In this document: positions 1-64,000 of the stretch, one piece after another | Position numbering within the stretch: position 1 is the stretch's first letter | How the letters are laid out: each line of letters starts with the position of its first letter | Assembly (NCBI RefSeq): GCF_003254705.1 | Contig: NZ_QFYR01000001.1 | Location: 434,001-498,000 of the forward strand | DNA length: 64,000 bases | From: Phenylobacterium deserti | Lineage (GTDB): Bacteria > Pseudomonadota > Alphaproteobacteria > Caulobacterales > Caulobacteraceae | Reading direction: 5' to 3' | Position numbers and translations under genes: made by a program | Notes under the pieces: model-generated | Database searches by the model: none | The model's input: the letters and a program-made list of their open reading frames with translations, nothing else | What the model was told of the DNA's origin: nothing

Positions 1-871
1 GCCCAAGCCCCATGCGCAGGCCGACCAGCAGCACGATCAGGGCCAGGAGGGCCCGCAGCGACTCGGGCCGGAAGCGGGCCGAGGCCCGCGCGCCGTACTG
101 GGCGCCGAGGACCCCGCCGAACAGCAGCAGGGTGGCCAGCAGGATGTCGACGGTCTGGTTGCGGCCGGCCTGCAGGACGCCGGTCAGGGCCGTGGTGATG
201 ATGATCTGGAACAGGCTGGTGCCGACCACCACGCCGGCCGGCATTCGCAGGATGTAGACCATGGCCGGGACCAGGACGAAGCCGCCGCCGACGCCCATGA
301 CGGCCGACAGGATGCCCACGAAGGCGCCAAGCAAGGCTGGAGGAATGACGCTGATATACAGACGTGAGCGCGGGAAGCGCATCTTCAGCGGCAGGCCGTA
401 GAGCCAGGGCGGGCGGCGGTCGCGGCGGGGCGGCGGGGGCTCATTGCGGCGCCGGCGGAGCATGGCTGACAGGGACTCCATCAGCATGAGCCCGCCGATA
501 ACGCCCAGGAAGATGAGGTAGGACAGGGCGACTACGAGGTCGGCCTGGCCGAGCAGACGCAGCCAACGAAACAGTTCGACGCCGACCACCGAGCCGACCG
601 CGCCGCCGGCCGCCAGCACCGCGCCCATGCGAAAGTCCACGGCCCGCTTGCGGCCGTAGGCGATCACGCTGGACATGGAGGAGGCGGCGACGTGGTTGGA
701 CATGGAGCCCACGGCGACGGCCGGAGGGATGCCCAGGAAGACCAGTACGGGGGTCATCAAGAACCCGCCGCCGATGCCGAACAGGCCGGAGATGAAGCCC
801 ACCAGCGCGCCCAGCGCCACGATCAGCGGCGCGTTCACCGACACCTCGGCGATGGGCAGGTACAGGTCCAA
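1..871 (-). CDS. TauE/SafE (TSUP) family permease, 3' end outside window
   Basis: This gene encodes an inner-membrane permease of the TSUP family, whose members export sulfite, sulfoacetate or related organic anions. The substrate here is unknown. The first 290 residues are inside the window and the frame is still open at base 1. The sequence starts LYLPIAEVSVNAPL, then shows the glycine-rich first repeat GLFGIGGGFLMTPVLVFLG and the following VGSMSNHVAASSMSSV. Further hydrophobic segments are split by an Arg/Pro-rich cytoplasmic loop (RRRRNEPPPPRRDR). The start is taken as TTG at 871 because an in-frame TGA lies two codons upstream and AGAGG precedes it. It lies 41 bases downstream of podJ on the same strand and may be co-transcribed. 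Confidence 0.85.
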   Translation of the reverse strand, partial: MDLYLPIAEVSVNAPLIVALGALVGFISGLFGIGGGFLMTPVLVFLGIPPAVAVGSMSNHVAASSMSSVIAYGRKRAVDFRMGAVLAAGGAVGSVVGVELFRWLRLLGQADLVVALSYLIFLGVIGGLMLMESLSAMLRRRRNEPPPPRRDRRPPWLYGLPLKMRFPRSRLYISVIPPALLGAFVGILSAVMGVGGGFVLVPAMVYILRMPAGVVVGTSLFQIIITTALTGVLQAGRNQTVDILLATLLLFGGVLGAQYGARASARFRPESLRALLALIVLLVGLRMGLG

Positions 872-912
872 TCCTCAGCGCCTCTTGAAGGCGCCGCCGG
901 CGCGGACGCCGG

Positions 913-3663
913 TCAACGCGTGAAGACGGAGAGCCGCGAAACGGTCGACGGATCGAGCGCGCCCGTGGCGGCCAGACCCTGATCGCGCTGATAAGCGGCG
1001 ACTGCAAGCTTCAGCTTGTCGTTGGCCGCGCCGTCAGCCGGACCCTTGTAGTACCCGAGCCGGCCGAGGATGCGCTGGGCCTGGGCCACCGTGCGGGTGG
1101 AGGTCCGTGCCGCGCCGGCATTGCCGAACCGGCCTGCCAGGGACTCGGCCGCGGCGATCTGCGCCGGGGTGAGCTTCTTCTCCAGGGCCAGCGCGCTTTC
1201 GCGGGCGGCCACGTCGCCGCTGGCGGCGGCGATGGAGAACCACTTGTAGGCCTCGGGGTAGTCCAGCGGGACGCCGCTGGCCGACTGATAGATCAGGCCG
1301 AGATTGTACTGGGCGTTGACCACGCCGCGGTCGGCCGCCTTGCGGAACCAGCTGACGGCGCCGGGCAGGTCCTGCGGGCCGCCAAGGCCGCGGTAGTAGA
1401 GCAGGCCGAGGTTGTACATGCCCTTGGTGTCGCCGGCCTGGGCGGCGCGCTGGTACCACCGGCGGGCTTCGGTCAGGTTCTGGACGACGCCGTGGTCGCC
1501 GCCCTCGTAGAGCTGGCCGAGGTAGGTTTGGGCCGGCGCGTGGCCAGCGTCGGCCAGGGCCTTGATCTTGGCCAGGGAGCCAGGCTGGCCGGCGTCGAGA
1601 CCCTGAACCGCCTTGAGGAAGCTTTCCACGAAGGCGTCGGAGGCGGCCTGCGGCGCGCCGACGGGCGCGCGACGGGCTTCCGGAAGGGCGGCGTTCTCGC
1701 CCGGCTGCGGGCTCATGGGGCCCATGGGGGTCGGCGTCAGGGCGACGGCGGCGCGCGGAGCCGAGTGGATCGAGCCGTTGGCCAGCTGGTCCAGCGAGGG
1801 ACCGGACTCCGGCGGGCCTTCGATCAGCATCACGCCGGCCGCGCCCACGGTCATGAAGGCGGCGACGCCAGCCACCATGAGGGCGGTCTGAAGGGTGGTG
1901 TTAGGCGCGCGGGGCTTGAGGCCGCCGAACATGCCCGGTTGGGTCTTGCCCGTGGTGCGCCAGGTGGCCTTGGCGCGCGCCTGCAGGCGTTCCGGACGCT
2001 CGGCCGGCGTAGCGGCGCGGGCGGCGGCGCGCGCCTGCTCGATCACCTCGCGGGTGGAGAGCGGACGCGGATCTTCCGCACGGGCCGGCGGCTCGGGCTG
2101 GTCGAGGCCGAACAGGTCCTCTTCCGGCTCTGGGATGGGCGCGAAGCCATGGCTTTCCGGCTCCTCGCGGAAGCTCGGACGCTCCATGACCGGCGGCGGG
2201 AGATCCTCGTCGTCATCGGCCGGTTCGGCGCGGGAGAAGAGGTCCGGACCGAAGGCGGCGGCCGAGGGCGCAGGCGGCGGCTCGGCGCGGCTCTGACCCG
2301 CTTCGGCCAAGCGCTGCTCGAGGCGGTCGCGGGTCTCTTCCAGCAGGCGGGCGGTGCGCTCCTCGCTTTCACGGATACGCACGGCGAGGTCGTCGGAAGC
2401 GCGTTCGTTACGCTGTTCGATCCGCTCGGTGACCCGGGCGACCTGCTCGCCCACGTCGTCGATGGCCTGGGCCGCGCGGCGCTCGGAAGCGATCATCCGC
2501 TCGGTGAGGCGCTCGGTGATCTTGCCGATCTCGCCGCCCAGACGCTCCAGCGCTTCGGCCTGCACCTGCTCGGCGCGGCCGAGCCGCTGTTCCACGGCGC
2601 CGGCGATGCGTGCCATCTCGCCGCCCACCTGGGCGATGGCTTCGGCGCTGCGCTCTTCCGAGGTCTGGAGGCGACGGTTCACCGCCTCGGCCATGGTCAG
2701 CACTTCATGGCCCATGCGCTGGATGGCCTGGGCCGAGCGCTGCTCGGCGGCGGCGACCTGAGCGGCCAGCTCGGCGAACCGTTCGTCCACCCGGCCGGCG
2801 GAGGTCGACTGGAGGCGGCGAGCGATTTCCTGCCGCGCCTGTTCGACCTGACCGCTTAGGGTGTCAGCCAGAGCCTGCAGACGTTGCTCGGCGGCGGTGG
2901 GACCCGCGCCTTCCACCGTGCCGACGCGGGCGTCGAGCGCGGCCAGCGAGCCGCGCAGGCCCTGCAGGGCGTCGGCGGTCCGGGCTTCAGCATCGGCCAG
3001 GCGAGCGCCCAGCCGGCTGACGACCTGCTCGATCAGGGCGGCGGGATCGGCCTGCTCGGCGCGCTGCAGGCGGCTTTCCAGCGCGGTCAGGGCTTCCCGC
3101 GTGCGCGCATCGCCATCGTAGACGTGGTTGGCGACACGGGTGACGGACTGTTCGAGGACGCGCAGGGCCTCGGCGGAACGCGGTCCTGCCGGCTCGGCCT
3201 CCATACGGCGCAGGCGCTCTTCCATGCGCGCCTGCTCGGAGCCGACGCGATCGACAGCGGTCTCAAAGCGCGTGGCCACGGCCACATGCTCGCGCTCGGC
3301 CGCCTCGATGCGGGCGACAGCCTGACGGACGGAATGCTCGACGCCGGAGATGGCCAGGCCCGTGCGGGTCTCGGACGCTTCGATCCGGTCAGTCAGCCGA
3401 TCCAGCGCATAGGCCACCCGGGAGAAATCGTCGGGACGCGCCGCGACGGGCGCGCCGCTGACCAGCCGAGGCTCGGCGAAACTACGTTGGGGACGATCAG
3501 GCATGGCCGCCTCGGAGGACACTTCCTCCGGCATATCATCTTCCAGGATGACCCGGTTGAGCCATTCGCCCAGAGTCATGCCAGAGCGCCGAGCGAGGTC
3601 CTTTGCGACCTCTCGAGCCTTGGGATCGATCCCCTTGACGCTCCACGGCGCCCCCGCGCTCAT
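913..3663 (-). CDS. podJ: PodJ-type polar organelle development protein
   Basis: The product is a 916-residue bitopic scaffold protein. PodJ in Caulobacter marks the new (flagellar) pole and recruits pilus, holdfast and chemotaxis factors. The N-terminus carries the signature SVKGIDPKAREVAKDLARR, then TLGEWLNRVILEDD. Residues about 80-460 are heptad-rich coiled coil, and about 465-590 are an acidic, proline-rich linker. One membrane segment lies at about 590-615 (ALMVAGVAAFMTVGAAGVML). The periplasmic part has SEL1/TPR-like repeats (about 700-815, for example YNLGLLYYRGLGG and YNLGLIYQ) and a C-terminal peptidoglycan-binding domain (about 853-912). This order matches C. crescentus PodJ, which is slightly longer. 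The start at 3663 follows AGGAG and matches the family N-terminus; an in-frame ATG at 3699, also with AGGA, would add 12 residues. Confidence 0.93.
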   Translation of the reverse strand: MSAGAPWSVKGIDPKAREVAKDLARRSGMTLGEWLNRVILEDDMPEEVSSEAAMPDRPQRSFAEPRLVSGAPVAARPDDFSRVAYALDRLTDRIEASETRTGLAISGVEHSVRQAVARIEAAEREHVAVATRFETAVDRVGSEQARMEERLRRMEAEPAGPRSAEALRVLEQSVTRVANHVYDGDARTREALTALESRLQRAEQADPAALIEQVVSRLGARLADAEARTADALQGLRGSLAALDARVGTVEGAGPTAAEQRLQALADTLSGQVEQARQEIARRLQSTSAGRVDERFAELAAQVAAAEQRSAQAIQRMGHEVLTMAEAVNRRLQTSEERSAEAIAQVGGEMARIAGAVEQRLGRAEQVQAEALERLGGEIGKITERLTERMIASERRAAQAIDDVGEQVARVTERIEQRNERASDDLAVRIRESEERTARLLEETRDRLEQRLAEAGQSRAEPPPAPSAAAFGPDLFSRAEPADDDEDLPPPVMERPSFREEPESHGFAPIPEPEEDLFGLDQPEPPARAEDPRPLSTREVIEQARAAARAATPAERPERLQARAKATWRTTGKTQPGMFGGLKPRAPNTTLQTALMVAGVAAFMTVGAAGVMLIEGPPESGPSLDQLANGSIHSAPRAAVALTPTPMGPMSPQPGENAALPEARRAPVGAPQAASDAFVESFLKAVQGLDAGQPGSLAKIKALADAGHAPAQTYLGQLYEGGDHGVVQNLTEARRWYQRAAQAGDTKGMYNLGLLYYRGLGGPQDLPGAVSWFRKAADRGVVNAQYNLGLIYQSASGVPLDYPEAYKWFSIAAASGDVAARESALALEKKLTPAQIAAAESLAGRFGNAGAARTSTRTVAQAQRILGRLGYYKGPADGAANDKLKLAVAAYQRDQGLAATGALDPSTVSRLSVFTR

Positions 3664-3714
3664 CGAATCGTTCTCCTGAACTTTCCGAAGGGTACTCATC
3701 GATTCCTGGGGGTG

Positions 3715-3768
3715 TAAACGCGACGTTAACGCAAGATGTAGGGTCTGAGCCCTCTGTCCTGTGGATGT
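3715..3768. promoter_or_regulatory. Possible CtrA-like and DnaA-box-like sites upstream of podJ
   Basis: TAAA, seven bases, then TTAAC (3715-3730) matches the CtrA consensus TTAA-N7-TTAA with one mismatch. TGTGGATGT (3760-3768) matches the reverse of the DnaA box TTATCCACA at seven of nine positions. Both lie 50-105 bases before the podJ start, which suits known CtrA/DnaA control of podJ in Caulobacter. Such short degenerate sites can occur by chance. Confidence 0.35.
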
Positions 3769-3830
3769 TCCGCCCCGCCCGCAGGCGATCTCTTCCCGGC
3801 GGAGCCTAAGCCTGCGATACGGCGCCGCAG

Positions 3831-4040
3831 ATGGACCTTTTCGTGACATCCGCGATCTGCGCCGCCCTGCTCGCGCTGGCCGTGGGCGCAGGGTGGATGG
3901 GCGCGCGCCCGCCCAATCCGCACAAGGGCCCACGCCTGGTGCCCTGGCGCTTCATCATGGTGACCACGGTGGCGGTCCTGCTGATGATGGTGGTCCATCT
4001 GGTGAACCTGCTGGGCTTCACGACCGGCCAGGGCCGCTAG
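3831..4040 (+). CDS. Small two-helix membrane protein, unknown function
   Basis: This 69-residue protein has two clear membrane segments, about residues 3-24 (FVTSAICAALLALAVGAGW) and about 41-62 (FIMVTTVAVLLMMVVHLVNLLG). They are joined by a basic, proline-rich loop (ARPPNPHKGPR). It is divergent from podJ, and its last four bases overlap the stop of the convergent MprF-like gene. I do not recognise a family. Hydrophobicity, length and tight packing make it likely to be real. No strong ribosome binding site is visible, so the exact start is less sure than the frame. Confidence 0.7.
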   Translation: MDLFVTSAICAALLALAVGAGWMGARPPNPHKGPRLVPWRFIMVTTVAVLLMMVVHLVNLLGFTTGQGR

Positions 4041-5713
4041 GCGGCCTTCGGCAGCTCGGGGGCGGCCGCCTCGGACTTCTTCGGCCGCTTGGCGAGGCCA
4101 GCCATCCCGCCGGAGGACAGCAGGCCGACATCGGCCATCAGGATCGGGATCGCCCACTTGTGCGGGGCGGCGATGTAGCGGGGCTGCCAGACGGGGTCGT
4201 ATTTGTCCTTGTACCGGCGCACGCCCTGGAAGTTGTAGATCTCCTCCCCCCGCTCGAAGAGCAGGCGGCCGACCCGGGACATGATGGGGGCGAGCGGCCG
4301 GTCCTCAAGGCCAGCGAGCGGCGCCATGCCGAACTCGAAAGCTTCGTAGCCCTGCTCCCGCCCCCAGGCGATCAGCTCCACGAAGAGGTAGTCCATGATG
4401 TTCTTGGGCGCGGCGTCCGAGTAGCGCATCAGGTCCATCGAGAAGGTGGACTTGGCGGCGGTCGTCCAAAGGGTGGCGAAGGCCACCGGAACCCCTTCCT
4501 GGCGAACCAGGGCGACGGGAAACTCGGCCACATAGCGCGGCCAGAATCCACCCATGGTGAAGCCCTTCTCGCCGCCGGCGTGGTGGTCGAGCCACTGGTC
4601 GGAAATGGCCTGCAGCTCGGGCATCAAGGCCTCGACGGCCGGGCCCTGCAGGATCTCGAAGGTGGCGCCCTCCTCCGCCGCCTTGCGCCAGGCGCGGCGA
4701 AGGTTGCCGCGCTTGCGCCCATCGATGGAGAAGGTTTCCAGCGGCACGGCCGCGCTTTCACCAACCTTCTGAAGCGAGAAGCCGAGCTCCACCACCTCCG
4801 GCAGATCGTCGGCCGTGAGGCCATAGATACCCGGCCGCGCGGCATGGGCGTCGGCCAGTTCGCGGAAACGCCAAAGCAGCTCCAGCCGCTCGTCCCGCCG
4901 CCCAACAGGGGCGCCCAGCGCAATCCAGGTGCGGCCGCGGACGCCGAACATCAGGAAGCTGTCGCCGGAGCTGGAGAACAGGAAACGCTTGTCGCCCAGC
5001 AGGGCGAGGTTGGAGCTGGACTCCGCGACTTCGGCCTTGGCCAGCACGGCGCGGATGCGGGCGAACTGCGGATCTTCCTCGCCCACGACAGGCGGCGTGG
5101 CGGCGGAAGCGAACAGACGCCAGATGCCGAAAGCGAACAGGGCGATGGCTGCACCGGCCCAGGCGCGCATGGCGCGGGCGGCGTCGTCGTCGGCCATGAC
5201 CCGCCACCAGGGCCGATCGCCGTAGTCGGCATGGGTGAATGACCAGAGGCCGAGCAGGCCCACGCCCAGTACGGCGCAGAAGGCGGAGAACAGCCAGCCG
5301 GGCGTAACCTCCATCCGCGACAGGCGCGCCTTGCGCGGGAAGGCGGCCCGAAAGGGGGCGAGCACGGCGGCCAGCGCCACCAGGATCGCCGTTTCCTCCC
5401 ACACGATGCCCTTCAGCAGAGCCAGTGGGGCGGCGATCAGCAGGGCGCACATGGTGGCGGTCCAGGCGGCGTCCAGGCGAGATCGAAGGCCGAAAGCCAG
5501 CATCACCAGAGCCAGGCCCATCACGCTGGACAGGAAGTGGCTGACCTCGATCAGGTAGACGGGCGTGATCTCGATCAGGCGCACGAAGCGCATCGGAACC
5601 GAAGGCGTGGCGCCGGAGGCCAGCAGCATGATCCCCGCAGCCAGCGTCAGGGCCGCCGCAGTCAAAGGTGCAGCGGCCAGGAAAGCAGGCCTGAGATCTC
5701 TCCAGAGTCGCAT
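4037..5713 (-). CDS. MprF-like phosphatidylglycerol aminoacyltransferase (DUF2156 domain)
   Basis: The 558-residue protein has about six hydrophobic segments in residues 1-210 followed by a soluble DUF2156 acyltransferase domain (about 215-535). This is the catalytic part of MprF-type enzymes, which transfer Lys or Ala from aminoacyl-tRNA to phosphatidylglycerol. Family-typical stretches include GDKRFLFSSSGDSFLMFG, KRGNLRRAWRKAAEEG, MDYLFVELIAWG and the C-terminal NFQGVRRYKDKYDPVWQPRY. Full-length MprF is usually about 850 residues with up to 14 helices, so this copy lacks much of the N-terminal flippase part. The amino acid transferred cannot be read from sequence. It probably alters envelope charge and cationic-peptide resistance. 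Confidence 0.85.
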   Translation of the reverse strand: MRLWRDLRPAFLAAAPLTAAALTLAAGIMLLASGATPSVPMRFVRLIEITPVYLIEVSHFLSSVMGLALVMLAFGLRSRLDAAWTATMCALLIAAPLALLKGIVWEETAILVALAAVLAPFRAAFPRKARLSRMEVTPGWLFSAFCAVLGVGLLGLWSFTHADYGDRPWWRVMADDDAARAMRAWAGAAIALFAFGIWRLFASAATPPVVGEEDPQFARIRAVLAKAEVAESSSNLALLGDKRFLFSSSGDSFLMFGVRGRTWIALGAPVGRRDERLELLWRFRELADAHAARPGIYGLTADDLPEVVELGFSLQKVGESAAVPLETFSIDGRKRGNLRRAWRKAAEEGATFEILQGPAVEALMPELQAISDQWLDHHAGGEKGFTMGGFWPRYVAEFPVALVRQEGVPVAFATLWTTAAKSTFSMDLMRYSDAAPKNIMDYLFVELIAWGREQGYEAFEFGMAPLAGLEDRPLAPIMSRVGRLLFERGEEIYNFQGVRRYKDKYDPVWQPRYIAAPHKWAIPILMADVGLLSSGGMAGLAKRPKKSEAAAPELPKAA

Positions 5714-5861
5714 CCGCGCTCGGCTCCAGTGGACGGGAGGGCCTTATAGCCGATTTGCCGCGACCGCCTCCGCGACGTGAGCGTCAAACGGATGTTTGAT
5801 TTTGCTTGCCGGCCAGAGGTCGGGCGATAAGCTGCCGGCCTCGAACAGCTGGAGCAGCGCC

Positions 5862-7085
5862 ATGGCCGATTTCGGAGCCTCCGACCTCGACGCCTTCCGC
5901 ACCGAAGTGCGCGAGTGGCTGGCCGCCAACTATCCACCGGAACTGCGTGACGGCGGCGCCCCGACCGATCCGGAGGCGATCTGGGGCGGACGCAGGTTCG
6001 AAGGCTCCGACGATCCGCAGATCGTCTGGATGCGCCGGGTGGCCGAGCGCGGGTGGACCGCGCCGAGCTGGCCCAAGGAGTACGGCGGGGCAGGTCTTTC
6101 CCGCGAACAGGCGCGGATCATCGAAAAGGAGCTGGCGGCCGGCGGCTATCGCGTTCCCCTCGCCTCGTTCGGGGTCTGGATGCTGGGGCCCGTGCTGCTG
6201 GAATACGCCAGCGAAGAGCAGAAGCGCGAACACCTGCCGAAGATCGTGCGGGGCGAGATCCGCTGGTGCCAGGGCTATTCCGAGCCGGGGGCCGGCTCCG
6301 ACCTCGCCTCGTTGCAGACGCGCTGCGAGGACGCCGGGGAGCACTGGAAGATCAACGGCCAGAAGGTCTGGACCAGCTATGCCGACAAGGCGGACTGGTG
6401 CTTCTGCCTGGTGCGGACGGACACGTCCAAGAAGCACGAGGGCATCAGCTTCGTGCTGATCGACATGTCGAGCCCCGGCGTGGAGACGCGGCCGATCCGC
6501 CTGATCAGCGGCGAGAGCCCGTTCTGCGAGACCTTCTTCAACGACGTCCTGGTCCCCAAGAACAACCTGGTGGGCCGCGTGAACGGCGGCTGGGACATCG
6601 CCAAGCGCCTGCTGCAGTACGAGCGGCAGAACATCTCCGGCGGCTTTGGGGCGGGCGGCGGCGCGGGCGGCGTGGCTGGCGATCTGGCGCAGGTCGCCAA
6701 GGACTATGTCGGGACCGACGAAGAGGGCCGGCTGGAGGACGCCGACCTGCGGGCGCGGATCACCCGCAACAAGATGGACGTGCACGCCCTGCAACTAACC
6801 ATGGCGCGCATCGCCGCTGAGCAGAAGGCGTCGAACGGGCCGTCGGCCGTGACCTCCATCGTCAAGTACGCAGCCGCGAGCTTCGCCCAGGAACGCAGCG
6901 AACTGATGGTCGAGGCCATGGGAAGCCAGGGCCTGGGCTGGAGCGGCGAGGGCTTCTCGCCCGACGAGCTGCGGGCCACCCGCGGCTGGCTGCGATCCAA
7001 GGGCAACTCCATCGAGGGCGGCACCTCGGAAGTGAACCTGAACGTCATCGCCAAGCGCGTGCTTGGCCTGCCCGACCCGAAGTGA
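5862..7085 (+). CDS. Acyl-CoA dehydrogenase (first of an adjacent pair)
   Basis: The 407-residue FAD-dependent enzyme oxidises acyl-CoA thioesters at the alpha-beta bond. The three-part ACAD fold is visible: helical N-terminus with WPKEYGGAGLSREQ, the middle domain with GYSEPGAGSDLASL and KVWTSYADKADWCF, and the C-terminal bundle ending SIEGGTSEVNLNVIAKRVLG. The start at 5862 has GGAG eight bases upstream; a longer in-frame start at 5796 lacks support. The next gene, also an ACAD, begins 11 bases after the stop. Such pairs often form heteromeric dehydrogenases in which only one subunit carries the catalytic base. The substrate is unknown, possibly a branched, aromatic or sterol-like acyl-CoA. 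Confidence 0.93.
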   Translation: MADFGASDLDAFRTEVREWLAANYPPELRDGGAPTDPEAIWGGRRFEGSDDPQIVWMRRVAERGWTAPSWPKEYGGAGLSREQARIIEKELAAGGYRVPLASFGVWMLGPVLLEYASEEQKREHLPKIVRGEIRWCQGYSEPGAGSDLASLQTRCEDAGEHWKINGQKVWTSYADKADWCFCLVRTDTSKKHEGISFVLIDMSSPGVETRPIRLISGESPFCETFFNDVLVPKNNLVGRVNGGWDIAKRLLQYERQNISGGFGAGGGAGGVAGDLAQVAKDYVGTDEEGRLEDADLRARITRNKMDVHALQLTMARIAAEQKASNGPSAVTSIVKYAAASFAQERSELMVEAMGSQGLGWSGEGFSPDELRATRGWLRSKGNSIEGGTSEVNLNVIAKRVLGLPDPK

Positions 7086-7096
7086 GGTCCTGAGCC

Positions 7097-8221
7097 ATGG
7101 CCGTGCTGAGCGAAGAACAGTCGATGCTGCGGGATGCGGCGAAAAGCTGGGTGCAGGAGCAGAGCCCCGTCGGCGCGCTGCGCAAGCTGCGGGGCGACGG
7201 CGCGGGGCTAGGGTTCGATCCCGCCGCCTGGCGCGAGATGGGCCAGATGGGCTGGGCCGGCGTGGTGATACCGGAGGCGCACGGCGGCTCCGAGTTCGGC
7301 TGGCTGTCGCTGGGCCTGGTCCTGGAGGAGATGGGCCGTACCCTGGCCGCCTCCCCGCTGCTGGCGACCTCCGCCGCAGCCGCCGCCCTGACCCTGGGCG
7401 GGACGGACGACCAGAAGGCCGAGTGGCTGCCGAAGCTGGCGGGCGGCGAGGTGATCGGCGCCCTGGCGGTGGACGAGGGGCCGCATCATGCCCCCGGCAA
7501 GATCGCCCTGAAGGCTGAGCGCTCCGCCGTGGGTTGGACGCTGACCGGCGCGAAGACCTTCGTGTTGGACGGCATGGCCGCCGATCTGCTGGTCGTGGCG
7601 GCCCGGACATCGGGCCAGCCGGGCGAGGCGTCGGGGATCACCCTCTTCCTTGTGCCGGGAGACGCAGCGGGGCTGAAGCGGCAGGCGCTGAAACTGGCAG
7701 ACAGCCGGGGCGCAGCCAACATCAGCTTCGAAGGCGTCGAGGTGCGTCAGGACGCAGCGCTGGCGGGCGGTCTCGACCTGCTGGACCAGGTGCTCGACCG
7801 CGCGCGGGCGCTGCTGGCGGCCGAGATGCTGGGCTCCGCCTCGCAGGCGTTCGAGACCACCCTGGACTACCTGAAGACCCGGGTGCAGTTCGGACAGGTG
7901 ATCGGCTCCTTCCAGGCGCTGCAGCACCGGGCGGCGAAGATGTACGTGGAACTGGAGCTGGCGCGGTCGGCCGTCGAAGCGGCCCTGGCCGCGCTGGACG
8001 CGCAGGCGCCTAACGCGGCCGAGCTGGTCAGCCTGGCCAAGACCCGGGCCGGCGAGACCTTCCACCTGGTGTCCAACGAGATGGTCCAGATGCATGGCGG
8101 GATCGGCATGACTGACGAGCACGACGCCGGCCTGTACCTGAAGCGGGCCCGGGCGGCGGAAGCGGCCTTCGGTGGACAGGCTTTCCACCGCGACCGCTAT
8201 GCCCGGCTGCAGGGCTTCTAG
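7097..8221 (+). CDS. Acyl-CoA dehydrogenase (second of the pair)
   Basis: The 374-residue acyl-CoA dehydrogenase family protein is smaller and more divergent than its upstream partner. Recognisable are MGWAGVVIPEAHGGSEFGWL in the N-terminal domain, the C-terminal helical part FETTLDYLKTRVQFGQVIGS, and the closing motif MHGGIGMTDEHDAGLYLKRA. The middle domain reads AVDEGPHHAPGKIAL where catalytic ACADs usually have a conserved E-P-x-x-G-S stretch, so this may be the non-catalytic or structural partner in a heteromer. It shares an operon with the first ACAD. Its stop overlaps the convergent SDR gene stop by four bases. Confidence 0.92.
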   Translation: MAVLSEEQSMLRDAAKSWVQEQSPVGALRKLRGDGAGLGFDPAAWREMGQMGWAGVVIPEAHGGSEFGWLSLGLVLEEMGRTLAASPLLATSAAAAALTLGGTDDQKAEWLPKLAGGEVIGALAVDEGPHHAPGKIALKAERSAVGWTLTGAKTFVLDGMAADLLVVAARTSGQPGEASGITLFLVPGDAAGLKRQALKLADSRGAANISFEGVEVRQDAALAGGLDLLDQVLDRARALLAAEMLGSASQAFETTLDYLKTRVQFGQVIGSFQALQHRAAKMYVELELARSAVEAALAALDAQAPNAAELVSLAKTRAGETFHLVSNEMVQMHGGIGMTDEHDAGLYLKRARAAEAAFGGQAFHRDRYARLQGF

Positions 8222-9093
8222 AGCCAGGCGGCTCCCGCCACAGCCGTGGTCCGCACGGCGTCGTCGCTGTCGGTGGAGGCCGAGAGATCGCGGAAGCGGT
8301 CGAGCTCGGCCTTCAGGCTCATGATCTTGCCCTCGATCATCGCCAGGGCGTCGGTGCCGGCGGCGAAGCGCAGGGGCGGATTTGCCTTGTCCGCCAGTTG
8401 GACGAGCACCTTGGCGAGCTTGGCCGGGTCGCCCGCCTGGGCGTGGTTGCGCCCCTCCCAGAAGGCTTTCATCCGCGCCGACAGTTCGGCGTAGTCGGCG
8501 ATCTGGCGCGCGCCGAGCTGCAGCGAGGAGCTGTCCAGGAAGTCGGTGCGGAAGAAGCCGGGCTCGACGACGGTCACCCGGATGCCGAAGGGCGCCACTT
8601 CCTTGGCGATGGACTCCGAGAAGCCCTCAACGGCGAACTTGGTGGCGCAGTAGAGGGAGCCGCCCTCCCCGCCCAGCAGGCCGCCGACCGAGGAGATGTT
8701 GAACACATGGCCCGAGCGCTGGGCGCGCATGGCCGGCAGCACCGCGCGGGTGACGTTGTAGGTCCCGAAGACGTTGGTGTCGTACTGGGCGCGCGCCTGG
8801 GCGTCGGTGGTCTCCTCGAAGAGGCCGAGGTTGCCGAAGCCGGCGTTGTTCACCAGCACGTCGATGCGGCCGAAACGGGCCAGGGCGGCGTCGACAGCGG
8901 CTTGGGCCTCGGCTTCCTGGGTGACGTCCAACGCCAGGGACAGCAGGTTGTCGCCGTCCGGGCCGAACGCTTCCACCAGGGCCTCGCGGCGGCGGGCGGT
9001 GACGACGACCTTGGCGCCGGCCGCAAGGGCCGCTTTTGCGAACTGTGCGCCGAGCCCGCGGGCGGCGCCGGTGATGAACCAGATCTTGCTCAT
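8218..9093 (-). CDS. Short-chain dehydrogenase/reductase (classical SDR)
   Basis: This 291-residue NAD(P)-dependent oxidoreductase has a classical SDR layout: cofactor motif TGAARGLG at residues 8-15, NNAG at 82-85, catalytic Ser at about 134-135, and YCATK with Tyr148 and Lys152. Arg residues after the second strand (TARRRE) favour NADP(H). The sequence after the active site (VEPGFFRTDFLDSSSLQ) resembles the YurA/retinol-dehydrogenase-like SDR group often annotated only as oxidoreductase. It is divergent from an AraC-type regulator 143 bases away, a layout often seen when the regulator controls the dehydrogenase. The substrate is unknown. Confidence 0.92.
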   Translation of the reverse strand: MSKIWFITGAARGLGAQFAKAALAAGAKVVVTARRREALVEAFGPDGDNLLSLALDVTQEAEAQAAVDAALARFGRIDVLVNNAGFGNLGLFEETTDAQARAQYDTNVFGTYNVTRAVLPAMRAQRSGHVFNISSVGGLLGGEGGSLYCATKFAVEGFSESIAKEVAPFGIRVTVVEPGFFRTDFLDSSSLQLGARQIADYAELSARMKAFWEGRNHAQAGDPAKLAKVLVQLADKANPPLRFAAGTDALAMIEGKIMSLKAELDRFRDLSASTDSDDAVRTTAVAGAAWL

Positions 9094-9235
9094 GTAGGCC
9101 TCCTGTTTGGCGAGGTTCAGGAAACCCCGATCAGGCCTCGCGGCGGTATCCGGATCCTGGCCGCCTCTTGCACGATCCTCTCAATGCAGGTGAGAAGCGC
9201 TTGCCGCCCTGGCCTGTGCGAGCTCTGGATACGCC

Positions 9236-10114
9236 ATGGATCAAATGCACGAACTTCTCAGTCTCGTCCGCCGGTACGGTGAGAACGGCGCAACCGAGAC
9301 GGCCGTACCCGGGCTTGGCCTCTATCTGGCCGCCGAGGCCGGGGAGCCGAGCTCGATCGTCTATCGGCCGCTGATGTGCCTGATCGTGGCCGGCGCCAAA
9401 CGGACGGTGCTGGGCGAGCGGGTCTATCGGTACGCGGCCGGCGACTACATCGCCGCATCGGTGGATCTGCCGGTCACCGGGCAGGTGACGGACGCGCCCT
9501 ATGCCGCGATCAGCTTCGACCTGGACCCCGCGCGGATCGCCGACCTGCTGCTGGACCTTCCCCCGGCGCCGGACAGCGGGCCGGTGGGACTGGAGGTGCA
9601 CCGGGCCGAGCCGGACCTGGTGGACGCGCTTGTCCGGCTGACTCGGCTGCTGGAACGCCCGGCCGACATCCCGGTGCTGGCGCCGATGATCTCGCGCGAG
9701 GTGCTGTGGCGGCTGCTGCAGGGGCCGAGCGGGCCGATGGTGCGCCAGATCGCCCTGTCCGAAAGCCGGCTGTCGCAGGTGAACCGGGCGATCCGCTGGC
9801 TGCGCGCAAACTATGCCGAGGCGATGCGGGTCGAGGCGCTGGCCAACCTGGCCGGCATGAGCCTCGCGTCCTTTCACCGGCACTTCAAGGCGGTGACGGC
9901 GATGAGCCCGCTGCAGTACCAGAAGCAGCTGCGGCTGCAGGAGGCGCGCAGCCGCCTGATGTCCCAGCCGGGCGATGTGGCGGGCGTCGGCTTCGCCGTG
10001 GGCTACGACAGCCCCAGCCAGTTCAGCCGCGAATACGCCCGCCTGTTCGGCGCCCCGCCGGGCCGGGATGCGGTGCGGCTGAGGGCCTCGCCCCAGCCGC
10101 AGGCGGTGCCCTAG
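9236..10114 (+). CDS. AraC-family transcriptional regulator (AraC_N type)
   Basis: The 292-residue regulator has an N-terminal cupin-like AraC_N domain (about residues 20-160, with PLMCLIVAGAKRTVLGE and FDLDPARIADLL) and a C-terminal double helix-turn-helix (about 195-285). The second half contains LANLAGMSLASFHRHFKAVT and VGYDSPSQFSREYARLFG, typical of this family. It is divergent from the SDR gene and probably regulates it, judged only from position. The inducer is unknown. The ATG at 9236 gives an N-terminus of family length. The stop overlaps the convergent M28 peptidase stop by four bases. Confidence 0.92.
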   Translation: MDQMHELLSLVRRYGENGATETAVPGLGLYLAAEAGEPSSIVYRPLMCLIVAGAKRTVLGERVYRYAAGDYIAASVDLPVTGQVTDAPYAAISFDLDPARIADLLLDLPPAPDSGPVGLEVHRAEPDLVDALVRLTRLLERPADIPVLAPMISREVLWRLLQGPSGPMVRQIALSESRLSQVNRAIRWLRANYAEAMRVEALANLAGMSLASFHRHFKAVTAMSPLQYQKQLRLQEARSRLMSQPGDVAGVGFAVGYDSPSQFSREYARLFGAPPGRDAVRLRASPQPQAVP

Positions 10115-11721
10115 CGCTTGCTGGGGTCGGGATAGGCGAACGGATCGGCAGGGACCGGCTCCGTCGGCAGGACGTTGGACGGCAGCGGCGCATCGGCGTC
10201 GGCCGCCTGCAGCAGCATCCAGGCCATGACGGCGGAAGCCTGCTTCAGATCTTCCGGCCGCAGGTGGTCGTAGGTGTCCACGTTGCTGTGGTGGGTGGTC
10301 GAGGAGTAGTCGAGCCCGTCCTGGATGAACTGGTAGGCCGGCAGGCCAAGGCGGGCCATGTAGACGTGGTCGGTGCCGCCGGTGGGCCGGGCCGAGACGG
10401 TGGTGGCCCCCAGGGTGGCGTAGGGCGCCAGCCACTCCTTGAGCACCGGGGCGGCGGCCATGTTGCCTTCGGTGTAGACGCCGCGGATCTTGCCCGAGCC
10501 GTTGTCGAGGTTGAAGTAGCCGGCCATGTCCTTGAAGCCCGGGAGGGGCGTGACGGGATAGGTGCTCTGGGTCACCACCGGCAGGGTCCAGGCGCGCTTG
10601 GCGGGATCAGAATGCGGCGGGCGGCGGGCCAGGTGGCGGTCGACATAGGCCGCCGAGCCCAGCAGGCCCTGCTCCTCCCCCGACCACAGGGCGAAGCGGA
10701 TGGTGCGCTTGGGCTTCACGCCCAGGGTCTTGAGGATGCGGGCCGCTTCCATGACCACCGCCGAGCCGGCGGCGTTGTCCGTGGCGCCGTCCGCGGCCAC
10801 CCAGCTGTCGAGGTGGGCGCCGGCCATGACGTAGCCGGCCTTGGGATCGCGGCCTGGGATCTCGGCGAAGACGTTGTAGGCGCGGGTGTCGCTGTCGTCG
10901 AAGTGGACCTTGGAGTCGATCTCCAGGGTGACGGGGCCGAGCTTGGCCAGGCGCGCCAGGCGGCGATAGTCCTCGGCGGCGATCTCCACGCCCGGCAGGG
11001 CGGCGGTGGCGCCCACCTGGTGCAGGTAGCCGGCGCCGTGCACCAGCCCGCCCTCGCGGTAGCTCATCCGCCCCCAGGCGAGCGCCCCTTCCGCCTTGAG
11101 GAAGGCGTCGAGCTTGGCGGCGAAGCCGCGGTTCTCCAGGTAGCGGTCCAACTCGTCCGGATCGTGGGCCGGCTGGCGGTAGGCGCTGTTCTGGGTGAGC
11201 TCCTCGCCGGTTTGGCGCTTGAAGGCGGGCTCGGTGGCGTCCTTGGGCGGGCCGGGCCAGGTGACCAGCACGATCTTGCCGGCCAGCTTGCCGCGCCATT
11301 CGGCGAAGTCGCGTTCCCTGGACATCGGGGCGACGATCACCGGGGCTGCTAGCGGGCCGTTGGTGGCGGGCGTCCAGGCGACGGGAATGGCGCGCAGCTC
11401 GATCGGGCGCGGGGCGGTCATGCGCACCCGGCTGTTCTCGATCCACCAGCCGCGGCCGAACTCGAAGCCTTCGGTGTGGACGTGAGCCAGGCCCCACTCG
11501 CGGAACTTGCCCTGGGTCCAGGCTTCGGCCTTGCGCATGGCGGGGGAGTTGGTGAGCCGCCCGCCGATGCCGTCCGTGAGGTGGGCCGCGGTCTGCAGCA
11601 CCTGGGAATGGTTGAAGGCCTGGTCGTTGATCCGGTTCACGGCGCCAAGGTCGGCGGCCGACGCATGCGCGGCGATCGACACGCAGGCGCAGGCGGCGGC
11701 GAGGCGGAGCAGGCTCTTCAT
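10111..11721 (-). CDS. Secreted M28-family zinc metallopeptidase
   Basis: This 536-residue exopeptidase has a signal peptide (MKSLLRLAAACACVSIAAHA, cleavage near Ala-Asp at 22-23), so it acts in the periplasm or outside. A PA-like insert (about 130-260) precedes the M28 catalytic domain. Metal and catalytic motifs are visible: AGAHLDSWVAADGATDNAAG (zinc His and bridging Asp), WSGEEQGLLGS (catalytic Glu and zinc Glu), and GGTDHVYMARLGLPAYQF (second zinc His). Together they resemble bacterial aminopeptidase/carboxypeptidase-Q-like enzymes. The ATG at 11721 is chosen because it begins the signal peptide; longer in-frame starts lack one. Confidence 0.92.
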   Translation of the reverse strand: MKSLLRLAAACACVSIAAHASAADLGAVNRINDQAFNHSQVLQTAAHLTDGIGGRLTNSPAMRKAEAWTQGKFREWGLAHVHTEGFEFGRGWWIENSRVRMTAPRPIELRAIPVAWTPATNGPLAAPVIVAPMSRERDFAEWRGKLAGKIVLVTWPGPPKDATEPAFKRQTGEELTQNSAYRQPAHDPDELDRYLENRGFAAKLDAFLKAEGALAWGRMSYREGGLVHGAGYLHQVGATAALPGVEIAAEDYRRLARLAKLGPVTLEIDSKVHFDDSDTRAYNVFAEIPGRDPKAGYVMAGAHLDSWVAADGATDNAAGSAVVMEAARILKTLGVKPKRTIRFALWSGEEQGLLGSAAYVDRHLARRPPHSDPAKRAWTLPVVTQSTYPVTPLPGFKDMAGYFNLDNGSGKIRGVYTEGNMAAAPVLKEWLAPYATLGATTVSARPTGGTDHVYMARLGLPAYQFIQDGLDYSSTTHHSNVDTYDHLRPEDLKQASAVMAWMLLQAADADAPLPSNVLPTEPVPADPFAYPDPSKR

Positions 11722-11787
11722 GTAACATTTTCCCGAAGTGACGTCGGCGGCAGCTTCACCGCTGACGGACCCGGACACAAGGGCGGC

Positions 11788-14307
11788 TTAGGCGGCGGAG
11801 CCCCGGGCGGCGGCGTCTGCCTCCTGGCGGGCAGTCGAGGCCAGGGCCAGCAGGATGTGGTCGATCAGGGCCTGGGCGCGGATCGGCTTGGCCAGGTGGA
11901 AGTCGGCCCCCGCCTCGCGGCCGGCGCGGATGTGCTCGTCCAGGGCGTTGGCGGTGAGCATGATCACCGGCGTGCGCGCCAGGCCCTGGGCGGCCTCAAG
12001 AGCGCGCAGGCGGCGAGTGGCCTCAAGACCGTCGAGTTCGGGCATCTGCATGTCCATAAGCACGACATCGAACGCCTGTTCGGCGAGCGCTTCCAGCGCC
12101 AGCACTCCGTTGTCGACGATCAGCGGAACGACACCCACGGACTCCAGCACCAGCTGAACGACCTTTTGGTTGGTGGGATGATCCTCGGCGAGCAGGACGC
12201 GCAGGCCGGAGATGTCGAAGGGCTCCTGCGCGGCCTCGGGTTCGGCGGCCGGCGTGTCCGCCAGGCGTTCGAGCGGCACGGTGACGGTGAAGGTAGAGCC
12301 GCGGCCCGGCGCGGAGTCGGCCTCCACCCGGCCGCCCATGATCTCGGCCAGGGAGCGGCTGATGGCTAGGCCCAGCCCCGTGCCGCCGAAGCGGCGGCGG
12401 ATGGAGGTGTCGGCCTGCTCGAACCTGCGGAACAGGCGTGCCTTCACCTCAGCGTCGAAGCCGATGCCGGTGTCGCTGACCACAAAGCGGATCTCGCGGC
12501 CCTCGCCGGACACGTCGAGCCGCACCGCGCCGGTTTCGGTGAACTTCACGGCGTTGCTGAGCAGGTTCGAAAGCACCTGGGTCAGACGCACCGTGTCGCC
12601 GGCGAAGCGGCCGTCGACGGCGGGCGCAACGGTCCAGGAGAAGGCCAAGCCCTTGGCCTCGGCGGACGCGCGGTGCAGTTCGGCGATGCTCGACACCAGG
12701 CGCGAGATCTCGAACTCGTCGCGGGCCAGCCGGATCTCGCCCGCCTCGATCTTGGAGAAATCCAGGATGTCGTTGATCACCCGCTCCAGCAGCCGGCCGG
12801 AGGACACGATCAGGCCGGCAAGTTCACGGCCGCGAGGTGTCGACTGCTCGCGCGCCAGGCTTTCGGAGACGGCGATCACGCCGTTGAGAGGCGTACGGAG
12901 CTCGTGGCTCATGTTGGCCAGGAACTGGCTCTTCTCGGCGGTGGCGCGCTCCAGCTGAGCGGTGCGCTCGGCCACACGATCCTCCAGGGACGCGAGCAAT
13001 GCTTCGGAGGCCTCTCGCTCCTTGCGCAGCGACCGGGCGAGGACGCCGAGCTCGTCGTCCCGGTCCTCCACGTCGGCCACGTCGGGGCGGGCGCGGGCGC
13101 CGAACGCCTCGGGTTCACACGAGCTGGCGAGGCGCCAGATCGGCCGCACGAGCTTGCGCCGAGCCAGCCACACGACCAGCAAGGTCTGCAGCAGGGTGGC
13201 CGCCGCGCCGACGACCAGCACCCACACGGCCGAGCGGGCGGCGGAGGCTGCGACCTTGGCCTTCGGATAGGTCATCAGCAGGTACCAGTCGGGACCGGAC
13301 AGCCGGCCATAGGCGACAATCTGGCGACTGTCTGGGCTGGTGAGCACGCCGGCCGCTTGACCCTTTTGGGCGATGTCGGCGGCGATCTTCTTCAGGCCCA
13401 TGCCCCGCTCGTAGGCGGCGATGGTCTTTTCCGAGGCTTGGCCCGGGGTGGTGAAGCCGGGATAGGCGATCAACTCGCCCCGATTGGTGACGATCAGGCT
13501 GGCCGCGCCCGGCAGCGGGTTCTTGACCGCGTTCAGGAAGAAGCCGGTGAGCTCAATCGAGGAGCCGAAGGCGCCCACGTAGCGACCGTCAAGGAAGGCA
13601 GGCGTCAGGCAGGCGGTGGCCAGCCGCGCGCCGGTCTTGTCCTGCAGCAGGCGCTGCAGCTTGGTGCAACGGGTCGCCCGCTGCGGGTTGAACACCGGGT
13701 TGGTGATGTAGCTCATCTCCTCAGCGGCGATGCTGAGGTCGGCGGGCGCGGTTTCCCGGTAGAACATCAGACGGTCGGGGCGATCGGGCCCGAACATCAC
13801 CAGCCGGGCCAGCGGCGGGGTGAAGAAATAGAAGTTGTCGTACTCGGCGCGCGCGGCCTGGCCGAAGTCGCCCACCAGCTCGAAGGCGGCGACCAGGGTC
13901 TTCAGGTCTCGAGGCGTGATGTGTTGCGCCTCGCCGATGAAGGCGCCGACCCCATAGGTGTAGCCGCCATGACGCATCGTCCCGTCGAAGTACTGCGGGC
14001 GTGAGCGGCGAGTCCCGTCGGGCCGCAGCGGGAAGTACTCGTCCGCCAAGGCAGCCACTTCGGCATCGGGGAGGTGGTCCATGCGGCGCTGCAGCTCGGC
14101 ATTGGCGGAGCGATGCAGGGCCGTGAGATTGGAGAAGCGGCGGTCGATGTTGGCGCTTCGCTCACGGACATAGTCCTGCAGGAAGCCGATTTGCCGGTGA
14201 GTGAGGTCGCGCTGGAAGATCACGAAGGCAGCGACCGTGCCGAAGGCCGTCATCACCAGCGACATCAAGGCGACGCTGATCAGAAAGCTGCGCGAGAGCG
14301 ATTTCAT
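11788..14307 (-). CDS. Membrane hybrid histidine kinase with periplasmic sensor and receiver domain
   Basis: The 839-residue hybrid kinase has a membrane helix at about 8-30 and a periplasmic sensor of about 300 residues (Cache-like by position, with RGELIAYPGFTTPG). A second helix lies at about 355-380, followed by a coiled linker, HisKA with SHELRTPLNG (phospho-His about 467), and HATPase (LSNAVKFTE; DTGIGF; RRFGGTGLGLAISRSL). The C-terminal receiver (about 700-818) has acidic AEDHPTNQ, phospho-Asp in LMDMQMPELDG (about 752) and the AKPI lysine. With no DNA-binding output, signal must pass to a phosphotransferase elsewhere. It is divergent from the glucokinase-like kinase at 14578. The start could be ATG 14307 or a nearby upstream TTG/GTG; no strong binding site helps. 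Confidence 0.92.
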   Translation of the reverse strand: MKSLSRSFLISVALMSLVMTAFGTVAAFVIFQRDLTHRQIGFLQDYVRERSANIDRRFSNLTALHRSANAELQRRMDHLPDAEVAALADEYFPLRPDGTRRSRPQYFDGTMRHGGYTYGVGAFIGEAQHITPRDLKTLVAAFELVGDFGQAARAEYDNFYFFTPPLARLVMFGPDRPDRLMFYRETAPADLSIAAEEMSYITNPVFNPQRATRCTKLQRLLQDKTGARLATACLTPAFLDGRYVGAFGSSIELTGFFLNAVKNPLPGAASLIVTNRGELIAYPGFTTPGQASEKTIAAYERGMGLKKIAADIAQKGQAAGVLTSPDSRQIVAYGRLSGPDWYLLMTYPKAKVAASAARSAVWVLVVGAAATLLQTLLVVWLARRKLVRPIWRLASSCEPEAFGARARPDVADVEDRDDELGVLARSLRKEREASEALLASLEDRVAERTAQLERATAEKSQFLANMSHELRTPLNGVIAVSESLAREQSTPRGRELAGLIVSSGRLLERVINDILDFSKIEAGEIRLARDEFEISRLVSSIAELHRASAEAKGLAFSWTVAPAVDGRFAGDTVRLTQVLSNLLSNAVKFTETGAVRLDVSGEGREIRFVVSDTGIGFDAEVKARLFRRFEQADTSIRRRFGGTGLGLAISRSLAEIMGGRVEADSAPGRGSTFTVTVPLERLADTPAAEPEAAQEPFDISGLRVLLAEDHPTNQKVVQLVLESVGVVPLIVDNGVLALEALAEQAFDVVLMDMQMPELDGLEATRRLRALEAAQGLARTPVIMLTANALDEHIRAGREAGADFHLAKPIRAQALIDHILLALASTARQEADAAARGSAA

Positions 14308-14577
14308 CAACAAGGCGTCGCCGGGGAAAGGAAGCGCAAACGTTAGCGCCCTAGCGTTGCCCACCGGTTTACGAACGATGTGAATCGCCGATCGTCAGCC
14401 ACAGGAGCATCAGCCGCCGAGCCATTCGATGCGTCTGGACGGCCAAGCCGTTGAAGTTCGGCCCGACTTTTCCCGGCGGCCATGTCGAAAAAGCAGCAGC
14501 GACTGCGATTGGGCGACCAGCGGTTTCAAGGTTGCTTAATCGTTTTTGTTCTCATGCTCACAAAAAGGGGAAACGAG

Positions 14578-17187
14578 TTGAACGACGTCGCTCTAGTCGC
14601 CGCGATTTGCCCGGCGGCCTGCCGGTTCGCGCTGATGAGCGACCTTGCGGCTGCGCAACCGGCGCTGTCGCACTTCATGGAGTTCAGGGCCGGCGACTTC
14701 GCGGGCGTTGTCGAAGCCTTCCAGGCCTATGCCGATGCGCTTGGCCGCCCTCTGCCCCCCCGCCTGGGAATTTCGGTGTCCGCTCCGGTGAACGGGACCG
14801 AGCACACCATCACCCAATCCGGATGGCGCATCTCCGAGCAGGAGCTCGCGCAAGCCTTCGGCTTCACCCGTATCGTGCCGATCAACGATGCGGCGGCCGT
14901 CGCCTTGGCGCTGAGCGTCATGGACATGCGCGACGCCGCTCCGCTCGGCGGCTCGGCCCTGCCCCACAATCCCCTGGGCGTTGGGCGCTATGCGCTGATC
15001 AGCCTGGACTTCGGCCTGGGCGTTTCCGCCGTGGGACTGAGCGCCCAGGGCGTGCGGATCATCGACACCGAAGCCGGGCATATGGCCTTTGCGCCTCAGT
15101 GCGAGCTGGAAGAAAAGCTGGCGAGCCGCCTGCGCGCGGTTCACGGCCGCGTCTCCTACGAGCGGCTGCTGGGCTGGCCCGGGCTATCGCAGATCCACGC
15201 CATTCTCGCGGACCGGTTCGGCACGGGCGAAGAACCCCTGTCCCCCCTTGAAGTGGTGCTGAACGGCCGGCCCGGCGGCGATCCGGCCTGCGTACAGGCC
15301 CTCGCCTGCTATTCGCGCATTCTGGGCTCGTTCGCTGGTGACGTGGCCCTGTCGATGGGCATCGACGGCGGCGTGTTCCTGACCGGTCGCTTCCTGTTCG
15401 AAGCCCACGACCAGGCCGACTGGGCGGGCTTCCGCAAGCGGTTCGAAGCCAAGGGGCGGCTCTCCCACTTCGTGAAGGGCGTGCCGACCTGGGCGCTCGC
15501 CAACCCCGGGAGCGTGCTCACCGGCGCGGCCCGCAAGCTGGTCATCGAGCTTGCGCTCGACAGCGGTCGGTCCGCTCAGGCGCAAGCCGACGCGGATCCG
15601 GCCCCGATCGTCAGTCTTCCGCCGCAGGTGGAGGCCCAGGAGTTGCTGGACGGCGCGGCCGCGGGCCTGCTGGTGCTCAATCCCGACCTGAGCATCGCCG
15701 CCAGCAACGACCGGTTCTGGGTCGGCTCGTCCGCGCCGCCGCATCTGCGCCGCAATGGGCGGATGATCGAGGAAGCCTTCTACGCCATGGCCGAGGCCGG
15801 CGACTGGACGCACGAGACCGCCTCCAGCGCCTTTGGCCGCCTGTCCGAGCGTCAGCCCTACAGCCTGGAGCGCAGCGCGCTCGGCGGGATGCTGCTGAGA
15901 GACGACGCACGCCCTCTGCCGGACGGGCGCTGGGTGATCACCTCACAGGACATCACCCGCGCAGCGCGGCGGGCGCGCGAGCTCGAAGACTTGGCCGGTG
16001 AACTGCGCGAAGCGCGCAACGCCGCCGAAGCGGCTAATCGCACCAAGTCCGCCTTCCTGGCCACCATGAGCCACGAGATCCGCACCCCGTTGAACGGCGT
16101 GCTGGGCATGGTGCAGGCGATCGCTTTCGACGAACTGTCGACCATCCAGCGCGAGCGGCTGGACATCATCCGCCAATCGGGCGAGTCGCTGCTGGCGATC
16201 CTGAACGACATCCTGGACCTGTCGAAGATCGAGGCCGGTCAGCTGGAGCTCGAGGAGGTCGACTTCGACCTGCGCACCCTGCTCCTGGGCGCGCACGCGG
16301 CCTTCACCGCCCTGGCCAACAAGAAGGGCCTGTCCTTCACCCTGCAGGTCGAAGACGGCTCGGACGGGACCTATCGTGGCGACCCGACCCGCCTGCGCCA
16401 GATCCTCTACAACGTGGTCTCCAACGCCCTGAAGTTCACCGAGGCCGGCGAGGTGCGCGTCTCCGCGGGCTACGCAGAGGGTGAGCTCCGCCTGACCGTC
16501 GCGGACACGGGCATTGGGGTGGACCCTGCGCGCCTGCCGGCCTTGTTCGATCGGTTCACCCAGGCCGACACCTCGACCACGCGCCAGTACGGCGGCACGG
16601 GCCTAGGGCTCGCCATCTGCCGCGAACTGGCGATGATGATGGGCGGCTCGATTGCTGCGGAAAGCGCTGTGGGCCAAGGCACCACCGTGGTGTTCCGCGC
16701 GCCCATGCCGAAGGTGGCCTCCAGGCCCGCGGCTGCAGCCCTGCCGTCAGACGAGGGCCCGGCCCGGCAAATGGCGCTGCGCGTGCTGGCCGCCGAGGAC
16801 AACGCTGTCAATCGGCTGGTGCTGAAGACCCTTCTGCATCAGCTGGGCATCGACCCGGTGATCGTGGAAGACGGCCAGCAGGCGGTGGACGCTTGGGAGA
16901 CCAGCACCTGGGACGTGGTGCTGATGGACATCCAGATGCCGAAGCTGGACGGAGTTTCAGCCGCTCGAGAGATCCGCCGAAGAGAGGCCGAGAGCGGTCG
17001 GGCCCACACGCCGATCATCGCGCTGACCGCCAACGCCATGTCGCATCAGATCAGCGAATACATGAAGGCGGGGATGAACGGCCACGTAGCCAAGCCGATC
17101 CAGGCCGAAGCCCTGTTCCGGGCAATTGTGGAGCAGGTGGACGGCGACAGCCGCGAGAGCGAGCCGAAGGCGCAGGCGGTCGGTTAG
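14578..17187 (+). CDS. Hybrid histidine kinase with N-terminal degenerate glucokinase domain
   Basis: This 869-residue soluble protein has no membrane segment. Residues 1-325 follow glucokinase (Glk, PF02685) end to end. Against E. coli Glk from memory, the glucose ligands are conserved: Asn103 and Asp104 (PINDAAAV), Glu165 and His168 (TEAGHMAFAP), and Glu195 (SYERLLGWPGL). The ATP motifs are not: GDVGGTNARLAL has become AAICPAACRFAL (residues 8-19), and GAGTGLG has become SLDFGLG (142-148). A PAS-like domain follows (about 345-465), then HisKA (SHEIRTPLNG, His about 499), HATPase (NALKFTE, GGTGLGLAI) and a receiver (734-855, Asp about 779 in LMDIQMPKLDG). TTG 14578 follows AGGGG and aligns with the Glk N-terminus; ATG 14482 is possible but has no binding site. 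Confidence 0.93.
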   Translation: MNDVALVAAICPAACRFALMSDLAAAQPALSHFMEFRAGDFAGVVEAFQAYADALGRPLPPRLGISVSAPVNGTEHTITQSGWRISEQELAQAFGFTRIVPINDAAAVALALSVMDMRDAAPLGGSALPHNPLGVGRYALISLDFGLGVSAVGLSAQGVRIIDTEAGHMAFAPQCELEEKLASRLRAVHGRVSYERLLGWPGLSQIHAILADRFGTGEEPLSPLEVVLNGRPGGDPACVQALACYSRILGSFAGDVALSMGIDGGVFLTGRFLFEAHDQADWAGFRKRFEAKGRLSHFVKGVPTWALANPGSVLTGAARKLVIELALDSGRSAQAQADADPAPIVSLPPQVEAQELLDGAAAGLLVLNPDLSIAASNDRFWVGSSAPPHLRRNGRMIEEAFYAMAEAGDWTHETASSAFGRLSERQPYSLERSALGGMLLRDDARPLPDGRWVITSQDITRAARRARELEDLAGELREARNAAEAANRTKSAFLATMSHEIRTPLNGVLGMVQAIAFDELSTIQRERLDIIRQSGESLLAILNDILDLSKIEAGQLELEEVDFDLRTLLLGAHAAFTALANKKGLSFTLQVEDGSDGTYRGDPTRLRQILYNVVSNALKFTEAGEVRVSAGYAEGELRLTVADTGIGVDPARLPALFDRFTQADTSTTRQYGGTGLGLAICRELAMMMGGSIAAESAVGQGTTVVFRAPMPKVASRPAAAALPSDEGPARQMALRVLAAEDNAVNRLVLKTLLHQLGIDPVIVEDGQQAVDAWETSTWDVVLMDIQMPKLDGVSAAREIRRREAESGRAHTPIIALTANAMSHQISEYMKAGMNGHVAKPIQAEALFRAIVEQVDGDSRESEPKAQAVG

Positions 17188-17360
17188 TCGCGCCGGAGGC
17201 GCAGGACCCGCACCGGCCCCTGCCAGACTTCCACCTCGTCACAGTGATCGAGCTTGCCCTGGGCAAGGCTGCGAAGCTCGTCCATCGACATGCACGGGAT
17301 GTCTTCCGACAAGGCGACAGCGCCAGTGGTGGTCAGTCCGTAGATGCGAAAATCCTGCAC
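17184..17360 (-). CDS. Small conserved-looking protein, unknown function
   Basis: The 58-residue product begins VQDFRIYGLTTTGAVALSED (GTG start) and ends QGPVRVLRLRRD. The middle reads IPCMSMDELRSLAQGKLDHC and then DEVEVWQGP. It has two Cys, no membrane segment, and a strand-helix-strand look. It ends inside the stop codon of the convergent glucokinase-like histidine kinase. An AGGGACG stretch lies just before the start. I do not recognise a family by name. Sensible amino-acid composition and tight packing support it as real. Confidence 0.6.
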   Translation of the reverse strand: MQDFRIYGLTTTGAVALSEDIPCMSMDELRSLAQGKLDHCDEVEVWQGPVRVLRLRRD

Positions 17361-17692
17361 GTAAGCGTCCCTTCAAACGGCAGGCAACGATTAGCAGAAC
17401 AACGCTCCGCCGCTCTGCCGGCGACCCGACACACGAGCTGCGTCAGATTGTCTGCAGATTAAGGGACACATCGCCCAGCATCGCCACGAGCGAGAACTTC
17501 TTTTCATTTGCTGCGACATTCAGTCCAAGCTGCGAACCTCGGATGGAGACTCTCCTATGCTGCTCCACCGCAGATGGCGCCCTTTATGTCGCAGCGTCGC
17601 CGTCGGTGGGGCTGCACGCCGGATTACGTGGCGCGGTTCAACGCGGCCGAATCCGCGGTATGAGGCGGCCCTGCAACCAGACGGGCCCGCCG
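17361..17692. other. 332-base intergenic region without a clear gene
   Basis: No open frame with coding character and no obvious terminator or RNA fold was found here. GC content drops in the middle (17455-17525, around CTTCTTTTCATTTGC), as expected for promoter DNA. The two small genes on either side both read away from it, so it should hold divergent promoters. I cannot name their elements. Confidence 0.5.
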
Positions 17693-17881
17693 ATGCCGCC
17701 GCTTTCCGATCTCGACGTCTACCGGAACCTGTCTGGCATGGCGGAACAGCTCGAGCGCATGGAAGACGAGGCGGCCAGCCTGGTCAGCCAGACGGCGCTC
17801 CAGACGGCGGCCATGACCCTGCGAGGCGTAGCGTCGGCCATCTACTCTCACTGTCTCTCGGACGATGACGGCGCCGCCTAA
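17693..17881 (+). CDS. Small protein, unknown function
   Basis: The 62-residue protein begins MPPLSDLDVYRNLSGMAEQL and ends SHCLSDDDGAA. It is predicted mostly helical and amphipathic (LERMEDEAASLVSQTALQTA), with no membrane segment. An alternative in-frame ATG 33 bases upstream would add MRRPCNQTGPP. Neither start has a clear ribosome binding site. I recognise no family, and the call rests on codon-like composition and a stop fitting the gene spacing. Confidence 0.5.
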   Translation: MPPLSDLDVYRNLSGMAEQLERMEDEAASLVSQTALQTAAMTLRGVASAIYSHCLSDDDGAA

Positions 17882-18037
17882 GGGGCCGACCGAACACCGC
17901 CAAGGCATATGGCTAACATTTGAGGCGAAGCGCCATCCCTGCTCGGGATACGAGTGATCGAGCGACGTTTTATTCCTTGCCAAGCTTCTGTGGTTGAGCT
18001 TGCTTAAGCCGAACTGACGTTTGGACGAGACAGCAAC

Positions 18038-18313
18038 TTGCCTACCACACTGCAGATCGCCACGGTCGCTGGCGCGGTGGTCTGGCCCCTTGGGGCCGGC
18101 TTGGCCCTGGTGCTGTGGTCCAAGGCTCGCGCCGCTGCGCACGCCCGCAAGGTCGCCGCCATGGAAGCGGACCTCCGGGGCATGTTCCACGACATCGAAA
18201 GCAGCCCGGTGCCGAACCGCCTGACCATGGTGGTGGATGCGCTGGAAGAGGGCGAAGCCCTGACGCCGGCCCGCGCCGCCGCGCGTGATTCCAAGAGCAC
18301 CGTCCGCTCCTGA
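18038..18313 (+). CDS. Small single-pass membrane protein, unknown function
   Basis: This 91-residue protein has one N-terminal membrane segment (about residues 6-27, with VVWPLGAGLALVLWS), a basic stop-transfer region (KARAAAHARK) and a soluble tail predicted helical (FHDIESSPVPNRLTMVVDAL). The frame is closed upstream by an in-frame TAA, and the first usable start is TTG at 18038, preceded by GGACGAG. The topology suggests a cytoplasmic C-terminal domain. I recognise no family. Confidence 0.55.
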   Translation: MPTTLQIATVAGAVVWPLGAGLALVLWSKARAAAHARKVAAMEADLRGMFHDIESSPVPNRLTMVVDALEEGEALTPARAAARDSKSTVRS

Positions 18314-18368
18314 CCTGGACGCCGCTTCGATGCGGCTTCGTGTGATCTCCGGACAAAACGAGTTTCAA

Positions 18369-18422
18369 CCGGCGTTCGCGCCGGCGCCGTCCATCGTGCT
18401 CGCCTGCTGAGAAGCGCTTCTC
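18369..18422. repeat. Two inverted repeats upstream of the amidohydrolase
   Basis: CCGGCG-TTCG-CGCCGG (18369-18384) is a 6-bp stem with a UUCG-type tetraloop. GAGAAGCGCTTCTC (18409-18422) is a perfect 14-base palindrome. They lie between the small membrane protein and the amidohydrolase. The first may help terminate transcription but has no T-run. The second could be an operator, as it sits 63 bases before the amidohydrolase start. Confidence 0.4.
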
Positions 18423-18484
18423 GCGCAAGCTCGCTGGCAGGCCGCGTGATTGAGGTCGCTTGCGGCGGCCGCTAGCCTGCACCA

Positions 18485-20167
18485 ATGCGCATGCCTCTCA
18501 TCGCCTTCGCGGCCCTCGCCTGCTCCGCGTCCGCCTCCGCCCAGGTTCAGCCTCGAGCTGGATCAGCTGCCGACCTGGTGATCTGGGGCGGTCCTGTCTA
18601 CACGGCCGTGGACGCAGCCCCGCGGGCCGAGGCCGTGGCGGTCCGCGCCGGGCGGATCGCCTTCGTGGGTCCCCGAAGGGGCGCCGAGGCGCTGGTCGGC
18701 CCCGAAACGCGAGTGATCGACCTGAAAGGCGCGGCGCTGTTTCCCGGGTTCACCGACAGCCATGCCCACCTGCGCGGGATCGGCGAGCGCGAGTTGACCC
18801 TGAACCTGGAGGGCTCCAAGTCCGCCGCCGAGGCGGCAGGGCGGGTGCGGCGCTACATCGCCGAGCGCAAGCCGGCCGGCGCGGTTTGGGGGCGTGGGTG
18901 GATCGAGACCGGCTGGCCCGAGAACCGGTTCCTGGAGCGGCGGGACCTCGACCCCGTCTCCGGCGCGGTTCCGGTGTTGCTGATGCGCGCCGACGGCCAC
19001 GCCCTGGTCGCCAATTCGGCCGCACTGAAGGCGGCGGGCGTGGATGAGCGCACGCCGGCGCCGGCTGGCGGACAGATCCTGAAAGGCGCCGACGGCAAGC
19101 TGACCGGCATGCTGGTGGATAACGCCATGAACCTGGTGGCGAAGCTGCGCCAGGCGCCCAGCGAAGCGGACCGGCGCGCAGCCTTCCAGGCCGCGTTCAA
19201 GGTCGAGACGGCCTACGGCTGGACGGGCGTTCATTCCATGAGCGTGGATTGGGCGGACGTGGAGCTGCTGGAGACCCTGGCGAAGGGTGGGCAGGTCCCG
19301 CTGCGCGTCTACAACGCCGTGGACTTCGATCTGGCCGGCCCGCTGTTCGAGAGCGGGCCGCGCAGCGCAGCGGACGGTCGGGTGACCACACGGGCGATCA
19401 AGATCTATGTGGACGGCGCGCTGGGCTCGCGCGGGGCCGCGCTGTTCGCGCCCTACGCCGATGCGCCGCAGACCAGCGGCGCGTTCGTGACGGAGCCGGA
19501 GGCGATCCGGCCCGTGCTGGACCGCGCCTTCGCGCGCGGGATCCAGGTGTCGGCCCACGCCATCGGCGATCGGGGCAACGCCACGGCTCTGGACCTGTTC
19601 GGCGAGGCGTTCCTCAAGGTTCCGCCGAACGTGCGCAGGATGGAGCCGCGTTGGCGCATCGAGCACGCCCAGATCATCCGGCCGGCGGACATTCCGCGTT
19701 TCGGACAGATGGCGGTGATCGCGTCCATGCAGCCGAGCCACGCGATCGGGGACCTGCATTTCGCGCCGGCGCGCCTGGGCCCCGAGCGGCTGGACGGCGC
19801 CTACGCCTGGAAAAGCCTGACGAACTCGGGCGCGGTGGTGGTCGGCGGCTCCGACGCGCCGGTCGAGCGCGGCGATCCGCTGATCGAGTTCTACGCCGCC
19901 GTAGCGCGCAAGGACCTGTCCGGGCATTCCACGCCGCAATGGAGGCCGCAGGAGCGGCTGAGCCGCGCGGAGGCGTTGAAGCTGTTCACGTCCAACGCCG
20001 CCTTCGCGCGCTTTGGCGAGACCGAATTGGGAACCCTGGAAGTCGGCAAGCGGGCGGACCTGACCGCCTTTTCCGTCGACCTGATGACCGCGCCCGAAGC
20101 TGAAATCCCCAAGGGGCGCGCCGTGCTGACGGTGGTCGACGGCCAGGTGGTCCACCAGGCGCCGTGA
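18485..20167 (+). CDS. Secreted amidohydrolase (PF07969, YtcJ-like)
   Basis: This 560-residue metal-dependent hydrolase of the amidohydrolase_3 group begins with a signal peptide (MRMPLIAFAALACSASASA), so it is probably periplasmic. Visible are the composite-barrel start DLVIWGGPVYTAVDAAPRAE, the metal-binding LFPGFTDSHAHLRGIGE (HxH at about 93-95), KIYVDGALGSRGAALFAPY, SAHAIGDRGN, RIEHAQII and GGSDAPVERGDP with the metal-binding Asp. The C-terminal LEVGKRADLTAF closes the urease-like beta domain. Relatives act on cyclic or acyl amides and are seldom characterised, so the substrate is unknown. A DUF4186 gene overlaps its stop. Confidence 0.92.
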   Translation: MRMPLIAFAALACSASASAQVQPRAGSAADLVIWGGPVYTAVDAAPRAEAVAVRAGRIAFVGPRRGAEALVGPETRVIDLKGAALFPGFTDSHAHLRGIGERELTLNLEGSKSAAEAAGRVRRYIAERKPAGAVWGRGWIETGWPENRFLERRDLDPVSGAVPVLLMRADGHALVANSAALKAAGVDERTPAPAGGQILKGADGKLTGMLVDNAMNLVAKLRQAPSEADRRAAFQAAFKVETAYGWTGVHSMSVDWADVELLETLAKGGQVPLRVYNAVDFDLAGPLFESGPRSAADGRVTTRAIKIYVDGALGSRGAALFAPYADAPQTSGAFVTEPEAIRPVLDRAFARGIQVSAHAIGDRGNATALDLFGEAFLKVPPNVRRMEPRWRIEHAQIIRPADIPRFGQMAVIASMQPSHAIGDLHFAPARLGPERLDGAYAWKSLTNSGAVVVGGSDAPVERGDPLIEFYAAVARKDLSGHSTPQWRPQERLSRAEALKLFTSNAAFARFGETELGTLEVGKRADLTAFSVDLMTAPEAEIPKGRAVLTVVDGQVVHQAP

Positions 20168-20508
20168 GGGATCTGGACAGCGTCTTCCAGCGGCTTTCCG
20201 GGTCCGCGTTCCGACGCAGGTTCAAGCTGGGACCGAAGGAGCGCGCCTATCTGGACGACAAGGGTCTGGAGACAGTGCTGTCCCACGGGCGCGACTTCAT
20301 CAGCGCACGTCTTGCGGGAGCCGAGCCGGCCAACGACGGAAAGCAGACGCCAATGCGCGGCCATCCGGTGTTCATCGCCCAGCACGCCACCGCGACCTGC
20401 TGCCGCAGCTGTCTGGCCAAGTGGCACGCGATCCCCTCGGGACGGGCGCTCACCGCGGCCGAGCAGGCGCACGTTCTGGCGGCCGTCCGGCGCTGGCTAG
20501 AAGGTTAA
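20164..20508 (+). CDS. DUF4186 family protein
   Basis: The 114-residue protein matches DUF4186 (PF13811) along its length. Clear family blocks are RRRFKLGPKERAYLDDKGLE, NDGKQTPMRGHPVFIAQHAT and ATCCRSCLAKWHAIPSGR. The Cys-Cys-x-x-Cys cluster with nearby His could bind a metal or be redox active. No function is established for the family that I know of. The GTG start at 20164 overlaps the amidohydrolase TGA in GTGA, so translation is probably coupled. Confidence 0.88.
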   Translation: MRDLDSVFQRLSGSAFRRRFKLGPKERAYLDDKGLETVLSHGRDFISARLAGAEPANDGKQTPMRGHPVFIAQHATATCCRSCLAKWHAIPSGRALTAAEQAHVLAAVRRWLEG

Positions 20509-20730
20509 GCTCGGATTCAACCTATAGGCCGTGGAGCTTGACCGCTCTACAGCGCAGGTTCGTTCGCAGGTGCGGCGCCATGTGCGTGCAGCGCGCCAAA
20601 AACACAGGTCGGCGACTTCTGGCCCCCGGGTTGCTAAGCTTGGCAGGTCGGAAAACCAGGCCACGGAACTCGTGCCATTCCGGCACATGTCCCAGAGCCG
20701 CCGAACAAGACCGAGTTCGAACGAACCACG

Positions 20731-21273
20731 ATGAACACCGCCCGCAAGCACATCTTCGCCGCGTTCGCCGTCTTGGCGTCGGCCGCGCTTGCCGCCGAGG
20801 CCCACGCGCAGGCGCAGGCCAGCCAGACCACCAGCTCGACCGCGACCATCTTCCAGCCGATCCAGCTGGCCAAGAACAGCGACCTGTCGTTCGGCAATAT
20901 CGTGCGGCCGATCTCGGGCAACGGCACCGTCACCATCGATCCCGCCAACGGCGCGCGCAGCGCCAGCGGCCCGCTGGCCATCATCAACACCGGCCCGAAC
21001 GCCACTCCGGGACGGGCGAGCTATACGGTCACGGGTGAAGGCGGGCAGAACTTCTCGATCACCGTGCCGGCCAGCTTCAACATGACGCGCCAGGGCAGCG
21101 CCGACACGATCCAGGTGACCCTGTCCTCCACCGCCGGGGCGGGCACCCTCAGCGGTGTGCTGGGGACCACCGGCACCTCGACCTTCGGGGTCGGCGGCAC
21201 GATCCCGGTGACCAACGGCACCGCGAGCGGAGCCTACGCCGGCACCTTTGTCGTCACCGTCGCCTACAACTAG
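20731..21273 (+). CDS. DUF4402 secreted protein, copy 1
   Basis: The 180-residue protein has a signal peptide (about residues 1-26, ending AEAHAQ) and a beta-rich DUF4402 domain. Typical blocks are IFQPIQLAKNSDLSFGNIV, the Gly/Thr/Asn-rich GNGTVTIDPANGAR, FSITVPASFNMTRQGS, and the final strand AYAGTFVVTVAYN. The last strand resembles the closing strand of fimbrial or spore-coat-U-like subunits, so it may be assembled outside the cell. Its function is unproven. Upstream (20509-20730) is a 222-base gap that should hold the promoter. The second copy starts 11 bases after this stop. Confidence 0.85.
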   Translation: MNTARKHIFAAFAVLASAALAAEAHAQAQASQTTSSTATIFQPIQLAKNSDLSFGNIVRPISGNGTVTIDPANGARSASGPLAIINTGPNATPGRASYTVTGEGGQNFSITVPASFNMTRQGSADTIQVTLSSTAGAGTLSGVLGTTGTSTFGVGGTIPVTNGTASGAYAGTFVVTVAYN

Positions 21274-21284
21274 GTTCAGCGCAC

Positions 21285-21824
21285 ATGCAGATCCAAAGCC
21301 TCGCCAAGCGCATCCTGCCGCTCGCCGTCGTTGCAGCGGCCGTTTTCGCCTCGCCGGCGCTCGCCCAGACCAGCGCGAACCAGTCCACCACCGGCACCAT
21401 CGGCATCTACCAGCCGATCCAGCTGACCCGGCAGACGAACCTGTCCTTCGGGACGGTGATGCGGCCCTCCTCGGGCACCGGCAATGTGGTCATCGACGCC
21501 CAGACCGGCGCGCTCACCGCCACCGGCGGCATCACGCAGGTCTCCAACGGCAACGCCGCCTCGCGCGCGACCTTCACCGTGACCGGTGATGCGGGGATGA
21601 ACTTCAACGTCCAGTACCCGCAGACCTTCAACATGACCCGTCAGAACGGGTCGGAGACGATCCCGGTGACGCTGAACGCCAGCGTCGGCAGCGCGCAGCT
21701 GGTGGGTACGACCGGCGGCGTGGGCACGGCCAACTTCGGCATCGGCGGGCAGGTGAGCATCAGCAACACCACGCTGAGCGGATCCTACTCCGGCACCTTC
21801 ACGGTCACCGTCGCCTACCAGTAG
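21285..21824 (+). CDS. DUF4402 secreted protein, copy 2
   Basis: This 179-residue tandem paralog of the preceding gene has its own signal peptide (MQIQSLAKRILPLAVVAAAV onwards, ending ASPALAQ). The same blocks recur in the same order: IGIYQPIQLTRQTNLSFGTV, GTGNVVIDAQTGALTATGG, FNVQYPQTFNMTRQNGSETI, and the closing GSYSGTFTVTVAYQ. The pair shares length and frame but differs at many positions, so this is an old duplication rather than a recent one. Both are likely in one operon. Confidence 0.85.
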   Translation: MQIQSLAKRILPLAVVAAAVFASPALAQTSANQSTTGTIGIYQPIQLTRQTNLSFGTVMRPSSGTGNVVIDAQTGALTATGGITQVSNGNAASRATFTVTGDAGMNFNVQYPQTFNMTRQNGSETIPVTLNASVGSAQLVGTTGGVGTANFGIGGQVSISNTTLSGSYSGTFTVTVAYQ

Positions 21825-21833
21825 GACGGCCCG

Positions 21834-22280
21834 TCAGGGCGCGAAGGCGGCGATCAGGGCCCGCAGCTCGGGCTCTTCGACCAGGGAGGCGGCCTGCTCT
21901 GGCGTGGTCCAGAGCTTCTCGCGCTGGTCCTTTTCCTTCCAGCTCTCCCGCTCATGGGTGACCTGCAGGCTGTAGACGGCCACGCGGACCTTTTGCACGC
22001 GACCGCTGCGCAATTTCTTGTCGTAGTGGAAGATCCCCAGCTTCGACTTGCCGGTCTCGCCCTCGACGCCGGCTTCCTCCAGCGCCTCGCGGGCGGCGGA
22101 CTGGGGCGACTTCAGCCCCTTGATCGGCCAGCCCTTGGGGATGACCCAGCGGCGGGTCTCGCGCGAGGTGATCAGCAGCACCTCGAGATCGCCGCCCGGC
22201 GCCCTGCGCCAAGGCAGGGCCGCGTACTGCTGCCGCGGTTCGCGGTCGGGCTCTGCCGGGACCTGGTCCTTCTTGGCCAT
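21834..22280 (-). CDS. NUDIX hydrolase (diphosphoinositol-polyphosphate-type)
   Basis: This 148-residue hydrolase of nucleoside-diphosphate-linked substrates has the Nudix box from Gly50 through REALEEAGVEG (64-74), preceded by TRRWVIPKGWPIKG. That motif order is usual in DIPP-like Nudix enzymes that cleave diphosphoinositol polyphosphates, diadenosine polyphosphates or polyphosphate. The ATG overlaps the stop of the upstream phosphate transporter in TGATG, so the two are translationally coupled. That coupling makes a role in phosphate or polyphosphate metabolism plausible. Confidence 0.9.
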   Translation of the reverse strand: MAKKDQVPAEPDREPRQQYAALPWRRAPGGDLEVLLITSRETRRWVIPKGWPIKGLKSPQSAAREALEEAGVEGETGKSKLGIFHYDKKLRSGRVQKVRVAVYSLQVTHERESWKEKDQREKLWTTPEQAASLVEEPELRALIAAFAP

Positions 22281-23302
22281 CAGCCGAACATCCGCTCCAC
22301 CAGCCGGGCAAGCCAGTAGAAGGCCGCACCAAGCGCGGCGGCGATGGGCATGGTGATGACCCAGGCCCACACGATGCCGGTGGCGAGATTCCAGCGCACG
22401 GCCGAGACCCGACGCGCGGCGCCCACGCCGACGATGGCGCCTGTGATGGTGTGGGTGGTCGAGACGGGCACGCCCACGTGAGTGGCCAGGAACAGGGTGA
22501 TCGCGCCGCCGGTCTCGGCGCAGAAGCCCTGCTGGGGCGACAGACGCGTGATCTTGGAGCCCATGGTATGAACGATCCGCCAGCCCCCGGTCAAAGTTCC
22601 CAGGCCCATGGCGGCATGGCAGGCCAGCACCACCCAAAGCGGCACATCGAAACCACCGCCGGGCGGCTGATTGACCGCGCCGTGCGCCACCAGAAGGGCG
22701 GTGATGATGCCCATGGTCTTCTGCGCGTCGTTGCCGCCGTGGCCCACGGAGTAAAGAGCGGCGGAGACAAACTGCAGCTTGCGGAAGATGCCGTCGGCGA
22801 AAGCGGGCGTAGTTCGCAAGAACAGCCATGAGACCAGCAACACCAGCGCCAACGCCAGCATGAAGCCGAGGGTCGGCGAGACCACGATGCCGGCGGCCGT
22901 CTTGAGCACGCCGCCCCAGACCACGGGGTCCAGGCCCGCCTTGGCGACCCCGGCCCCGAGCAAGCCGCCGATCAGCGCGTGCGAGGACGAGGACGGAATA
23001 CCCGCCCACCAGGTGATCACGTTCCAGCAGATGGCGCCGCCGAGTGCGCCGAAGATCACCGCGTCCGACAGGATGCCAGGCTCGAGGATCCCCTTGCCGA
23101 CGGTCTTGGCGACCTGCTCGCCGAACACCAGGAAGGCGATGAAGTTGAAGAACGCGGCCCAGATCACCGCCCACTTGGCCGGCAGCACGCGCGTGGAGAC
23201 GATGGTGGCGATGGAGTTGGCCGCATCGTGCAGGCCGTTCAGGAAGTCGAACAGCAGCGCGACGCCGATCAGGAAGATCAGCAGGGCGAAGGCGGGATCC
23301 AC
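22280..23302 (-). CDS. pit: Low-affinity inorganic phosphate transporter, PiT family
   Basis: The 340-residue inner-membrane protein has about ten hydrophobic segments and both PiT signature repeats: FDFLNGLHDAANSIATIVST near the N-terminus and SVGHGGNDAQKTMGI in the middle. GIPSSSSHALIGGLLGAG and GVPVSTTHTITGAIVGVGA are the paired internal repeat motifs. It imports phosphate, usually as a neutral metal-phosphate complex with protons. The GTG start at 23302 lies nine bases after the DUF47 gene stop. The order DUF47, pit, nudix on one strand forms an operon. Confidence 0.93.
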   Translation of the reverse strand: MDPAFALLIFLIGVALLFDFLNGLHDAANSIATIVSTRVLPAKWAVIWAAFFNFIAFLVFGEQVAKTVGKGILEPGILSDAVIFGALGGAICWNVITWWAGIPSSSSHALIGGLLGAGVAKAGLDPVVWGGVLKTAAGIVVSPTLGFMLALALVLLVSWLFLRTTPAFADGIFRKLQFVSAALYSVGHGGNDAQKTMGIITALLVAHGAVNQPPGGGFDVPLWVVLACHAAMGLGTLTGGWRIVHTMGSKITRLSPQQGFCAETGGAITLFLATHVGVPVSTTHTITGAIVGVGAARRVSAVRWNLATGIVWAWVITMPIAAALGAAFYWLARLVERMFG

Positions 23303-23311
23303 GGGCTCCGC

Positions 23312-23956
23312 CTACAGCTGCTCGATCAGGACGGCGTTGATGCGGTTGGCCACATCCTCGAAGCGGTCGACCACCTTCTCCAGGTGATCATAGATCTCGG
23401 CGCCCACGATGTAGGCCATGGGATCGGTACGCGCGGGGCCGCGATAAAGGGCGGCCATGCCCTTGTCATAGAGATCGTCGGAGTCGCCTTCGAGGCGGGT
23501 CACCTGCTCGGTCAGGCCGTTCAGGCGCTGGGCGTTGGCGCGCAGCGACCGAAGCAGCGGGACGGCTTCAGCGGTCAGGTCGGCCGTCTTCACGATGACG
23601 TCGCCGAGGACGACCATGTCCGGCGCAAACTGGCGCTGCTCGAACAGAGTGATCGCCTTGGCGGTCTTGTGCATCTGGTCGATGGCGTCGTCCATCGAGG
23701 TGATCAGGCCACGGATGTCGCTGCGGTCGAACGGGGTGATGAAGGTCCGGCGCACCGCCAGGAGCACCTCGCGGGCGATGTCGTCGGCCTCGTGCTCGAA
23801 GCGCGAGATCTCCGCACAGTGCTGAGGAACCTCCGCGCCGCCGTCGAGCAGCTGGCGCAGCGAACGGGCGGCCGAGCACAGGGTCGCGGCGTGCGCTTCG
23901 AACATGTCGAAGAAGCGCTCTTCCTTCGGCATCAGCGCCTGGAACCATCTCAGCAT
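23312..23956 (-). CDS. DUF47 (PhoU-like) Pit accessory protein
   Basis: The 214-residue all-helical cytoplasmic protein of the DUF47/PhoU_div group usually sits beside PiT transporters and modulates them. Visible are the N-terminal MPKEERFFDMFEAHAATLCS and the metal-binding acidic motifs EHEADDIAREVL (about 57-68) and MDDAIDQMHKTAKAI (about 88-102). A second EGDSDDLYDKGM-type motif lies near 155, with DHLEKVVDRFEDVANRI near the end. ATG 23956 is favoured over the in-frame TTG nine bases upstream because AAGG is correctly spaced. Confidence 0.92.
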   Translation of the reverse strand: MLRWFQALMPKEERFFDMFEAHAATLCSAARSLRQLLDGGAEVPQHCAEISRFEHEADDIAREVLLAVRRTFITPFDRSDIRGLITSMDDAIDQMHKTAKAITLFEQRQFAPDMVVLGDVIVKTADLTAEAVPLLRSLRANAQRLNGLTEQVTRLEGDSDDLYDKGMAALYRGPARTDPMAYIVGAEIYDHLEKVVDRFEDVANRINAVLIEQL

Positions 23957-24159
23957 ACGGAGCAACCTTGGCGGTCAAAAATGTCGGTCTGCCCTAGGGC
24001 CTGAGCCGCCGCCTGTAAACGTCCACGGAGCCGCAGTGGACGCGTTTTGCGATCCAGCGCCCTAAAAGAGCGGACGGTCGGAAGGCCATCGTGCCGCGAA
24101 AGCGCGTTCCAAGCGGCGACGGTGCGCGCTAGACACCCGGCTGTCAAAAGGAGAGCCGA

Positions 24160-24438
24160 ATGGCCGGAGGCTGGCTGATCGGAGTGATGGTCGCCCCGCG
24201 CGGGGAGCGGATGCAGCGCCACTACTATGCTGTCGGCGACAGCGATCGGCACAAGGCCGAGTGGACGGCGGTGGACTGCGCAATCCGCATCGGCGACGTC
24301 GCCACCAGCCCGGTGGAAGGCGCCGAGCCTGTGGAAGCGCTTCGCCAATACACGCCGGCCAAGATGGCGGTGCTCGGCCTCAAGGCCGGAGAGGTCCGCG
24401 AGCTCGGCTGGAAGCATCCCCGCCGCTGGCTGGGCTGA
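24160..24438 (+). CDS. Small soluble protein, unknown function
   Basis: The 92-residue protein begins MAGGWLIGVMVAPRGERMQR and contains YYAVGDSDRHKAEWTAVDCA and EALRQYTPAKMAVLGLKAGE. A very good ribosome binding site (AAAAGGAGAG) precedes the ATG, which argues strongly for a real gene. It has no membrane segment. The composition suggests a compact alpha/beta fold. It is divergent from the DUF47-pit operon and 105 bases before the Old Yellow Enzyme gene. I do not recognise a family. Confidence 0.75.
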   Translation: MAGGWLIGVMVAPRGERMQRHYYAVGDSDRHKAEWTAVDCAIRIGDVATSPVEGAEPVEALRQYTPAKMAVLGLKAGEVRELGWKHPRRWLG

Positions 24439-24543
24439 GAACGCGCACCTCGCGACGCTATAAGCGCCCGCAGCTTTTCAGGGGTGGCGCAGCTGCACCG
24501 GCCGCCCCACCTGTGACGCCCAGTTGCAAGGAGTAGCACCGCG

Positions 24544-25644
24544 ATGGCGAGCCGCCTGTTCGAACCCGTGAAATGGCGTGAGTTGGAATTGCCCAATCGC
24601 GTCGTGATCGCCCCCATGTGCCAGTATTCGGCGGACGGGAACGGCGCGGCGACGGACTGGCACCTGCTGCACCTGGGGCAGCTGGCGCTTTCGGGCGCGG
24701 GGCTGCTGATCCTGGAAGCTACGGCGGTGGAGCCGGACGGCCGGATCTCGCCCGACGACCTCGGCCTGTGGGACGATCGCACGGAAGCGGCGCTGAAGCG
24801 GGTGATCGACAGCGTGCGGCGCTACTCGCCCATGCCGCTGGGCATCCAGCTCGCCCATGCAGGCCGCAAGGCCTCGACCCGCGTGCCGTGGGAAGGCGGG
24901 CACCACATCCGCCCGGACGAGCCGACCGGCTGGCGCACCTGGGCCCCCTCCCCCGTCGGCTTCATGCACTCCGACGTGGAGCCGCAGGAGCTGGACGAGG
25001 CTGGCCTTGCGCGGGTGCGTGACGCCTTTGTGGAGGCGGCGCGCCGTTCCGAGCGGCTGGGCTTCGACATGATCGAGGTGCACGCCGCTCACGGCTATCT
25101 GCTGCACCAGTTCCTTTCCCCATTGTCCAACCGACGCGAGGACGCCTACGGCGGAAGCCTCGAGAACCGCATGCGCTTCCCGCTGGAGGTCTTCGAGGCG
25201 GTGCGCGCCGTCTGGCCGGCGCACAAGCCGATCAGCGTGCGCATCTCGGCCACCGACTGGGTCGAAGGCGGCTGGGACCTCGAGCAGAGCGTGGTGTTCG
25301 CCCAGGCGCTGAAGGAGCTCGGCCTGGATGTGATCCATGTGTCCACCGGCGGCTTGTCGCCCGAACAGAAGATCACCGTGGGCGCGGGCTATCAGACCGC
25401 TTTCGCCGAACGGATCCGCCGCGAGACCGGCCTGCTGACCATCACGGTGGGCCTGATCACCGAGGCGCACCAGGCCGAGCACATCCTGGTCAGCGGCCAG
25501 GCGGACATGGTGGGGATCGCCCGCGCCGCGCTGTACGACCCCCGCTGGCCCTGGCACGCAGCGGCGGAGCTGGGCGGAAAGGTCCATGCGCCGAACCAGT
25601 ACCTGCGCTCGCAGCCGCGCCATCTGAAGGATCTGTTCGGCTGA
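24544..25644 (+). CDS. NADH:flavin oxidoreductase, Old Yellow Enzyme family (YqjM-like)
   Basis: The 366-residue FMN-dependent ene-reductase has Cys26 and Tyr28 (APMCQYSADG) at the same positions as B. subtilis YqjM, whose Cys tunes flavin potential. Other marks are GLLILEATAVEPDGRISPDD, GIQLAHAGRKAST, the substrate-binding HAAHGYLLHQFLSPLSNRR, YGGSLENRMRFPLE, and the FMN-phosphate loop VGLITEAHQAEHIL with MVGIARAALYDP. This puts it in the thermophilic-like OYE class that reduces activated C=C bonds in enals, enones and maleimides. It is probably an electrophile or oxidative-stress detoxification enzyme; the physiological substrate is not known. Confidence 0.93.
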   Translation: MASRLFEPVKWRELELPNRVVIAPMCQYSADGNGAATDWHLLHLGQLALSGAGLLILEATAVEPDGRISPDDLGLWDDRTEAALKRVIDSVRRYSPMPLGIQLAHAGRKASTRVPWEGGHHIRPDEPTGWRTWAPSPVGFMHSDVEPQELDEAGLARVRDAFVEAARRSERLGFDMIEVHAAHGYLLHQFLSPLSNRREDAYGGSLENRMRFPLEVFEAVRAVWPAHKPISVRISATDWVEGGWDLEQSVVFAQALKELGLDVIHVSTGGLSPEQKITVGAGYQTAFAERIRRETGLLTITVGLITEAHQAEHILVSGQADMVGIARAALYDPRWPWHAAAELGGKVHAPNQYLRSQPRHLKDLFG

Positions 25645-25714
25645 GGATGAGCGGAACTGCGGTCTAGGTGCGGTGTTGAGGAGGCGACTTCCGACAGGAT
25701 GAGGAGCCCTCCCC

Positions 25715-26212
25715 ATGAGCACCGACGTGAAAGACCAGGCCGCGGTCGAAGACCGGCTCTGGAAGGAAATCGAGGACGAACGGACCGTGATGCTGGGAGT
25801 GGTGGGCGCCGACGCTCAGCACTTCCAGCCGATGACCGCCTTCGTGGAGCGCGAGACGAACGACGTCTGGTTCTTCACCTACAAGGACACGGACTTGGCC
25901 GAAGCGGCTCAGGGCGGGGCGTCCGCGATGATGACCTTCCAGCAGGACAAGATCCAAGCCTGCGTCGGCGGCCGCCTGAGCGTGCAGCACGACACCGAGC
26001 GCATGAACCGCTACTGGAACGCGCACGTCGCGGCCTGGTACCCGGAAGGCAAGGACGACCCGCGGCTGACCATGCTGCGGCTCAACTGCGAGGACGCCCA
26101 GGTTTGGATCACCGACGCCGGCCCGGTGAAGTACGGCTGGGAAGTGACGCGCGCCAACGCCACCCACACCACGCCTGACCTGGGCGGCCGCGCCGATCTC
26201 AATCTGCAGTAG
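25715..26212 (+). CDS. Pyridoxamine 5'-phosphate oxidase-like protein (general stress protein 26 type)
   Basis: The 165-residue protein has the split-barrel flavin-binding fold. Blocks are WKEIEDERTVMLGVVG, QPMTAFVERETNDVWFFTYK, the segment GGRLSVQHDTERMNRYWN, and AAWYPEGKDDPRLTMLRL. These match the general-stress FMN/flavin-binding group rather than true PdxH, so vitamin B6 synthesis is not implied. Relatives bind FMN or F420. The ATG at 25715 follows GAGGAG, and a strong terminator follows the gene. Confidence 0.88.
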   Translation: MSTDVKDQAAVEDRLWKEIEDERTVMLGVVGADAQHFQPMTAFVERETNDVWFFTYKDTDLAEAAQGGASAMMTFQQDKIQACVGGRLSVQHDTERMNRYWNAHVAAWYPEGKDDPRLTMLRLNCEDAQVWITDAGPVKYGWEVTRANATHTTPDLGGRADLNLQ

Positions 26213-26234
26213 TTCTGCTGAAACTGATCAAGAA

Positions 26235-26270
26235 GGCGGCGCCGAGTAGCTCGGCGCCGCCATTGTTTTT
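26235..26270 (+). terminator. Rho-independent terminator
   Basis: A perfect 12-bp stem, GGCGGCGCCGAG (26235-26246) pairing with CTCGGCGCCGCC (26250-26261) around a TAG loop, is followed by ATTGTTTTT. It sits 22 bases after the stop of the PPOx-like gene and should end that transcript. Confidence 0.92.
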
Positions 26271-26468
26271 ACAAATGAGATTAGCGTCACGCGCCTCGGC
26301 GTAGGTCGCGTGAGATATTCATCGGTCGGGTAGGCGACATCGTTAGGAAGCAAACTGATCGCCTCCTTCCACAGCTCCTGAGCGCATGCCGTTAGATTTT
26401 GGGCGACGACTTGCCGCAAGTGTCGTGTTCTCGACAGTTTTTATTGCGCCGCATCGATAACTTGAAAC

Positions 26469-26490
26469 CGTCGCCGCACGGCGACGTTTT
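26469..26490 (+). promoter_or_regulatory. Leader hairpin with T-run just before the Crp/Fnr gene
   Basis: CGTCGCC (26469-26475) pairs with GGCGACG (26480-26486) over a GCAC loop and is followed at once by TTTT, ending 10 bases before the ATG. It has terminator shape but lies inside the expected leader. It might act as an attenuator, or as an operator for a dimeric regulator in DNA form. A second imperfect repeat, ACTTG-CCG-CAAGT, is at 26409-26421. Confidence 0.45.
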
Positions 26491-26499
26491 GATTCCTCG

Positions 26500-27210
26500 A
26501 TGCCAAGGCTTCAATCCGCGTTGCAAAACCGCCTGCTCGTATCCCTTCCGGTAGACGATTACGCGTTGATCGCAGCCCATCTCGTACAGGTGGACCTCGA
26601 ACGCGGGCGCCTGCTGTACGACCCGGGCGACCGCATCGATACCATCTATTTCCCCCATGACGGCGTGATCTCCCTGATGACGCTGATGGAGAGCGGCGCG
26701 GCGATCGAAAGCGCCACCATCGGTCCGGAAGGCGCCCTCGGCCTGAGCGCGGCCGCTGCGCCGCGGCAGTCTCTGGTCCGCGCGATCGTCCAGACTCCGG
26801 TCCGCGCCAGCCGCATCAGCGTCGCCCAGCTGCACGAGGCCTGGGAGAAGAGCCCGCGCATCCGCGACCTGGTGGATCGTCATGCCGAAGCGCTGTTCGG
26901 CCACGCCATCCAGTCGGTGGCCTGCAATGCGTTGCATTCGGTGGAAGCGCGGTTCTGCCGCTGGCTGCTGACCTGCCATGACCGGATTTCCAGCGACACC
27001 ATCGCCCTGACGCAGGAGTTCCTCGCCGACATGCTCGGCGTGCAGCGCACCACCGTCACCGCGGTGGCTCGGGCGCTGCAGGACAAGGGCGTGATCAGCT
27101 ATCGGCGCGGCGTGGTGGACATCATCGATCGCCCAGGGCTCGAGGCGCTCACCTGCGAGTGCTACGGCACAATCCGTCGGAACTACGAGCGCCTGCTTCC
27201 CGGCGATTGA
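26500..27210 (+). CDS. Crp/Fnr-family transcriptional regulator
   Basis: The 236-residue protein has a cyclic-nucleotide-binding-like beta-roll (about 20-135, with RGRLLYDPGDRIDTIYFPHD and TIGPEGALGLSAA), a long dimer helix, and a winged helix-turn-helix (about 150-225, LTQEFLADMLGVQRTTVTAV). The cAMP-contact Arg-Ser/Thr pair of CRP is not evident, and there are no clustered N-terminal Cys as in FNR, so the ligand is unknown. This subgroup is very common in Caulobacterales. A hairpin with T-run lies just upstream. Confidence 0.9.
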   Translation: MPRLQSALQNRLLVSLPVDDYALIAAHLVQVDLERGRLLYDPGDRIDTIYFPHDGVISLMTLMESGAAIESATIGPEGALGLSAAAAPRQSLVRAIVQTPVRASRISVAQLHEAWEKSPRIRDLVDRHAEALFGHAIQSVACNALHSVEARFCRWLLTCHDRISSDTIALTQEFLADMLGVQRTTVTAVARALQDKGVISYRRGVVDIIDRPGLEALTCECYGTIRRNYERLLPGD

Positions 27211-27309
27211 GCCATTCCGTAGTTGCGGAGGGCAGAAAAAGTCCCACTCTAGTGAGGTCTGCAGGCGGAACACGCCTGCTCTCGCTCATTCCGGGACAGT
27301 TCACCTTCG

Positions 27310-29436
27310 ATGACCCGCGTTCTTCGCAACGTTCTCCTTTCCGCATGCGCCCTGGGCGCCCTCGCCGCCTCCGCCGCGCAGGCCGCCCCGCACGAACACA
27401 GCTGTCTCGACCAGCTTTGTGATAGCGAAGCCCTGTTCGTGGCCGCCGACACGCCCACCGGCGGCGCGGCCGCCTCGCTGGCGTCGCCGAGGTACGGGAC
27501 CTGGGGCTTCGACGTCTCGGGCATGGACCGGTCCGTGAAGCCCGGCGACGACTTCTTCAAGTTCGCCAACGGCGCGTGGGAAACGCGCACGGAGATCCCG
27601 TCGGACCGCACCCGGTTCGGCAACTTCGACCAATTGGCGATCCTGTCGGAAGCCCGCAGCCGCGCGATCCTGGAAGAGGCCGCAAGCGGCAAGATCCAGG
27701 ACGCGGACGCCGCCAAGATCGGCGCTGCCTATTCGGCCTTCATGAACGAAGCGCTGGTCGAGCGTCTGGACGCCAAGCCGCTGCAGCCGGAGCTGACCGC
27801 CATCCGCGCGGTGAAGACCCGCGACGACATGACGGCGCTGATGGGCCGCTCAAACCTGTCCGGCTACACCTCGCTGCTCAACCTGAGCATCAACGCCGAC
27901 GCCAAGGACCCGAACCGCTACGCCGTCTACGCCGGCACGGGCGGGCTGGGCCTGCCGGATCGCGACTACTATCTGCAGCCCAGCTTCGCCGAGAAGAAGA
28001 CCGCCTACCTCGCGTACGTGCAGCAGATGCTGACCATGGTCGGCTGGGACAACCCGGCCGCCGCAGCGCAGGCGGTGGTGGAGTTCGAAACCAAGATCGC
28101 CGAGGCGACCTGGACGCGCGCCGAGCGCCGCGACCGCAGCAAGACCTACAATCCGGCGACCTTGGCCGAGCTGCAGGCCATGAGCCCGGGCTACGACTGG
28201 AACCGCTATCTGGCGGCGGCCGAGTTGCCCAAGGTGGACCGGGTGGTGGTGACCACCAACACCGCTTTCCCGAAGATCGCCCAGATTTACAGCGCGACGC
28301 CGATCGATACGCTGAAGGCTTGGCAGGCTTTCCATCTCGCGGACGACGCCGCCCCGCTGCTGTCCAAGCGGTTCGTGGACGCCAACTTCGAGTTCCGCAG
28401 CAAAACTCTGGCCGGCCAGCCGGAACAGCGGGCCCGCTGGAAGCGCGCCGTCTCGACCGTGAACGGCCAGCTCGGCGAGTCCGTGGGCCGGGTGTATGTG
28501 GCCCGCTACTTCCCGCCAGAGTCCAAGGCCAAGATGGACGACCTGGTGGCCAACATCCGCACCGCCATGCGCGGCCGGATCGAGAAGCTGCAGTGGATGG
28601 GTCCGGAGACCCGCGAGCGGGCGCTCGACAAGCTCAACAAGTTCAACGTGAAGATCGGCTACCCCACCAAGTGGCGGGACTATTCCGCCCTGGTGATCAA
28701 GGCCGACGATCCGTACGGCAACAGCGAGCGGGCGACCGCCTTCGAATGGCGCCGGCGCGTGGCGCGGCTGAACGGGCCGGTGGACCGGGACGAATGGGGC
28801 ATGACGCCCCAGACGGTGAACGCCTACTACAACTCGACCCTGAATGAGATCGTGTTCCCGGCGGCCATCCTGCAGGCGCCGTTCTTCGACCCTGACGCCG
28901 ATCCGGCGGTGAACTACGGCGGCATCGGCGGGGTGATCGGCCACGAGATCAGCCACGGCTTCGACGACCAGGGCCGCAAGTCGGACGGCGATGGCGTGTT
29001 GCGCGACTGGTGGACGAGCGCGGACGCGGCCAAGTTCGGCGCTCAGGCCGAGCGCTTGGGAGCGCAATACTCCGCGTTCGAGCCGCTGCCGGGCTTCAAG
29101 GTCAACGGCGCCCTGACCATGGGCGAGAACATCGGCGACATGGGCGGGCTGTCGCTGGCGCTGGACGCCTACCACGCTTCGCTCAAGGGCAAGCCGGCGC
29201 CGACCATCGACGGCCTGACCGGCGATCAGCGCGTGTTCCTGGGCTGGGCGCAGGTGTGGCGGCAGAAGCAGCGGGACGAGGCTCTGCGTCAGCAGGTCGT
29301 GACCGATCCGCACTCGCCGGCGCTTTACCGCGTGAACGGCACCATCCGGAACATCGACGGCTGGTACACCGCGTTCGGCATCAAGCCCGGCGACGCGCTC
29401 TACGTTCCGCCGGAACAGCGCGTCCGGATCTGGTGA
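27310..29436 (+). CDS. Secreted M13-family zinc metallopeptidase (neprilysin/PepO-like)
   Basis: The 708-residue endopeptidase begins with a signal peptide (about 1-26, ending AAQAAP), so it is periplasmic or extracellular. The N-terminal M13 domain starts YGTWGFDVSGMDRSVKPGDD and FFKFANGAWE. The catalytic domain has the substrate-binding NAYYNSTLNEIVFPAAILQ and the zinc motif HEISH (His545-His549, Glu546 catalytic) in GGVIGHEISHGFDDQGRKSD. The third zinc ligand is in ENIGDMGGL (Glu606). The C-terminus ends PEQRVRIW, where longer homologs usually end in W. It cleaves oligopeptides, probably for nutrition or envelope peptide turnover. Confidence 0.95.
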   Translation: MTRVLRNVLLSACALGALAASAAQAAPHEHSCLDQLCDSEALFVAADTPTGGAAASLASPRYGTWGFDVSGMDRSVKPGDDFFKFANGAWETRTEIPSDRTRFGNFDQLAILSEARSRAILEEAASGKIQDADAAKIGAAYSAFMNEALVERLDAKPLQPELTAIRAVKTRDDMTALMGRSNLSGYTSLLNLSINADAKDPNRYAVYAGTGGLGLPDRDYYLQPSFAEKKTAYLAYVQQMLTMVGWDNPAAAAQAVVEFETKIAEATWTRAERRDRSKTYNPATLAELQAMSPGYDWNRYLAAAELPKVDRVVVTTNTAFPKIAQIYSATPIDTLKAWQAFHLADDAAPLLSKRFVDANFEFRSKTLAGQPEQRARWKRAVSTVNGQLGESVGRVYVARYFPPESKAKMDDLVANIRTAMRGRIEKLQWMGPETRERALDKLNKFNVKIGYPTKWRDYSALVIKADDPYGNSERATAFEWRRRVARLNGPVDRDEWGMTPQTVNAYYNSTLNEIVFPAAILQAPFFDPDADPAVNYGGIGGVIGHEISHGFDDQGRKSDGDGVLRDWWTSADAAKFGAQAERLGAQYSAFEPLPGFKVNGALTMGENIGDMGGLSLALDAYHASLKGKPAPTIDGLTGDQRVFLGWAQVWRQKQRDEALRQQVVTDPHSPALYRVNGTIRNIDGWYTAFGIKPGDALYVPPEQRVRIW

Positions 29437-29464
29437 CGTCAGGCTGGCTGGAAGGCGCCTGGGG

Positions 29465-29938
29465 TCAGCCCCCGGGCGCCGCCAGCCGGCGAATGGCTTC
29501 CACAATTATGGGGCGCTGGCCCTTGTGGATGCGGACCAGGGCCGCCTCGGCATCGAAGTAGGCGGCCTGGTCGACCTCCGGGAAGCGGAGGATCCGGCCC
29601 GAGCGGCGCGGCCACTCCACCTCGACCGTATTGCTGACGATCCGGCTCACATCGAGGTCGCCTTCCACCAACCAGCAGCGGACGATCTTGCCGCCGGGCG
29701 TGCGGCAGGCGCTCAGCTCGACAAACTCGCCGGAGACGGTCTGGCCAAGCTCTTCGGTGAACTCGCGCAGGGCGGCCGCGAGCGGATCTTCGCCTTCATC
29801 GACAAGGCCCTTCGGCACCGACCACGCCGCCTCGTCCTTGCCGCGCCAGAACGGGCCGCCAGGATGGGCCAGCAGGAACTCGGCTCCTGCCGTTCCTCGC
29901 CGCCAGACCAGTATGCCCGCGCTGACCGGCGGCGCCAT
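29465..29938 (-). CDS. NUDIX hydrolase
   Basis: The 157-residue Nudix protein begins MAPPVSAGILVWRR and continues FLLAHPGGPFWRGKDEAAWS. The Nudix box spans Gly44 to REFTEELGQ (58-66), in VPKGLVDEGEDPLAAALREF. It resembles the YtkD/MutT-like predicted NTP pyrophosphohydrolases with an N-terminal G-x-L-x-x-R strand. Its ATG overlaps the stop of the upstream cytochrome c gene in TGATG, so the two are coupled. The substrate is unknown. Confidence 0.9.
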   Translation of the reverse strand: MAPPVSAGILVWRRGTAGAEFLLAHPGGPFWRGKDEAAWSVPKGLVDEGEDPLAAALREFTEELGQTVSGEFVELSACRTPGGKIVRCWLVEGDLDVSRIVSNTVEVEWPRRSGRILRFPEVDQAAYFDAEAALVRIHKGQRPIIVEAIRRLAAPGG

Positions 29939-30303
29939 CAGCCGCCCTGCGCCTTGATCGTGCGGATGTAGGCGGCGACGTCGGAGATTTCGGCCGGGGT
30001 GATGTAGATCGGCGGCATCTCGTAGTGCCCGTTGCGAGAGATCAGCTGCAGCCGGTGGCGGAGCGAAGGCTCGGTGAAGCGGCGGGCGACTTGCGGAAAG
30101 GCGGGCGACGACGGGTTGGGACTCTGGCCGGCCGCATCGATGGCGTGGCAGCCGCTGCAGGCGCGCTGGGCGAACACGCGTCCGCGCGCCACGGCGGCGG
30201 CGTCAGCGTCAGCCGAAGCGCCAGCCGCTCCAAGCGTGGCGCAACCCGACAACGCGACCGCCGTCAGGCAGACGGTGGCCAGAACTGCAGATGTCATGCG
30301 CAT
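29938..30303 (-). CDS. Lipoprotein class I cytochrome c
   Basis: This 121-residue c-type cytochrome has an N-terminal signal with a lipobox (ALSGC, Cys about 20), which should anchor it to a membrane facing the periplasm. The heme site is RACSGCHAIDAAGQ (CxxCH), and the likely Met ligand is in NGHYEMPPIYITPAEI. The last helix ISDVAAYIRTIKAQ is typical of small class I cytochromes. The ATG at 30303 has GGAGGG seven bases upstream; an in-frame upstream start is weaker. It is divergent from fixL-fixJ and coupled to a NUDIX gene, so it may serve a respiratory chain controlled by oxygen. Confidence 0.9.
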   Translation of the reverse strand: MRMTSAVLATVCLTAVALSGCATLGAAGASADADAAAVARGRVFAQRACSGCHAIDAAGQSPNPSSPAFPQVARRFTEPSLRHRLQLISRNGHYEMPPIYITPAEISDVAAYIRTIKAQGG

Positions 30304-30444
30304 GAGCGATCCCTCCCAGACATCCTGAAGGTCCGGCAACCAAGCTTGGGCGTCGCCTCCGTACCTCTACTTAGGGACGTGTCCCGAATTTCCGACCCGC
30401 GCCATTCGGACGATCCTGTCTCCATCAGATCAAAGGGGACCGAC

Positions 30445-30546
30445 ATGTTGTTCCAGCACCTCTACCTCGGCCTGGTGGTCGCCGCCTTCGCCCTCTTCGT
30501 GGTCACCTTGCTGGCGGCCAGCCTGTGGTCCCGGCCGTCCAGATAG
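30445..30546 (+). CDS. 33-residue single-pass membrane microprotein upstream of fixL
   Basis: The sequence starts MLFQHLYLGLVVAAFALFVV and ends SLWSRPSR: a single membrane helix with a short basic cytoplasmic end. AAAGGGG sits five to six bases before the ATG. The gene lies immediately before fixL, with 45 bases between its stop and the fixL ATG. Size and shape recall small subunits of terminal oxidases (CydX- or CcoQ-like), but there is no sequence match I can name. It is too short for most gene finders. Confidence 0.65.
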   Translation: MLFQHLYLGLVVAAFALFVVTLLAASLWSRPSR

Positions 30547-30591
30547 GGGCGGAGCTTGCGCCTGACCGGGGCGAATTCTAACGGTGAGGGC

Positions 30592-32094
30592 ATGGCTCTC
30601 GCCGCAAGCACCGTCCTGACCCTGTCGCCCATCCGGGCCAGGCCGTGGCTGGCGTATCTGTTGGCCGTGGCGGCGGGACTGGTGTCCGTCGGCTTCCGAC
30701 TGGCTCTCGAGCCGGTGTTCCTGGAGCGGACGGTGTTCGTGCTGTTCGTGCCAGCGGTGATCTTCAGCGCCGCCATCGGCGGCATGGGGCCGGCGCTCGT
30801 CGCCACGGTGATCGGCCTGGCGGCGAGCTTGTTCTTCAGCGGAGCCAGCCTCTACCAGGACCCCGCCAACCTGCTGGACGCCCTGCTGTTCATGGCCCTG
30901 GGTCCGGCGCTGGGGGTCGGCGGCGAGGTGGTCGGCCGACGGACCAAGGAAGCCGCAGAGGCCGTCCGGCATCTGGCGGAGCGCGAGGCGCACCTGCGCT
31001 CGATCCTCGACACCGTTCCCGACGCCATGATCGTGATCGACGTGAAGGGCGTGATGCAGTCGTTCAGCGCGGCGGCGGAGCGCCTGTTCGGCTGGACCGA
31101 AGCCGAAGCGCGCGGGCGCAACGTTTCCGAGCTGATGCCCCAGCCGTACCGCGAACAGCACGACGGCTACATGGACCGCTACATGACCACCGGCGAGCGG
31201 CGGATCATCGGCATCGGGCGTGTGGTGGTGGGCGAGCGCAAGGACGGCTCGACCTTCCCCATGGAGCTGTCGGTGGGCGAGGTGAACATCGGCGGGCAAA
31301 GGTTCTTCACCGGTTTCGTCCGCGACCTGACCGAACGCCAGAGCACCGAGCGGCGGCTGCAGGACCTGCAGTCCGAACTCGTGCACGTTTCGCGGCTGAC
31401 GGCCATGGGCGAGATGGCCTCCGCCCTGGCGCACGAGCTGAACCAGCCCCTGGCGGCCATCGCCAACTACGTGAAGGGCTCCGAGCGCCTGCTGGGCGCG
31501 GAGGAGATCAACCGCGACAAGATCAAGGGCGCGCTGTCATCCGCCGGCGAGCAGGCGCTGCGGGCCGGCCAGATCATCCGCCGGCTGCGCGAGTTCGTGG
31601 CGAAGGGCGAGGCGGACCGGCGGATCGAGAGCCTGCCCAAGCTGCTGGAAGAGGCGGGCGCCCTGGCCATGATCGGCGGCAAGGAGCGCGGCGTCCGCCT
31701 GCGGTTCGAGATCGGACGCAAGGTGGACCTGGTGCTGGCGGACAAGGTGCAGATCCAGCAGGTGGTCCTGAACCTGATGCGCAACGCCGTGGACGCCATG
31801 GAAGACACCCCGCGGCGCGAGCTGACGGTGTCCGCCCGCCCGATGCCCGAGGACATGGTTCAGGTCAGCGTCGCCGACACAGGCCCCGGCATTGCGCCGG
31901 AGGCCATGGATCAGCTGTTCCAGCCGTTCTTCACCACCAAGGCCGCCGGCATGGGGGTGGGCCTGTCCATCTCCCGCACCATCATCGAGGCCCATGGCGG
32001 GCGCATCTGGGCCGAGCCGAACGCCGGCGGCGGGACCACTTTCCACTTCACGCTGCGAAGCGTGCGCAAGGAGGAGCTGCAGGGGCATGAGTGA
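30592..32094 (+). CDS. fixL: FixL-type oxygen-sensing histidine kinase (heme PAS)
   Basis: The 500-residue membrane kinase has four predicted helices in residues about 13-115 ([38 protein letters not shown]). The PAS domain (about 125-245) keeps the heme-coordinating His (His190 in [12 protein letters not shown]) and the FixL signature [21 protein letters not shown] and [13 protein letters not shown]. Next come HisKA with [16 protein letters not shown] (His281) and HATPase ([27 protein letters not shown]). Deoxy-heme should activate phosphorylation of FixJ and so microaerobic genes. ATG 30592 has GGTGA correctly placed; TTG 30556 with AGGGG is the alternative. fixJ overlaps its end by eight bases. 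Confidence 0.95.
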
Positions 32095-32689
32095 GCCCGT
32101 GGTGCACGTGATCGACGACGACGAGGCCATGCGCGAGTCGCTGGACTTCCTGCTCGACAGCGCCGGCATGAAGGCGCGGACCTATGAGTCCGCCCTGCAG
32201 CTGCTGGAGCGCGAGCAGCTGGAGCCTGGCGTGATCGTCACCGATGTGCGCATGCCGGAAATGAACGGGCTGGAGCTCGTCCGCCGGCTGAAGGCGCGTG
32301 GCGCGCCGCACCCGATCATCGTGATCACCGGCCACGGGGACGTGCCGCTGGCGGTGGAGGCCATGAAGGCCGGCGTGGTCGACTTCCTGGAGAAGCCGTT
32401 CGACGACGACGCTCTGCTGGGCGCCATTCGCACCGCCCTGGCGGACGGATCCAAGGCGTCGGAGGACGACGCCGAGAAGGTCCGGCTGCGCGAGATCATC
32501 GAGACTCTGTCGCCCCGCGAGCGCGAGGTGCTGCAGGGGGTCGTCGAAGGCAAGCTGAACAAGGTGATCGCGCACGAGCTGGGGATCAGCCCGCGCACGG
32601 TCGAGGTCTACCGGGCCAACGTCATGTCGAAGACGGGCGCCCGGGGCCTGTCGGAACTGGTCCGGATGGTGCTGCTGACCCGCAGCTGA
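32087..32689 (+). CDS. fixJ: FixJ-type response regulator
   Basis: The 200-residue regulator pairs a receiver (residues 1-120) with a LuxR/FixJ helix-turn-helix. The acidic pocket is [12 protein letters not shown], phospho-Asp53 is in [13 protein letters not shown], and Thr and Lys switch residues are in VITGHGD and LEKPFDDD. The DNA-binding part shows [20 protein letters not shown] and [20 protein letters not shown]. It is the cognate partner of FixL, overlapping it by eight bases. In Caulobacter, FixLJ drives FixK and high-affinity cbb3 oxidase genes under hypoxia; no such targets lie in this window. Confidence 0.95.
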
Positions 32690-32695
32690 CGGGTC

Positions 32696-33505
32696 TCAGA
32701 CGTCCTTGATGTCGGCGGCGACGCCGGCCGGCGCCTCGCCCGGCTTGAGGCCGCGCTCCACCAGCTTCTCCCACACCTCCTCAGCCGTCTCGGCGTAGCA
32801 GAACAGGTCGAGGTCGGCGGGGTTGATCATGCCGGCGTCGACCAGAGCGTCGAAGTTGAACACCGAGCGCCAGTAAGCCTCGTCGAACAGCACGACGGGG
32901 ATGGTTTGCGAGCGACCCGTCTGGCGAAGGGTGAGGATCTCGAACAGCTCGTCGAAGGTGCCAAAGCCGCCGGGGAAGATCACCAGGCCCGCCGCGCGCA
33001 TGGCCAGGTGCATCTTGCGCATGGCGAAGTAGTGGAAGCGGAAGGTCAGCTCCGGCGTGGAGTAGCGGTTCGGCTCCTGCTCGTGGGGCAAGGAGATGTT
33101 GAAGCCGATCGAGGGCGCGCCGACGTCGCTGGCCCCGCGGTTGGCGGCCTCCATGATGCCCGGCCCGCCGCCGGTGGCGATGACGTTCTCGCGGCCCCCG
33201 GCGCTGTCCTGGAAGGCGCCGCCGCGCTCGGAGGCGATCTGCCCGAAGCGGCGCGCCTCGGCGTACCAGCGGGCGTGTTGGCCCGCGCCGTCCTCGCGCA
33301 CACGGGCGCTGCCGAACACCACCACGGTTGAGCGCACGCCCCAGTCGCGCAGGGCCTCGTCCGCCTTGGCGAACTCCAGCAGGAAGCGGACGCCGCGCAT
33401 GGACGGCCCCAGCAGGAAGTCGCGATCCAGCGCGGCCAGGCGGTAAGAGGGCGAGGCGAGCTGCGGGAAATCGTCGGCGGGCGGGGCTTGGCGATCGTCA
33501 GCCAT
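32696..33505 (-). CDS. LOG-family protein (TIGR00730)
   Basis: The 269-residue Rossmann-like protein has the LOG motifs ATGGGPGIMEAANRGASDVG and LVIFPGGFGTFDELFEIL (the PGGxGTxxE catalytic signature). Family members release free cytokinin-type bases from nucleoside monophosphates by cleaving the ribose-5'-phosphate bond; in bacteria many act as pyrimidine/purine nucleotide 5'-phosphoribohydrolases. It is longer than minimal LOG proteins by an N-terminal extension of about 60 residues, common in this bacterial subgroup. CAGGAG precedes the ATG. Confidence 0.9.
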   Translation of the reverse strand: MADDRQAPPADDFPQLASPSYRLAALDRDFLLGPSMRGVRFLLEFAKADEALRDWGVRSTVVVFGSARVREDGAGQHARWYAEARRFGQIASERGGAFQDSAGGRENVIATGGGPGIMEAANRGASDVGAPSIGFNISLPHEQEPNRYSTPELTFRFHYFAMRKMHLAMRAAGLVIFPGGFGTFDELFEILTLRQTGRSQTIPVVLFDEAYWRSVFNFDALVDAGMINPADLDLFCYAETAEEVWEKLVERGLKPGEAPAGVAADIKDV

Positions 33506-33605
33506 GGGAACTCCTGAAGATACTGGCCCTGCTTAACGCTCGAGCGTCGCAAAGGAATGAACGGCGCAGGCCCCAGCCAACACGCGACTGCGATAAGGGG
33601 AAATC

Positions 33606-33680
33606 TGGAGCGGGTGAGGGGAATCGAACCCCTGACATTCAGCTTGGGAAGCTGACGTTCTACCTCTGAACTACACCCGC
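33606..33680 (-). tRNA. tRNA-Gly (anticodon CCC)
   Basis: The reverse strand folds as a full cloverleaf: acceptor GCGGGTG pairs with CACCCGC, the D arm is GTTC/GAAC, and the anticodon arm is TCAGC-TTCCCAA-GCTGA. The variable loop is ATGTC and the T arm is AGGGG-TTCGATT-CCCCT. Position 34-36 is CCC, reading GGG glycine codons. The discriminator is T and the 3' CCA is encoded. It lies between the LOG and glutaredoxin-like genes. Confidence 0.96.
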
Positions 33681-33811
33681 GTGCCCGGGCCGGCGGAGCG
33701 GCGTTCGGGGCTGTTTCCTTTAGCGGCTCTTCCCGGCGCTCTCAAGCTGGAACGCCGGGCCGGCTGCCGCGCTCTTTCCCCACCCGCACGCGGCGGGTGA
33801 GGACGCCAGCC

Positions 33812-34060
33812 ATGTCGGAACAACGCAGCGCAACGCTCTATCGGATGGTCCTGCCGGACCACACCTGCCCGTTTGGGGTCATGGCCAAGCAGATGCTGGA
33901 AGCCGCCAGCTACAGCGTGGACGACCGGCTGCTGCGCAGCCGCGAGGAGGTGGACGCCTTCAAGGCGGAGCATGGCGTGGCGACCACGCCCCTGGTGTTC
34001 GTCGACGGCGAGCCGATCGGCGGCGCCGACGAGTTGGAAGCCTACCTGCTGCGCGACTAG
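33812..34060 (+). CDS. Glutaredoxin-like protein, monothiol-type CPFG motif
   Basis: The 82-residue single-domain protein has a thioredoxin/glutaredoxin fold. The active site is DHTCPFGVMAKQML, with one Cys in CPFG rather than the CPYC pair, so it is monothiol-like. The cis-proline loop VATTPLVFVDGEPIGGADEL is classical for glutathione binding. Unlike Grx4/GrxD (CGFS) it does not have the iron-sulfur signature. It may reduce glutathionylated proteins or be a vestigial sensor. ATG 33812 gives the normal domain edge; GAGG is about nine bases upstream. Confidence 0.85.
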   Translation: MSEQRSATLYRMVLPDHTCPFGVMAKQMLEAASYSVDDRLLRSREEVDAFKAEHGVATTPLVFVDGEPIGGADELEAYLLRD

Positions 34061-34075
34061 GCCGCCGGCGGCGGC

Positions 34076-35872
34076 CTACATCCGGTCTGGAACCGCGATG
34101 CCGAGGATGTCTAGGGCCTGCTCCAGCTGGCGCAGGGTGGCCTGGGCCAGGGTCAGGCGCGAGGCGCGCACCGCCGGCTCGGCCGACAGGATCGGACAGG
34201 CGGCGTAGAACTTCGAGAAGCTCTGCGAGAGGCGATAGGCGTGCTCGGCCACCGCGTTCGGCGCCTTTTTGTCGTAGGCTTCGACAAGCGCCGCATCGAA
34301 AGCGTCGAGGGTCAGCACCAGGTCGCGCTCGGCCGGTTCGGTGACGGCCACAGGGCCGCCGACGGCGCCCTCCCCTTCCGCCTTGCGCAGCAGGCTCTTC
34401 ACCCGAACAGCCTGATACAGCAGGTAGGGGCCGGTCTTGCCCTCGAAGCTGGTGAACCGATCGAGGTCGAAGACATAGGAGGTGCCGCGGAAGTTCTGCA
34501 GGTCGGCGAACTTCAGCGCCGCGACGGCGACCTTGCCGGCGATGTCCTCGAACTCGGCTTCCGGCAGGTTCTCGCCCAAGCCGGCTTCGAGCAGGCGCTC
34601 GCGGGCCTTGTCGCGGGTCATTTGGATGAGGTCGTTCAACTTCAGGACGCCGCCCTCGCGGGTCTTGAAGGGCTTGCCGTCCGGACCGTTCATGGTGCCG
34701 AAGCCGATGTGCTCCAGCTGACCTTCCTGGGCGTAGCCGGCCAGGTAAGCCGCACGGAACACGATCTCGAAATGGTCAGCCTGACGCTGGTCGACGCAGT
34801 AGATCACCTGGTCGGGGTGGAAGCTGTTCTTGCGGTCCAGGATGGTGGCCAGGTCGGTCGTGCCGTACATGGCCGAGCCTTCGGAGGAGACCACCAGCAG
34901 GGGCGGCAGCTCGCGTTTGTCCCCTTCGCGGGCGACGCGGACGATGCGAGCGCCGGCGTCCTCGACCAGCAGGCCCTTGTCGGCGAGCTCGGCGACCATG
35001 GACGGGATCAGATCGTCCACGTCGCTCTCGCCCTTCCAGAGGTCGAAGTCGACGCCCAGGGCGTGGAAGTCGCGCTCCAGGGCGACCCGGGTGACCTTGG
35101 CGAACTGGCGCCACAGCAAGTAGGCGCCGGGCTTCTTGGCCTGCAGCTCGGCCGTGAGCTTGCGGGCGCGGTCGCGATACGCGGGATCTTCCTTCCCCTT
35201 GGCGGCGGCCTGGGGATAGAGCCGGTCGAGATCGGCGAGACTGACCTTGCCGAACACCTCCGGCTCAAGGCTGGTCATCCATTCGGCCGGCAGATCGGCG
35301 GCGGCGTTCAGGCGTTCGACCTCGGCGCGGACGGCTTCGTCCTCGTCGCAGACGGCGCCGATCAGCAGGCCCATCTGGTAGCCCCAGTCGCCGAAGTGGG
35401 CGTCGCCGATGACCACATCGCCACGGAAGCGGTAGAGGCGCTTGATCGCCTCGCCGATGATAGACGAGCGCAGGTGGCCGACGTGCATCGGCTTGGCGAC
35501 GTTGGGTCCACCGTAGTCGACCAGCACCTTGCGGGGCTCGGGGACGAGCTCGCCGCCCGCGCGCGGGTCGGCCGCGATTTGGTCGGCGCGCTGCGACAGG
35601 GCGGCGTCGCTGACCTTGAGGTTGATGAAGCCGGGTCCGGCGATCTCGACCGAGGCCAGGCGCGGATCGCCCTGCAGCTTTTCGGCCACGGCGGCGGCGA
35701 TCTCGCGCGGGTTCTTGCCCGCGCGCTTGGCGGCCGCCAGGGCGCCGTTGGACTGGAAGTCGGCCAGGTCGGGCCGGTCGGAGGGCGTCACCCGCGCGTT
35801 GTCGGCAGGCAAGCCAAGGGCGGCGAAGGCGGCGGCCGCCGCTTCGCTGAGACCGGTCTTCAGATCGCTCAT
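34076..35872 (-). CDS. argS: Arginyl-tRNA synthetase
   Basis: This 598-residue class I synthetase charges tRNA-Arg. The N-terminal Add-1 domain has [20 protein letters not shown], and the HIGH motif appears as [19 protein letters not shown] (about 126-144). [13 protein letters not shown] and [15 protein letters not shown] mark the catalytic core. The KMSKS region is the variant [18 protein letters not shown], as usual for ArgS. The C-terminal helical anticodon domain ends with [12 protein letters not shown]-like helices. Its ATG overlaps the stop of the upstream secreted-protein gene in ATGA. Confidence 0.96.
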
Positions 35873-36585
35873 TGGTTTTGCGCGGCGCTCCCGGCGGAGC
35901 CGGCGGCGGCGGCGGCGGAGCCCGCCGTCAGGCGGAAGCGCTTGCCGTCACGGTTGAAGGCGGCCATCTGCGGCGTCACCTCGAAGCCGATCAGCACCTC
36001 GAAGTTGGCGCCCGAGGTCGTGGCGGTGCCCCGCGGAATGACGATCTCGCCGACGGTCTCGGTGACGTAGACACGGTCCTGCCCCTTATCGAAGGTGACC
36101 GGCAGATCGAAGAATTCCTTGGTGATGACCTCGCGGTTGCGGTCGGTCACCGCCACCCAATAGCGGTAGGTTTTGGCAGAGCCTTCGGCTTGCGGGCCCT
36201 TGCCCAGCTCGAACAGCATCTCCATGCGCACGCGGATCGGCTCTTCGTCCTTGTACTGGCAGCCGGCCGAGATGCCCTGGATCTCGCCGGTGTAGGCCAC
36301 GTTGGCCGCCGCTTCGCGCCCGTCCTTGAACTCGACGTAGCGCGCAGCGTCGTAGAGCGTCTTCACGAAGGGGCACGGGCCGGAGTTGCGCATGGCGGCG
36401 AGCGGCGCCTGGCGGTTGCCCCACTCCTCCTCGCGCTTGCGGCGGGCGCTGGCGGTGTCCTCCTGCCCGCTGCCGTCGGCCTGGCGGCTGCGGCCCTGGG
36501 CGGCGGCGCTCATCGGAAGGCTGGTGGCGGCCACCGCAACGGCGGCGACGACGGTAAGCAGGCGGCGCATCAAGCAAGCGTCCAT
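35869..36585 (-). CDS. Secreted protein of unknown function, coupled to argS
   Basis: The 238-residue protein has a cleavable signal peptide (about 1-30, [20 protein letters not shown]). The mature part is soluble and beta-rich, with [40 protein letters not shown] and the terminal [20 protein letters not shown]. Two Cys could form a disulfide. The C-terminal Ala/Gly/Ser tail is low complexity. I do not recognise a named family. The stop overlaps the argS start. ATG 36585 or ATG 36570 (MRRLL) could be the start; neither has a strong binding site. Confidence 0.8.
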
Positions 36586-36697
36586 GGATAGGGAGGCGCG
36601 CGCGGCGCGCGCGGGAATGTCGGCCTTCACTACAGCCTCACGAATAAGGCCGCAACGCGGCTGGCGGTAAGGGGGCGGAACCCTTAGGTTCTGCGCC

Positions 36698-37651
36698 ATG
36701 GACCTGCCCGCCGCCCGCCCCGAACTAACCGTCCTCCTGGCGACCCCCCGCGGGTTCTGTGCCGGCGTCGATCGGGCCATCCAGATCGTCGAACGCGCCA
36801 TCGAGAAGTACGGCGCGCCGGTCTATGTCCGCCACGAGATCGTGCACAACCGGCACGTCGTGGACCGACTGAAGGCCATGGGCGCGGTGTTCGTGGAAGA
36901 GCTGGAAGAATGCCCGGCGGACCGCCCCGTGGTGTTTTCGGCGCACGGAGTGCCTAAGAGCGTGCCGGCTGAGGCCAAGGCTCGCCAGATGCTCTACCTG
37001 GACGCCACCTGCCCGCTCGTCTCGAAGGTCCACGTCGAGGCGCAAAGGCACTATGACGCCGGGCGCGAGATCGTGCTGATCGGCCACGCGGGTCACCCTG
37101 AGGTGGTCGGGACCATGGGCCAGCTGCCCGATGGCGTGGTCAGCCTGATCGAGACTGTGGACGACGTGGCGACCTTCGCGCCGAAGGATCCGATGAACGT
37201 CGCGTTCGTCACCCAAACGACCCTTTCGGTCGACGACACCACCGAGATCGTGGAGGCGCTGAAGGCGCGGTTCCCCGGGATCAGCGCGCCCCACAAGGAA
37301 GACATCTGCTACGCCACCACCAATCGCCAGGAAGCGGTCAAGGCGATCGCTGGCGAAAGCGACGTGTTGCTGGTCCTGGGCAGCGCCAACTCGTCAAACT
37401 CGGTCCGCCTGGCTGAAGTCGGACGGCGATCGGGCGCGGCAGCCTACCTGATCGACGACGCCAGCAAGCTCGACTTCGCCTGGCTAGAAGGCGCGCGGGT
37501 GGTGGGTGTGACGGCGGGAGCCTCGGCGCCCGAAGTGCTGGTGCAGGGCCTGATCGACCGCCTTGCCGAAGTGTTCTCGGTCGAGGTGCAGGAAGTGGAA
37601 GCCGCGCGCGAAACGGTTAGCTTCAAGCTGCCGCGCGTTCTGGCGAGCTGA
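36698..37651 (+). CDS. ispH: 4-hydroxy-3-methylbut-2-enyl diphosphate reductase
   Basis: The 317-residue iron-sulfur enzyme performs the last step of the MEP isoprenoid pathway, making IPP and DMAPP. The three cluster Cys are visible: Cys21 in [14 protein letters not shown], Cys near 107 in [15 protein letters not shown], and Cys near 206 in [30 protein letters not shown] and the substrate-diphosphate loop [16 protein letters not shown] also fit. It is divergent from the secreted protein gene by 112 bases and followed 14 bases later by a YciI gene. Confidence 0.96.
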
Positions 37652-37665
37652 GGGGCGCAAGCAAG

Positions 37666-37917
37666 ATGAAGTATCTGGTGGTGGCGATCCGGCGCCCTGA
37701 CTTCCGCGCGGAAGTGGGCGCCGCTCACCAAGCCTTCCTCTCGGAGCTGCGCGGTCAAGGCAAAATCGAGCAGTCCGGGGGCTTCACCGACAAGACCGGC
37801 GGCGCCTATGTCGTGCTGGCCGACGACCTGGAGACAGCCAAGGCCATGGTGGCCCGCGATCCGCTCGTCCTTGAAGGCGTCTCTGACCTGACGGTCTACG
37901 AATGGGACGCGAAGTAA
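37666..37917 (+). CDS. YciI-like protein
   Basis: The 83-residue protein has the YCII fold (dimeric alpha-beta barrel). MKYLVVAIRRPDFRAEV opens the first strand. HQAFLSELRGQGKIEQSGGF gives the family His and second strand, and GAYVVLADDLETAKAMVARD the third. ARDPLVLEGVSDLTVYEWDA is the closing motif. YciI proteins are often enzymes or chlorite-dismutase-like relatives of unknown role. It shares the ispH operon. Confidence 0.88.
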   Translation: MKYLVVAIRRPDFRAEVGAAHQAFLSELRGQGKIEQSGGFTDKTGGAYVVLADDLETAKAMVARDPLVLEGVSDLTVYEWDAK

Positions 37918-37920
37918 GCG

Positions 37921-38127
37921 TCAGCCTTCATCGCTGAAGATCTGCTCGATGGGCAGGGCGAACAAACGCGCGATCTTGAACGCCAGCGGCAGGGACGGGT
38001 CGTACTTGCCCGTCTCGATCGCATTGACGCTTTGACGGGAAACGCCGAGCCGGTCGGCCAGATCGCCCTGGCTCCAGTCGCGCTCTGCCCGCAACACCTT
38101 GAGACGGTTCTTCAACGCGCCCTCCAT
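37921..38127 (-). CDS. Small XRE-family helix-turn-helix regulator
   Basis: The 68-residue protein is a single Cro/CI-type helix-turn-helix: MEGALKNRLKVLRAERDWSQ, then GDLADRLGVSRQSVNAIETG and KYDPSLPLAFKIARLFALPI, ending EQIFSDEG. This compact type often pairs with a small membrane protein. Its start lies 16 bases inside the upstream membrane gene, so expression is coupled. It probably represses its own operon. Confidence 0.92.
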   Translation of the reverse strand: MEGALKNRLKVLRAERDWSQGDLADRLGVSRQSVNAIETGKYDPSLPLAFKIARLFALPIEQIFSDEG

Positions 38128-38516
38128 GCCACCCAGGCGGAGGTCAGGCTCCAGGCCGCGCACCAGCAGGGGAACAGGATGATCACGGGGAAGGGCGGCA
38201 GGTCCGTGTACTCCTGAAGGAATCCCCAGGCTGTCGCGCCCAGCAGGATCACGCCGGTGGCCAGCAGCATCGAGCGAGCCTGCAGAAGCCGGAAGTACTC
38301 GTCCTCCTGCTCTTCCAGAAGGCGCGCCATGGCCCAGATCACGACGCCGATCGGGATCACGGGCAGAAGCGCAGCGGCGTGTTTCGGACCGTCGGGCAAG
38401 TTCTCGATCGGCGTCACCCAACTGATCAGCACGACAAGAGCGACGTAGGCGATCATGGCGGGCCAGAACCGCCGTTGGTAGCGCCGGTTCGCCGGCGACC
38501 ATTTCGAACGTGACAT
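38112..38516 (-). CDS. Four-helix membrane protein paired with XRE regulator
   Basis: The 134-residue protein has about four hydrophobic segments (PAMIAYVALVVLISWV; AALLPVIPIGVVIWAMA; LLATGVILLGATAWGFL; FPVIILFPCWCAAWSLTSAW). AAGGAGG precedes ATG 38516 at good spacing. The last 16 bases overlap the XRE gene. Membrane protein plus small XRE regulator is a recurrent Caulobacterales pair of unknown role. I do not recognise the membrane family by name. Confidence 0.82.
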   Translation of the reverse strand: MSRSKWSPANRRYQRRFWPAMIAYVALVVLISWVTPIENLPDGPKHAAALLPVIPIGVVIWAMARLLEEQEDEYFRLLQARSMLLATGVILLGATAWGFLQEYTDLPPFPVIILFPCWCAAWSLTSAWVAWRAR

Positions 38517-38598
38517 GCAAGCCTCCTTGTCTGGATGACAAGGAAACACGACACACTAGGGGTGTCAAGGACGCATGACAAAATGCTATGTAGGCTTG

Positions 38599-39486
38599 CT
38601 ACTGAACCCGAGTGACCTCGAAGCCCCGCGCTTGCAGGAGAGCCGGCAAGCCGTCCTCGCCGATCAGGTGCAACGCTCCCACATTCACAAGCTCCACCCC
38701 CGAGCCGGCCATCTGACGGACCAGGGCGTCCGTCCAGGCAAGGTTTCGCCGGCGGAGAAGGGCGTCATAGAGGCTGGGGTTTTCGCGGCGCATGTCGCCC
38801 ACCAGGCCAGGCGCGAGACGTTCCACGTCGCCACTGATCCAGGCCTGCTGGAGGCTCTCGCCTGAAGCGGCGAGGGTTAGACGAGCCCGGCGACGGCCTT
38901 GTTCGCGGATCACGTCCGACAGGTACTGGACCTCCGCGGCGTTGGAGAGGCTGGCGAACATGCGCGCCTGATCTTCAAGGGTCTCGAAGGCCCGCATCGG
39001 CTTGGCGTCGCGGGTCGCGGTGCGGGTGACGGCCAGATCAGCGCCTTTTTGAACCTGGGCTCCGCCGGCTGCCGCGCCGCGAACCGACAGCATCAGGGCC
39101 ACCGCCCAAGGCCGCAGGTGGTCGATGCGGGCAAGGTCCACCTGCTGGGAAAGCGCCCGCAGATCAGCCGCCGGCAGCTTGCGGCTGAGCGGCGCACCGG
39201 GATCAACGCCATAGCGCCGGACGATGTCGCCGATGGTGCGAGGGTCGGCGCCGCTCAAGTCCGCTTCGAACCAGACAGTATGGGCACGCGCATAGGCGGC
39301 GTCATAGAGCGGGGTGCGCCAGCTCAGTCCCGCTGGCAGGGCATGCAAGGTGCCGAAGAGATAGATTTCGGAGTCCTGGTCCCGGACCAGCCAAAGCGCC
39401 GGAGCGGCCCCCACCGCTCCGGCGCTCGACAGCCACCCGACAAGGATCGCGGTCGCGACAAGCGCGGCCCTGCGAAACCAGCCCAA
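38599..39486 (-). CDS. TraB/GumN family protein
   Basis: The 295-residue secreted protein has an N-terminal signal or anchor (ALVATAILVGWLSSAGAVGA). The TraB/GumN fold is shown by IYLFGTLHALPAGLSWRTP with the family GTxH motif, VWFEADLSGADPRTIG, LSRKLPAADLRALSQQVDLA and the final VNVGALHLIGEDGLPALLQA (second GxxH). The two conserved His/Glu clusters suggest a metalloprotease-like active site (Tiki relatives). The TTG at 39486 is chosen because GGAGGGG precedes it by seven bases. Confidence 0.87.
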   Translation of the reverse strand: MGWFRRAALVATAILVGWLSSAGAVGAAPALWLVRDQDSEIYLFGTLHALPAGLSWRTPLYDAAYARAHTVWFEADLSGADPRTIGDIVRRYGVDPGAPLSRKLPAADLRALSQQVDLARIDHLRPWAVALMLSVRGAAAGGAQVQKGADLAVTRTATRDAKPMRAFETLEDQARMFASLSNAAEVQYLSDVIREQGRRRARLTLAASGESLQQAWISGDVERLAPGLVGDMRRENPSLYDALLRRRNLAWTDALVRQMAGSGVELVNVGALHLIGEDGLPALLQARGFEVTRVQ

Positions 39487-39603
39487 GTTCGCCCCCTCCA
39501 CGAGGCTCCACAAGGAAGCCCCGCCCCGCTGAAGGACCGCCGGCGGCCCCCACCGCCGGCGTCCCCAGGCGCCACGGGCGCGCTCTCCAGGATGCGCCCG
39601 TGA

Positions 39604-40623
39604 CTACCCGTTCCAAGCCTTGAAGTGCTTGGATAACTTCAGTCCCTGACGCTGGTAATGCGACCCGAGGTCGCCATAAAGTCGTGTCGGGCGATTAGTT
39701 AGCGGCTCATAGACCAGTCGCGCGACAGTCTGGCCGTCCTCCAGGATGAATGGCGTCTCGTGGCTGCGCACCTCCAGAACGCCCCGCGAGCCTTTGCCGT
39801 GCGCTTCATCCGTCCCGAAGCCGGGATCGAAGAAGCCCGCATAGTGCACGCGGAATTCGCCCACCGACGGATCAATCGGCGTCATCTCGGCCGCCTCGAG
39901 CACGGGGATCTCCACCGCCTCCTTGGAGGCCAGGATGTAGAACTCGCCCGGATCCAGCAGCAACTGGCCGTTCTGCGGAATCAGTGGCTCCCAATATTGC
40001 CGGGGATCGTGGCCATCGACGTGATCGAGGTCGACGACCGGAGCATGGCGGCGAGCGCGGAACCCGGCGATGCCGTTGGAGAGGTCGACGCCGACGCTTT
40101 CGGTGCGCAGGTGCTCAGGGCGGCCACGCTTGAGGCGCAGCTGGTTCAGCCGCGTACCGCGCCGGACGAGCACGGAAAAGGTCTGAGGCGCGATCTCGAT
40201 AAAGGTGGGGCCGTGGTAGCCCTCCTCCACGTCGTCGAAGGCGTTGCCGCGATCGGTGAGCAGGCGGACGAATACGTCCACTCGGCCCGTGGAGCTCTTC
40301 GGGTTGGCGCGGGCGGCGACGCCCGGCGGCAGGGCGAGGCTTTCCTGCAGCTCGGCGATGTAGACGCAGCCCTTCTCCAGAACCGCGCCCTTCTCCAGAT
40401 CGAGCTCGTGCATCGCCACTTCGGCGATCCGATCGCGCACGGTGTGCCGACCCGGCAGGAACGAGGCGCGGACGCGCCACACCCGTGACCCCAGGCGCAG
40501 GTCCAAGCTCGCCGGCTGGACCTGGTCGTGATCGAACGGGCTTTGGGAGATGATGGCGCCCTGGCTTATCAGGGCGTCGATGGATTGGCAGGGCAGGATG
40601 CCCGGGCGTTCGGCGTCGCTCAT
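39604..40623 (-). CDS. dcd: Long-form 2'-deoxycytidine 5'-triphosphate deaminase (PF06559)
   Basis: The 339-residue protein is the alphaproteobacterial long dCTP deaminase type, about twice the length of E. coli Dcd, with two dUTPase-like domains. The first has QVQPASLDLRLGSRVWRVRA and ANPKSSTGRVDVFVRLLTDR. The second has LLDPGEFYILASKEAVEIPV and HYAGFFDPGFGTDEAHGKGS. It makes dUTP from dCTP for thymidylate synthesis. It is divergent from metZ with 129 bases between them. Confidence 0.93.
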   Translation of the reverse strand: MSDAERPGILPCQSIDALISQGAIISQSPFDHDQVQPASLDLRLGSRVWRVRASFLPGRHTVRDRIAEVAMHELDLEKGAVLEKGCVYIAELQESLALPPGVAARANPKSSTGRVDVFVRLLTDRGNAFDDVEEGYHGPTFIEIAPQTFSVLVRRGTRLNQLRLKRGRPEHLRTESVGVDLSNGIAGFRARRHAPVVDLDHVDGHDPRQYWEPLIPQNGQLLLDPGEFYILASKEAVEIPVLEAAEMTPIDPSVGEFRVHYAGFFDPGFGTDEAHGKGSRGVLEVRSHETPFILEDGQTVARLVYEPLTNRPTRLYGDLGSHYQRQGLKLSKHFKAWNG

Positions 40624-40752
40624 GGGCGGGCAAGCCTTAGCGGAGAATCCCTTGCTTGCAAGCGATCTGGCGCCGCTTGGAGGAAAGCGGCCCTTGACGC
40701 TCCCGCCCCCCGGGCGTTCAAGCGACCTCCCTTCAGACGGCAGGAGCGCATG

Positions 40753-41937
40753 ATGGCCGAGGATCCGAACACCTGGGAAGTCGAAACCCGGCTGGTGCGC
40801 GGCGGCATGGCGCGCACGCCGTACGGGGAGATGAGCGAAGCGCTCTTCCTCACCCAGAGCTTCGCCTACGACAGCGCCGAAGCGGCGGATCGCCGGTTCT
40901 CCGGCGAAGACCCGGGCTTCATCTACCAACGGTTCGGCAACCCCACGACATCGATCTTCGAAGACCGTCTGGCCCTGCTGGAAGGCGCAGAGCAGTGCCG
41001 CGCCACGGCGTCCGGCATGGCGGCCGTGCAGATGGCGCTGATGGGCCTGCTGCGGGCGGGCGATCACCTGGTGGCCGGCCGCGCCCTGTTCGGGTCCTGC
41101 CGCTGGATCGTTTCGGAGCTGCTGCCGCGGTTCGGCGTGGAGACCACCTATGTGGACGCCACGGACTTGTCGGCCTGGCGCAACGCCGTGCGGCCGAACA
41201 CCAAGGCGTTCCTGGTGGAGACGCCGGCCAACCCGCTGCTCGAGATCACCGACATCGCGGCTGTGGCGCAGGTGGCCAAGGACGCCGGCGCCAAGCTGGT
41301 GGTCGACAACGTCTTCGCCACGCCGGTCTTCCAGAAGCCGCTGGCGCTGGGCGCGGACGTGGTCGTCTATTCCGCAACCAAGCACATCGACGGCCAGGGC
41401 CGCGTGCTGGGCGGGGCGATCCTGGGCGGCGCCGAGCTAATGACGGAAGCCTACAAGGACCTGCTGCGGCATACGGGTCCGGCGCTGTCGCCGTTCAACG
41501 CCTGGGTGCTGCTGAAGGGGCTCGAGACGCTTGAGCTGCGGGTGCGCCGCCAGACGGAGAATGCGGCCAAGGTCGCAGAGGCGCTGGCCGGCCACGGCAA
41601 GACCCAGCAGCTGGTCTGGTGCGGCCGCCACGACCACCCGCAGGCCGAGGTCATCGCGCGGCAGATGAGCGGCGGCGGCAACGTGCTGGCCTTCGACCTG
41701 GGCAGCCGGGATGTGGCTTGGCGTTTCCTGAATGCGCTGGAGATCGTCGATATCTCCAACAACCTGGGTGACGCCAAGTCGATGGCCACCCACCCCTCGA
41801 CCACTACCCACCGCTCCATGCCGGAAGCCGAACGGATCGAGATCGGCCTGACGGAAGGCTGGGTGCGGATGAGCGTCGGGCTGGAGGGCGCCGGCGACCT
41901 AGTGCGCGACGTGAGCCGGGCGCTGGACGCGGCGTGA
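40753..41937 (+). CDS. metZ: O-succinylhomoserine sulfhydrylase
   Basis: This 394-residue PLP enzyme of the Cys/Met-metabolism family makes homocysteine from an O-acyl-homoserine and sulfide. Visible are SFAYDSAEAADRRF, YQRFGNPTTSIFEDRLALLE, ATASGMAAVQMALMGLLRAG, the PLP-lysine motif VVYSATKHIDGQGRVLGG (Lys near 208) and the C-terminal THRSMPEAERIEIGLTEGWV. MetZ rather than MetB is favoured by ALFLTQSFAY and overall similarity. ATG 40753 is six bases from AGGAG; ATG 40750 is also in frame. A strong hairpin follows the gene. Confidence 0.93.
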   Translation: MAEDPNTWEVETRLVRGGMARTPYGEMSEALFLTQSFAYDSAEAADRRFSGEDPGFIYQRFGNPTTSIFEDRLALLEGAEQCRATASGMAAVQMALMGLLRAGDHLVAGRALFGSCRWIVSELLPRFGVETTYVDATDLSAWRNAVRPNTKAFLVETPANPLLEITDIAAVAQVAKDAGAKLVVDNVFATPVFQKPLALGADVVVYSATKHIDGQGRVLGGAILGGAELMTEAYKDLLRHTGPALSPFNAWVLLKGLETLELRVRRQTENAAKVAEALAGHGKTQQLVWCGRHDHPQAEVIARQMSGGGNVLAFDLGSRDVAWRFLNALEIVDISNNLGDAKSMATHPSTTTHRSMPEAERIEIGLTEGWVRMSVGLEGAGDLVRDVSRALDAA

Positions 41938-41944
41938 CAGCAAA

Positions 41945-41969
41945 ACGGCCGGGCGATCCGCCCGGCCGT
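41945..41969. terminator. Bidirectional hairpin terminator between metZ and hslO
   Basis: ACGGCCGGGCG (41945-41955) pairs with CGCCCGGCCGT (41959-41969) around ATC. On the plus strand it lacks a T-run; on the minus strand it is followed by TTTT. It sits between the convergent ends of metZ and hslO and should terminate both. Confidence 0.85.
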
Positions 41970-41997
41970 CTAGAACTTCTAGAGCTGCCGCCCGCGC

Positions 41998-42897
41998 CTA
42001 CTGCACGGCCTCTTCGAGCTTGGCCGGATCCACCGCGTAGACGCGGCTGCAGTACTCGCAGGTGACGTGGATCAGGCCGTCAGGCTCGACCATGTCCTTG
42101 CGATCCGAGGCAGGGAAGGACTTCAGCACCGTCTCGATCCGATCCTGACCGCAACGGCAGAAGGCCCGCAGGGGCTTGGAGCCGAACACCCGCACGCCGT
42201 CCTCGTGGAAGAGGCGGAACAGCAGGGTGTTGGAGGCGAGCTCCGGGTCGACCAGTTCGTCCTCGCCGATGGTCTCGAACAGCGCCTGGGTGCGCGTCCA
42301 AGCCTCTTCGGTGGAGCCTCGGGCGTCGTCCTCGGCGATGTTCTGGATCAGCACGCCACCAGCGCGCCAGGCGCCGTCCTCACGACCCACGGCCAGGCGC
42401 ACCCGGGTCGGCGTCTGTTCGGACTGGGCGAAGTACTGCTCGGCGCAGAGCGCCAGGGTCTCACCCTCGATGGCAGTGATGCCCTGATAGCGGTCCATGT
42501 CCGCGCCCTGGTCCACCGTCATGAGGAACACGCCGTCGCCCAGCAGGCTGCGGGCGCCGGGGCGGACGAAGCCGGCGGAGGCCTGGGCCACCTCGTCTTC
42601 GTCGTAGCGGCAGTAGCCCCGCAGGCCGCCGGAGGTGTCATAGTCGGCCACGACGTAGCGCACCGGGCCCGAGCCCCGCGCCTCGACGATCAGCCGACCG
42701 TCGAACTTCAGGTTGGAGCCGACCAGGGCGGCAAGCGCGCAGGCTTCGCCCAGCAGGTTGGCCACCGGCTCGGGATAGGCGTGCGCCTTCAGGATCTCAT
42801 CGACGGAGACGCCGAGGCGGGCGACGCGGCCGCGCACCGGCTCACCCTCGATCTGGAATGCGCCGACGAGGTCGTCAGGAACGGTATTTTCGGACAT
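41998..42897 (-). CDS. hslO: Redox-regulated chaperone Hsp33
   Basis: This 299-residue holdase chaperone is activated by oxidation. The C-terminal zinc site has the usual CxC and CxxC: FCRCGQDRIETV and VTCEYCSRVYAVD. FCRCGQDR comes first and CEYC about 25 residues later. The N-terminal domain shows GSNLKFDGRLIVEARGSGPV and VRYVVADYDTSGGLRGYCRY. It lies downstream of argF on the same strand with 71 bases and a hairpin between. Confidence 0.95.
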   Translation of the reverse strand: MSENTVPDDLVGAFQIEGEPVRGRVARLGVSVDEILKAHAYPEPVANLLGEACALAALVGSNLKFDGRLIVEARGSGPVRYVVADYDTSGGLRGYCRYDEDEVAQASAGFVRPGARSLLGDGVFLMTVDQGADMDRYQGITAIEGETLALCAEQYFAQSEQTPTRVRLAVGREDGAWRAGGVLIQNIAEDDARGSTEEAWTRTQALFETIGEDELVDPELASNTLLFRLFHEDGVRVFGSKPLRAFCRCGQDRIETVLKSFPASDRKDMVEPDGLIHVTCEYCSRVYAVDPAKLEEAVQ

Positions 42898-42913
42898 GGC
42901 GGCTCATATAGGA

Positions 42914-42940
42914 GGCCCATCTCAGTTTGCGAGATGGGCC
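42914..42940 (-). terminator. Hairpin between argF and hslO
   Basis: GGCCCATCTC (42914-42923) pairs with GAGATGGGCC (42931-42940) with a seven-base loop. It lies after the argF stop and 16 bases before the hslO start. There is no T-run on either strand, so it may be a weak terminator, an mRNA-stabilising stem or a control on hslO translation. Confidence 0.6.
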
Positions 42941-42968
42941 CGTTTGCGAGGCTCGGACCGTAAGGCTG

Positions 42969-43904
42969 TCAGATCTTGCCGAAGCACCAGGCCAGGATCG
43001 ACTTCTGCGCGTGGATGCGGTTCTCGGCTTCGTCGATCACCACGCTGCGGGGCCCGTCGATCACCTCGTCCGTCACCTCCTCGCCGCGGTGTGCGGGCAG
43101 GCAGTGCAGGAAGATGGCGTCGGAGGCGGCCTTGTCCATCATGGCGTCGTCCACCTGATAGGCCTCAAAGGCCTCCAGGCGCTCGTCATGGTCGGTGTCG
43201 CCCATGGAGACCCAGGTGTCGGTGACCACCACATCGGCTCCGCGCACGGCGTCCTCCGGGTTCTCGGCGGCCTCCACACGGCCGCCCTGCTCGGCCGCGC
43301 GGGCGAGGTCCAGCAGGTCGGGATGGTAGAGCGCCGGGCAGGCGATCTTCAGGGTGAAGCCGAGCTTCGGCGCAGCGTGGATGAAGCTTGAGCAAACGTT
43401 GTTGCCGTCTCCCACCCAGGCGATCGTCTTGCCGGCGATCGGGCCGCGGTGCTCTTCGATGGTAAGGATGTCGGCCAGAATCTGGCACGGGTGGCTCTTG
43501 TCCGACAGGCCGTTGATCACCGGCACGTCCGCCGCCAAGGCCAGCCGCTCGATGTCTTCGTGTCTGTTGGCGCGCAGCATGATGGCGTCGACCATGCGCG
43601 AGAGCACCCGGGCGGTGTCCTCGATCGGCTCGCCGCGGCCAAGCTGCATCTCCACCGCATTGCTGATGATCACGTCTCCGCCCAGCTGGCGCATGGCGGC
43701 GTCGAACGAGAAGCGCGTCCGGGTGGAGTTCTTCTCGAAGATCATCGCCAGGGTGCGGCCGTCGGCCGGACGGTCGGCGTCGACGCGGCCCTTGGGCCAG
43801 CCGGCGCGCGCCTTCTTGCGGGCGTGGGCGTCATCGAGGATGGCGCGGAGCTCAGCGGGCTCCAGCTTCCAGAGGTCGAGGAAATGACGGGGCGGCGTGC
43901 TCAT
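42969..43904 (-). CDS. argF: Ornithine carbamoyltransferase, anabolic
   Basis: This 311-residue cytoplasmic enzyme joins ornithine and carbamoyl phosphate to citrulline in arginine synthesis. It has the carbamoyl-phosphate loop [17 protein letters not shown], the motif [15 protein letters not shown] (HPCQ), and the ornithine/catalytic site [17 protein letters not shown] (HCLP). [12 protein letters not shown] is the SMG loop. Its ATG overlaps the argD stop in ATGA. Confidence 0.96.
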
Positions 43905-45133
43905 GCGGCGGCCTGGGCCTTCTGGCGGGCGGCCTCGCAGGCGCGCTCAAGCTTTTCGATGGCCTCGCGGGCCTCTTCGAGGGTGAGGGTCAGCGGCGGC
44001 AGCAGCCGCACGCAGTTGTCGCCGCCGCCGGCGATCAGCAGGTGCTGGTCGCGCGCGTGCTGCATGAACTCGCGGTTCGGGGTGGCGAGCTTCACACCGA
44101 TCAGCAGGCCCTTGCCGCGAATGTCGACCACGACGTCGGGGAAGCGGTCCTTCAGGCCCGAAAGCTGCTGGTTGAAGTAGCCGGCGACCTCACGCACGTG
44201 CGCCTGCAGCTCGGGCTTCACCAGTTCTTCGACAGCGGCGAGACCGACCGCCATGGCGAGCGGGTTGCCGCCATAGGTCGAGCCGTGGCTGCCCGGCGTC
44301 ATGCCGCGCGCCGCTTCCGCGGTCGCCAGGCAGGCGCCCACCGGGAAGCCGCCGCCCAGGGCCTTGGCCACGCACATGATGTCGGGGACCGCGTCGCCCG
44401 CCCACTCATAGGCGAAGAGCTTGCCCGAGCGGCCAAGGCCGCACTGAACTTCGTCGTAGATCAGCAGGGTCCCGGTCTCGTCGCACAGCCGGCGGATCTC
44501 GCGCAGGGCGCTTTCATCCCACGAGCGCGCCCCGCCCTCGCCTTGCACGGGCTCCAGGATGATGGCCGCCGTGGTCTCACCCACCAGCGCCTTGAGCGCT
44601 TCAAGATCGCCGAACTGGGCGTGGACGAAGCCAGGCATCGGCGGGCCGAAACCCTCGAGGTAGGAAGCGTTTCCAGAGGCGTTCACCGCCGCCAGGGTGC
44701 GGCCGTGGAACGAGCCGTCGAAGCCGATGATGTCGATCCGCTCCGGCTGGCCCTTGGCCCAGTGATACTTGCGGGCCGTCTTGATGGCGCACTCGATCGC
44801 CTCGGTCCCCGAGTTGGTGAAGAACACCACGTCGGCGAAGGTGCTGTCGGTGAGCAGCTGCGCGAGCTTCTGCTGGCCTGGGATCGTGAAAACGTTGGAG
44901 ACGTGCCAGAGCTTCTCGGCCTGGTCCTTTACCGCCTGCACGAGCTTGGGGTGGCTGTGGCCCAGCGCGTTCACCGCGATGCCGGCCATGCAGTCCAGAT
45001 AGGCGTCGCCGTCCGTGGTGTAGAGACGCGCCCCCTCGCCTCGCTCGAACGCCAGCGGGGCGCGCGCGTAGACGCCCATGATGTGGTCGCTGGGAACAGG
45101 CGCGGCGGCTTGGCTCGCGGTCTTCTCGGTCAC
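43901..45133 (-). CDS. argD: Acetylornithine aminotransferase
   Basis: The 410-residue PLP class III aminotransferase converts N-acetylglutamate semialdehyde to N-acetylornithine, and possibly also acts in lysine synthesis. Blocks are [80 protein letters not shown] with the PLP Asp, and [20 protein letters not shown] with the PLP Lys. Start GTG 45133 has GGAGG about nine bases upstream and an N-terminus of family length. It is the promoter-proximal gene of argD-argF-hslO. Confidence 0.95.
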
Positions 45134-45158
45134 GGAGAGAGCCCTCCAAAACGGAAGC

Positions 45159-45217
45159 GTCCCCGCCGCTTGGCGACGGGGACTGGAAGGCCTGGCGTTT
45201 TCTCCTCCGAACGGAGG
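45159..45217 (-). promoter_or_regulatory. Two hairpins in the argD leader
   Basis: GTCCCC (45159-45164) pairs with GGGGAC (45178-45183), with an inner GCC/GGC stem and a GCTT turn. CCTCC (45204-45208) pairs with GGAGG (45213-45217). On the argD strand the first-transcribed hairpin is 45217-45204, and the second ends 25 bases before the GTG and is followed by GTTTTGG. One could terminate the ABC permease transcript; the second resembles an attenuator. Confidence 0.45.
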
Positions 45218-45234
45218 TGTGTCAACGAATTCGG

Positions 45235-46053
45235 CTAGGTCTTGATCTTGTAGCCGGTCTTGAACATCCGGAAGCAGACCCAGCCCAGCACGCCAACAAG
45301 CACCGTCGTCATGAGCAGGCCCACCGGCAGAGAGCCTTCCGCGTGGCCGGTGAAGCCGTAGCGGAAGCCGTCGATCAGGTAGAAGAACGGGTTGAAGTGG
45401 CTGAACGTGCGGAAAGGCTCGGGCAAGCGCTCCACCAGATAGAAGGTGCCCGACAGGAAGGTCAGGGGCATGACCACGAAGTTGGTCACCACCGCGATGT
45501 GGTCGAACTTCTCGGCCCACAGGCCGGCCATGATCCCAAGGAAGCCCAGGATCAGCGAGGCGCCGAGGCCGTAGAACAGAATGGCCCAGGGATGGGCGAT
45601 CCCGACCTTGGCGAAAGGCAGCACCGCAAGCAGGGTCACCGCGCCGACCACCAGGCCGCGCGTCGCTGCACCGCCGGCGAAGCCCGCCACATGCTCCAAC
45701 GGGCTGAGCGGCGGGGTCAGAAAGTCGCCCATCAGACCGTTGAACTTGGCTTGGATCAGGCTGGACGATGAGTTGGCGAAGGCGTTGTTCAGCACCTGCA
45801 TCATGACCAGACCCGGCGCGACAAAGGTGCCATAGGGCATGCCATGGATCGGGTGCGCGCCCTGCGAGGCGACCACGAAGATCAACATGTAGAGCAGGGC
45901 CGTGACCACCGGGGCGGCCAGGGTCTGGCCGCCGACCTTCAGGAACCGCCGCACCTCCCGCAGATAGAGCGTCGTGAGCCCGCCCCAGTTGACCCCGTGG
46001 TAGTCGCGCGGAGCGGGCGGGATGACGGCTTCAGAGAGCGGCATGTCCTTCAT
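45235..46053 (-). CDS. ABC-2 type transporter permease
   Basis: The 272-residue inner-membrane protein has about six helices and the ABC-2 signature in its C-terminal half: GTFYLVERLPEPFRTFSHFN and FFYLIDGFRYGFTGHAEGSL. The N-terminus GVNWGGLTTLYLREVRRFLK is the cytoplasmic coupling helix. Relatives (YadH-type) pair with an ATPase to export lipids or drugs. No ATPase gene lies in this window, so the partner must be elsewhere. Several ATGs are close together (46044, 46053, 46062); 46053 is preferred because GGGG precedes it. Confidence 0.85.
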   Translation of the reverse strand: MKDMPLSEAVIPPAPRDYHGVNWGGLTTLYLREVRRFLKVGGQTLAAPVVTALLYMLIFVVASQGAHPIHGMPYGTFVAPGLVMMQVLNNAFANSSSSLIQAKFNGLMGDFLTPPLSPLEHVAGFAGGAATRGLVVGAVTLLAVLPFAKVGIAHPWAILFYGLGASLILGFLGIMAGLWAEKFDHIAVVTNFVVMPLTFLSGTFYLVERLPEPFRTFSHFNPFFYLIDGFRYGFTGHAEGSLPVGLLMTTVLVGVLGWVCFRMFKTGYKIKT

Positions 46054-46120
46054 GCGCCCCATGTGCGCCCATGCTCGCGAGACCGCAAGAGTGCGGCAGC
46101 CTGACGCAAGATCTAGTTCC

Positions 46121-46224
46121 TGTGGACGAAGTGGGTGGCGCCTATTGTGGCCGTTAGCGAGTTGTTTACTAGTACTAGTGGTTGGTTGGGGCGGCGAAGC
46201 CAGAACCCAACAAGATGTTGAATC
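46121..46224 (+). promoter_or_regulatory. gcrA upstream region with cell-cycle-type sites
   Basis: TGTGGACGA (46121-46129) is a seven-of-nine match to the reverse DnaA box. TTAG-N7-TTTA (46154-46168) is a weak CtrA-like site. ACTAGTACTAGT (46168-46179) is a perfect 12-base palindrome with two CTAG sites. GAATC (46220-46224) is a GANTC site for CcrM methylation. DnaA, CtrA and CcrM all act on gcrA in Caulobacter. Individually these matches are weak. Confidence 0.4.
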
Positions 46225-46273
46225 TCCAGGGGCGCGGGGGCGTCCCTGACCGTTAAGGGTTGGAGGGCGAGAC

Positions 46274-46780
46274 ATGGGCTGGACGGACGAACGCGTCGAG
46301 TTGCTGAAGAAGCTCTGGCAGGACGGCCTCTCGGCGTCCCAGATCGCCAAGCAGTTGGGCGGCGTCACCCGCAACGCGGTGATCGGCAAGGTGCATCGCC
46401 TGGGCCTGTCGGGCCGGGCCGCGCCGTCGAAGCCCGCCCGCACCGTTTTCAAGGCGCCGCGTCCCGCGCGTCCGGCTCCGGCCGCGCCGTCGGCGCCGCG
46501 CCGCATCGCAGAGCCGGTGGCCGCCATGGCTCCGACGCCCTCGCCGGTGCGCTTCGTGGACGAAGAGCCCGGCATGGCCACGGTACTGACCCTGGGCGCC
46601 CACATGTGCAAGTGGCCGATCGGCGATCCGGCCCTGGAAAGCTTCACCTTCTGCGGCCGCCGCACGGGGCACGAAGGCCCCTACTGCATGGAGCATAGCC
46701 AGGTGGCCTACCAGCCGGCCCAGGCCAAGAAGAAGGGCAGCCCGGCAGAGCTCGCCCGCTCGCTCCGCCGCTACATCTGA
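46274..46780 (+). CDS. gcrA: Cell cycle regulator GcrA
   Basis: This 168-residue sigma70-associated regulator activates promoters in a manner favoured by GANTC methylation and drives S-phase genes with CtrA, DnaA and CcrM. The N-terminal helix-turn-helix is MGWTDERVELLKKLWQDG, then GLSASQIAKQLGGVTRNAVI-like residues and HRLGLSGRAA. A low-complexity Ala/Pro/Arg linker follows (about 50-90). The conserved C-terminal sigma2-binding part has HMCKWPIGDPALESFTFCGR. TTGGAGGG precedes the ATG. Very strong family match. Confidence 0.97.
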   Translation: MGWTDERVELLKKLWQDGLSASQIAKQLGGVTRNAVIGKVHRLGLSGRAAPSKPARTVFKAPRPARPAPAAPSAPRRIAEPVAAMAPTPSPVRFVDEEPGMATVLTLGAHMCKWPIGDPALESFTFCGRRTGHEGPYCMEHSQVAYQPAQAKKKGSPAELARSLRRYI

Positions 46781-46818
46781 TCCGCGGCTGACGCGGCCTG
46801 AAGATCCGTTGGGGATGG

Positions 46819-46870
46819 GGGCGCGCCGGGCGCCGGAGCCGCAAGGCTTCGGACGCCGGGCGCGCCCTTT
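46819..46870. repeat. Long hairpin with GNRA loop after gcrA
   Basis: The arm 46819-46840 pairs with 46845-46867 over a GCAA tetraloop. The stem is about 22 bp with one bulged A, one G-G mismatch and one G-U pair, and its outer part is GGGCGCGCC/GGGCGCGCCC. It is followed by TTT and lies 39 bases after the gcrA stop. It is probably the gcrA terminator, though the stem is far longer than needed. Confidence 0.8.
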
Positions 46871-46899
46871 CCACATCCGAAGCCCCTTTCCACATCCGA
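46865..46899 (+). repeat. Tandem 16-base direct repeat between gcrA and xseA
   Basis: CCCTTTCCACATCCGA occurs at 46865-46880 and again at 46884-46899, a period of 19 bases. Each copy contains CTTTCCACA, a seven-of-nine match to the DnaA box TTATCCACA. It overlaps the foot of the long hairpin and lies 60-95 bases before xseA. Confidence 0.85.
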
Positions 46900-46958
46900 G
46901 ACGGTGGGCCGCACGCTTTCCGGGATGACAGGCCAGCACGCGTGATTACCTTCCGCCC

Positions 46959-48422
46959 ATGACCGACGTCGCGACCGCCTCCGACACCAGCGGCAACGCT
47001 CGCCCCTACTCCGTCTCGGAGCTGGCGTTCGCGTTGAAGCGCACGCTGGAGGACGCTTATGGCTTCGTGCGTCTGCGCGGGGAGCTGTCCAAGGTCACGC
47101 ACCACTCCAACGGCCACGTCTACCTCACCATCAAGGATGAGCGGGCGGCCATCGACGGGGTGGTCTGGAAAGGCCAGGTTCGTGGCCTGGGCGTGCGTCC
47201 CGAGCACGGGCTGGAGGTCATCGTCACCGGCAAGATCACCTCCTATCCGGCCGGCTCGCGCTATCAGATCGTCATCGAGACCATGGAGGCGGCCGGCGTC
47301 GGCGCCCTGCTCGCCCAACTCGAGAAGCTAAAGGCCAAGCTCAACGGCGAGGGCCTGTTCGCCGCCGAGCGCAAGAAGCCGATCCCGGCGATGCCGGCGG
47401 TCGTCGGCGTGATCACCAGCCCCACAGGCGCCGTGATCCGAGACATCCTTCACCGCATCCGCGACCGCTGGCCGTGCCGGGTGGTGGTCTGGCCCGTCGT
47501 GGTGCAGGGCGATGCGGCTTCCGCTCAGGTCTGCGCCGCTATCCGTGGCTTCTGCGCCCTGGATCCAAACGGGCCCATCCCGAAGCCGGACGTGCTGATC
47601 GTCGCTCGGGGCGGCGGCTCGGTGGAGGACCTTTGGCCTTTCAACGACGAGACCCTGGCGCGCACGGTGGCGGGCTGCACCATCCCGCTGATCAGTGCGG
47701 TGGGCCACGAGACCGACACCACGCTGATCGATTTCGTGTCCGACCGTCGGGCGCCGACGCCGACGGCTGCGGCCGAGATGGCCACCCCCGTGCTCGCGGA
47801 GCTGAAGGCCCTTGTGGCCGACTTCGACGCACGAATGCACCGGTGCGGCGGGCGCACGGTGCAGGATCGCCGGGCGCGGGTGGAACACGCCGATCGCGCC
47901 CTTCGACGAGTGCCGGATCTGGTCCGCTTGGCCGAGCAGCGGTTCGACATCGTCTCCGGCCGGCTTGGCGCGGGGCTGGCCCGCAACGCCGCGGTGCACG
48001 AGCGCGACCTGGTGCGGATCTCCTCCCGGCTTTCCCCGCTGCTTTTGCAGCGGCCCCAGACAGTGCAGCAGCAGCGCCTCGACAGCTTGGCCGCGCGGCT
48101 GCAGCCCGCGGCGGAACGGCGCCTGGAGCGCCTGTCCGAGAGGTTGGAAGCGCTGGGCAAGCTTTATGGATCGGTGGATCCAGACCGGCCGCTGCAACGC
48201 GGGTTCGCGCGAGTGACCCGCGAAGACGGTTCGATCGTGCACGCCGGAGCCAGCTTGGCTTCGGGCGAGGCGGTGAATATCAAGTTCGGCGACCAGGTCA
48301 CCCGCAAGGCGGTCGTGGACGGGTCGGGGAGTGATCGACCTCCGCCGCCGTCCGCCCCGATCGTCAAGCCTGCTCGTCCTAAAGCCAAGGCGACGGACAG
48401 CCTCCAGGGCGACCTGTTCTGA
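46959..48422 (+). CDS. xseA: Exodeoxyribonuclease VII large subunit
   Basis: This 487-residue subunit of ExoVII degrades single-stranded DNA from both ends. The N-terminal OB-fold shows [40 protein letters not shown] and [20 protein letters not shown]. The catalytic domain has [40 protein letters not shown] and [20 protein letters not shown]. The C-terminal half is long coiled coil and ends [17 protein letters not shown] with a variable tail. The small subunit xseB is not in this window. DUF2093 follows after 28 bases. Confidence 0.96.
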
Positions 48423-48450
48423 CGCCCCTCGTCACGCTAGATAGAAGCCC

Positions 48451-48672
48451 ATGAACGCTCACGACCGCGACTTCACCGGCAATGACATCGCCAAGCTTCA
48501 CTATGGCGACGGCGACTTCGCCGTGCTCAAGCCTGGCCGTTATGTGATCTGCGCCATCACCGGGAAGAAGATCCCCCTGGAAGCGCTGCGCTACTGGAAT
48601 GCGGCCACTCAGGAAGCCTACGCTGGTCCGTCCGAGGCGCTGGAGCGCTGGCTGCAGCGGAATCCCCGCTAG
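48451..48672 (+). CDS. DUF2093 family protein
   Basis: The 73-residue protein matches DUF2093 (PF09866), a small alphaproteobacterial family. Blocks are KLHYGDGDFAVLKPGRYVIC and AITGKKIPLEALRYWNAATQ, then EAYAGPSEALERW. No function is known to me. It follows xseA in the same direction, and its stop overlaps the convergent acyltransferase stop by four bases. Confidence 0.9.
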   Translation: MNAHDRDFTGNDIAKLHYGDGDFAVLKPGRYVICAITGKKIPLEALRYWNAATQEAYAGPSEALERWLQRNPR

Positions 48673-49589
48673 GCGGCCTTCCGCTTCTTGTAGATCTCGT
48701 TCGGCCATCGCTTGTGGACCCAGAACCACTCGGGCGGCCGGGCGCGGACGCAATCTTCGATGAAGGCGTTGATGCGCCTCACACCGGCTTCGATGTCGGC
48801 GTTTCGATCGCCCGTGCTTTCCAAGTGAAACGGCGAGTGAACGATCACCCGGAACCGCGCCTTGTGCAGTCGCTCCACGCTCATGGGCTGGATCGGCACG
48901 CCGTAGCGCAGGGCGAAGGTCGACGGCCCCGGCGCCGTGTGGGCGGTGACGCCGAACAGCGGAGCGGCGATCCCGCCATTGAACTTCTGGTCGTTCATCA
49001 AGGCCACGGACTCGCCCCGTGAAAGCGCGCGCATGAGCTCGCGCGCGCCGTCCGTTCCCTTGGGGGCGAAAAGGCGCACGCCGTAGCGGAAGCGGGCGGC
49101 CCGGATGCGCTCGTCCACATAAGGGTTGTTGGTGGCCCGGTAAGTCACCTGGCAGGGGACGCCCGCCCGCAGGATCACCGCCGGCATCAGCTCGAACGAC
49201 GAGAAATGGCCGGAGATGAACACCACCGGCCCCGCCCCGTCAGCGATCGCCTCCAAGCGCTCGGCGCCTACCACCTCGATGCGGCCCGGGTCATTGGCGA
49301 TGCGGTCCAAGATCGGAAACTCCGCCGCCCAGCGCCCGAGATGGCGCCACTGTTCCGCGAGCAGGCTTGCGATCTCGGCGTCGGAAGCGTCCGGGAAGGC
49401 GATGCGCAGGTTCGTGTCCGCCACCCGGTGCGCGCTGGTCATCGGACCCAGCCAGGCGAACAGCCAGGCTCCGAAGTCGGACACGGAGTCGATTGGAAAC
49501 AGCCGGGCGAGTCCGGTCAGAAGATCGAAGCCTAGGGCTTCCAGCCGCCAGGCGAGATCCTGTCCGAACGAGGGCTTGGGTTGCGCCAT
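48669..49589 (-). CDS. LpxL/HtrB-type lipid A acyltransferase
   Basis: The 306-residue membrane-associated acyltransferase of the lauroyl/myristoyl family probably adds a secondary acyl chain to lipid A or an ornithine-type lipid. The N-terminus has a hydrophobic stretch (AWRLEALGFDLLTGLARLFP). The catalytic HX4E-type motif is in VVFISGHFSSFELMPAVI, followed by TYRATNNPYVDERIRAARFR, MNDQKFNGGIAAPLFGV and the closing PPEWFWVHKRWPNEIYKKRK. Length and motif order fit. The ATG at 49589 gives the expected N-terminus. Confidence 0.92.
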   Translation of the reverse strand: MAQPKPSFGQDLAWRLEALGFDLLTGLARLFPIDSVSDFGAWLFAWLGPMTSAHRVADTNLRIAFPDASDAEIASLLAEQWRHLGRWAAEFPILDRIANDPGRIEVVGAERLEAIADGAGPVVFISGHFSSFELMPAVILRAGVPCQVTYRATNNPYVDERIRAARFRYGVRLFAPKGTDGARELMRALSRGESVALMNDQKFNGGIAAPLFGVTAHTAPGPSTFALRYGVPIQPMSVERLHKARFRVIVHSPFHLESTGDRNADIEAGVRRINAFIEDCVRARPPEWFWVHKRWPNEIYKKRKAA

Positions 49590-49701
49590 GCCTCCGTTTA
49601 GGCGGCGTCGGCCTTCCGGGGCAACGCACGTTGCGGTGGCGCAGCTCTTGCGGCGCTTGTTCCGAGGCGTCCCACGACGGGACAATCGGACGGCCAAGAC
49701 G

Positions 49702-50097
49702 ATGAACGACCAGATCGACGTCCATTTGGGCAAGCGGCTCCGCCGCCGCCGCCGCCTGCTGGGCCTGACCCAGCAGCAGCTGGCGGACGCCTGCGGCGTG
49801 CGCTTCCAGCAGATCCAGAAGTACGAGTGCGCGGCCAATCGCATGTCCGCCGCCCGCCTGTGGCAGCTGGCGGAAGCGCTGGAAGTACCTGTCGGTTACT
49901 TCTACGAGGGCCTGGGCGACAGCGCTCCGAAGAGCCGCGACAGCGAGGCCGGGGAAGTGATGGCGCGCAAGGAGACGCGGGACCTGATCCGCGCCTACTA
50001 CAGCCTGAGCGAGCGCCCGCGGCGCCGGCTGCTTGACTTGGCGAAGTCGCTGCACGGCGGCGAGCCTGGGCCTGACGAGCGGGCGACGGCGCGCTAA
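49702..50097 (+). CDS. XRE-family transcriptional regulator
   Basis: The 131-residue protein has a Cro/CI helix-turn-helix at about 9-66: GKRLRRRRRLLGLTQQQLAD, then ACGVRFQQIQKYECAANRMS and RLWQLAEALEVPVGYFYEGL. The C-terminal 60 residues are charged and helical (RKETRDLIRAYYSLSERPRR). This arrangement is frequent and multicopy in Caulobacterales and rhizobia. The target is unknown. It is divergent from the acyltransferase by 112 bases and 10 bases ahead of hisN. Confidence 0.9.
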   Translation: MNDQIDVHLGKRLRRRRRLLGLTQQQLADACGVRFQQIQKYECAANRMSAARLWQLAEALEVPVGYFYEGLGDSAPKSRDSEAGEVMARKETRDLIRAYYSLSERPRRRLLDLAKSLHGGEPGPDERATAR

Positions 50098-50107
50098 AGC
50101 GGAGGGC

Positions 50108-50920
50108 ATGGCCCTCTCTTCCGAAAAACTCGCCGAGCTCGACGGCTTCCTGCTCGAGCTAAACCGCGCCGCCGCCGGCGCCATCCTGCCGCTGTTCCGG
50201 GCCGACCACGGCCTGGTGGACAAGAGCGGCGCCAAAGGCTTCGACCCCGTCACTGAGGCGGACCGCGGAGCCGAGCGCGCGATCCGTCAGCTGATCGCCG
50301 AGCATTATCCCGAGCACGGGGTGATCGGCGAAGAATACGGTGAGGACCGGCCTGATGCGGAGTTCGTCTGGGTGCTGGACCCAGTGGACGGGACGCGCGC
50401 GTTCATCTCGGGCCTGCCGCTCTGGTGCGTGCTGATTGGCCTACGGCACGAGGGGCGGCCCGTCCTGGGCTCCATCGCCCAGCCTTATCTTGGCGAAATC
50501 TACATCGGCCATGCCGGCGGCTCGCGCCTTGTCAGTGCGGCTGGCGAGCAGCCGTTAAAGGTGCGCGCCTGCCCCAAACTGACGGACGCCATCATCGCCA
50601 CGACTGACCCGGAAGGCTGTTTCAGCGGCGCAGAGCTGGGAGCCTGGACGCAGGTACGGGCCGCCGCCCGCCTCGCGCGGCTGGGCTGCGACGCCTACGC
50701 CTACGCCATGGTGGCGGCGGGCACGATGGACATGGTGATCGAGGCGGGCCTGAAGGCCTGGGACATCGACGCCGCCATTCCCGTTATCGAGGGCGCTGGC
50801 GGCGTCGTGACCGACTGGAGGGGCGATCCGGTGGGGCCGAACGGCGGCCAGATCGCCATTGCGGGCGACAGGGCCTGCCTTGAGGAAGCCCTGGTCGCCC
50901 TGAAGCGCTCGGCGCTTTAG
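50108..50920 (+). CDS. hisN: Histidinol-phosphatase, inositol-monophosphatase type
   Basis: The 270-residue magnesium phosphatase of the IMPase superfamily is most like alphaproteobacterial HisN, which removes phosphate from histidinol phosphate. Metal motifs are GFDPVTEADRGAERAIRQLI, VIGEEYGEDRPDAEFVWVLD running into DPVDGTRAFISGLP, and KAWDIDAAIPVIEGAGGVVT. ATG 50108 follows GGAGGG. The stop overlaps the convergent hydrolase stop by four bases. CysQ or SuhB activity cannot be excluded from sequence alone. Confidence 0.88.
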   Translation: MALSSEKLAELDGFLLELNRAAAGAILPLFRADHGLVDKSGAKGFDPVTEADRGAERAIRQLIAEHYPEHGVIGEEYGEDRPDAEFVWVLDPVDGTRAFISGLPLWCVLIGLRHEGRPVLGSIAQPYLGEIYIGHAGGSRLVSAAGEQPLKVRACPKLTDAIIATTDPEGCFSGAELGAWTQVRAAARLARLGCDAYAYAMVAAGTMDMVIEAGLKAWDIDAAIPVIEGAGGVVTDWRGDPVGPNGGQIAIAGDRACLEEALVALKRSAL

Positions 50921-52425
50921 GCGACTGGAGCCGGCTTCTTCGCGGCCGGCTTCTTGGCGGCTGCGGGCTTCTTGGCCGTGGCGGCAGGCTTTGCAGCGGC
51001 GGCTTTCGGCGCTGCGGGCTTGGCTGCAGCCTTAGGCGCAGCCGTCTTCGGAGCGGCAACCTTGGGGGCGGCGGCCTTCGCAGCCGGAGCCTTGGGCGCA
51101 GCGGCCTTGGCGGCGGCCGGCTTCTTGGCGGCCGGAGCCTTGGCGTCCGCCTTCGGCGCGGCGGCCTTTGCCGCCGGAGCCTTCTTGGGCGCAGCGGCGG
51201 CCTTCGGAGCCGCGGTCTTCGGGGCGGCGGCCTTCGGAGCAGCCGCCTTGGCTTCGGTGGTTTTCGCCGGAGCCTTGGCCTTCGGCGCAGCGGCGGGCTT
51301 GGGCTGAGCGGCCGGAGCGACGGCGGCGGCCGGCGGCGCGGCCACCGGCTTCGGGGTCTCGGCCACGGCAGGCTTCACCGGCTCCACCGCCGGCTTCGGC
51401 GCTTCGGCAGGCTTGGCTTCAGCCTTGGGCGCGGCGGCCGGCGCAGCGGCTGTGGGCTTGGGGCCAGTCGCCGGCTTCGGGGCGACGCGCCCGGTCAGCG
51501 CATCGAACACCCGCAGGAAGATGTTTCGCATCTCGTCGGTCTCCATCAGAATTTCATGGTAGGCGCCGGGAACCTGGATCAGCTTTCCCTGCGGCAACTG
51601 TCGGGCCGCAGCCGCTTGCGCGGCGTTGTCGACCAGCTTGTCTTCGCCAGCCGACAGGATCATCACGGGGATCGTGACGCTCCGCAGGTGCTCGGGCTTG
51701 GCGAGAAAGGCGGTGGCGCGGAAGGCGAAGTCGAGCCAGCCCCAGGTGGGCGCTCCCAGCGCCAGCTGCGGCTCGGCGGCGACAAGTCCGCAGTTGCGGG
51801 CGAACCTTGCGCGGTCGTGGGTGAGGACGTTGGCCTCGAAGTCGTCGTCGAAAGGACGCCCCGGCTGGCCCTGCAGATAGCGGTTGGCGCGGCCGAGCAG
51901 GACCTGCAGGCGAGCGGCAAAGCGCGCCTTGCCCACCGATGTCTTGCCTGTGCGCACACCCAGCATGGGGGCCGAGAGCACCGCCCCGGCGAAGCGCGAG
52001 TCCCCATGGGCAAGCGCCAGCAGGGTCAGACAGCCGCCCATGGAGTGGCCGACAGCGACCCAGGGCTTGGGAAGTTGGCTCTGATAGGCCGCAAGCAGGG
52101 CGTCGAAGTCGGCGAGGAAGCCCTTGTACCCCTTGGCGTGCCCCTTCAGCCGGTCCGGCAGGAAACGCGAGGAGAGGCCATGGCCGCGCCAGTCATGCGC
52201 CAGGACCACGAAGCCCCGCTCAAGGAACTCGCCGATGACTTCGTAGTACTTCTCAATGGGCTCGGTGCGGCCGCCAGACAGGATGACGGAGCCGCGCGGG
52301 CGGCCTTCCGGGCGCCACAGGGCGGCGCGCAATCGACCGCCGCCGGCGCCGACGATCCAGGCCGCTTCCCCGCCAGCCGGCGGCTGGGCGTCAGGCGTCG
52401 AAACAAGAGGCGCTTCGTCAAACAT
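50917..52425 (-). CDS. Alpha/beta hydrolase (lysophospholipase-like) with histone-H1-like Ala/Lys/Pro tail
   Basis: The 502-residue protein has two parts. Residues about 25-312 are a serine hydrolase of the Hydrolase_4/monoglyceride-lipase type: ILSGGRTEPIEKYYEVIGEF, VVLAHDWRGHGLSSRFLPDR, nucleophile GHSMGGCLTLLAL (about 124-129), acid LSAGEDKLVDNAAQ and His in VPGAYHEILMETDEMRN. Residues about 313-502 are nearly all Ala, Lys and Pro with AAPK/AAKP-type repeats, ending KKPAAKKPAPVA. The tail resembles bacterial histone-H1-like DNA-binding proteins and is very basic. The frame is continuous through the junction. The substrate and the role of the tail are unknown. Confidence 0.9.
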   Translation of the reverse strand: MFDEAPLVSTPDAQPPAGGEAAWIVGAGGGRLRAALWRPEGRPRGSVILSGGRTEPIEKYYEVIGEFLERGFVVLAHDWRGHGLSSRFLPDRLKGHAKGYKGFLADFDALLAAYQSQLPKPWVAVGHSMGGCLTLLALAHGDSRFAGAVLSAPMLGVRTGKTSVGKARFAARLQVLLGRANRYLQGQPGRPFDDDFEANVLTHDRARFARNCGLVAAEPQLALGAPTWGWLDFAFRATAFLAKPEHLRSVTIPVMILSAGEDKLVDNAAQAAAARQLPQGKLIQVPGAYHEILMETDEMRNIFLRVFDALTGRVAPKPATGPKPTAAAPAAAPKAEAKPAEAPKPAVEPVKPAVAETPKPVAAPPAAAVAPAAQPKPAAAPKAKAPAKTTEAKAAAPKAAAPKTAAPKAAAAPKKAPAAKAAAPKADAKAPAAKKPAAAKAAAPKAPAAKAAAPKVAAPKTAAPKAAAKPAAPKAAAAKPAATAKKPAAAKKPAAKKPAPVA

Positions 52426-52435
52426 CTCAGCGTTC

Positions 52436-52747
52436 TTAGACGGCCTTGGAAAACAGAGATTGAATGGCCGGCTGCAACCGCATGGCCAAGCCCATGTCCG
52501 ACAGCTTCATGCGGCCGGTCATGATCGCGCGCATAGGATCGAGCTCGCGCTTGCCGAGCGCCTCGAGATCCTTGCGGCTGATAGTGACGGTCAGGTCGGC
52601 GGGCGCGTCCTCGTTGCTGACCTGAGCGCCATCGATGTAGATGACGCCCTCGCCCTTGAGGTCGAGCTTGATCGTCTTGCCGACGCTCGCGCCGGACGCC
52701 GCCGCCCCGCGACGGATCCGATCGGTGATCTCTTCGAGCGTCGCCAT
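52436..52747 (-). CDS. SCP2 sterol-binding domain protein
   Basis: The 103-residue protein is a single SCP2 lipid-binding domain. Family blocks are IKLDLKGEGVIYIDGAQVSN, then DAPADLTVTISRKDLEALGK and DPMRAIMTGRMKLSDMGLAM, ending LQPAIQSLFSKAV. It probably carries a hydrophobic ligand such as a fatty acyl-CoA. ATG 52747 is chosen; a GTG at 52783 is in frame but adds an unlikely N-terminus. It is ten bases upstream of the alpha/beta hydrolase on the same strand, so a joint lipid role is plausible. Confidence 0.9.
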   Translation of the reverse strand: MATLEEITDRIRRGAAASGASVGKTIKLDLKGEGVIYIDGAQVSNEDAPADLTVTISRKDLEALGKRELDPMRAIMTGRMKLSDMGLAMRLQPAIQSLFSKAV

Positions 52748-52807
52748 GCCCCCACTGCGCTCCCGACTCACTGGGAGCTTCACCTCACGCGGGAGTGAAG
52801 TAAACCG

Positions 52808-53695
52808 TCACGCCTGCGGTTGAGCGGGTTTCACGAACCTCAGCGTCATTCGGTCGCTCTCTCCGATAGCATCGAAGCGCGAATGATCGAACGCTGGGTC
52901 CTCAGGCTCGCCGCGCGGGCTGGAGCGACGCACCGGCGGAAGGGTCCAGACGCCGAACGGATGGTCCTTGGTATCCTTGGGGTTGGCGTTGATCTCGCTA
53001 GCCTCGGCCAACTGGAAGCCCGCCTCCTGCGCGAGACGCACGGCGTAGGCCTGCGGGACGTAGCCGCTCTCCGCCAACAGGTCCGGCGCTTCGCCCGGAT
53101 CGGCCCGGTGCTCTTCCACGCCAAGGACGCCGCCTGGCTTCAGCGCGGCGAACGCGTCCCGAAAGGCTTTCTCGGCGATGCCCGCCGCCATCCAATTGTG
53201 GAGGTTGCGCAGGAAAAGGACGATGTCTGCCGAACCGGCGGGCGCCACGGGGCCGCTGGTCCGCCCGAAAGCCGTGATCTCCACCGCCCCATACCGCTTG
53301 CGGTCTGCCTCGATCTTCTGGCGGAAAGCCGCGACCACTTCGCGGGCCGGAACGTCGGCGAGATCGTCCGTTTGCAGATTGGCCGCGTAGAGCTTGCCGC
53401 CGGTAGCCGCCAGGAACGGGGCGATGATGTCGGTGTACCAGCCGGCTCCCGGCCAGAACTCCACCACCGTCTGCCCGGGCTTCACCCCCCAGAACTTCAG
53501 GCTCTCCACCGGATGTCGGAAGGCGTCGCGCGCCTTGTCGGCGGGCGTGCGCCACGCGCCCGCGACCGCAGCCTCCAGCGTCGTGGGACCCGTTCCAACT
53601 GCAGGCGCAGGGGCCTTTTTCTCAGGCGTTTTCGGACTGCACGCAGCCAGCGCCGCAGCGCCGGCGAGCACGAGACGTCGGGACGGGTAAAGCAT
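52808..53695 (-). CDS. Lipoprotein class I SAM-dependent methyltransferase-like protein
   Basis: The 295-residue protein has a signal peptide with a lipobox (LAACS, Cys about 19) and then a Rossmann-type domain. SAM-fold blocks are TVVEFWPGAGWYTDIIAPFL (motif I region), AADIVLFLRNLHNW-like residues (motif IV) and LKPGGVLGVEEHRADPGEAP. A secreted SAM methyltransferase is odd because SAM is cytoplasmic; this Caulobacterales/Sphingomonadales group is usually annotated methyltransferase without proof. ATG 53695 begins the signal; TTG 53707 is in frame. It lies 60 bases upstream of the SCP2 gene. Confidence 0.85.
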   Translation of the reverse strand: MLYPSRRLVLAGAAALAACSPKTPEKKAPAPAVGTGPTTLEAAVAGAWRTPADKARDAFRHPVESLKFWGVKPGQTVVEFWPGAGWYTDIIAPFLAATGGKLYAANLQTDDLADVPAREVVAAFRQKIEADRKRYGAVEITAFGRTSGPVAPAGSADIVLFLRNLHNWMAAGIAEKAFRDAFAALKPGGVLGVEEHRADPGEAPDLLAESGYVPQAYAVRLAQEAGFQLAEASEINANPKDTKDHPFGVWTLPPVRRSSPRGEPEDPAFDHSRFDAIGESDRMTLRFVKPAQPQA

Positions 53696-53794
53696 TGGGC
53701 GCGCCAAACTGACCTCTCACGCCCCCCGGCATGGCTCGTCGGGCTCAGTTAACGCCAGCATCCGCCAGCGTCAAAGCCTGTGCTTGTTCCGCCC

Positions 53795-53822
53795 CTTGAA
53801 GGCCGAATTCGGGCCCCTAAAT
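53795..53822 (+). promoter_or_regulatory. Sigma-32-type heat-shock promoter of hsp20
   Basis: CTTGAAG (53795-53801), 12 bases, then CCCCTAAAT (53814-53822) fits the sigma-32 consensus CTTGAAA and CCCCATNT well. It is 115 bases ahead of the hsp20 ATG, so the transcript start near 53828 leaves a leader of about 110 bases, the size of ROSE elements. Confidence 0.75.
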
Positions 53823-53936
53823 GATCCCTCGAAGGCGCTGGATGTCCGGGCCTTCACGGGGCAACCCGCGACGCCACTTCGGGTCGTGGAAAGCTCCGCA
53901 GACGCAACCTTGCTTATGAAGAAGGATGTGAGACCT
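53823..53936 (+). ncRNA. ROSE-type RNA thermometer in hsp20 leader
   Basis: The 3' hairpin is clear: 53903-53906 pairs with 53927-53930, then CCTTGCTT (53908-53915) pairs with AAGAAGG (53919-53925) around an ATG loop, with G53912 bulged. It masks the binding site AAGGA (53922-53926), 10 bases before the start codon. A U-U-G-C-U segment opposite the binding site with an unpaired G is the hallmark of ROSE (Rfam RF00435). A second stem, CCAC/GTGG, is at 53874-53889. Melting at high temperature should free translation of the heat-shock protein. Confidence 0.75.
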
Positions 53937-54392
53937 ATGCGTACGATCGACTTTTCGCCGCTTTATCGTTCCGTCGTCGGCTTTGACCGACTGGCGTCCC
54001 TGCTGGAAGCGGCCAGCACCGAGACCAGCCAGGCTGGTTATCCCCCCTACAACATCGAGCGCGTCGACGAGAATTCCTACCGCATCGAAATCGCGGTGGC
54101 TGGCTTCCGGCCTGAGGAACTGAACGTCGAAGTGAAGGAAAACCTCCTCACCGTGCAGGGCCGCAAGGCCGCCAACGACGAGACCCGCCGTTACCTGCAT
54201 CGCGGCCTGGCCGAGCGCAATTTTGAGCGCCGGTTCCAGCTGGCGGACTACGTCGTGGTGACCGACGCCAATCTGGCCGACGGCCTCCTTTCGATCTCCC
54301 TCAAGCGCGAACTTCCCGAAGCGCTGAAGCCGCGTCGGATCGAGATCGGCACGGGCGCATCCACGCTGATCGAAGGCGAAAAGGCCGCTTAA
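53937..54392 (+). CDS. Small heat shock protein Hsp20 (IbpA-type)
   Basis: The 151-residue alpha-crystallin family holdase begins MRTIDFSPLYRSVVGFDRLA, typical of IbpA. The alpha-crystallin domain (about 40-130) shows PPYNIERVDENSYRIEIAVA, the strand AGFRPEELNVEVKENLLTVQ, RRYLHRGLAERNFERRFQLA and the conserved LADGLLSISLKRELPEA. It binds unfolding proteins under heat stress. A sigma-32 promoter, a ROSE-like leader and a strong terminator frame it as a single-gene heat-shock unit. Other in-frame starts (ATG 53916, GTG 53928) would disrupt the leader hairpin logic. Confidence 0.95.
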   Translation: MRTIDFSPLYRSVVGFDRLASLLEAASTETSQAGYPPYNIERVDENSYRIEIAVAGFRPEELNVEVKENLLTVQGRKAANDETRRYLHRGLAERNFERRFQLADYVVVTDANLADGLLSISLKRELPEALKPRRIEIGTGASTLIEGEKAA

Positions 54393-54419
54393 GGCCCCAG
54401 CCTCTCAGCGGAGAAGCGA

Positions 54420-54448
54420 GGGCGGCGCCGCGAGGCGTCGCCCTTTTT
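54420..54448 (+). terminator. Rho-independent terminator of hsp20
   Basis: GGGCGGCGCC (54420-54429) pairs with GGCGTCGCCC (54434-54443), one G-U pair, over a GCGA GNRA loop, and TTTTT follows. It ends five bases before the stop of the convergent pentapeptide-repeat gene. Confidence 0.92.
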
Positions 54449-54453
54449 CCATG

Positions 54454-55719
54454 TCAGATGATCTCGTCCAGGCCGCGCGCGCCCTGACGGATCGCACCGG
54501 TTACATTCACCTGCCGCAGCAGGGCCCCGCTGAAGTTGGCGCGGCTGATGTCGGCGCCGGCCAGCAGGGCCTGCCGAAGGTCGGCGCGGGAAAGGTCGGC
54601 GCTCTTCAGGCTCGCGCCGGTCATGTCGCAGGGTAGGACGCGATCGCCGCCCAGCAGCAGCGGCCCCATCTGAGCATCGCGCAGATCGCACCCGCCGAGC
54701 TTCGCGCCTTTCAGCTTGGCCCCGCGCAGGTCGGCCCGGCGCAGATTGCAATTGCGTAGGTCCGCGCCTTCCAGCTGGGCGCCCTGAAGCTGCACGCCTT
54801 CCATGTCGAGGCCGTAGAGCGTAGCGCCCTTGGCGGACAAAGCCGTAAGATTGAAGCCGCGAATGCTCTCCAACTCGCGCAGGTCCGCGCCATCGAACAC
54901 CGATGGCTTGCCCTCGGCTCCATCCGTTTCGCACCAGCGCGCGTGATCCTGGATCATCTGCTGGTAGGGCATGGCCTCCACCGGCCGGCCCGCAGGCTCG
55001 TCGGTGAGCACGCCGCTCATGTTGGCGTTCTGAACGTTCCAGGACAGGGTCTTGGCGCCCACCAGCACCGCGTCCTGCAGGTCGGCGCCGGCCAGGTCGG
55101 CCCCGGAAAGGTCCGCGCCCGACAGGTTCGCTCCCTTCATGGAAGCCTGCTTCAGGTTCGCCCGGATCAGCTTGGCATCCTTGAGCACCGCATCGGTGAA
55201 GTCGGCGCGCACCGCCATGACGCCGGACAAGCGCGAACGCTCGAGGTTGGCGCCTGCAAGGATCGCCCCCTGCACTTCACCCGGCTTGGAGGTCATGCCC
55301 GCTTCCAGGCGGCGGAAGCCGTACTTGCGGTCCGCGGTGGCCAGAGCGCCTTCCCGCAGGTCGGCCTCGAAGAGGTCGGCGCCCGTTAGATTGGCGTTGC
55401 GCATGCACGCGCCGCGCAGATCCGCCCGGCGAAGGGAGGCTTCCGAAAGGTCAGCGTTCTGCAGATCTGCGCCGAACAAGGTGGCATGATCCAGGCGTGC
55501 GCCCCGCATCTTGCAGTCGCGCATCAGCGCGCCCGTCAGGTCCGCGTCGCACAGGTTGCGGCCCTTCAGATCAAGGCCGCTGAGATCGAGCCATGCCAGC
55601 ACCGCACGAGCGCCGCCGGGCTTGGAGGTCCACAGGCGGTCATGCCGCGCGCAAACGGCGTTGAGCTCCTCCTGGGTGAGGCGGCGAAGAACCAGGGCCT
55701 GGGTCGGGAGCGAGCTCAT
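54454..55719 (-). CDS. Pentapeptide-repeat protein
   Basis: The 421-residue protein is dominated by A(D/N)LxX pentapeptides in two blocks. The first is about 45-245 (CDADLTGALMRDCKMRGARL; GADLSGADLAGADLQDAVLV) and the second about 275-410 (LEGADLRNCNLRRADLRGAK). The linker at about 245-280 (PYQQMIQDHARWCETDGAEG) is non-repetitive and conserved-looking. The fold is a right-handed quadrilateral beta-helix. Unlike Qnr it lacks an obvious gyrase-protection context. I know of no function for this Caulobacterales type. Confidence 0.9.
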   Translation of the reverse strand: MSSLPTQALVLRRLTQEELNAVCARHDRLWTSKPGGARAVLAWLDLSGLDLKGRNLCDADLTGALMRDCKMRGARLDHATLFGADLQNADLSEASLRRADLRGACMRNANLTGADLFEADLREGALATADRKYGFRRLEAGMTSKPGEVQGAILAGANLERSRLSGVMAVRADFTDAVLKDAKLIRANLKQASMKGANLSGADLSGADLAGADLQDAVLVGAKTLSWNVQNANMSGVLTDEPAGRPVEAMPYQQMIQDHARWCETDGAEGKPSVFDGADLRELESIRGFNLTALSAKGATLYGLDMEGVQLQGAQLEGADLRNCNLRRADLRGAKLKGAKLGGCDLRDAQMGPLLLGGDRVLPCDMTGASLKSADLSRADLRQALLAGADISRANFSGALLRQVNVTGAIRQGARGLDEII

Positions 55720-55762
55720 TTCAAGGCAACGCTACGCCCGGCAGATTAACGCCGGATTTCCA

Positions 55763-56197
55763 TTATTTAGCGGGGCGGTAGCTCACGTAGAGCGGAGCGG
55801 CCTCGTCGGCGAGAAGGCCGGTGGTCACGTCGATCCCAGCGTTCTGAAGTCGCTTCGCACCGTGGCCGGCGGCGAACACCGAAGCGTCTTCACTCGCGAT
55901 GACCACGCGCGCCACGCCCGCCTGCACCAGACGCTCCGAGCACGAGGCGGTCCCGCCCGAGCGGGCGGCGCAAGGCTCGAGCGTGACAAAGGCGGTCGAG
56001 CCGGCGGCTGCCGCGCCCGCCATGGCCAGCGCCTGTTCCTCAGCGTGGGGACGGCCGCCCTCCCCCGTCGCCGCCTCGGCGATGACCTGGCCGTCCTTGA
56101 CCAGCACGCAGCCGACGGACGGGTTCTCGCCGGTCAAGCCGACCTTGGTGCGAGCCAGCGCGATGGCCCGGCGCATGTAATGAACGTCGTCGCTCAT
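55763..56197 (-). CDS. Stand-alone RibD-type cytidine deaminase-like domain
   Basis: The 144-residue protein is the zinc deaminase half of RibD. Motifs are MRRAIALARTKVGLTGENPS, VGCVLVKDGQVIAEAATGEG, HAEEQALA (zinc His and catalytic Glu) and TLEPCAARSGGTASCSERLV (two zinc Cys). The NADPH reductase domain usual in RibD is absent. It may deaminate the riboflavin-pathway pyrimidine with a separate reductase, or another substrate. ATG 56197 is the first sensible start. Confidence 0.88.
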   Translation of the reverse strand: MSDDVHYMRRAIALARTKVGLTGENPSVGCVLVKDGQVIAEAATGEGGRPHAEEQALAMAGAAAAGSTAFVTLEPCAARSGGTASCSERLVQAGVARVVIASEDASVFAAGHGAKRLQNAGIDVTTGLLADEAAPLYVSYRPAK

Positions 56198-56259
56198 CTG
56201 CTGCTTGTCCCCGATCCTGGCCCATCCGCCAAGGCGGCTACTTGTGCTAGGAGCAGGCC

Positions 56260-57285
56260 ATGGACGAGTTGGATCGCGCCGCGGCGGCGCACAGGGCAGG
56301 CGACTTCGAAGCGGCGGAGCGCGGCTATCGCGCCATGCCGAACGATCCGAGAGCGATGCACAACCTGGCCGTCCTGCTGGCCACCTTGCACCGACACGAG
56401 GAGGCCGAGACCTTCTTCCGCCGCTCGCTGGAGCTGAACCCCCAGGCGGGGCCGCCCGCCTTCAGCCTCTCGATGCAAATGCTGGCGCGCGGCGCCTACG
56501 CGGAAGCCTGGCCCTTCTACGAAGGCCGCCGCAATCAGCCGGGCCTCTTCATTCCCCATGTGAAGCAGTTGCCGGAATGGAAGGGCGAGCCGCTGGAGGG
56601 CAAGCGCCTGCTTGTGGTGGGCGAGCAGGGCTTCGGCGACCAGATCCAGTTCGCGCGGTTCATCCCTGCGCTCTGCCGACAGGCGAAGGTGACCTACCTC
56701 TGCTCGGATCGGCTGGTCCGCCTTTTCGCCGGTCAGCCGTTCCAGGCGATCGCCGGCGAGATCGGCGCGCCGGCGGCTCACGCCGACGCCTGGACGCTGG
56801 TGGGATCGCTGCCCCTGCGGCTGGGGATCACCCTCGGCAACCTGCCGCCGCCGCTGCCCCTGCCGGTCCGCTGGCGCGGAGCCCACGGGGGCGGCGTGGG
56901 CGTGGTGGTGCGAGGCCGTCCCACCCACACGCACGACGCCCATCGCTCGCTTGATCAAGTCTCGGCCGAGCGCGTGCTGGCCTGGGGCCGCGACCTGGCG
57001 CCCGAGGCGACCGGCGCGCGGGATTTCCTGGAAACGGCGCAGATCATCGCGGGGCTGGACGCCGTCGTTACGGTGGACACCGCGATCGCTCACCTGGCGG
57101 CCAGTATCGGCGCGCCAACCTGGATCCTGCTGGCCCGCCAAGGCCAGGACTGGCGCTGGCTGCGCCAGGGCCCTGGCAGCCCGTGGTATCCGTCGGCTCG
57201 GCTGTTCCGGCAGGGGCCGGAGGGCGGCTGGGCGGCCGTGCTGGACGAGGTCGAAGCCCAGCTGACCGCCCAGGGTTTGCGCTAG
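56260..57285 (+). CDS. TPR protein with glycosyltransferase-9-like domain
   Basis: The 341-residue protein has an N-terminal pair of TPR helices (about 1-85: AAHRAGDFEAAERGYRAMPN, HNLAVLLATLHRHEEAETFF) and a GT-B-like part from about 110. There WKGEPLEGKRLLVVGEQGFG, DQIQFARFIPALCRQAKVTY, and the C-terminal GLDAVVTVDTAIAHLAASIG with PTWILLARQGQDWRWLRQGP match ADP-heptosyltransferase-family (GT9) proteins fused to TPRs. The substrate is unknown. The stop overlaps the convergent gpmA stop by four bases. Confidence 0.85.
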   Translation: MDELDRAAAAHRAGDFEAAERGYRAMPNDPRAMHNLAVLLATLHRHEEAETFFRRSLELNPQAGPPAFSLSMQMLARGAYAEAWPFYEGRRNQPGLFIPHVKQLPEWKGEPLEGKRLLVVGEQGFGDQIQFARFIPALCRQAKVTYLCSDRLVRLFAGQPFQAIAGEIGAPAAHADAWTLVGSLPLRLGITLGNLPPPLPLPVRWRGAHGGGVGVVVRGRPTHTHDAHRSLDQVSAERVLAWGRDLAPEATGARDFLETAQIIAGLDAVVTVDTAIAHLAASIGAPTWILLARQGQDWRWLRQGPGSPWYPSARLFRQGPEGGWAAVLDEVEAQLTAQGLR

Positions 57286-57992
57286 ACCTGCGGCAGCGGC
57301 TGGGCGCGCGCCTGATCCAGGTAGCGGGCGCTCACCGGCTTCAGCTGCGCGTCCAGCTCGATCACCAGCGGATTGCCCGTGGGGATCTCGACGCCCATGA
57401 TCCCCTCGTCGCTCAGGCCGAAGAGCAGCTTGACGATGGCGCGCAGAGAATTGCCGTGCGCCGCCACGAGCAGGGTCTCGCCGGCGGCCAGCTTCGGCGC
57501 GATCTCGGCGTCCCAGTAGGGCTGCACCCGATCCAGCGTGGTCTTCAGGCTCTCCGTAGCCGGCAGCTCGACACCTTCGTAACGGCGGTCCTTGGAGAAG
57601 TCCCACTCCGAGCCCGCTTCCATGGGCGGCGGCGGAACGTCATAGGAGCGACGCCACACCTTCACCTGCTCCTCGCCGTGCTTGGCGGCGGTCTCGGTCT
57701 TGTTCAGGCCGGTAAGGCCGCCGTAGTGGCGCTCATTCAGCCGCCAGTCCTTCACTTCCGGCACATAGGCCTGCTTGGCCGCGGCGAGGGCGAGCCAGGA
57801 GGTGCGGATCGCTCGCGTCAGGACCGATGTGTAGCAGCGGTCGATGCGCAGGCCTTCCTGGCCGATCAGCTCGCCGCCCTTGCGGGCCTGCGCCTCGCCT
57901 TCGGACGTAAGGTCCACGTCCACCCAGCCGGTGAACTTGTCCTCCAGGTTCCACTGGCTTTGTCCGTGGCGGAGCAGGATGAGCGTCGGCAA
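57282..57992 (-). CDS. gpmA: 2,3-bisphosphoglycerate-dependent phosphoglycerate mutase
   Basis: This 236-residue glycolytic enzyme interconverts 3- and 2-phosphoglycerate. The phospho-His motif is ILLRHGQSQWNLEDKFTGWV near the N-terminus (RHG). RHYGGLTGLNKTETAAKHGE and WRRSYDVPPPPM are the dPGM lid blocks, and the second His is in LLVAAHGNSLRAIVKLLFGL. The C-terminal part PTGNPLVIELDAQLKPV is complete. This is the cofactor-dependent type. Confidence 0.96.
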   Translation of the reverse strand: MPTLILLRHGQSQWNLEDKFTGWVDVDLTSEGEAQARKGGELIGQEGLRIDRCYTSVLTRAIRTSWLALAAAKQAYVPEVKDWRLNERHYGGLTGLNKTETAAKHGEEQVKVWRRSYDVPPPPMEAGSEWDFSKDRRYEGVELPATESLKTTLDRVQPYWDAEIAPKLAAGETLLVAAHGNSLRAIVKLLFGLSDEGIMGVEIPTGNPLVIELDAQLKPVSARYLDQARAQPLPQV

Positions 57993-58105
57993 GGGGCGGC
58001 CTCCAATTGGGTTGGTGGTGAGCGGCTAGGGCTTGGAAGGGCTGCGCGTCAAGCAAACACACGCGGCGATTGGCCCCCGGCGGCCGCAGCCGCTATAGGG
58101 TGGCC

Positions 58106-58351
58106 ATGTTCGACCGCCTCTATCTCCCGCTCCTGGGCGCCGCCGCCGTGGCCATGGTCGCCCTGGCGCTGGTGTGGCCGCAAGGGCTGGGCGCGCGCTC
58201 GCCCGGCCCGTTCGGCCACACGCCAGTCCAGCAGACGCCGGCCATGAAGGCGGCCCGCGAACGCGAAGCCGCCGCCGCTCGTCGCCGCGAGCAGGATGCC
58301 CGCGCCGCCATCCGCGATCTTCAGACCCAGGCCATCGCCCCGTCCCAATGA
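58106..58351 (+). CDS. Small membrane protein, unknown function, coupled to kdsD
   Basis: The 81-residue protein has one N-terminal membrane segment (about 4-24, LYLPLLGAAAVAMVALALVW) and a charged helical tail (AMKAAREREAAAARRREQDA). ATG 58106 follows AGGGTGG. The stop TGA overlaps the kdsD ATG in ATGA, so translation is coupled. I recognise no family. An envelope link is suggested only by the neighbour. Confidence 0.75.
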   Translation: MFDRLYLPLLGAAAVAMVALALVWPQGLGARSPGPFGHTPVQQTPAMKAAREREAAAARRREQDARAAIRDLQTQAIAPSQ

Positions 58352-59313
58352 GCCAGTTCGACACCATCGCCGTCGGTCGCCGCGTGCTGACCGTCGAGTC
58401 CGAGGCCCTGGTCGCTCAGGCCGCCGCCCTGGACGACGCCTTCGCCACCGCCGTGAACCTGCTGTTCAACGCCAAGGGACGGATCATCTGCACCGGCATG
58501 GGCAAGTCCGGCCATGTGGCGCGCAAGATCGCCGCCACCTTCGCTTCGACCGGCAGCTCGGCCTTCTTCGTCCACCCGGCGGAAGCCAGCCACGGCGACC
58601 TCGGGATGATCACACAGGACGACGTGGTCGTCGGCCTGTCCAAATCCGGCGAGGCCAAGGAGCTGGCCGACATCCTGGCCTACACCAAGCGGTTCGGCAT
58701 TCCGCTGATCGCGATCACCGCACAGCCGGGCAGCGCGCTGGGCCGGTCGGCCGACGTGGTGCTCCAGCTGGCGGACGCCCGCGAAGCGACAGCCGAGGTC
58801 AACGCCCCGACCACCTCTACCACCCTGCAGATCGCCATCGGCGACGCCTTGGCCGTGTCGCTTCTTGAGCGGCGGGGTTTCAAGCCGCAGGACTTCCACG
58901 TCTTCCATCCGGGCGGGAAGCTCGGCGCCATGCTCCGGATCGTCCGTGATCTGATGCACGGCGCGGACGAGCTGCCGCTGGTCTCGCTGGACGCCTCCAT
59001 GCGCCAGACCCTTCTGGTGATGACGGAAAAGCGGTGGGGGATCGTAGGCGTGACGGACGCCGACGGGCGCCTGGTGGGCGCGATCAGCGACGGCGACCTG
59101 CGCCGCCACATTGATGGCCTGCTGGACCACACGGCCGGCGAGGTGATGACGCCCGGCCCGAAGAAGACCGTCCCGCCCGACATGTTGGCTTCCGAAGCCC
59201 TGGCGCGCATGAGCGAGCCGCCGCCGGCCGTCACCGTGCTGTTCGTTGTCGACGACGGCAAGCCGGTGGGCATCCTGCACGTGCACGACCTGCTGCGCGC
59301 CGGCGTGATGTAA
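58348..59313 (+). CDS. kdsD: D-arabinose-5-phosphate isomerase (KpsF/GutQ family)
   Basis: This 321-residue enzyme makes arabinose 5-phosphate from ribulose 5-phosphate for Kdo in lipopolysaccharide. The SIS domain (about 30-185) shows RIICTGMGKSGHVARKIAAT, FFVHPAEASHGDLGMITQDD and GLSKSGEAKELADILAYTKR. FHPGGKLGAMLRIVRDLMHG links to two CBS domains (about 205-320). It is the first core gene of the sugar-phosphate run with pgm, the phosphohexomutase and ugd. Confidence 0.95.
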   Translation: MSQFDTIAVGRRVLTVESEALVAQAAALDDAFATAVNLLFNAKGRIICTGMGKSGHVARKIAATFASTGSSAFFVHPAEASHGDLGMITQDDVVVGLSKSGEAKELADILAYTKRFGIPLIAITAQPGSALGRSADVVLQLADAREATAEVNAPTTSTTLQIAIGDALAVSLLERRGFKPQDFHVFHPGGKLGAMLRIVRDLMHGADELPLVSLDASMRQTLLVMTEKRWGIVGVTDADGRLVGAISDGDLRRHIDGLLDHTAGEVMTPGPKKTVPPDMLASEALARMSEPPPAVTVLFVVDDGKPVGILHVHDLLRAGVM

Positions 59314-59428
59314 GCCGCCGCTTGTTTGGCGCCAAAACGGTGCTCGCGGCGTTGTGGCCTCGGGGAAGAGGCGTGCTTCGCAGTCGGCTGCCGCGACCGT
59401 TCCCGACTGATTGATAGGAGCGTCTCGA

Positions 59429-61069
59429 ATGCACCCCCGAGCTGGTCAGCCCGCGCGTCCGGAAGATCTCGTCGACGTAGATGCGCTGATCCGGTCTTAC
59501 AGCGAGCTGACCCCGGATCCGGCCGATCCGGCGCAGCGTGTCAGCTTTGGGACGTCCGGGCACCGCGGCTCCAGCTTCGACAGCTCCTTCAATGAGGCTC
59601 ACATCGCCGCCATCACCCAGGCGATCGTGGAGTATCGCGCCAGTGAGGGTGTGACGGGCCCGATCCTGATCGGCCGCGACACCCATGCGCTTTCCGAGCC
59701 TGCGTTCCGCACCACGCTGGAAGTGCTGGCCGCGAACGACGTGGAGTTCCTGGTGGATTCCCGCGACGGCTTCACGCCGACGCCCGCCGTCTCGCACGCT
59801 ATTCTGAAGCTCAATGGCGCAGGCTCCCGCCGCCAAGCGGACGGCATCATCATCACGCCGTCTCACAACCCGCCGCGGGACGGCGGCTTCAAGTACAATC
59901 CGCCCTCCGGCGGGCCTGCCAGTTCAGCCGCGACTTCGGCGATCGCCGCGCGAGCAAACGCCTTGCTGACCGAAGGTCTCGCCGGCGTTCGGCGGGTTTC
60001 GTTCGAGCAGGCCCTCGCAAAAGCCGGCCGCTACGATTTCGTCGGCCAGTACGTCGACGACCTGCCAAGCATTCTGGATCTGGAAGCGATCCGGCGGGGC
60101 AAGGTGAAGATCGGCGCCGATCCACTCGGCGGCGCGAGCGTCGGCTACTGGGGCGAGATCGCCGACCGGCACGGGCTGGACCTGAAGATCGTCAATGCCA
60201 CGGTGGACCCCCGTTGGGCCTTCATGCCCCTCGACACCGACGGCAAGATCCGGATGGACTGCTCTTCGGCCTCCGCGATGGCCAACCTGATCCAGATCAT
60301 GAAGGGATCGGGCTCTTACCAGATCGCGACGGGCAACGACGCGGACGCGGATCGCCACGGCATCGTCACCGCCGACGGCGGCCTGATGAACCCCAATCAC
60401 TATCTTGCCGTCGCGGTGGACTACCTGTTCCGGCATCGCGAGAACTGGGGCCACGACGTCGCTGTCGGCAAGACGCTTGTGTCGTCATCGATGATCGACC
60501 GGGTGGCGGCTGGTCTCGGGCGAGGTCTCTTTGAGACGCCTGTCGGCTTCAAGTACTTCGTGCCGGGCCTGCTGGACGGATCCATCGGCTTCGGCGGCGA
60601 GGAATCGGCCGGCGCCAGCTTCCTGCGGCGCGACGGTTCGGTCTGGACCACCGACAAGGACGGCATCCTTTTGGCGTTGCTGGCCGCCGAGATCACCGGC
60701 GCCACGGGCAAGAGCCCCAGCGAGCACTACACCGAGCTCGCCGCCCGCCACGGCGCGCCGGCCTATGCGCGAGTGGACGCGCCAGCGACCCGCGAACAGA
60801 AGGCCAAGCTTGGCGCTCTGAGCCCCAAGAACGTGGCCGCCGACACCTTGGCGGGCGAGCCGATCACCCACGTCCTGACCGAGGCCCCTGGAAACAACGA
60901 ACCGATTGGCGGTCTGAAAGTCGTCACCGAGAACGCTTGGTTCGCCGCCCGGCCGTCCGGCACCGAGGACGTCTACAAGATCTATGCAGAGTCCTTCCTG
61001 GGCGAAGACCACCTGCGGAAGGTGCAGGATGAAGCGCGCGGTGTTGTAGCCGAAGCATTGTCAGGCTGA
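59429..61069 (+). CDS. pgm: Phosphoglucomutase, alpha-D-glucose-specific
   Basis: This 546-residue enzyme interconverts glucose 1- and 6-phosphate. The N-terminal marker is [20 protein letters not shown]. The active-site Ser loop is [20 protein letters not shown], the metal loop [20 protein letters not shown], the sugar loop [19 protein letters not shown], and the phosphate loop [20 protein letters not shown]. This matches the E. coli Pgm type. ATG 59429 is nine bases from AGGAG. It has its own 115-base gap upstream, likely with a promoter. Confidence 0.96.
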
Positions 61070-61154
61070 TCCGCCTGCGCCAGAGAACTGCGGTTTCTAG
61101 TGTCACGCAGTGCTCCTATAGAAGACCTGCGTCCATAGAAGTTCCGGAGTTCTG

Positions 61155-62657
61155 ATGCTGCCTATTCCTCGCGCCGACCTCGTTCCGAACACCTTCGAGT
61201 TCGAAACCCAGCCGCTGGTGAAAGCGACGGGTTTTCGCGAGTACGACGCCCGCTGGCTGTTCGGCTCCGAGATCAACCTGCTTGGCGTCGAGGCGCTCGG
61301 GCTAGGGCTGGGAACCTTCATCCATGAACTGGGCCAGAGACGCATCGTGGTCGGCCACGACTTCCGGTCCTACTCGCTGTCCATCAAGCAGGCCTTGACC
61401 ATTGGCCTGGTGGCGGCCGGTTGCGAGGTGCTGGACATCGGTCTGGCGGTCTCGCCAATGGCCTATTTCGCTCAGTTCGATCTGGACGCGCCGTGCGTGG
61501 CCATGGTCACGGCTAGCCACAACGAGAACGGCTGGACCGGCGTGAAGATGGGCGCCCAGAAGCCGCTGACCTTCGGACCCGACGAGATGGGCCGCCTGAA
61601 GGAGATCGTGCTGAAGGGTGAGTGGCGGCAGCGCCCCGGCGGCACTCTCGCCCACATCGACGGCGTGGCGGAGCGCTACATTGTCGACGTGGCCGCGCGC
61701 GCTCAGCTGACCCGCCCGCTGAAGGTCATCGCGGCCTGCGGCAACGGCACGGCCGGCGCCTTCGCGCCTCAGGCCCTGCGGAAGATGGGCGTCGCCGAGG
61801 TCATCGAGATGGACACCCAGCTCGACTGGACCTTCCCCAAGTACAATCCGAACCCAGAAGACAGCGTCATGCTGCACGCCATGGCCGCGGCGGTGCGCGA
61901 GCATGGAGCGGACGTGGCCCTGGGCTTCGATGGCGACGGCGATCGTTGCGGCGTGGTGGACGACGAGGGCGAGGAGATCTTCGCCGACAAGATCGGCTTG
62001 ATGCTCGCGCGAGACCTGTCGGACCTGCACAAGGACGCCACCTTCATCGTCGACGTGAAGTCGACCGGCCTCTTCGCGACCGACGAGGTGTTGAAGGGCA
62101 ACGGCGCCAACACCGTCTACTGGAAGACGGGCCACAGCTACATCAAGCGCAAGACCGCCGAACTCGGCGCCTTGGCGGGCTTTGAGAAGAGCGGGCACTT
62201 CTTCTTCAACGCTCCGATCGGACGCGGCTATGACGACGGCCTGGTGGCCGCCGCCGCCATTCTGTCCATGCTTGATCGCAATCCCGGCAAGAAGCTCTCA
62301 GATCTGAAGAGGGCCCTGCCGCTCGCCTACACCTCGCTGACCATGAGCCCGCACTGCGGTGACGAGGTGAAGTACAAGGTCGTCGACGACGTGGTCGCCG
62401 AGTACACGGCCATGCGCGATGCTGGCGGCACGATCCTCGGTCGCAAGATCATAGATCTGATCACGGTCAACGGCGTGCGGGTCGCGCTGGAGGACGGGTC
62501 CTGGGTTCTGGTCCGGGCCTCTTCCAACAAGCCCGAGATCGTCGTGGTGGTGGAAAGCACGCAGTCCGAAGACGACATGCGGCGCCTGTTCCGTGAAGAA
62601 GTGAAGCCGCGCCTGGGCAAACGTCCGGAAGTCGGCGCGTATAACCAAGAAATCTAG
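61155..62657 (+). CDS. Phosphomannomutase/phosphoglucomutase (ManB/AlgC type)
   Basis: The 500-residue phosphohexomutase is a second, distinct enzyme beside Pgm. Marks are ATGFREYDARWLFGSEINLL, the phospho-Ser loop VAMVTASHNENGWTGVKMGA, metal loop LGFDGDGDRCGVVDDEGEEI, sugar loop AGFEKSGHFFFN and phosphate loop LVRASSNKPEIVVVVES. The phosphate loop reads RASSNKPE, where most relatives have R-x-S-x-T-E-P. It probably supplies mannose-1-P (GDP-mannose) or glucose-1-P. A hairpin terminator follows. Confidence 0.93.
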   Translation: MLPIPRADLVPNTFEFETQPLVKATGFREYDARWLFGSEINLLGVEALGLGLGTFIHELGQRRIVVGHDFRSYSLSIKQALTIGLVAAGCEVLDIGLAVSPMAYFAQFDLDAPCVAMVTASHNENGWTGVKMGAQKPLTFGPDEMGRLKEIVLKGEWRQRPGGTLAHIDGVAERYIVDVAARAQLTRPLKVIAACGNGTAGAFAPQALRKMGVAEVIEMDTQLDWTFPKYNPNPEDSVMLHAMAAAVREHGADVALGFDGDGDRCGVVDDEGEEIFADKIGLMLARDLSDLHKDATFIVDVKSTGLFATDEVLKGNGANTVYWKTGHSYIKRKTAELGALAGFEKSGHFFFNAPIGRGYDDGLVAAAAILSMLDRNPGKKLSDLKRALPLAYTSLTMSPHCGDEVKYKVVDDVVAEYTAMRDAGGTILGRKIIDLITVNGVRVALEDGSWVLVRASSNKPEIVVVVESTQSEDDMRRLFREEVKPRLGKRPEVGAYNQEI

Positions 62658-62687
62658 AAGTGTTGCGCTAGTTCGCTAGCGAAGAAA

Positions 62688-62721
62688 CCGGCTGCGTGGC
62701 AAAGCGCAGCCGGAAGCTTTT
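62688..62721 (+). terminator. Hairpin terminator before ugd
   Basis: CCGGCTGCG (62688-62696) pairs with CGCAGCCGG (62705-62713) with an eight-base loop, followed by AAGCTTTTC. A smaller stem, CGCTAG-TTCG-CTAGCG (62666-62681), lies just before it. They separate the phosphohexomutase from ugd, only 12 bases before its ATG, so they may also act as an attenuator. Confidence 0.75.
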
Positions 62722-62733
62722 CGGGGGCTATTC

Positions 62734-64000
62734 ATGCACGTGGCGATGATCGGGACCGGCTATGTGGGGCTGGTCAGCGGGGCCTGTTTCGCCGACTTCG
62801 GCCACACGGTGACCTGCATCGACAAGGATGCCGGCAAGATCGAGCGCCTGAAGGCCGGCGGCATTCCGATCTATGAGCCGGGTCTGGACGCGCTAGTTGC
62901 GCGCAATGTCGAGGCCGGCCGTCTGTTCTTTACCACGGAAGCTGCCGAAGCGGTGAAGAACGCCGACGCCGTGTTCATCGCCGTGGGCACGCCCTCTCGT
63001 CGTGGCGACGGACATGCGGACCTGTCCTACGTCTATGCAGCGGCGGAAGAGATCGCCGGCTTGGTGGACGGCTTTACGGTCGTTGTGACCAAGTCGACCG
63101 TGCCGGTCGGCACCGGCGACGAGATCGAGAAGATCATTGCCCGCGTGCGCCCTGACGCCGACGTGGCGGTGGTCTCCAACCCCGAGTTCCTGCGCGAAGG
63201 CGCGGCCATCGAAGACTTCAAGCGTCCGGACCGGGTTGTGGTCGGCACCGACGACGAGCGGGCGCGGGCGGTGATGCGCGAGCTCTACCGGCCGCTGTAC
63301 CTGAACGAAACGCCGATCCAGTTCACCGGCCGGCGGACCAGCGAGCTGATCAAGTACGCCGGCAACGCCTTCCTCGCCATGAAGATCACCTTCATCAACG
63401 AGATCGCCGACCTGTGCGAGGCGGTGGGCGCGGACGTCCAGCAGGTGGCCCGCGGCATCGGCCTGGATGGCCGCATCGGCTCGAAGTTCCTGAACGCAGG
63501 CCCTGGCTACGGCGGCTCCTGCTTCCCCAAGGACACCCTGGCCTTGGTGCGGACGGCGCGCGACGCCAATTCTCCGGTTCAGCTCATCGAGACCACCGTG
63601 AAGGTCAACGACGAGCGCAAGAAGGCGATGGCCCAGAAGGTCATCAAAGCCGTCGACGGCCAGGATCTGACCGGCAAGACGATCGGCGTGCTGGGCCTGA
63701 CCTTCAAGCCGAACACCGATGACATGCGCGATGCGCCCAGCCTGGACATCGTGCCGGCGCTGCAGGCGGCGGGCGCCTCGGTGCAGGCTTTCGATCCGGA
63801 AGGTCACGAGGCCAAGCACATGCTGAAGCACGTCCAGTTCAAGGACGATCCCTACGACGTGGCCGAAGGCGCCGACGCCCTGCTGATCATCACCGAGTGG
63901 GACGAGTTCCGCGCGCTCGACCTCGATCGTATCAAGCTGCTGATGAACAAGCCGGTGCTGGTCGACCTGCGCAACATCTACAAGCCGGATGACATCCGCG
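62734..64000 (+). CDS. ugd: UDP-glucose 6-dehydrogenase, 3' end outside window
   Basis: The first 422 residues of a UDP-glucose/GDP-mannose dehydrogenase family enzyme are inside the window. The NAD motif is MHVAMIGTGYVGLVSGACFA. STVPVGTGDEIEKI, SNPEFLREGAAIEDFKRPDR, KYAGNAFLAMKITFINEIAD and the catalytic Cys loop GPGYGGSCFPKDTLALVRTA are all present. The C-terminal domain has GVLGLTFKPNTDDMRDAPSL and the end of the window reads VDLRNIYKPDDIR. Only a few residues are missing. It makes UDP-glucuronate for capsule or exopolysaccharide. Confidence 0.96.
   Translation, partial: MHVAMIGTGYVGLVSGACFADFGHTVTCIDKDAGKIERLKAGGIPIYEPGLDALVARNVEAGRLFFTTEAAEAVKNADAVFIAVGTPSRRGDGHADLSYVYAAAEEIAGLVDGFTVVVTKSTVPVGTGDEIEKIIARVRPDADVAVVSNPEFLREGAAIEDFKRPDRVVVGTDDERARAVMRELYRPLYLNETPIQFTGRRTSELIKYAGNAFLAMKITFINEIADLCEAVGADVQQVARGIGLDGRIGSKFLNAGPGYGGSCFPKDTLALVRTARDANSPVQLIETTVKVNDERKKAMAQKVIKAVDGQDLTGKTIGVLGLTFKPNTDDMRDAPSLDIVPALQAAGASVQAFDPEGHEAKHMLKHVQFKDDPYDVAEGADALLIITEWDEFRALDLDRIKLLMNKPVLVDLRNIYKPDDIR

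Follow-up and report, generated by a model that had tools for sequence, protein, structure and literature searches.

The window, the 64,000-nucleotide stretch analysed here (C3:434001-498000 of a 3.87-Mb genome, 99.8% complete), carries a gene in which a glucokinase (Glk) domain is joined to a PAS domain and a hybrid histidine kinase (Table 1). The coordinates, the frame and the domain order claimed for this gene in an earlier note on the same DNA were confirmed by the open reading frame and by a Pfam scan. The TTG start is plausible because of the ribosome-binding-site-like sequence a few bases upstream and because a start codon lies at most one codon from the matching place in each of the seven closest homologues. 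The PF02685 match covered profile positions 1-309 of 314 at 180 bits (cut-off 22), that is, the family at full length.

The HisKA/HATPase/receiver core of the window protein is intact. H499, N616, DTGIG, GTGLG, D784 and K839, the residues and motifs by which a hybrid histidine kinase is recognised, were invariant in the window protein and seven relatives (8/8; clade 1 below). Among the seven Pfam matches of the window protein up to E 1 there was no ROK profile, N-terminal HTH or SIS domain, and its Pfam matches included no Hpt domain. Mean pairwise identity among the eight clade-1 proteins was 0.55 in the Glk domain, 0.44 in PAS, 0.77 in HisKA, 0.67 in HATPase and 0.75 in the receiver. A membrane sensor was rejected because no stretch would span a membrane (hydropathy over 19 residues peaked at 1.61); we also rejected a frameshift or assembly artefact (a single open frame, with fusions in 12 other genomes) and a chance glucokinase match (E 8e-53).

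Table 1. Position of the fusion gene, its domains and its diagnostic residues in the window. E. coli residues are those of Glk; the names phosphate-1, phosphate-2 and adenosine region are those we take to be in use for the ATP motifs.
Feature	Position	Strand	Evidence
Whole gene: pseudo-glucokinase / PAS / hybrid histidine kinase, 869 aa, TTG start	14578..17187	+	ORF and Pfam; 12 further fusions
Ribosome-binding-site-like AAAAAGGGG, 7 bases 5' of TTG	14562..14570	+	Sequence
Glucokinase domain, residues 6-319	14593..15534	+	Pfam PF02685, E 8.4e-53; AlphaFold; Foldseek
Degenerate phosphate-1 motif AAICPAA, residues 8-14 (E. coli GDVGGTN)	14599..14619	+	G12, T13, N14 in 0/13 fusions
N103 D104, counterparts of glucose contacts N99 D100	14884..14889	+	N in 13/13, D in 11/13 fusions
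DFGLG, residues 144-148, replacing phosphate-2 GTGLG	15007..15021	+	T137 lost in 13/13, G136 in 12/13; G138 and G140 kept in 13/13
E165 and H168, counterparts of E157 and H160	15070..15081	+	13/13 fusions each
E195, counterpart of E187	15160..15162	+	12/13 fusions
R271...E275, clade-1 signature in place of G263, R267 (adenosine region)	15388..15402	+	8/8 clade-1 fusions
PAS_7 domain, residues 361-465	15658..15972	+	Pfam; least conserved named domain
HisKA, residues 490-554, phospho-acceptor H499	16045..16239	+	Pfam; H499 in 8/8 clade-1 proteins
HATPase_c, residues 601-711	16378..16710	+	Pfam; seven motif residues checked, invariant in 8/8 clade 1
Receiver domain (Response_reg), residues 736-850, D784	16783..17127	+	Pfam; E740, D741, D784, T817, K839 in 8/8 clade 1

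Further fusions and their relationship

Twelve further Glk-histidine kinase fusions were found, in 7 of 131 genomes of one genus and in 5 of 62 genomes of a second family in the order. The seven of the one genus came from a family search (390 genomes) and had 47-53% identity over the Glk part; when family f1 was searched again with a ten-sequence Glk-PAS profile, the same eight proteins matched through the PAS part among the best candidates, at most four per genome. The other five (G460, G413, G409, G623 and G488) came from an order-wide sample (398 genomes) and then from the second family (62 genomes). The fusions of G460 and G413, whose stop codons were reached, have two receivers at the C-terminal end; the stretch from G409 showed two Response_reg matches before the end of the locus. 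Pfam recognised PAS_7 in G460, and at E 1e-6 found none in G413 or G409. Six of the seven relatives from the one genus were matched by database records: Brevundimonas sp. Leaf363, B. abyssalis TAR-001, three Brevundimonas MAGs and one unplaced alphaproteobacterial MAG.

In 100 genomes of the window's own genus, the window's included, no second fusion turned up, judged by Glk matches of at most 47% identity and, among at most four candidates per genome, by matches that ended ahead of the PAS part. Some Glk matches in this genus have long open frames. In a class sample of 337 genomes, matches at E 1e-72 came from two other genomes and stopped short of the PAS part (among the best candidates, at most four per genome), family f2 (91 genomes) gave none at 1e-65 in a search run without a positive control, and a first contig scan with a single query sequence found no relative. 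Orders other than the window's were thinly sampled, and independent Glk-kinase fusions in them are possible. A plasmid-borne system was rejected: 63 of 72,556 plasmid records matched, and none covered 80% of the 470-residue query.

In a maximum-likelihood tree of 55 Glk rows, drawn with every second standalone glucokinase left out and without loci L115-L120, all 13 fusions lay on one side of a branch (SH-aLRT 100). They formed two groups, clade 1, the window protein and the seven relatives from the one genus (support 99), and clade 2, the other five (support 89). The window protein was the first branch of clade 1, with support of 88 for the other seven together. A single origin of the fusion, with the gene patchily kept or transferred, fits these data. 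All eight genomes with a clade-1 fusion also encode a separate Glk homologue; motifs were checked in the window's genome, where three standalone glucokinases exceeded the Pfam cut-off besides the fusion.

The Glk domain is under purifying selection in two close pairs of relatives. Its dN/dS (Nei-Gojobori) was 0.077 in G146/G210 and 0.049 in G246/G217, similar to the values for the HisKA-HATPase core (0.081 and 0.065, respectively), and plain decay of the domain was rejected on these low ratios. Three more distant pairs, with Glk dS of 0.8-1.0 and less informative for that comparison, gave a higher dN/dS in the Glk domain (0.39-0.46) than in the kinase core (0.23-0.32).

The sugar contacts are mostly kept and the ATP site is partly degenerate

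Five glucose contacts of E. coli Glk were considered, among them Glu157, which we take to be one. Asn99, Asp100, His160 and Glu187 are described as glucose-binding in PMC13133996, and the name Glu157 is absent from the text of PMC13133996 and PMC12312565. Alignment to E. coli K-12 Glk bore out the five counterparts proposed in the earlier note (N103, D104, E165, H168 and E195) as well as its claim that GDVGGTN has become AAICPAA and GTGLG has become DFGLG. The window protein thus keeps the hexose contacts and the catalytic Asp of an active glucokinase, and has neither GDxGGTN nor GTG(L/F)G.

We compared the 13 fusions with standalone glucokinases in the residue numbering of E. coli K-12 Glk (fetched sequence). 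The 55 standalones were the best search matches whose loci were returned, not a random draw; L084 and L095, which have a stop near the end of the matched stretch, were left out of alignment A5, and 53 of the 55 loci were free of a HisKA-like motif in the Glk frame, the pattern not having read L030 and L034. Columns held by at least 53 of the 55 standalones were counted as conserved, which gave 87, the five sugar columns and 82 others. Across the fusions the sugar columns were kept in 62 of 65 cells vs 605 of 1066 at the other 82, and GGTN of the phosphate-1 motif was kept in 5 of 52. In clade 1 every sugar-contact cell was kept (40/40), with the 82 other columns kept in 401 of 656. Since the 12 further fusions show a similar pattern, the pattern in the window protein is more than chance.

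The earlier note proposed to test whether other fusions conserve the residues for the ligand and give up those of the ATP motifs. This held for the sugar contacts of clade 1 and for GGTN, and was only partly borne out elsewhere: clade 2 kept 22 of 25 sugar-contact cells, with D100 lost twice and E187 once (D100N in G413; D100S and E187G in G623), and ATP-side loss was partial, as G138, G140 and G262 were kept in all 13 fusions and D9 in 8. On this alignment D100 and E187 are drifting in clade 2. When changes were counted on the tree, the five sugar columns averaged 0.6 vs 2.96 for the rest (Mann-Whitney p 0.02) and vs 3.92 for 24 other polar columns (p 0.007); the eleven ATP-motif columns averaged 4.27 vs 2.62 for the rest, which was not significant (p 0.09).

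New residues have also become fixed at former ATP-side positions. Throughout clade 1 (8/8) we found G136D, G263R, R267E and H301N, which correspond to D144, R271, E275 and N309 of the window protein; G263 was present in 55/55 and R267 in 53/55 standalone glucokinases. Elsewhere in the Glk domain, N76Q and G192W were present in 8/8 clade-1 proteins, and F101 was changed to A or S throughout. The clade-1 charges are reversed in one clade-2 protein, that of G460, with R at 136 and E at 263; this is a single instance, and the R/E pair was absent from the other four clade-2 members. A salt bridge between residues 136 and 263 is a tentative prediction from these charges.

Next to glucose, E. coli Glk has an anion site made of H160, H183, S185, R188 and R286, according to PMC12312565 and PMC13133996. 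H160, S185, R188 and R286 were kept in 8/8 clade-1 proteins; position 183, H in E. coli, is R in clade 1 and in 55/55 standalones. In clade 2, positions 188 and 286 were changed in 5/5, and position 183 is F in three members and H in two.

Structure models

An AlphaFold2 model of residues 1-331, built with 26 sequences, had a pLDDT of 91.3 and a pTM of 0.89. The three lowest Foldseek E-values belonged to the glucokinases 1q18, 3vpz and 1sz2. The comparison with glucose-bound E. coli Glk put forward in the earlier note gave a good fit (1sz2; TM 0.89/0.92, rmsd 2.3), better than that with the apo enzyme (1q18; TM 0.84/0.87, rmsd 3.1). It follows from homology and from the match of folds that the five contact residues should meet in one pocket. 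The full-length model was weak (pLDDT 71.8, pTM 0.41), with domain contacts that could not be read; it contained one long helix at 460-515 that leads from PAS into HisKA. The Glk-PAS linker was not conserved (22%), and residues 332-352 had a pLDDT under 50 in the full-length model; a rigid coupling of Glk to PAS is therefore not evident.

Genes around the fusions

Neighbourhoods were taken as the 16-kb stretch around each fusion, and a subset of the genes there was scanned with Pfam. Four of the 13 genomes have GH3 genes close to the fusion: G186, G246 and G217, which are three of the seven Brevundimonas genomes, and G460. The neighbours in G186 include three GH3, one GH43 and a TonB plug; those in G246 and G217 include two GH3 and a TonB barrel, with a cupin, a tryptophan-halogenase-like and an MFS gene also present in G246. 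In G460 they are GH3, GH10, GH43, a LacI regulator, a cupin and a sugar porter that matches XylE at 382 bits, below the cut-off of 608. G226 has TonB receptors, SapC, a cupin and a halogenase-like gene, with no sugar enzyme among the genes scanned, and in G146 and G210 a Gfo/Idh oxidoreductase begins about 25 bases 3' of the fusion stop codon. Among the genes scanned, no sugar gene was near the fusion in the window, G254, G413, G409, G623 or G488.

The genomes contain 4-8 GH3 matches each. Nine of the 13, including that of the window, have none closer than 8 kb to the fusion; in the window's genome the nearest GH3 gene on the contig is about 80 kb away. With roughly 1-4% of each genome near a GH3 gene, and with G217 and G146 omitted because they nearly duplicate G246 and G210, the chance of a GH3 gene near the fusion in at least 3 of 11 lineages is 0.003; with the sister lineages G186 and G246/G217 counted once (2/10), it is 0.03. 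The association is suggestive only, because the GH3 family was chosen after the neighbours had been viewed, and the probabilities are uncorrected.

Discussion

Our preferred reading, to which we give a probability of about 60%, is that a catalytically dead group-II Glk serves as the input of a soluble hybrid histidine kinase and binds a cytosolic hexose, most likely glucose. We infer the ligand, the direction of the response and the output of the kinase. Cytosolic hexose, in some relatives perhaps freed from beta-glucosides or xylan oligosaccharides, would bind in the old substrate cleft of the Glk domain and close its two lobes, as glucose does in Glk. Closure would act through the PAS-DHp helix to shift the balance of kinase and phosphatase activity, and the phosphoryl group would pass from H499 to D784, then to an unlinked Hpt and on to a response regulator. 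In some relatives the output may concern the GH3 and TonB-receptor genes close to the fusion; the window copy lacks neighbours of this kind. More tentatively, an ancestor in this order may have turned a glycolytic enzyme, once, into a phosphorelay receptor for cytosolic free hexose, with the ATP site rebuilt, perhaps as a protein-made clamp that lets the sugar alone close the cleft.

The sugar could be a different one, such as xylose or a beta-linked disaccharide, a reading that overlaps with ours if it is another hexose. The GH10 or GH43 enzymes that adjoin the fusion in G460 and G186, the XylE-like porter in G460 and the replacement of conserved N76, G192 and F101 across clade 1 all point that way, but none of the five glucose contacts (one of them assumed to be a contact) is lost in clade 1, and we consider a different sugar unlikely. 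We rate slightly lower the chance that the domain senses a sugar phosphate, for example glucose 6-phosphate or glucose 1-phosphate, or glucose together with inorganic phosphate. Clade 1 retains the phosphate-binding site that adjoins glucose in E. coli Glk, which would fit a sugar phosphate or an anion co-ligand; however, standalone glucokinases keep these residues too, which may be simply inherited, and clade 2 has changed 188 and 286 in every member while most of its sugar contacts stay.

We consider it very improbable that the Glk domain has kept kinase activity, through an unusual donor or mechanism, and that the protein is enzyme and sensor at once. Some sugar kinases do use other phosphoryl donors, and D100, presumably the catalytic base of Glk, is kept in 11 of 13 fusions alongside the three invariant glycines G138, G140 and G262. 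Against this stand the loss of G12, T13, N14 and T137 in 13/13 and of G136 in 12/13, the change of G263 to R in 8/8 clade-1 proteins, and the separate Glk homologues of the eight clade-1 genomes. A scaffold for dimerisation or protein docking, which no longer binds a small ligand, has better prospects than an active enzyme and is still improbable. The loss of sugar contacts in two clade-2 members would suit it, as would the dimer interface of E. coli Glk described in PMC12312565; it leaves unexplained why clade 1 keeps 40/40 sugar cells vs 401/656 at the 82 drifting columns. The fusion is real and conserved and has the form that the earlier note described, qualified by the drift in clade 2 and by a possible sugar-phosphate or other-sugar ligand, and the earlier note's reading of a sugar-sensing phosphorelay input is supported if widened to those ligands.

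If the preferred reading is true, a glycolytic pseudo-enzyme as input would let the cell measure its own free hexose directly; most sugar-sensing histidine kinases that we know of read sugars outside the cytoplasm or via a partner protein. It would also offer a clean case of an enzyme turned receptor, in a natural series that runs from standalone glucokinase to clade 1 and clade 2 and in which the donor site decays but the substrate site stays. Like yeast Gal3, a sugar kinase that acts as a sugar receptor, and like the eukaryotic hexokinase sensors, the fusion would use a sugar kinase to perceive sugar; to our knowledge neither of these involves two-component signalling. The fusion would be a bacterial two-component counterpart of hexokinase glucose sensing, in which plant and yeast hexokinase act as glucose sensors (PMC12696579). 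The earlier note knew of no described Glk-histidine kinase fusion, and searches of an open-access library, outside which many subscription papers lie, gave no description of one; "histidine kinase" does not occur in a 2025 review of glucose kinases (PMC12696579).

The window protein resembles E. coli-type (group II) Glk (PF02685 / NF001416 / TIGR00749) in fold, length and the five glucose contacts, and differs from it in the degenerate ATP motifs and the fused kinase. Among the 25 NCBIfam models listed, it scored below cut-off for NF001416 (173 bits; cut-off 383) and for TIGR00749 (129 bits; cut-off 225). It shares the HisKA-HATPase-receiver core of the TorS, BarA and LuxQ hybrid histidine kinases, which sense via membrane or periplasmic domains; unlike these, it has a soluble pseudo-enzyme as input and no Hpt among its Pfam matches. 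In the bifunctional transcriptional regulator/glucokinase NF010701 (PRK14101), a group-II Glk is likewise joined, as the N-terminal part, to a regulatory module. That regulator part, which is RpiR-type, is absent from the window protein, whose match over the Glk part reached 140.8 bits vs a cut-off of 920 and leaves it outside the family. The ROK repressors (Mlc, NagC and XylR) also use a sugar-kinase fold as the sugar sensor of a regulator, with a DNA-binding HTH and ROK motifs; unlike them, the window protein has a kinase fold of group II and a phosphorelay as output. Mlc (1z6r) and Lmo0178 (5f7q) were also among the Foldseek matches of the Glk model.

Genes flanking the fusion

The product of the hybrid histidine kinase gene that lies divergent to the fusion contains two hydrophobic stretches, at about residues 20 and 369, and shares 45% identity with the fusion protein across the kinase-receiver part. 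On the 3' side, the Amidohydro_3 protein of the window is 49% identical to its counterpart in G488, a fusion genome of the other family. Around the fusions of G246, G226 (both of the window's family) and G460 (second family) we found Cupin_8, tryptophan-halogenase-like, SapC and TonB-receptor genes, the set varying by genome.

Further downstream in the window, the products of two adjacent ORFs have signal-peptide-like starts, and we take them to resemble DUF4402 proteins. Elsewhere in the same genome, a standalone glucokinase gene adjoins a GH3 (glycosidase family) gene, the same kind of neighbourhood as that around the fusion in some relatives.

Features near the fusion and in related loci
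Feature	Location	Strand	Remark
Second hybrid histidine kinase	11788-14331	-	divergent neighbour
Amidohydro_3, window	18485-20167	+	~1.3 kb downstream of fusion
Amidohydro_3, G488	L145:1830-3449	-	~2 kb downstream of G488 fusion
Adjacent ORFs	20731-21273, 21285-21824	+	translations look alike
Standalone glucokinase, GH3	C3:530298-533890		own genome, beyond window
Cupin_8/tryptophan-halogenase-like/SapC/TonB-receptor stretches	L069:8903-12746, L072:8811-12100, L108:11797-13101		relatives, near fusion
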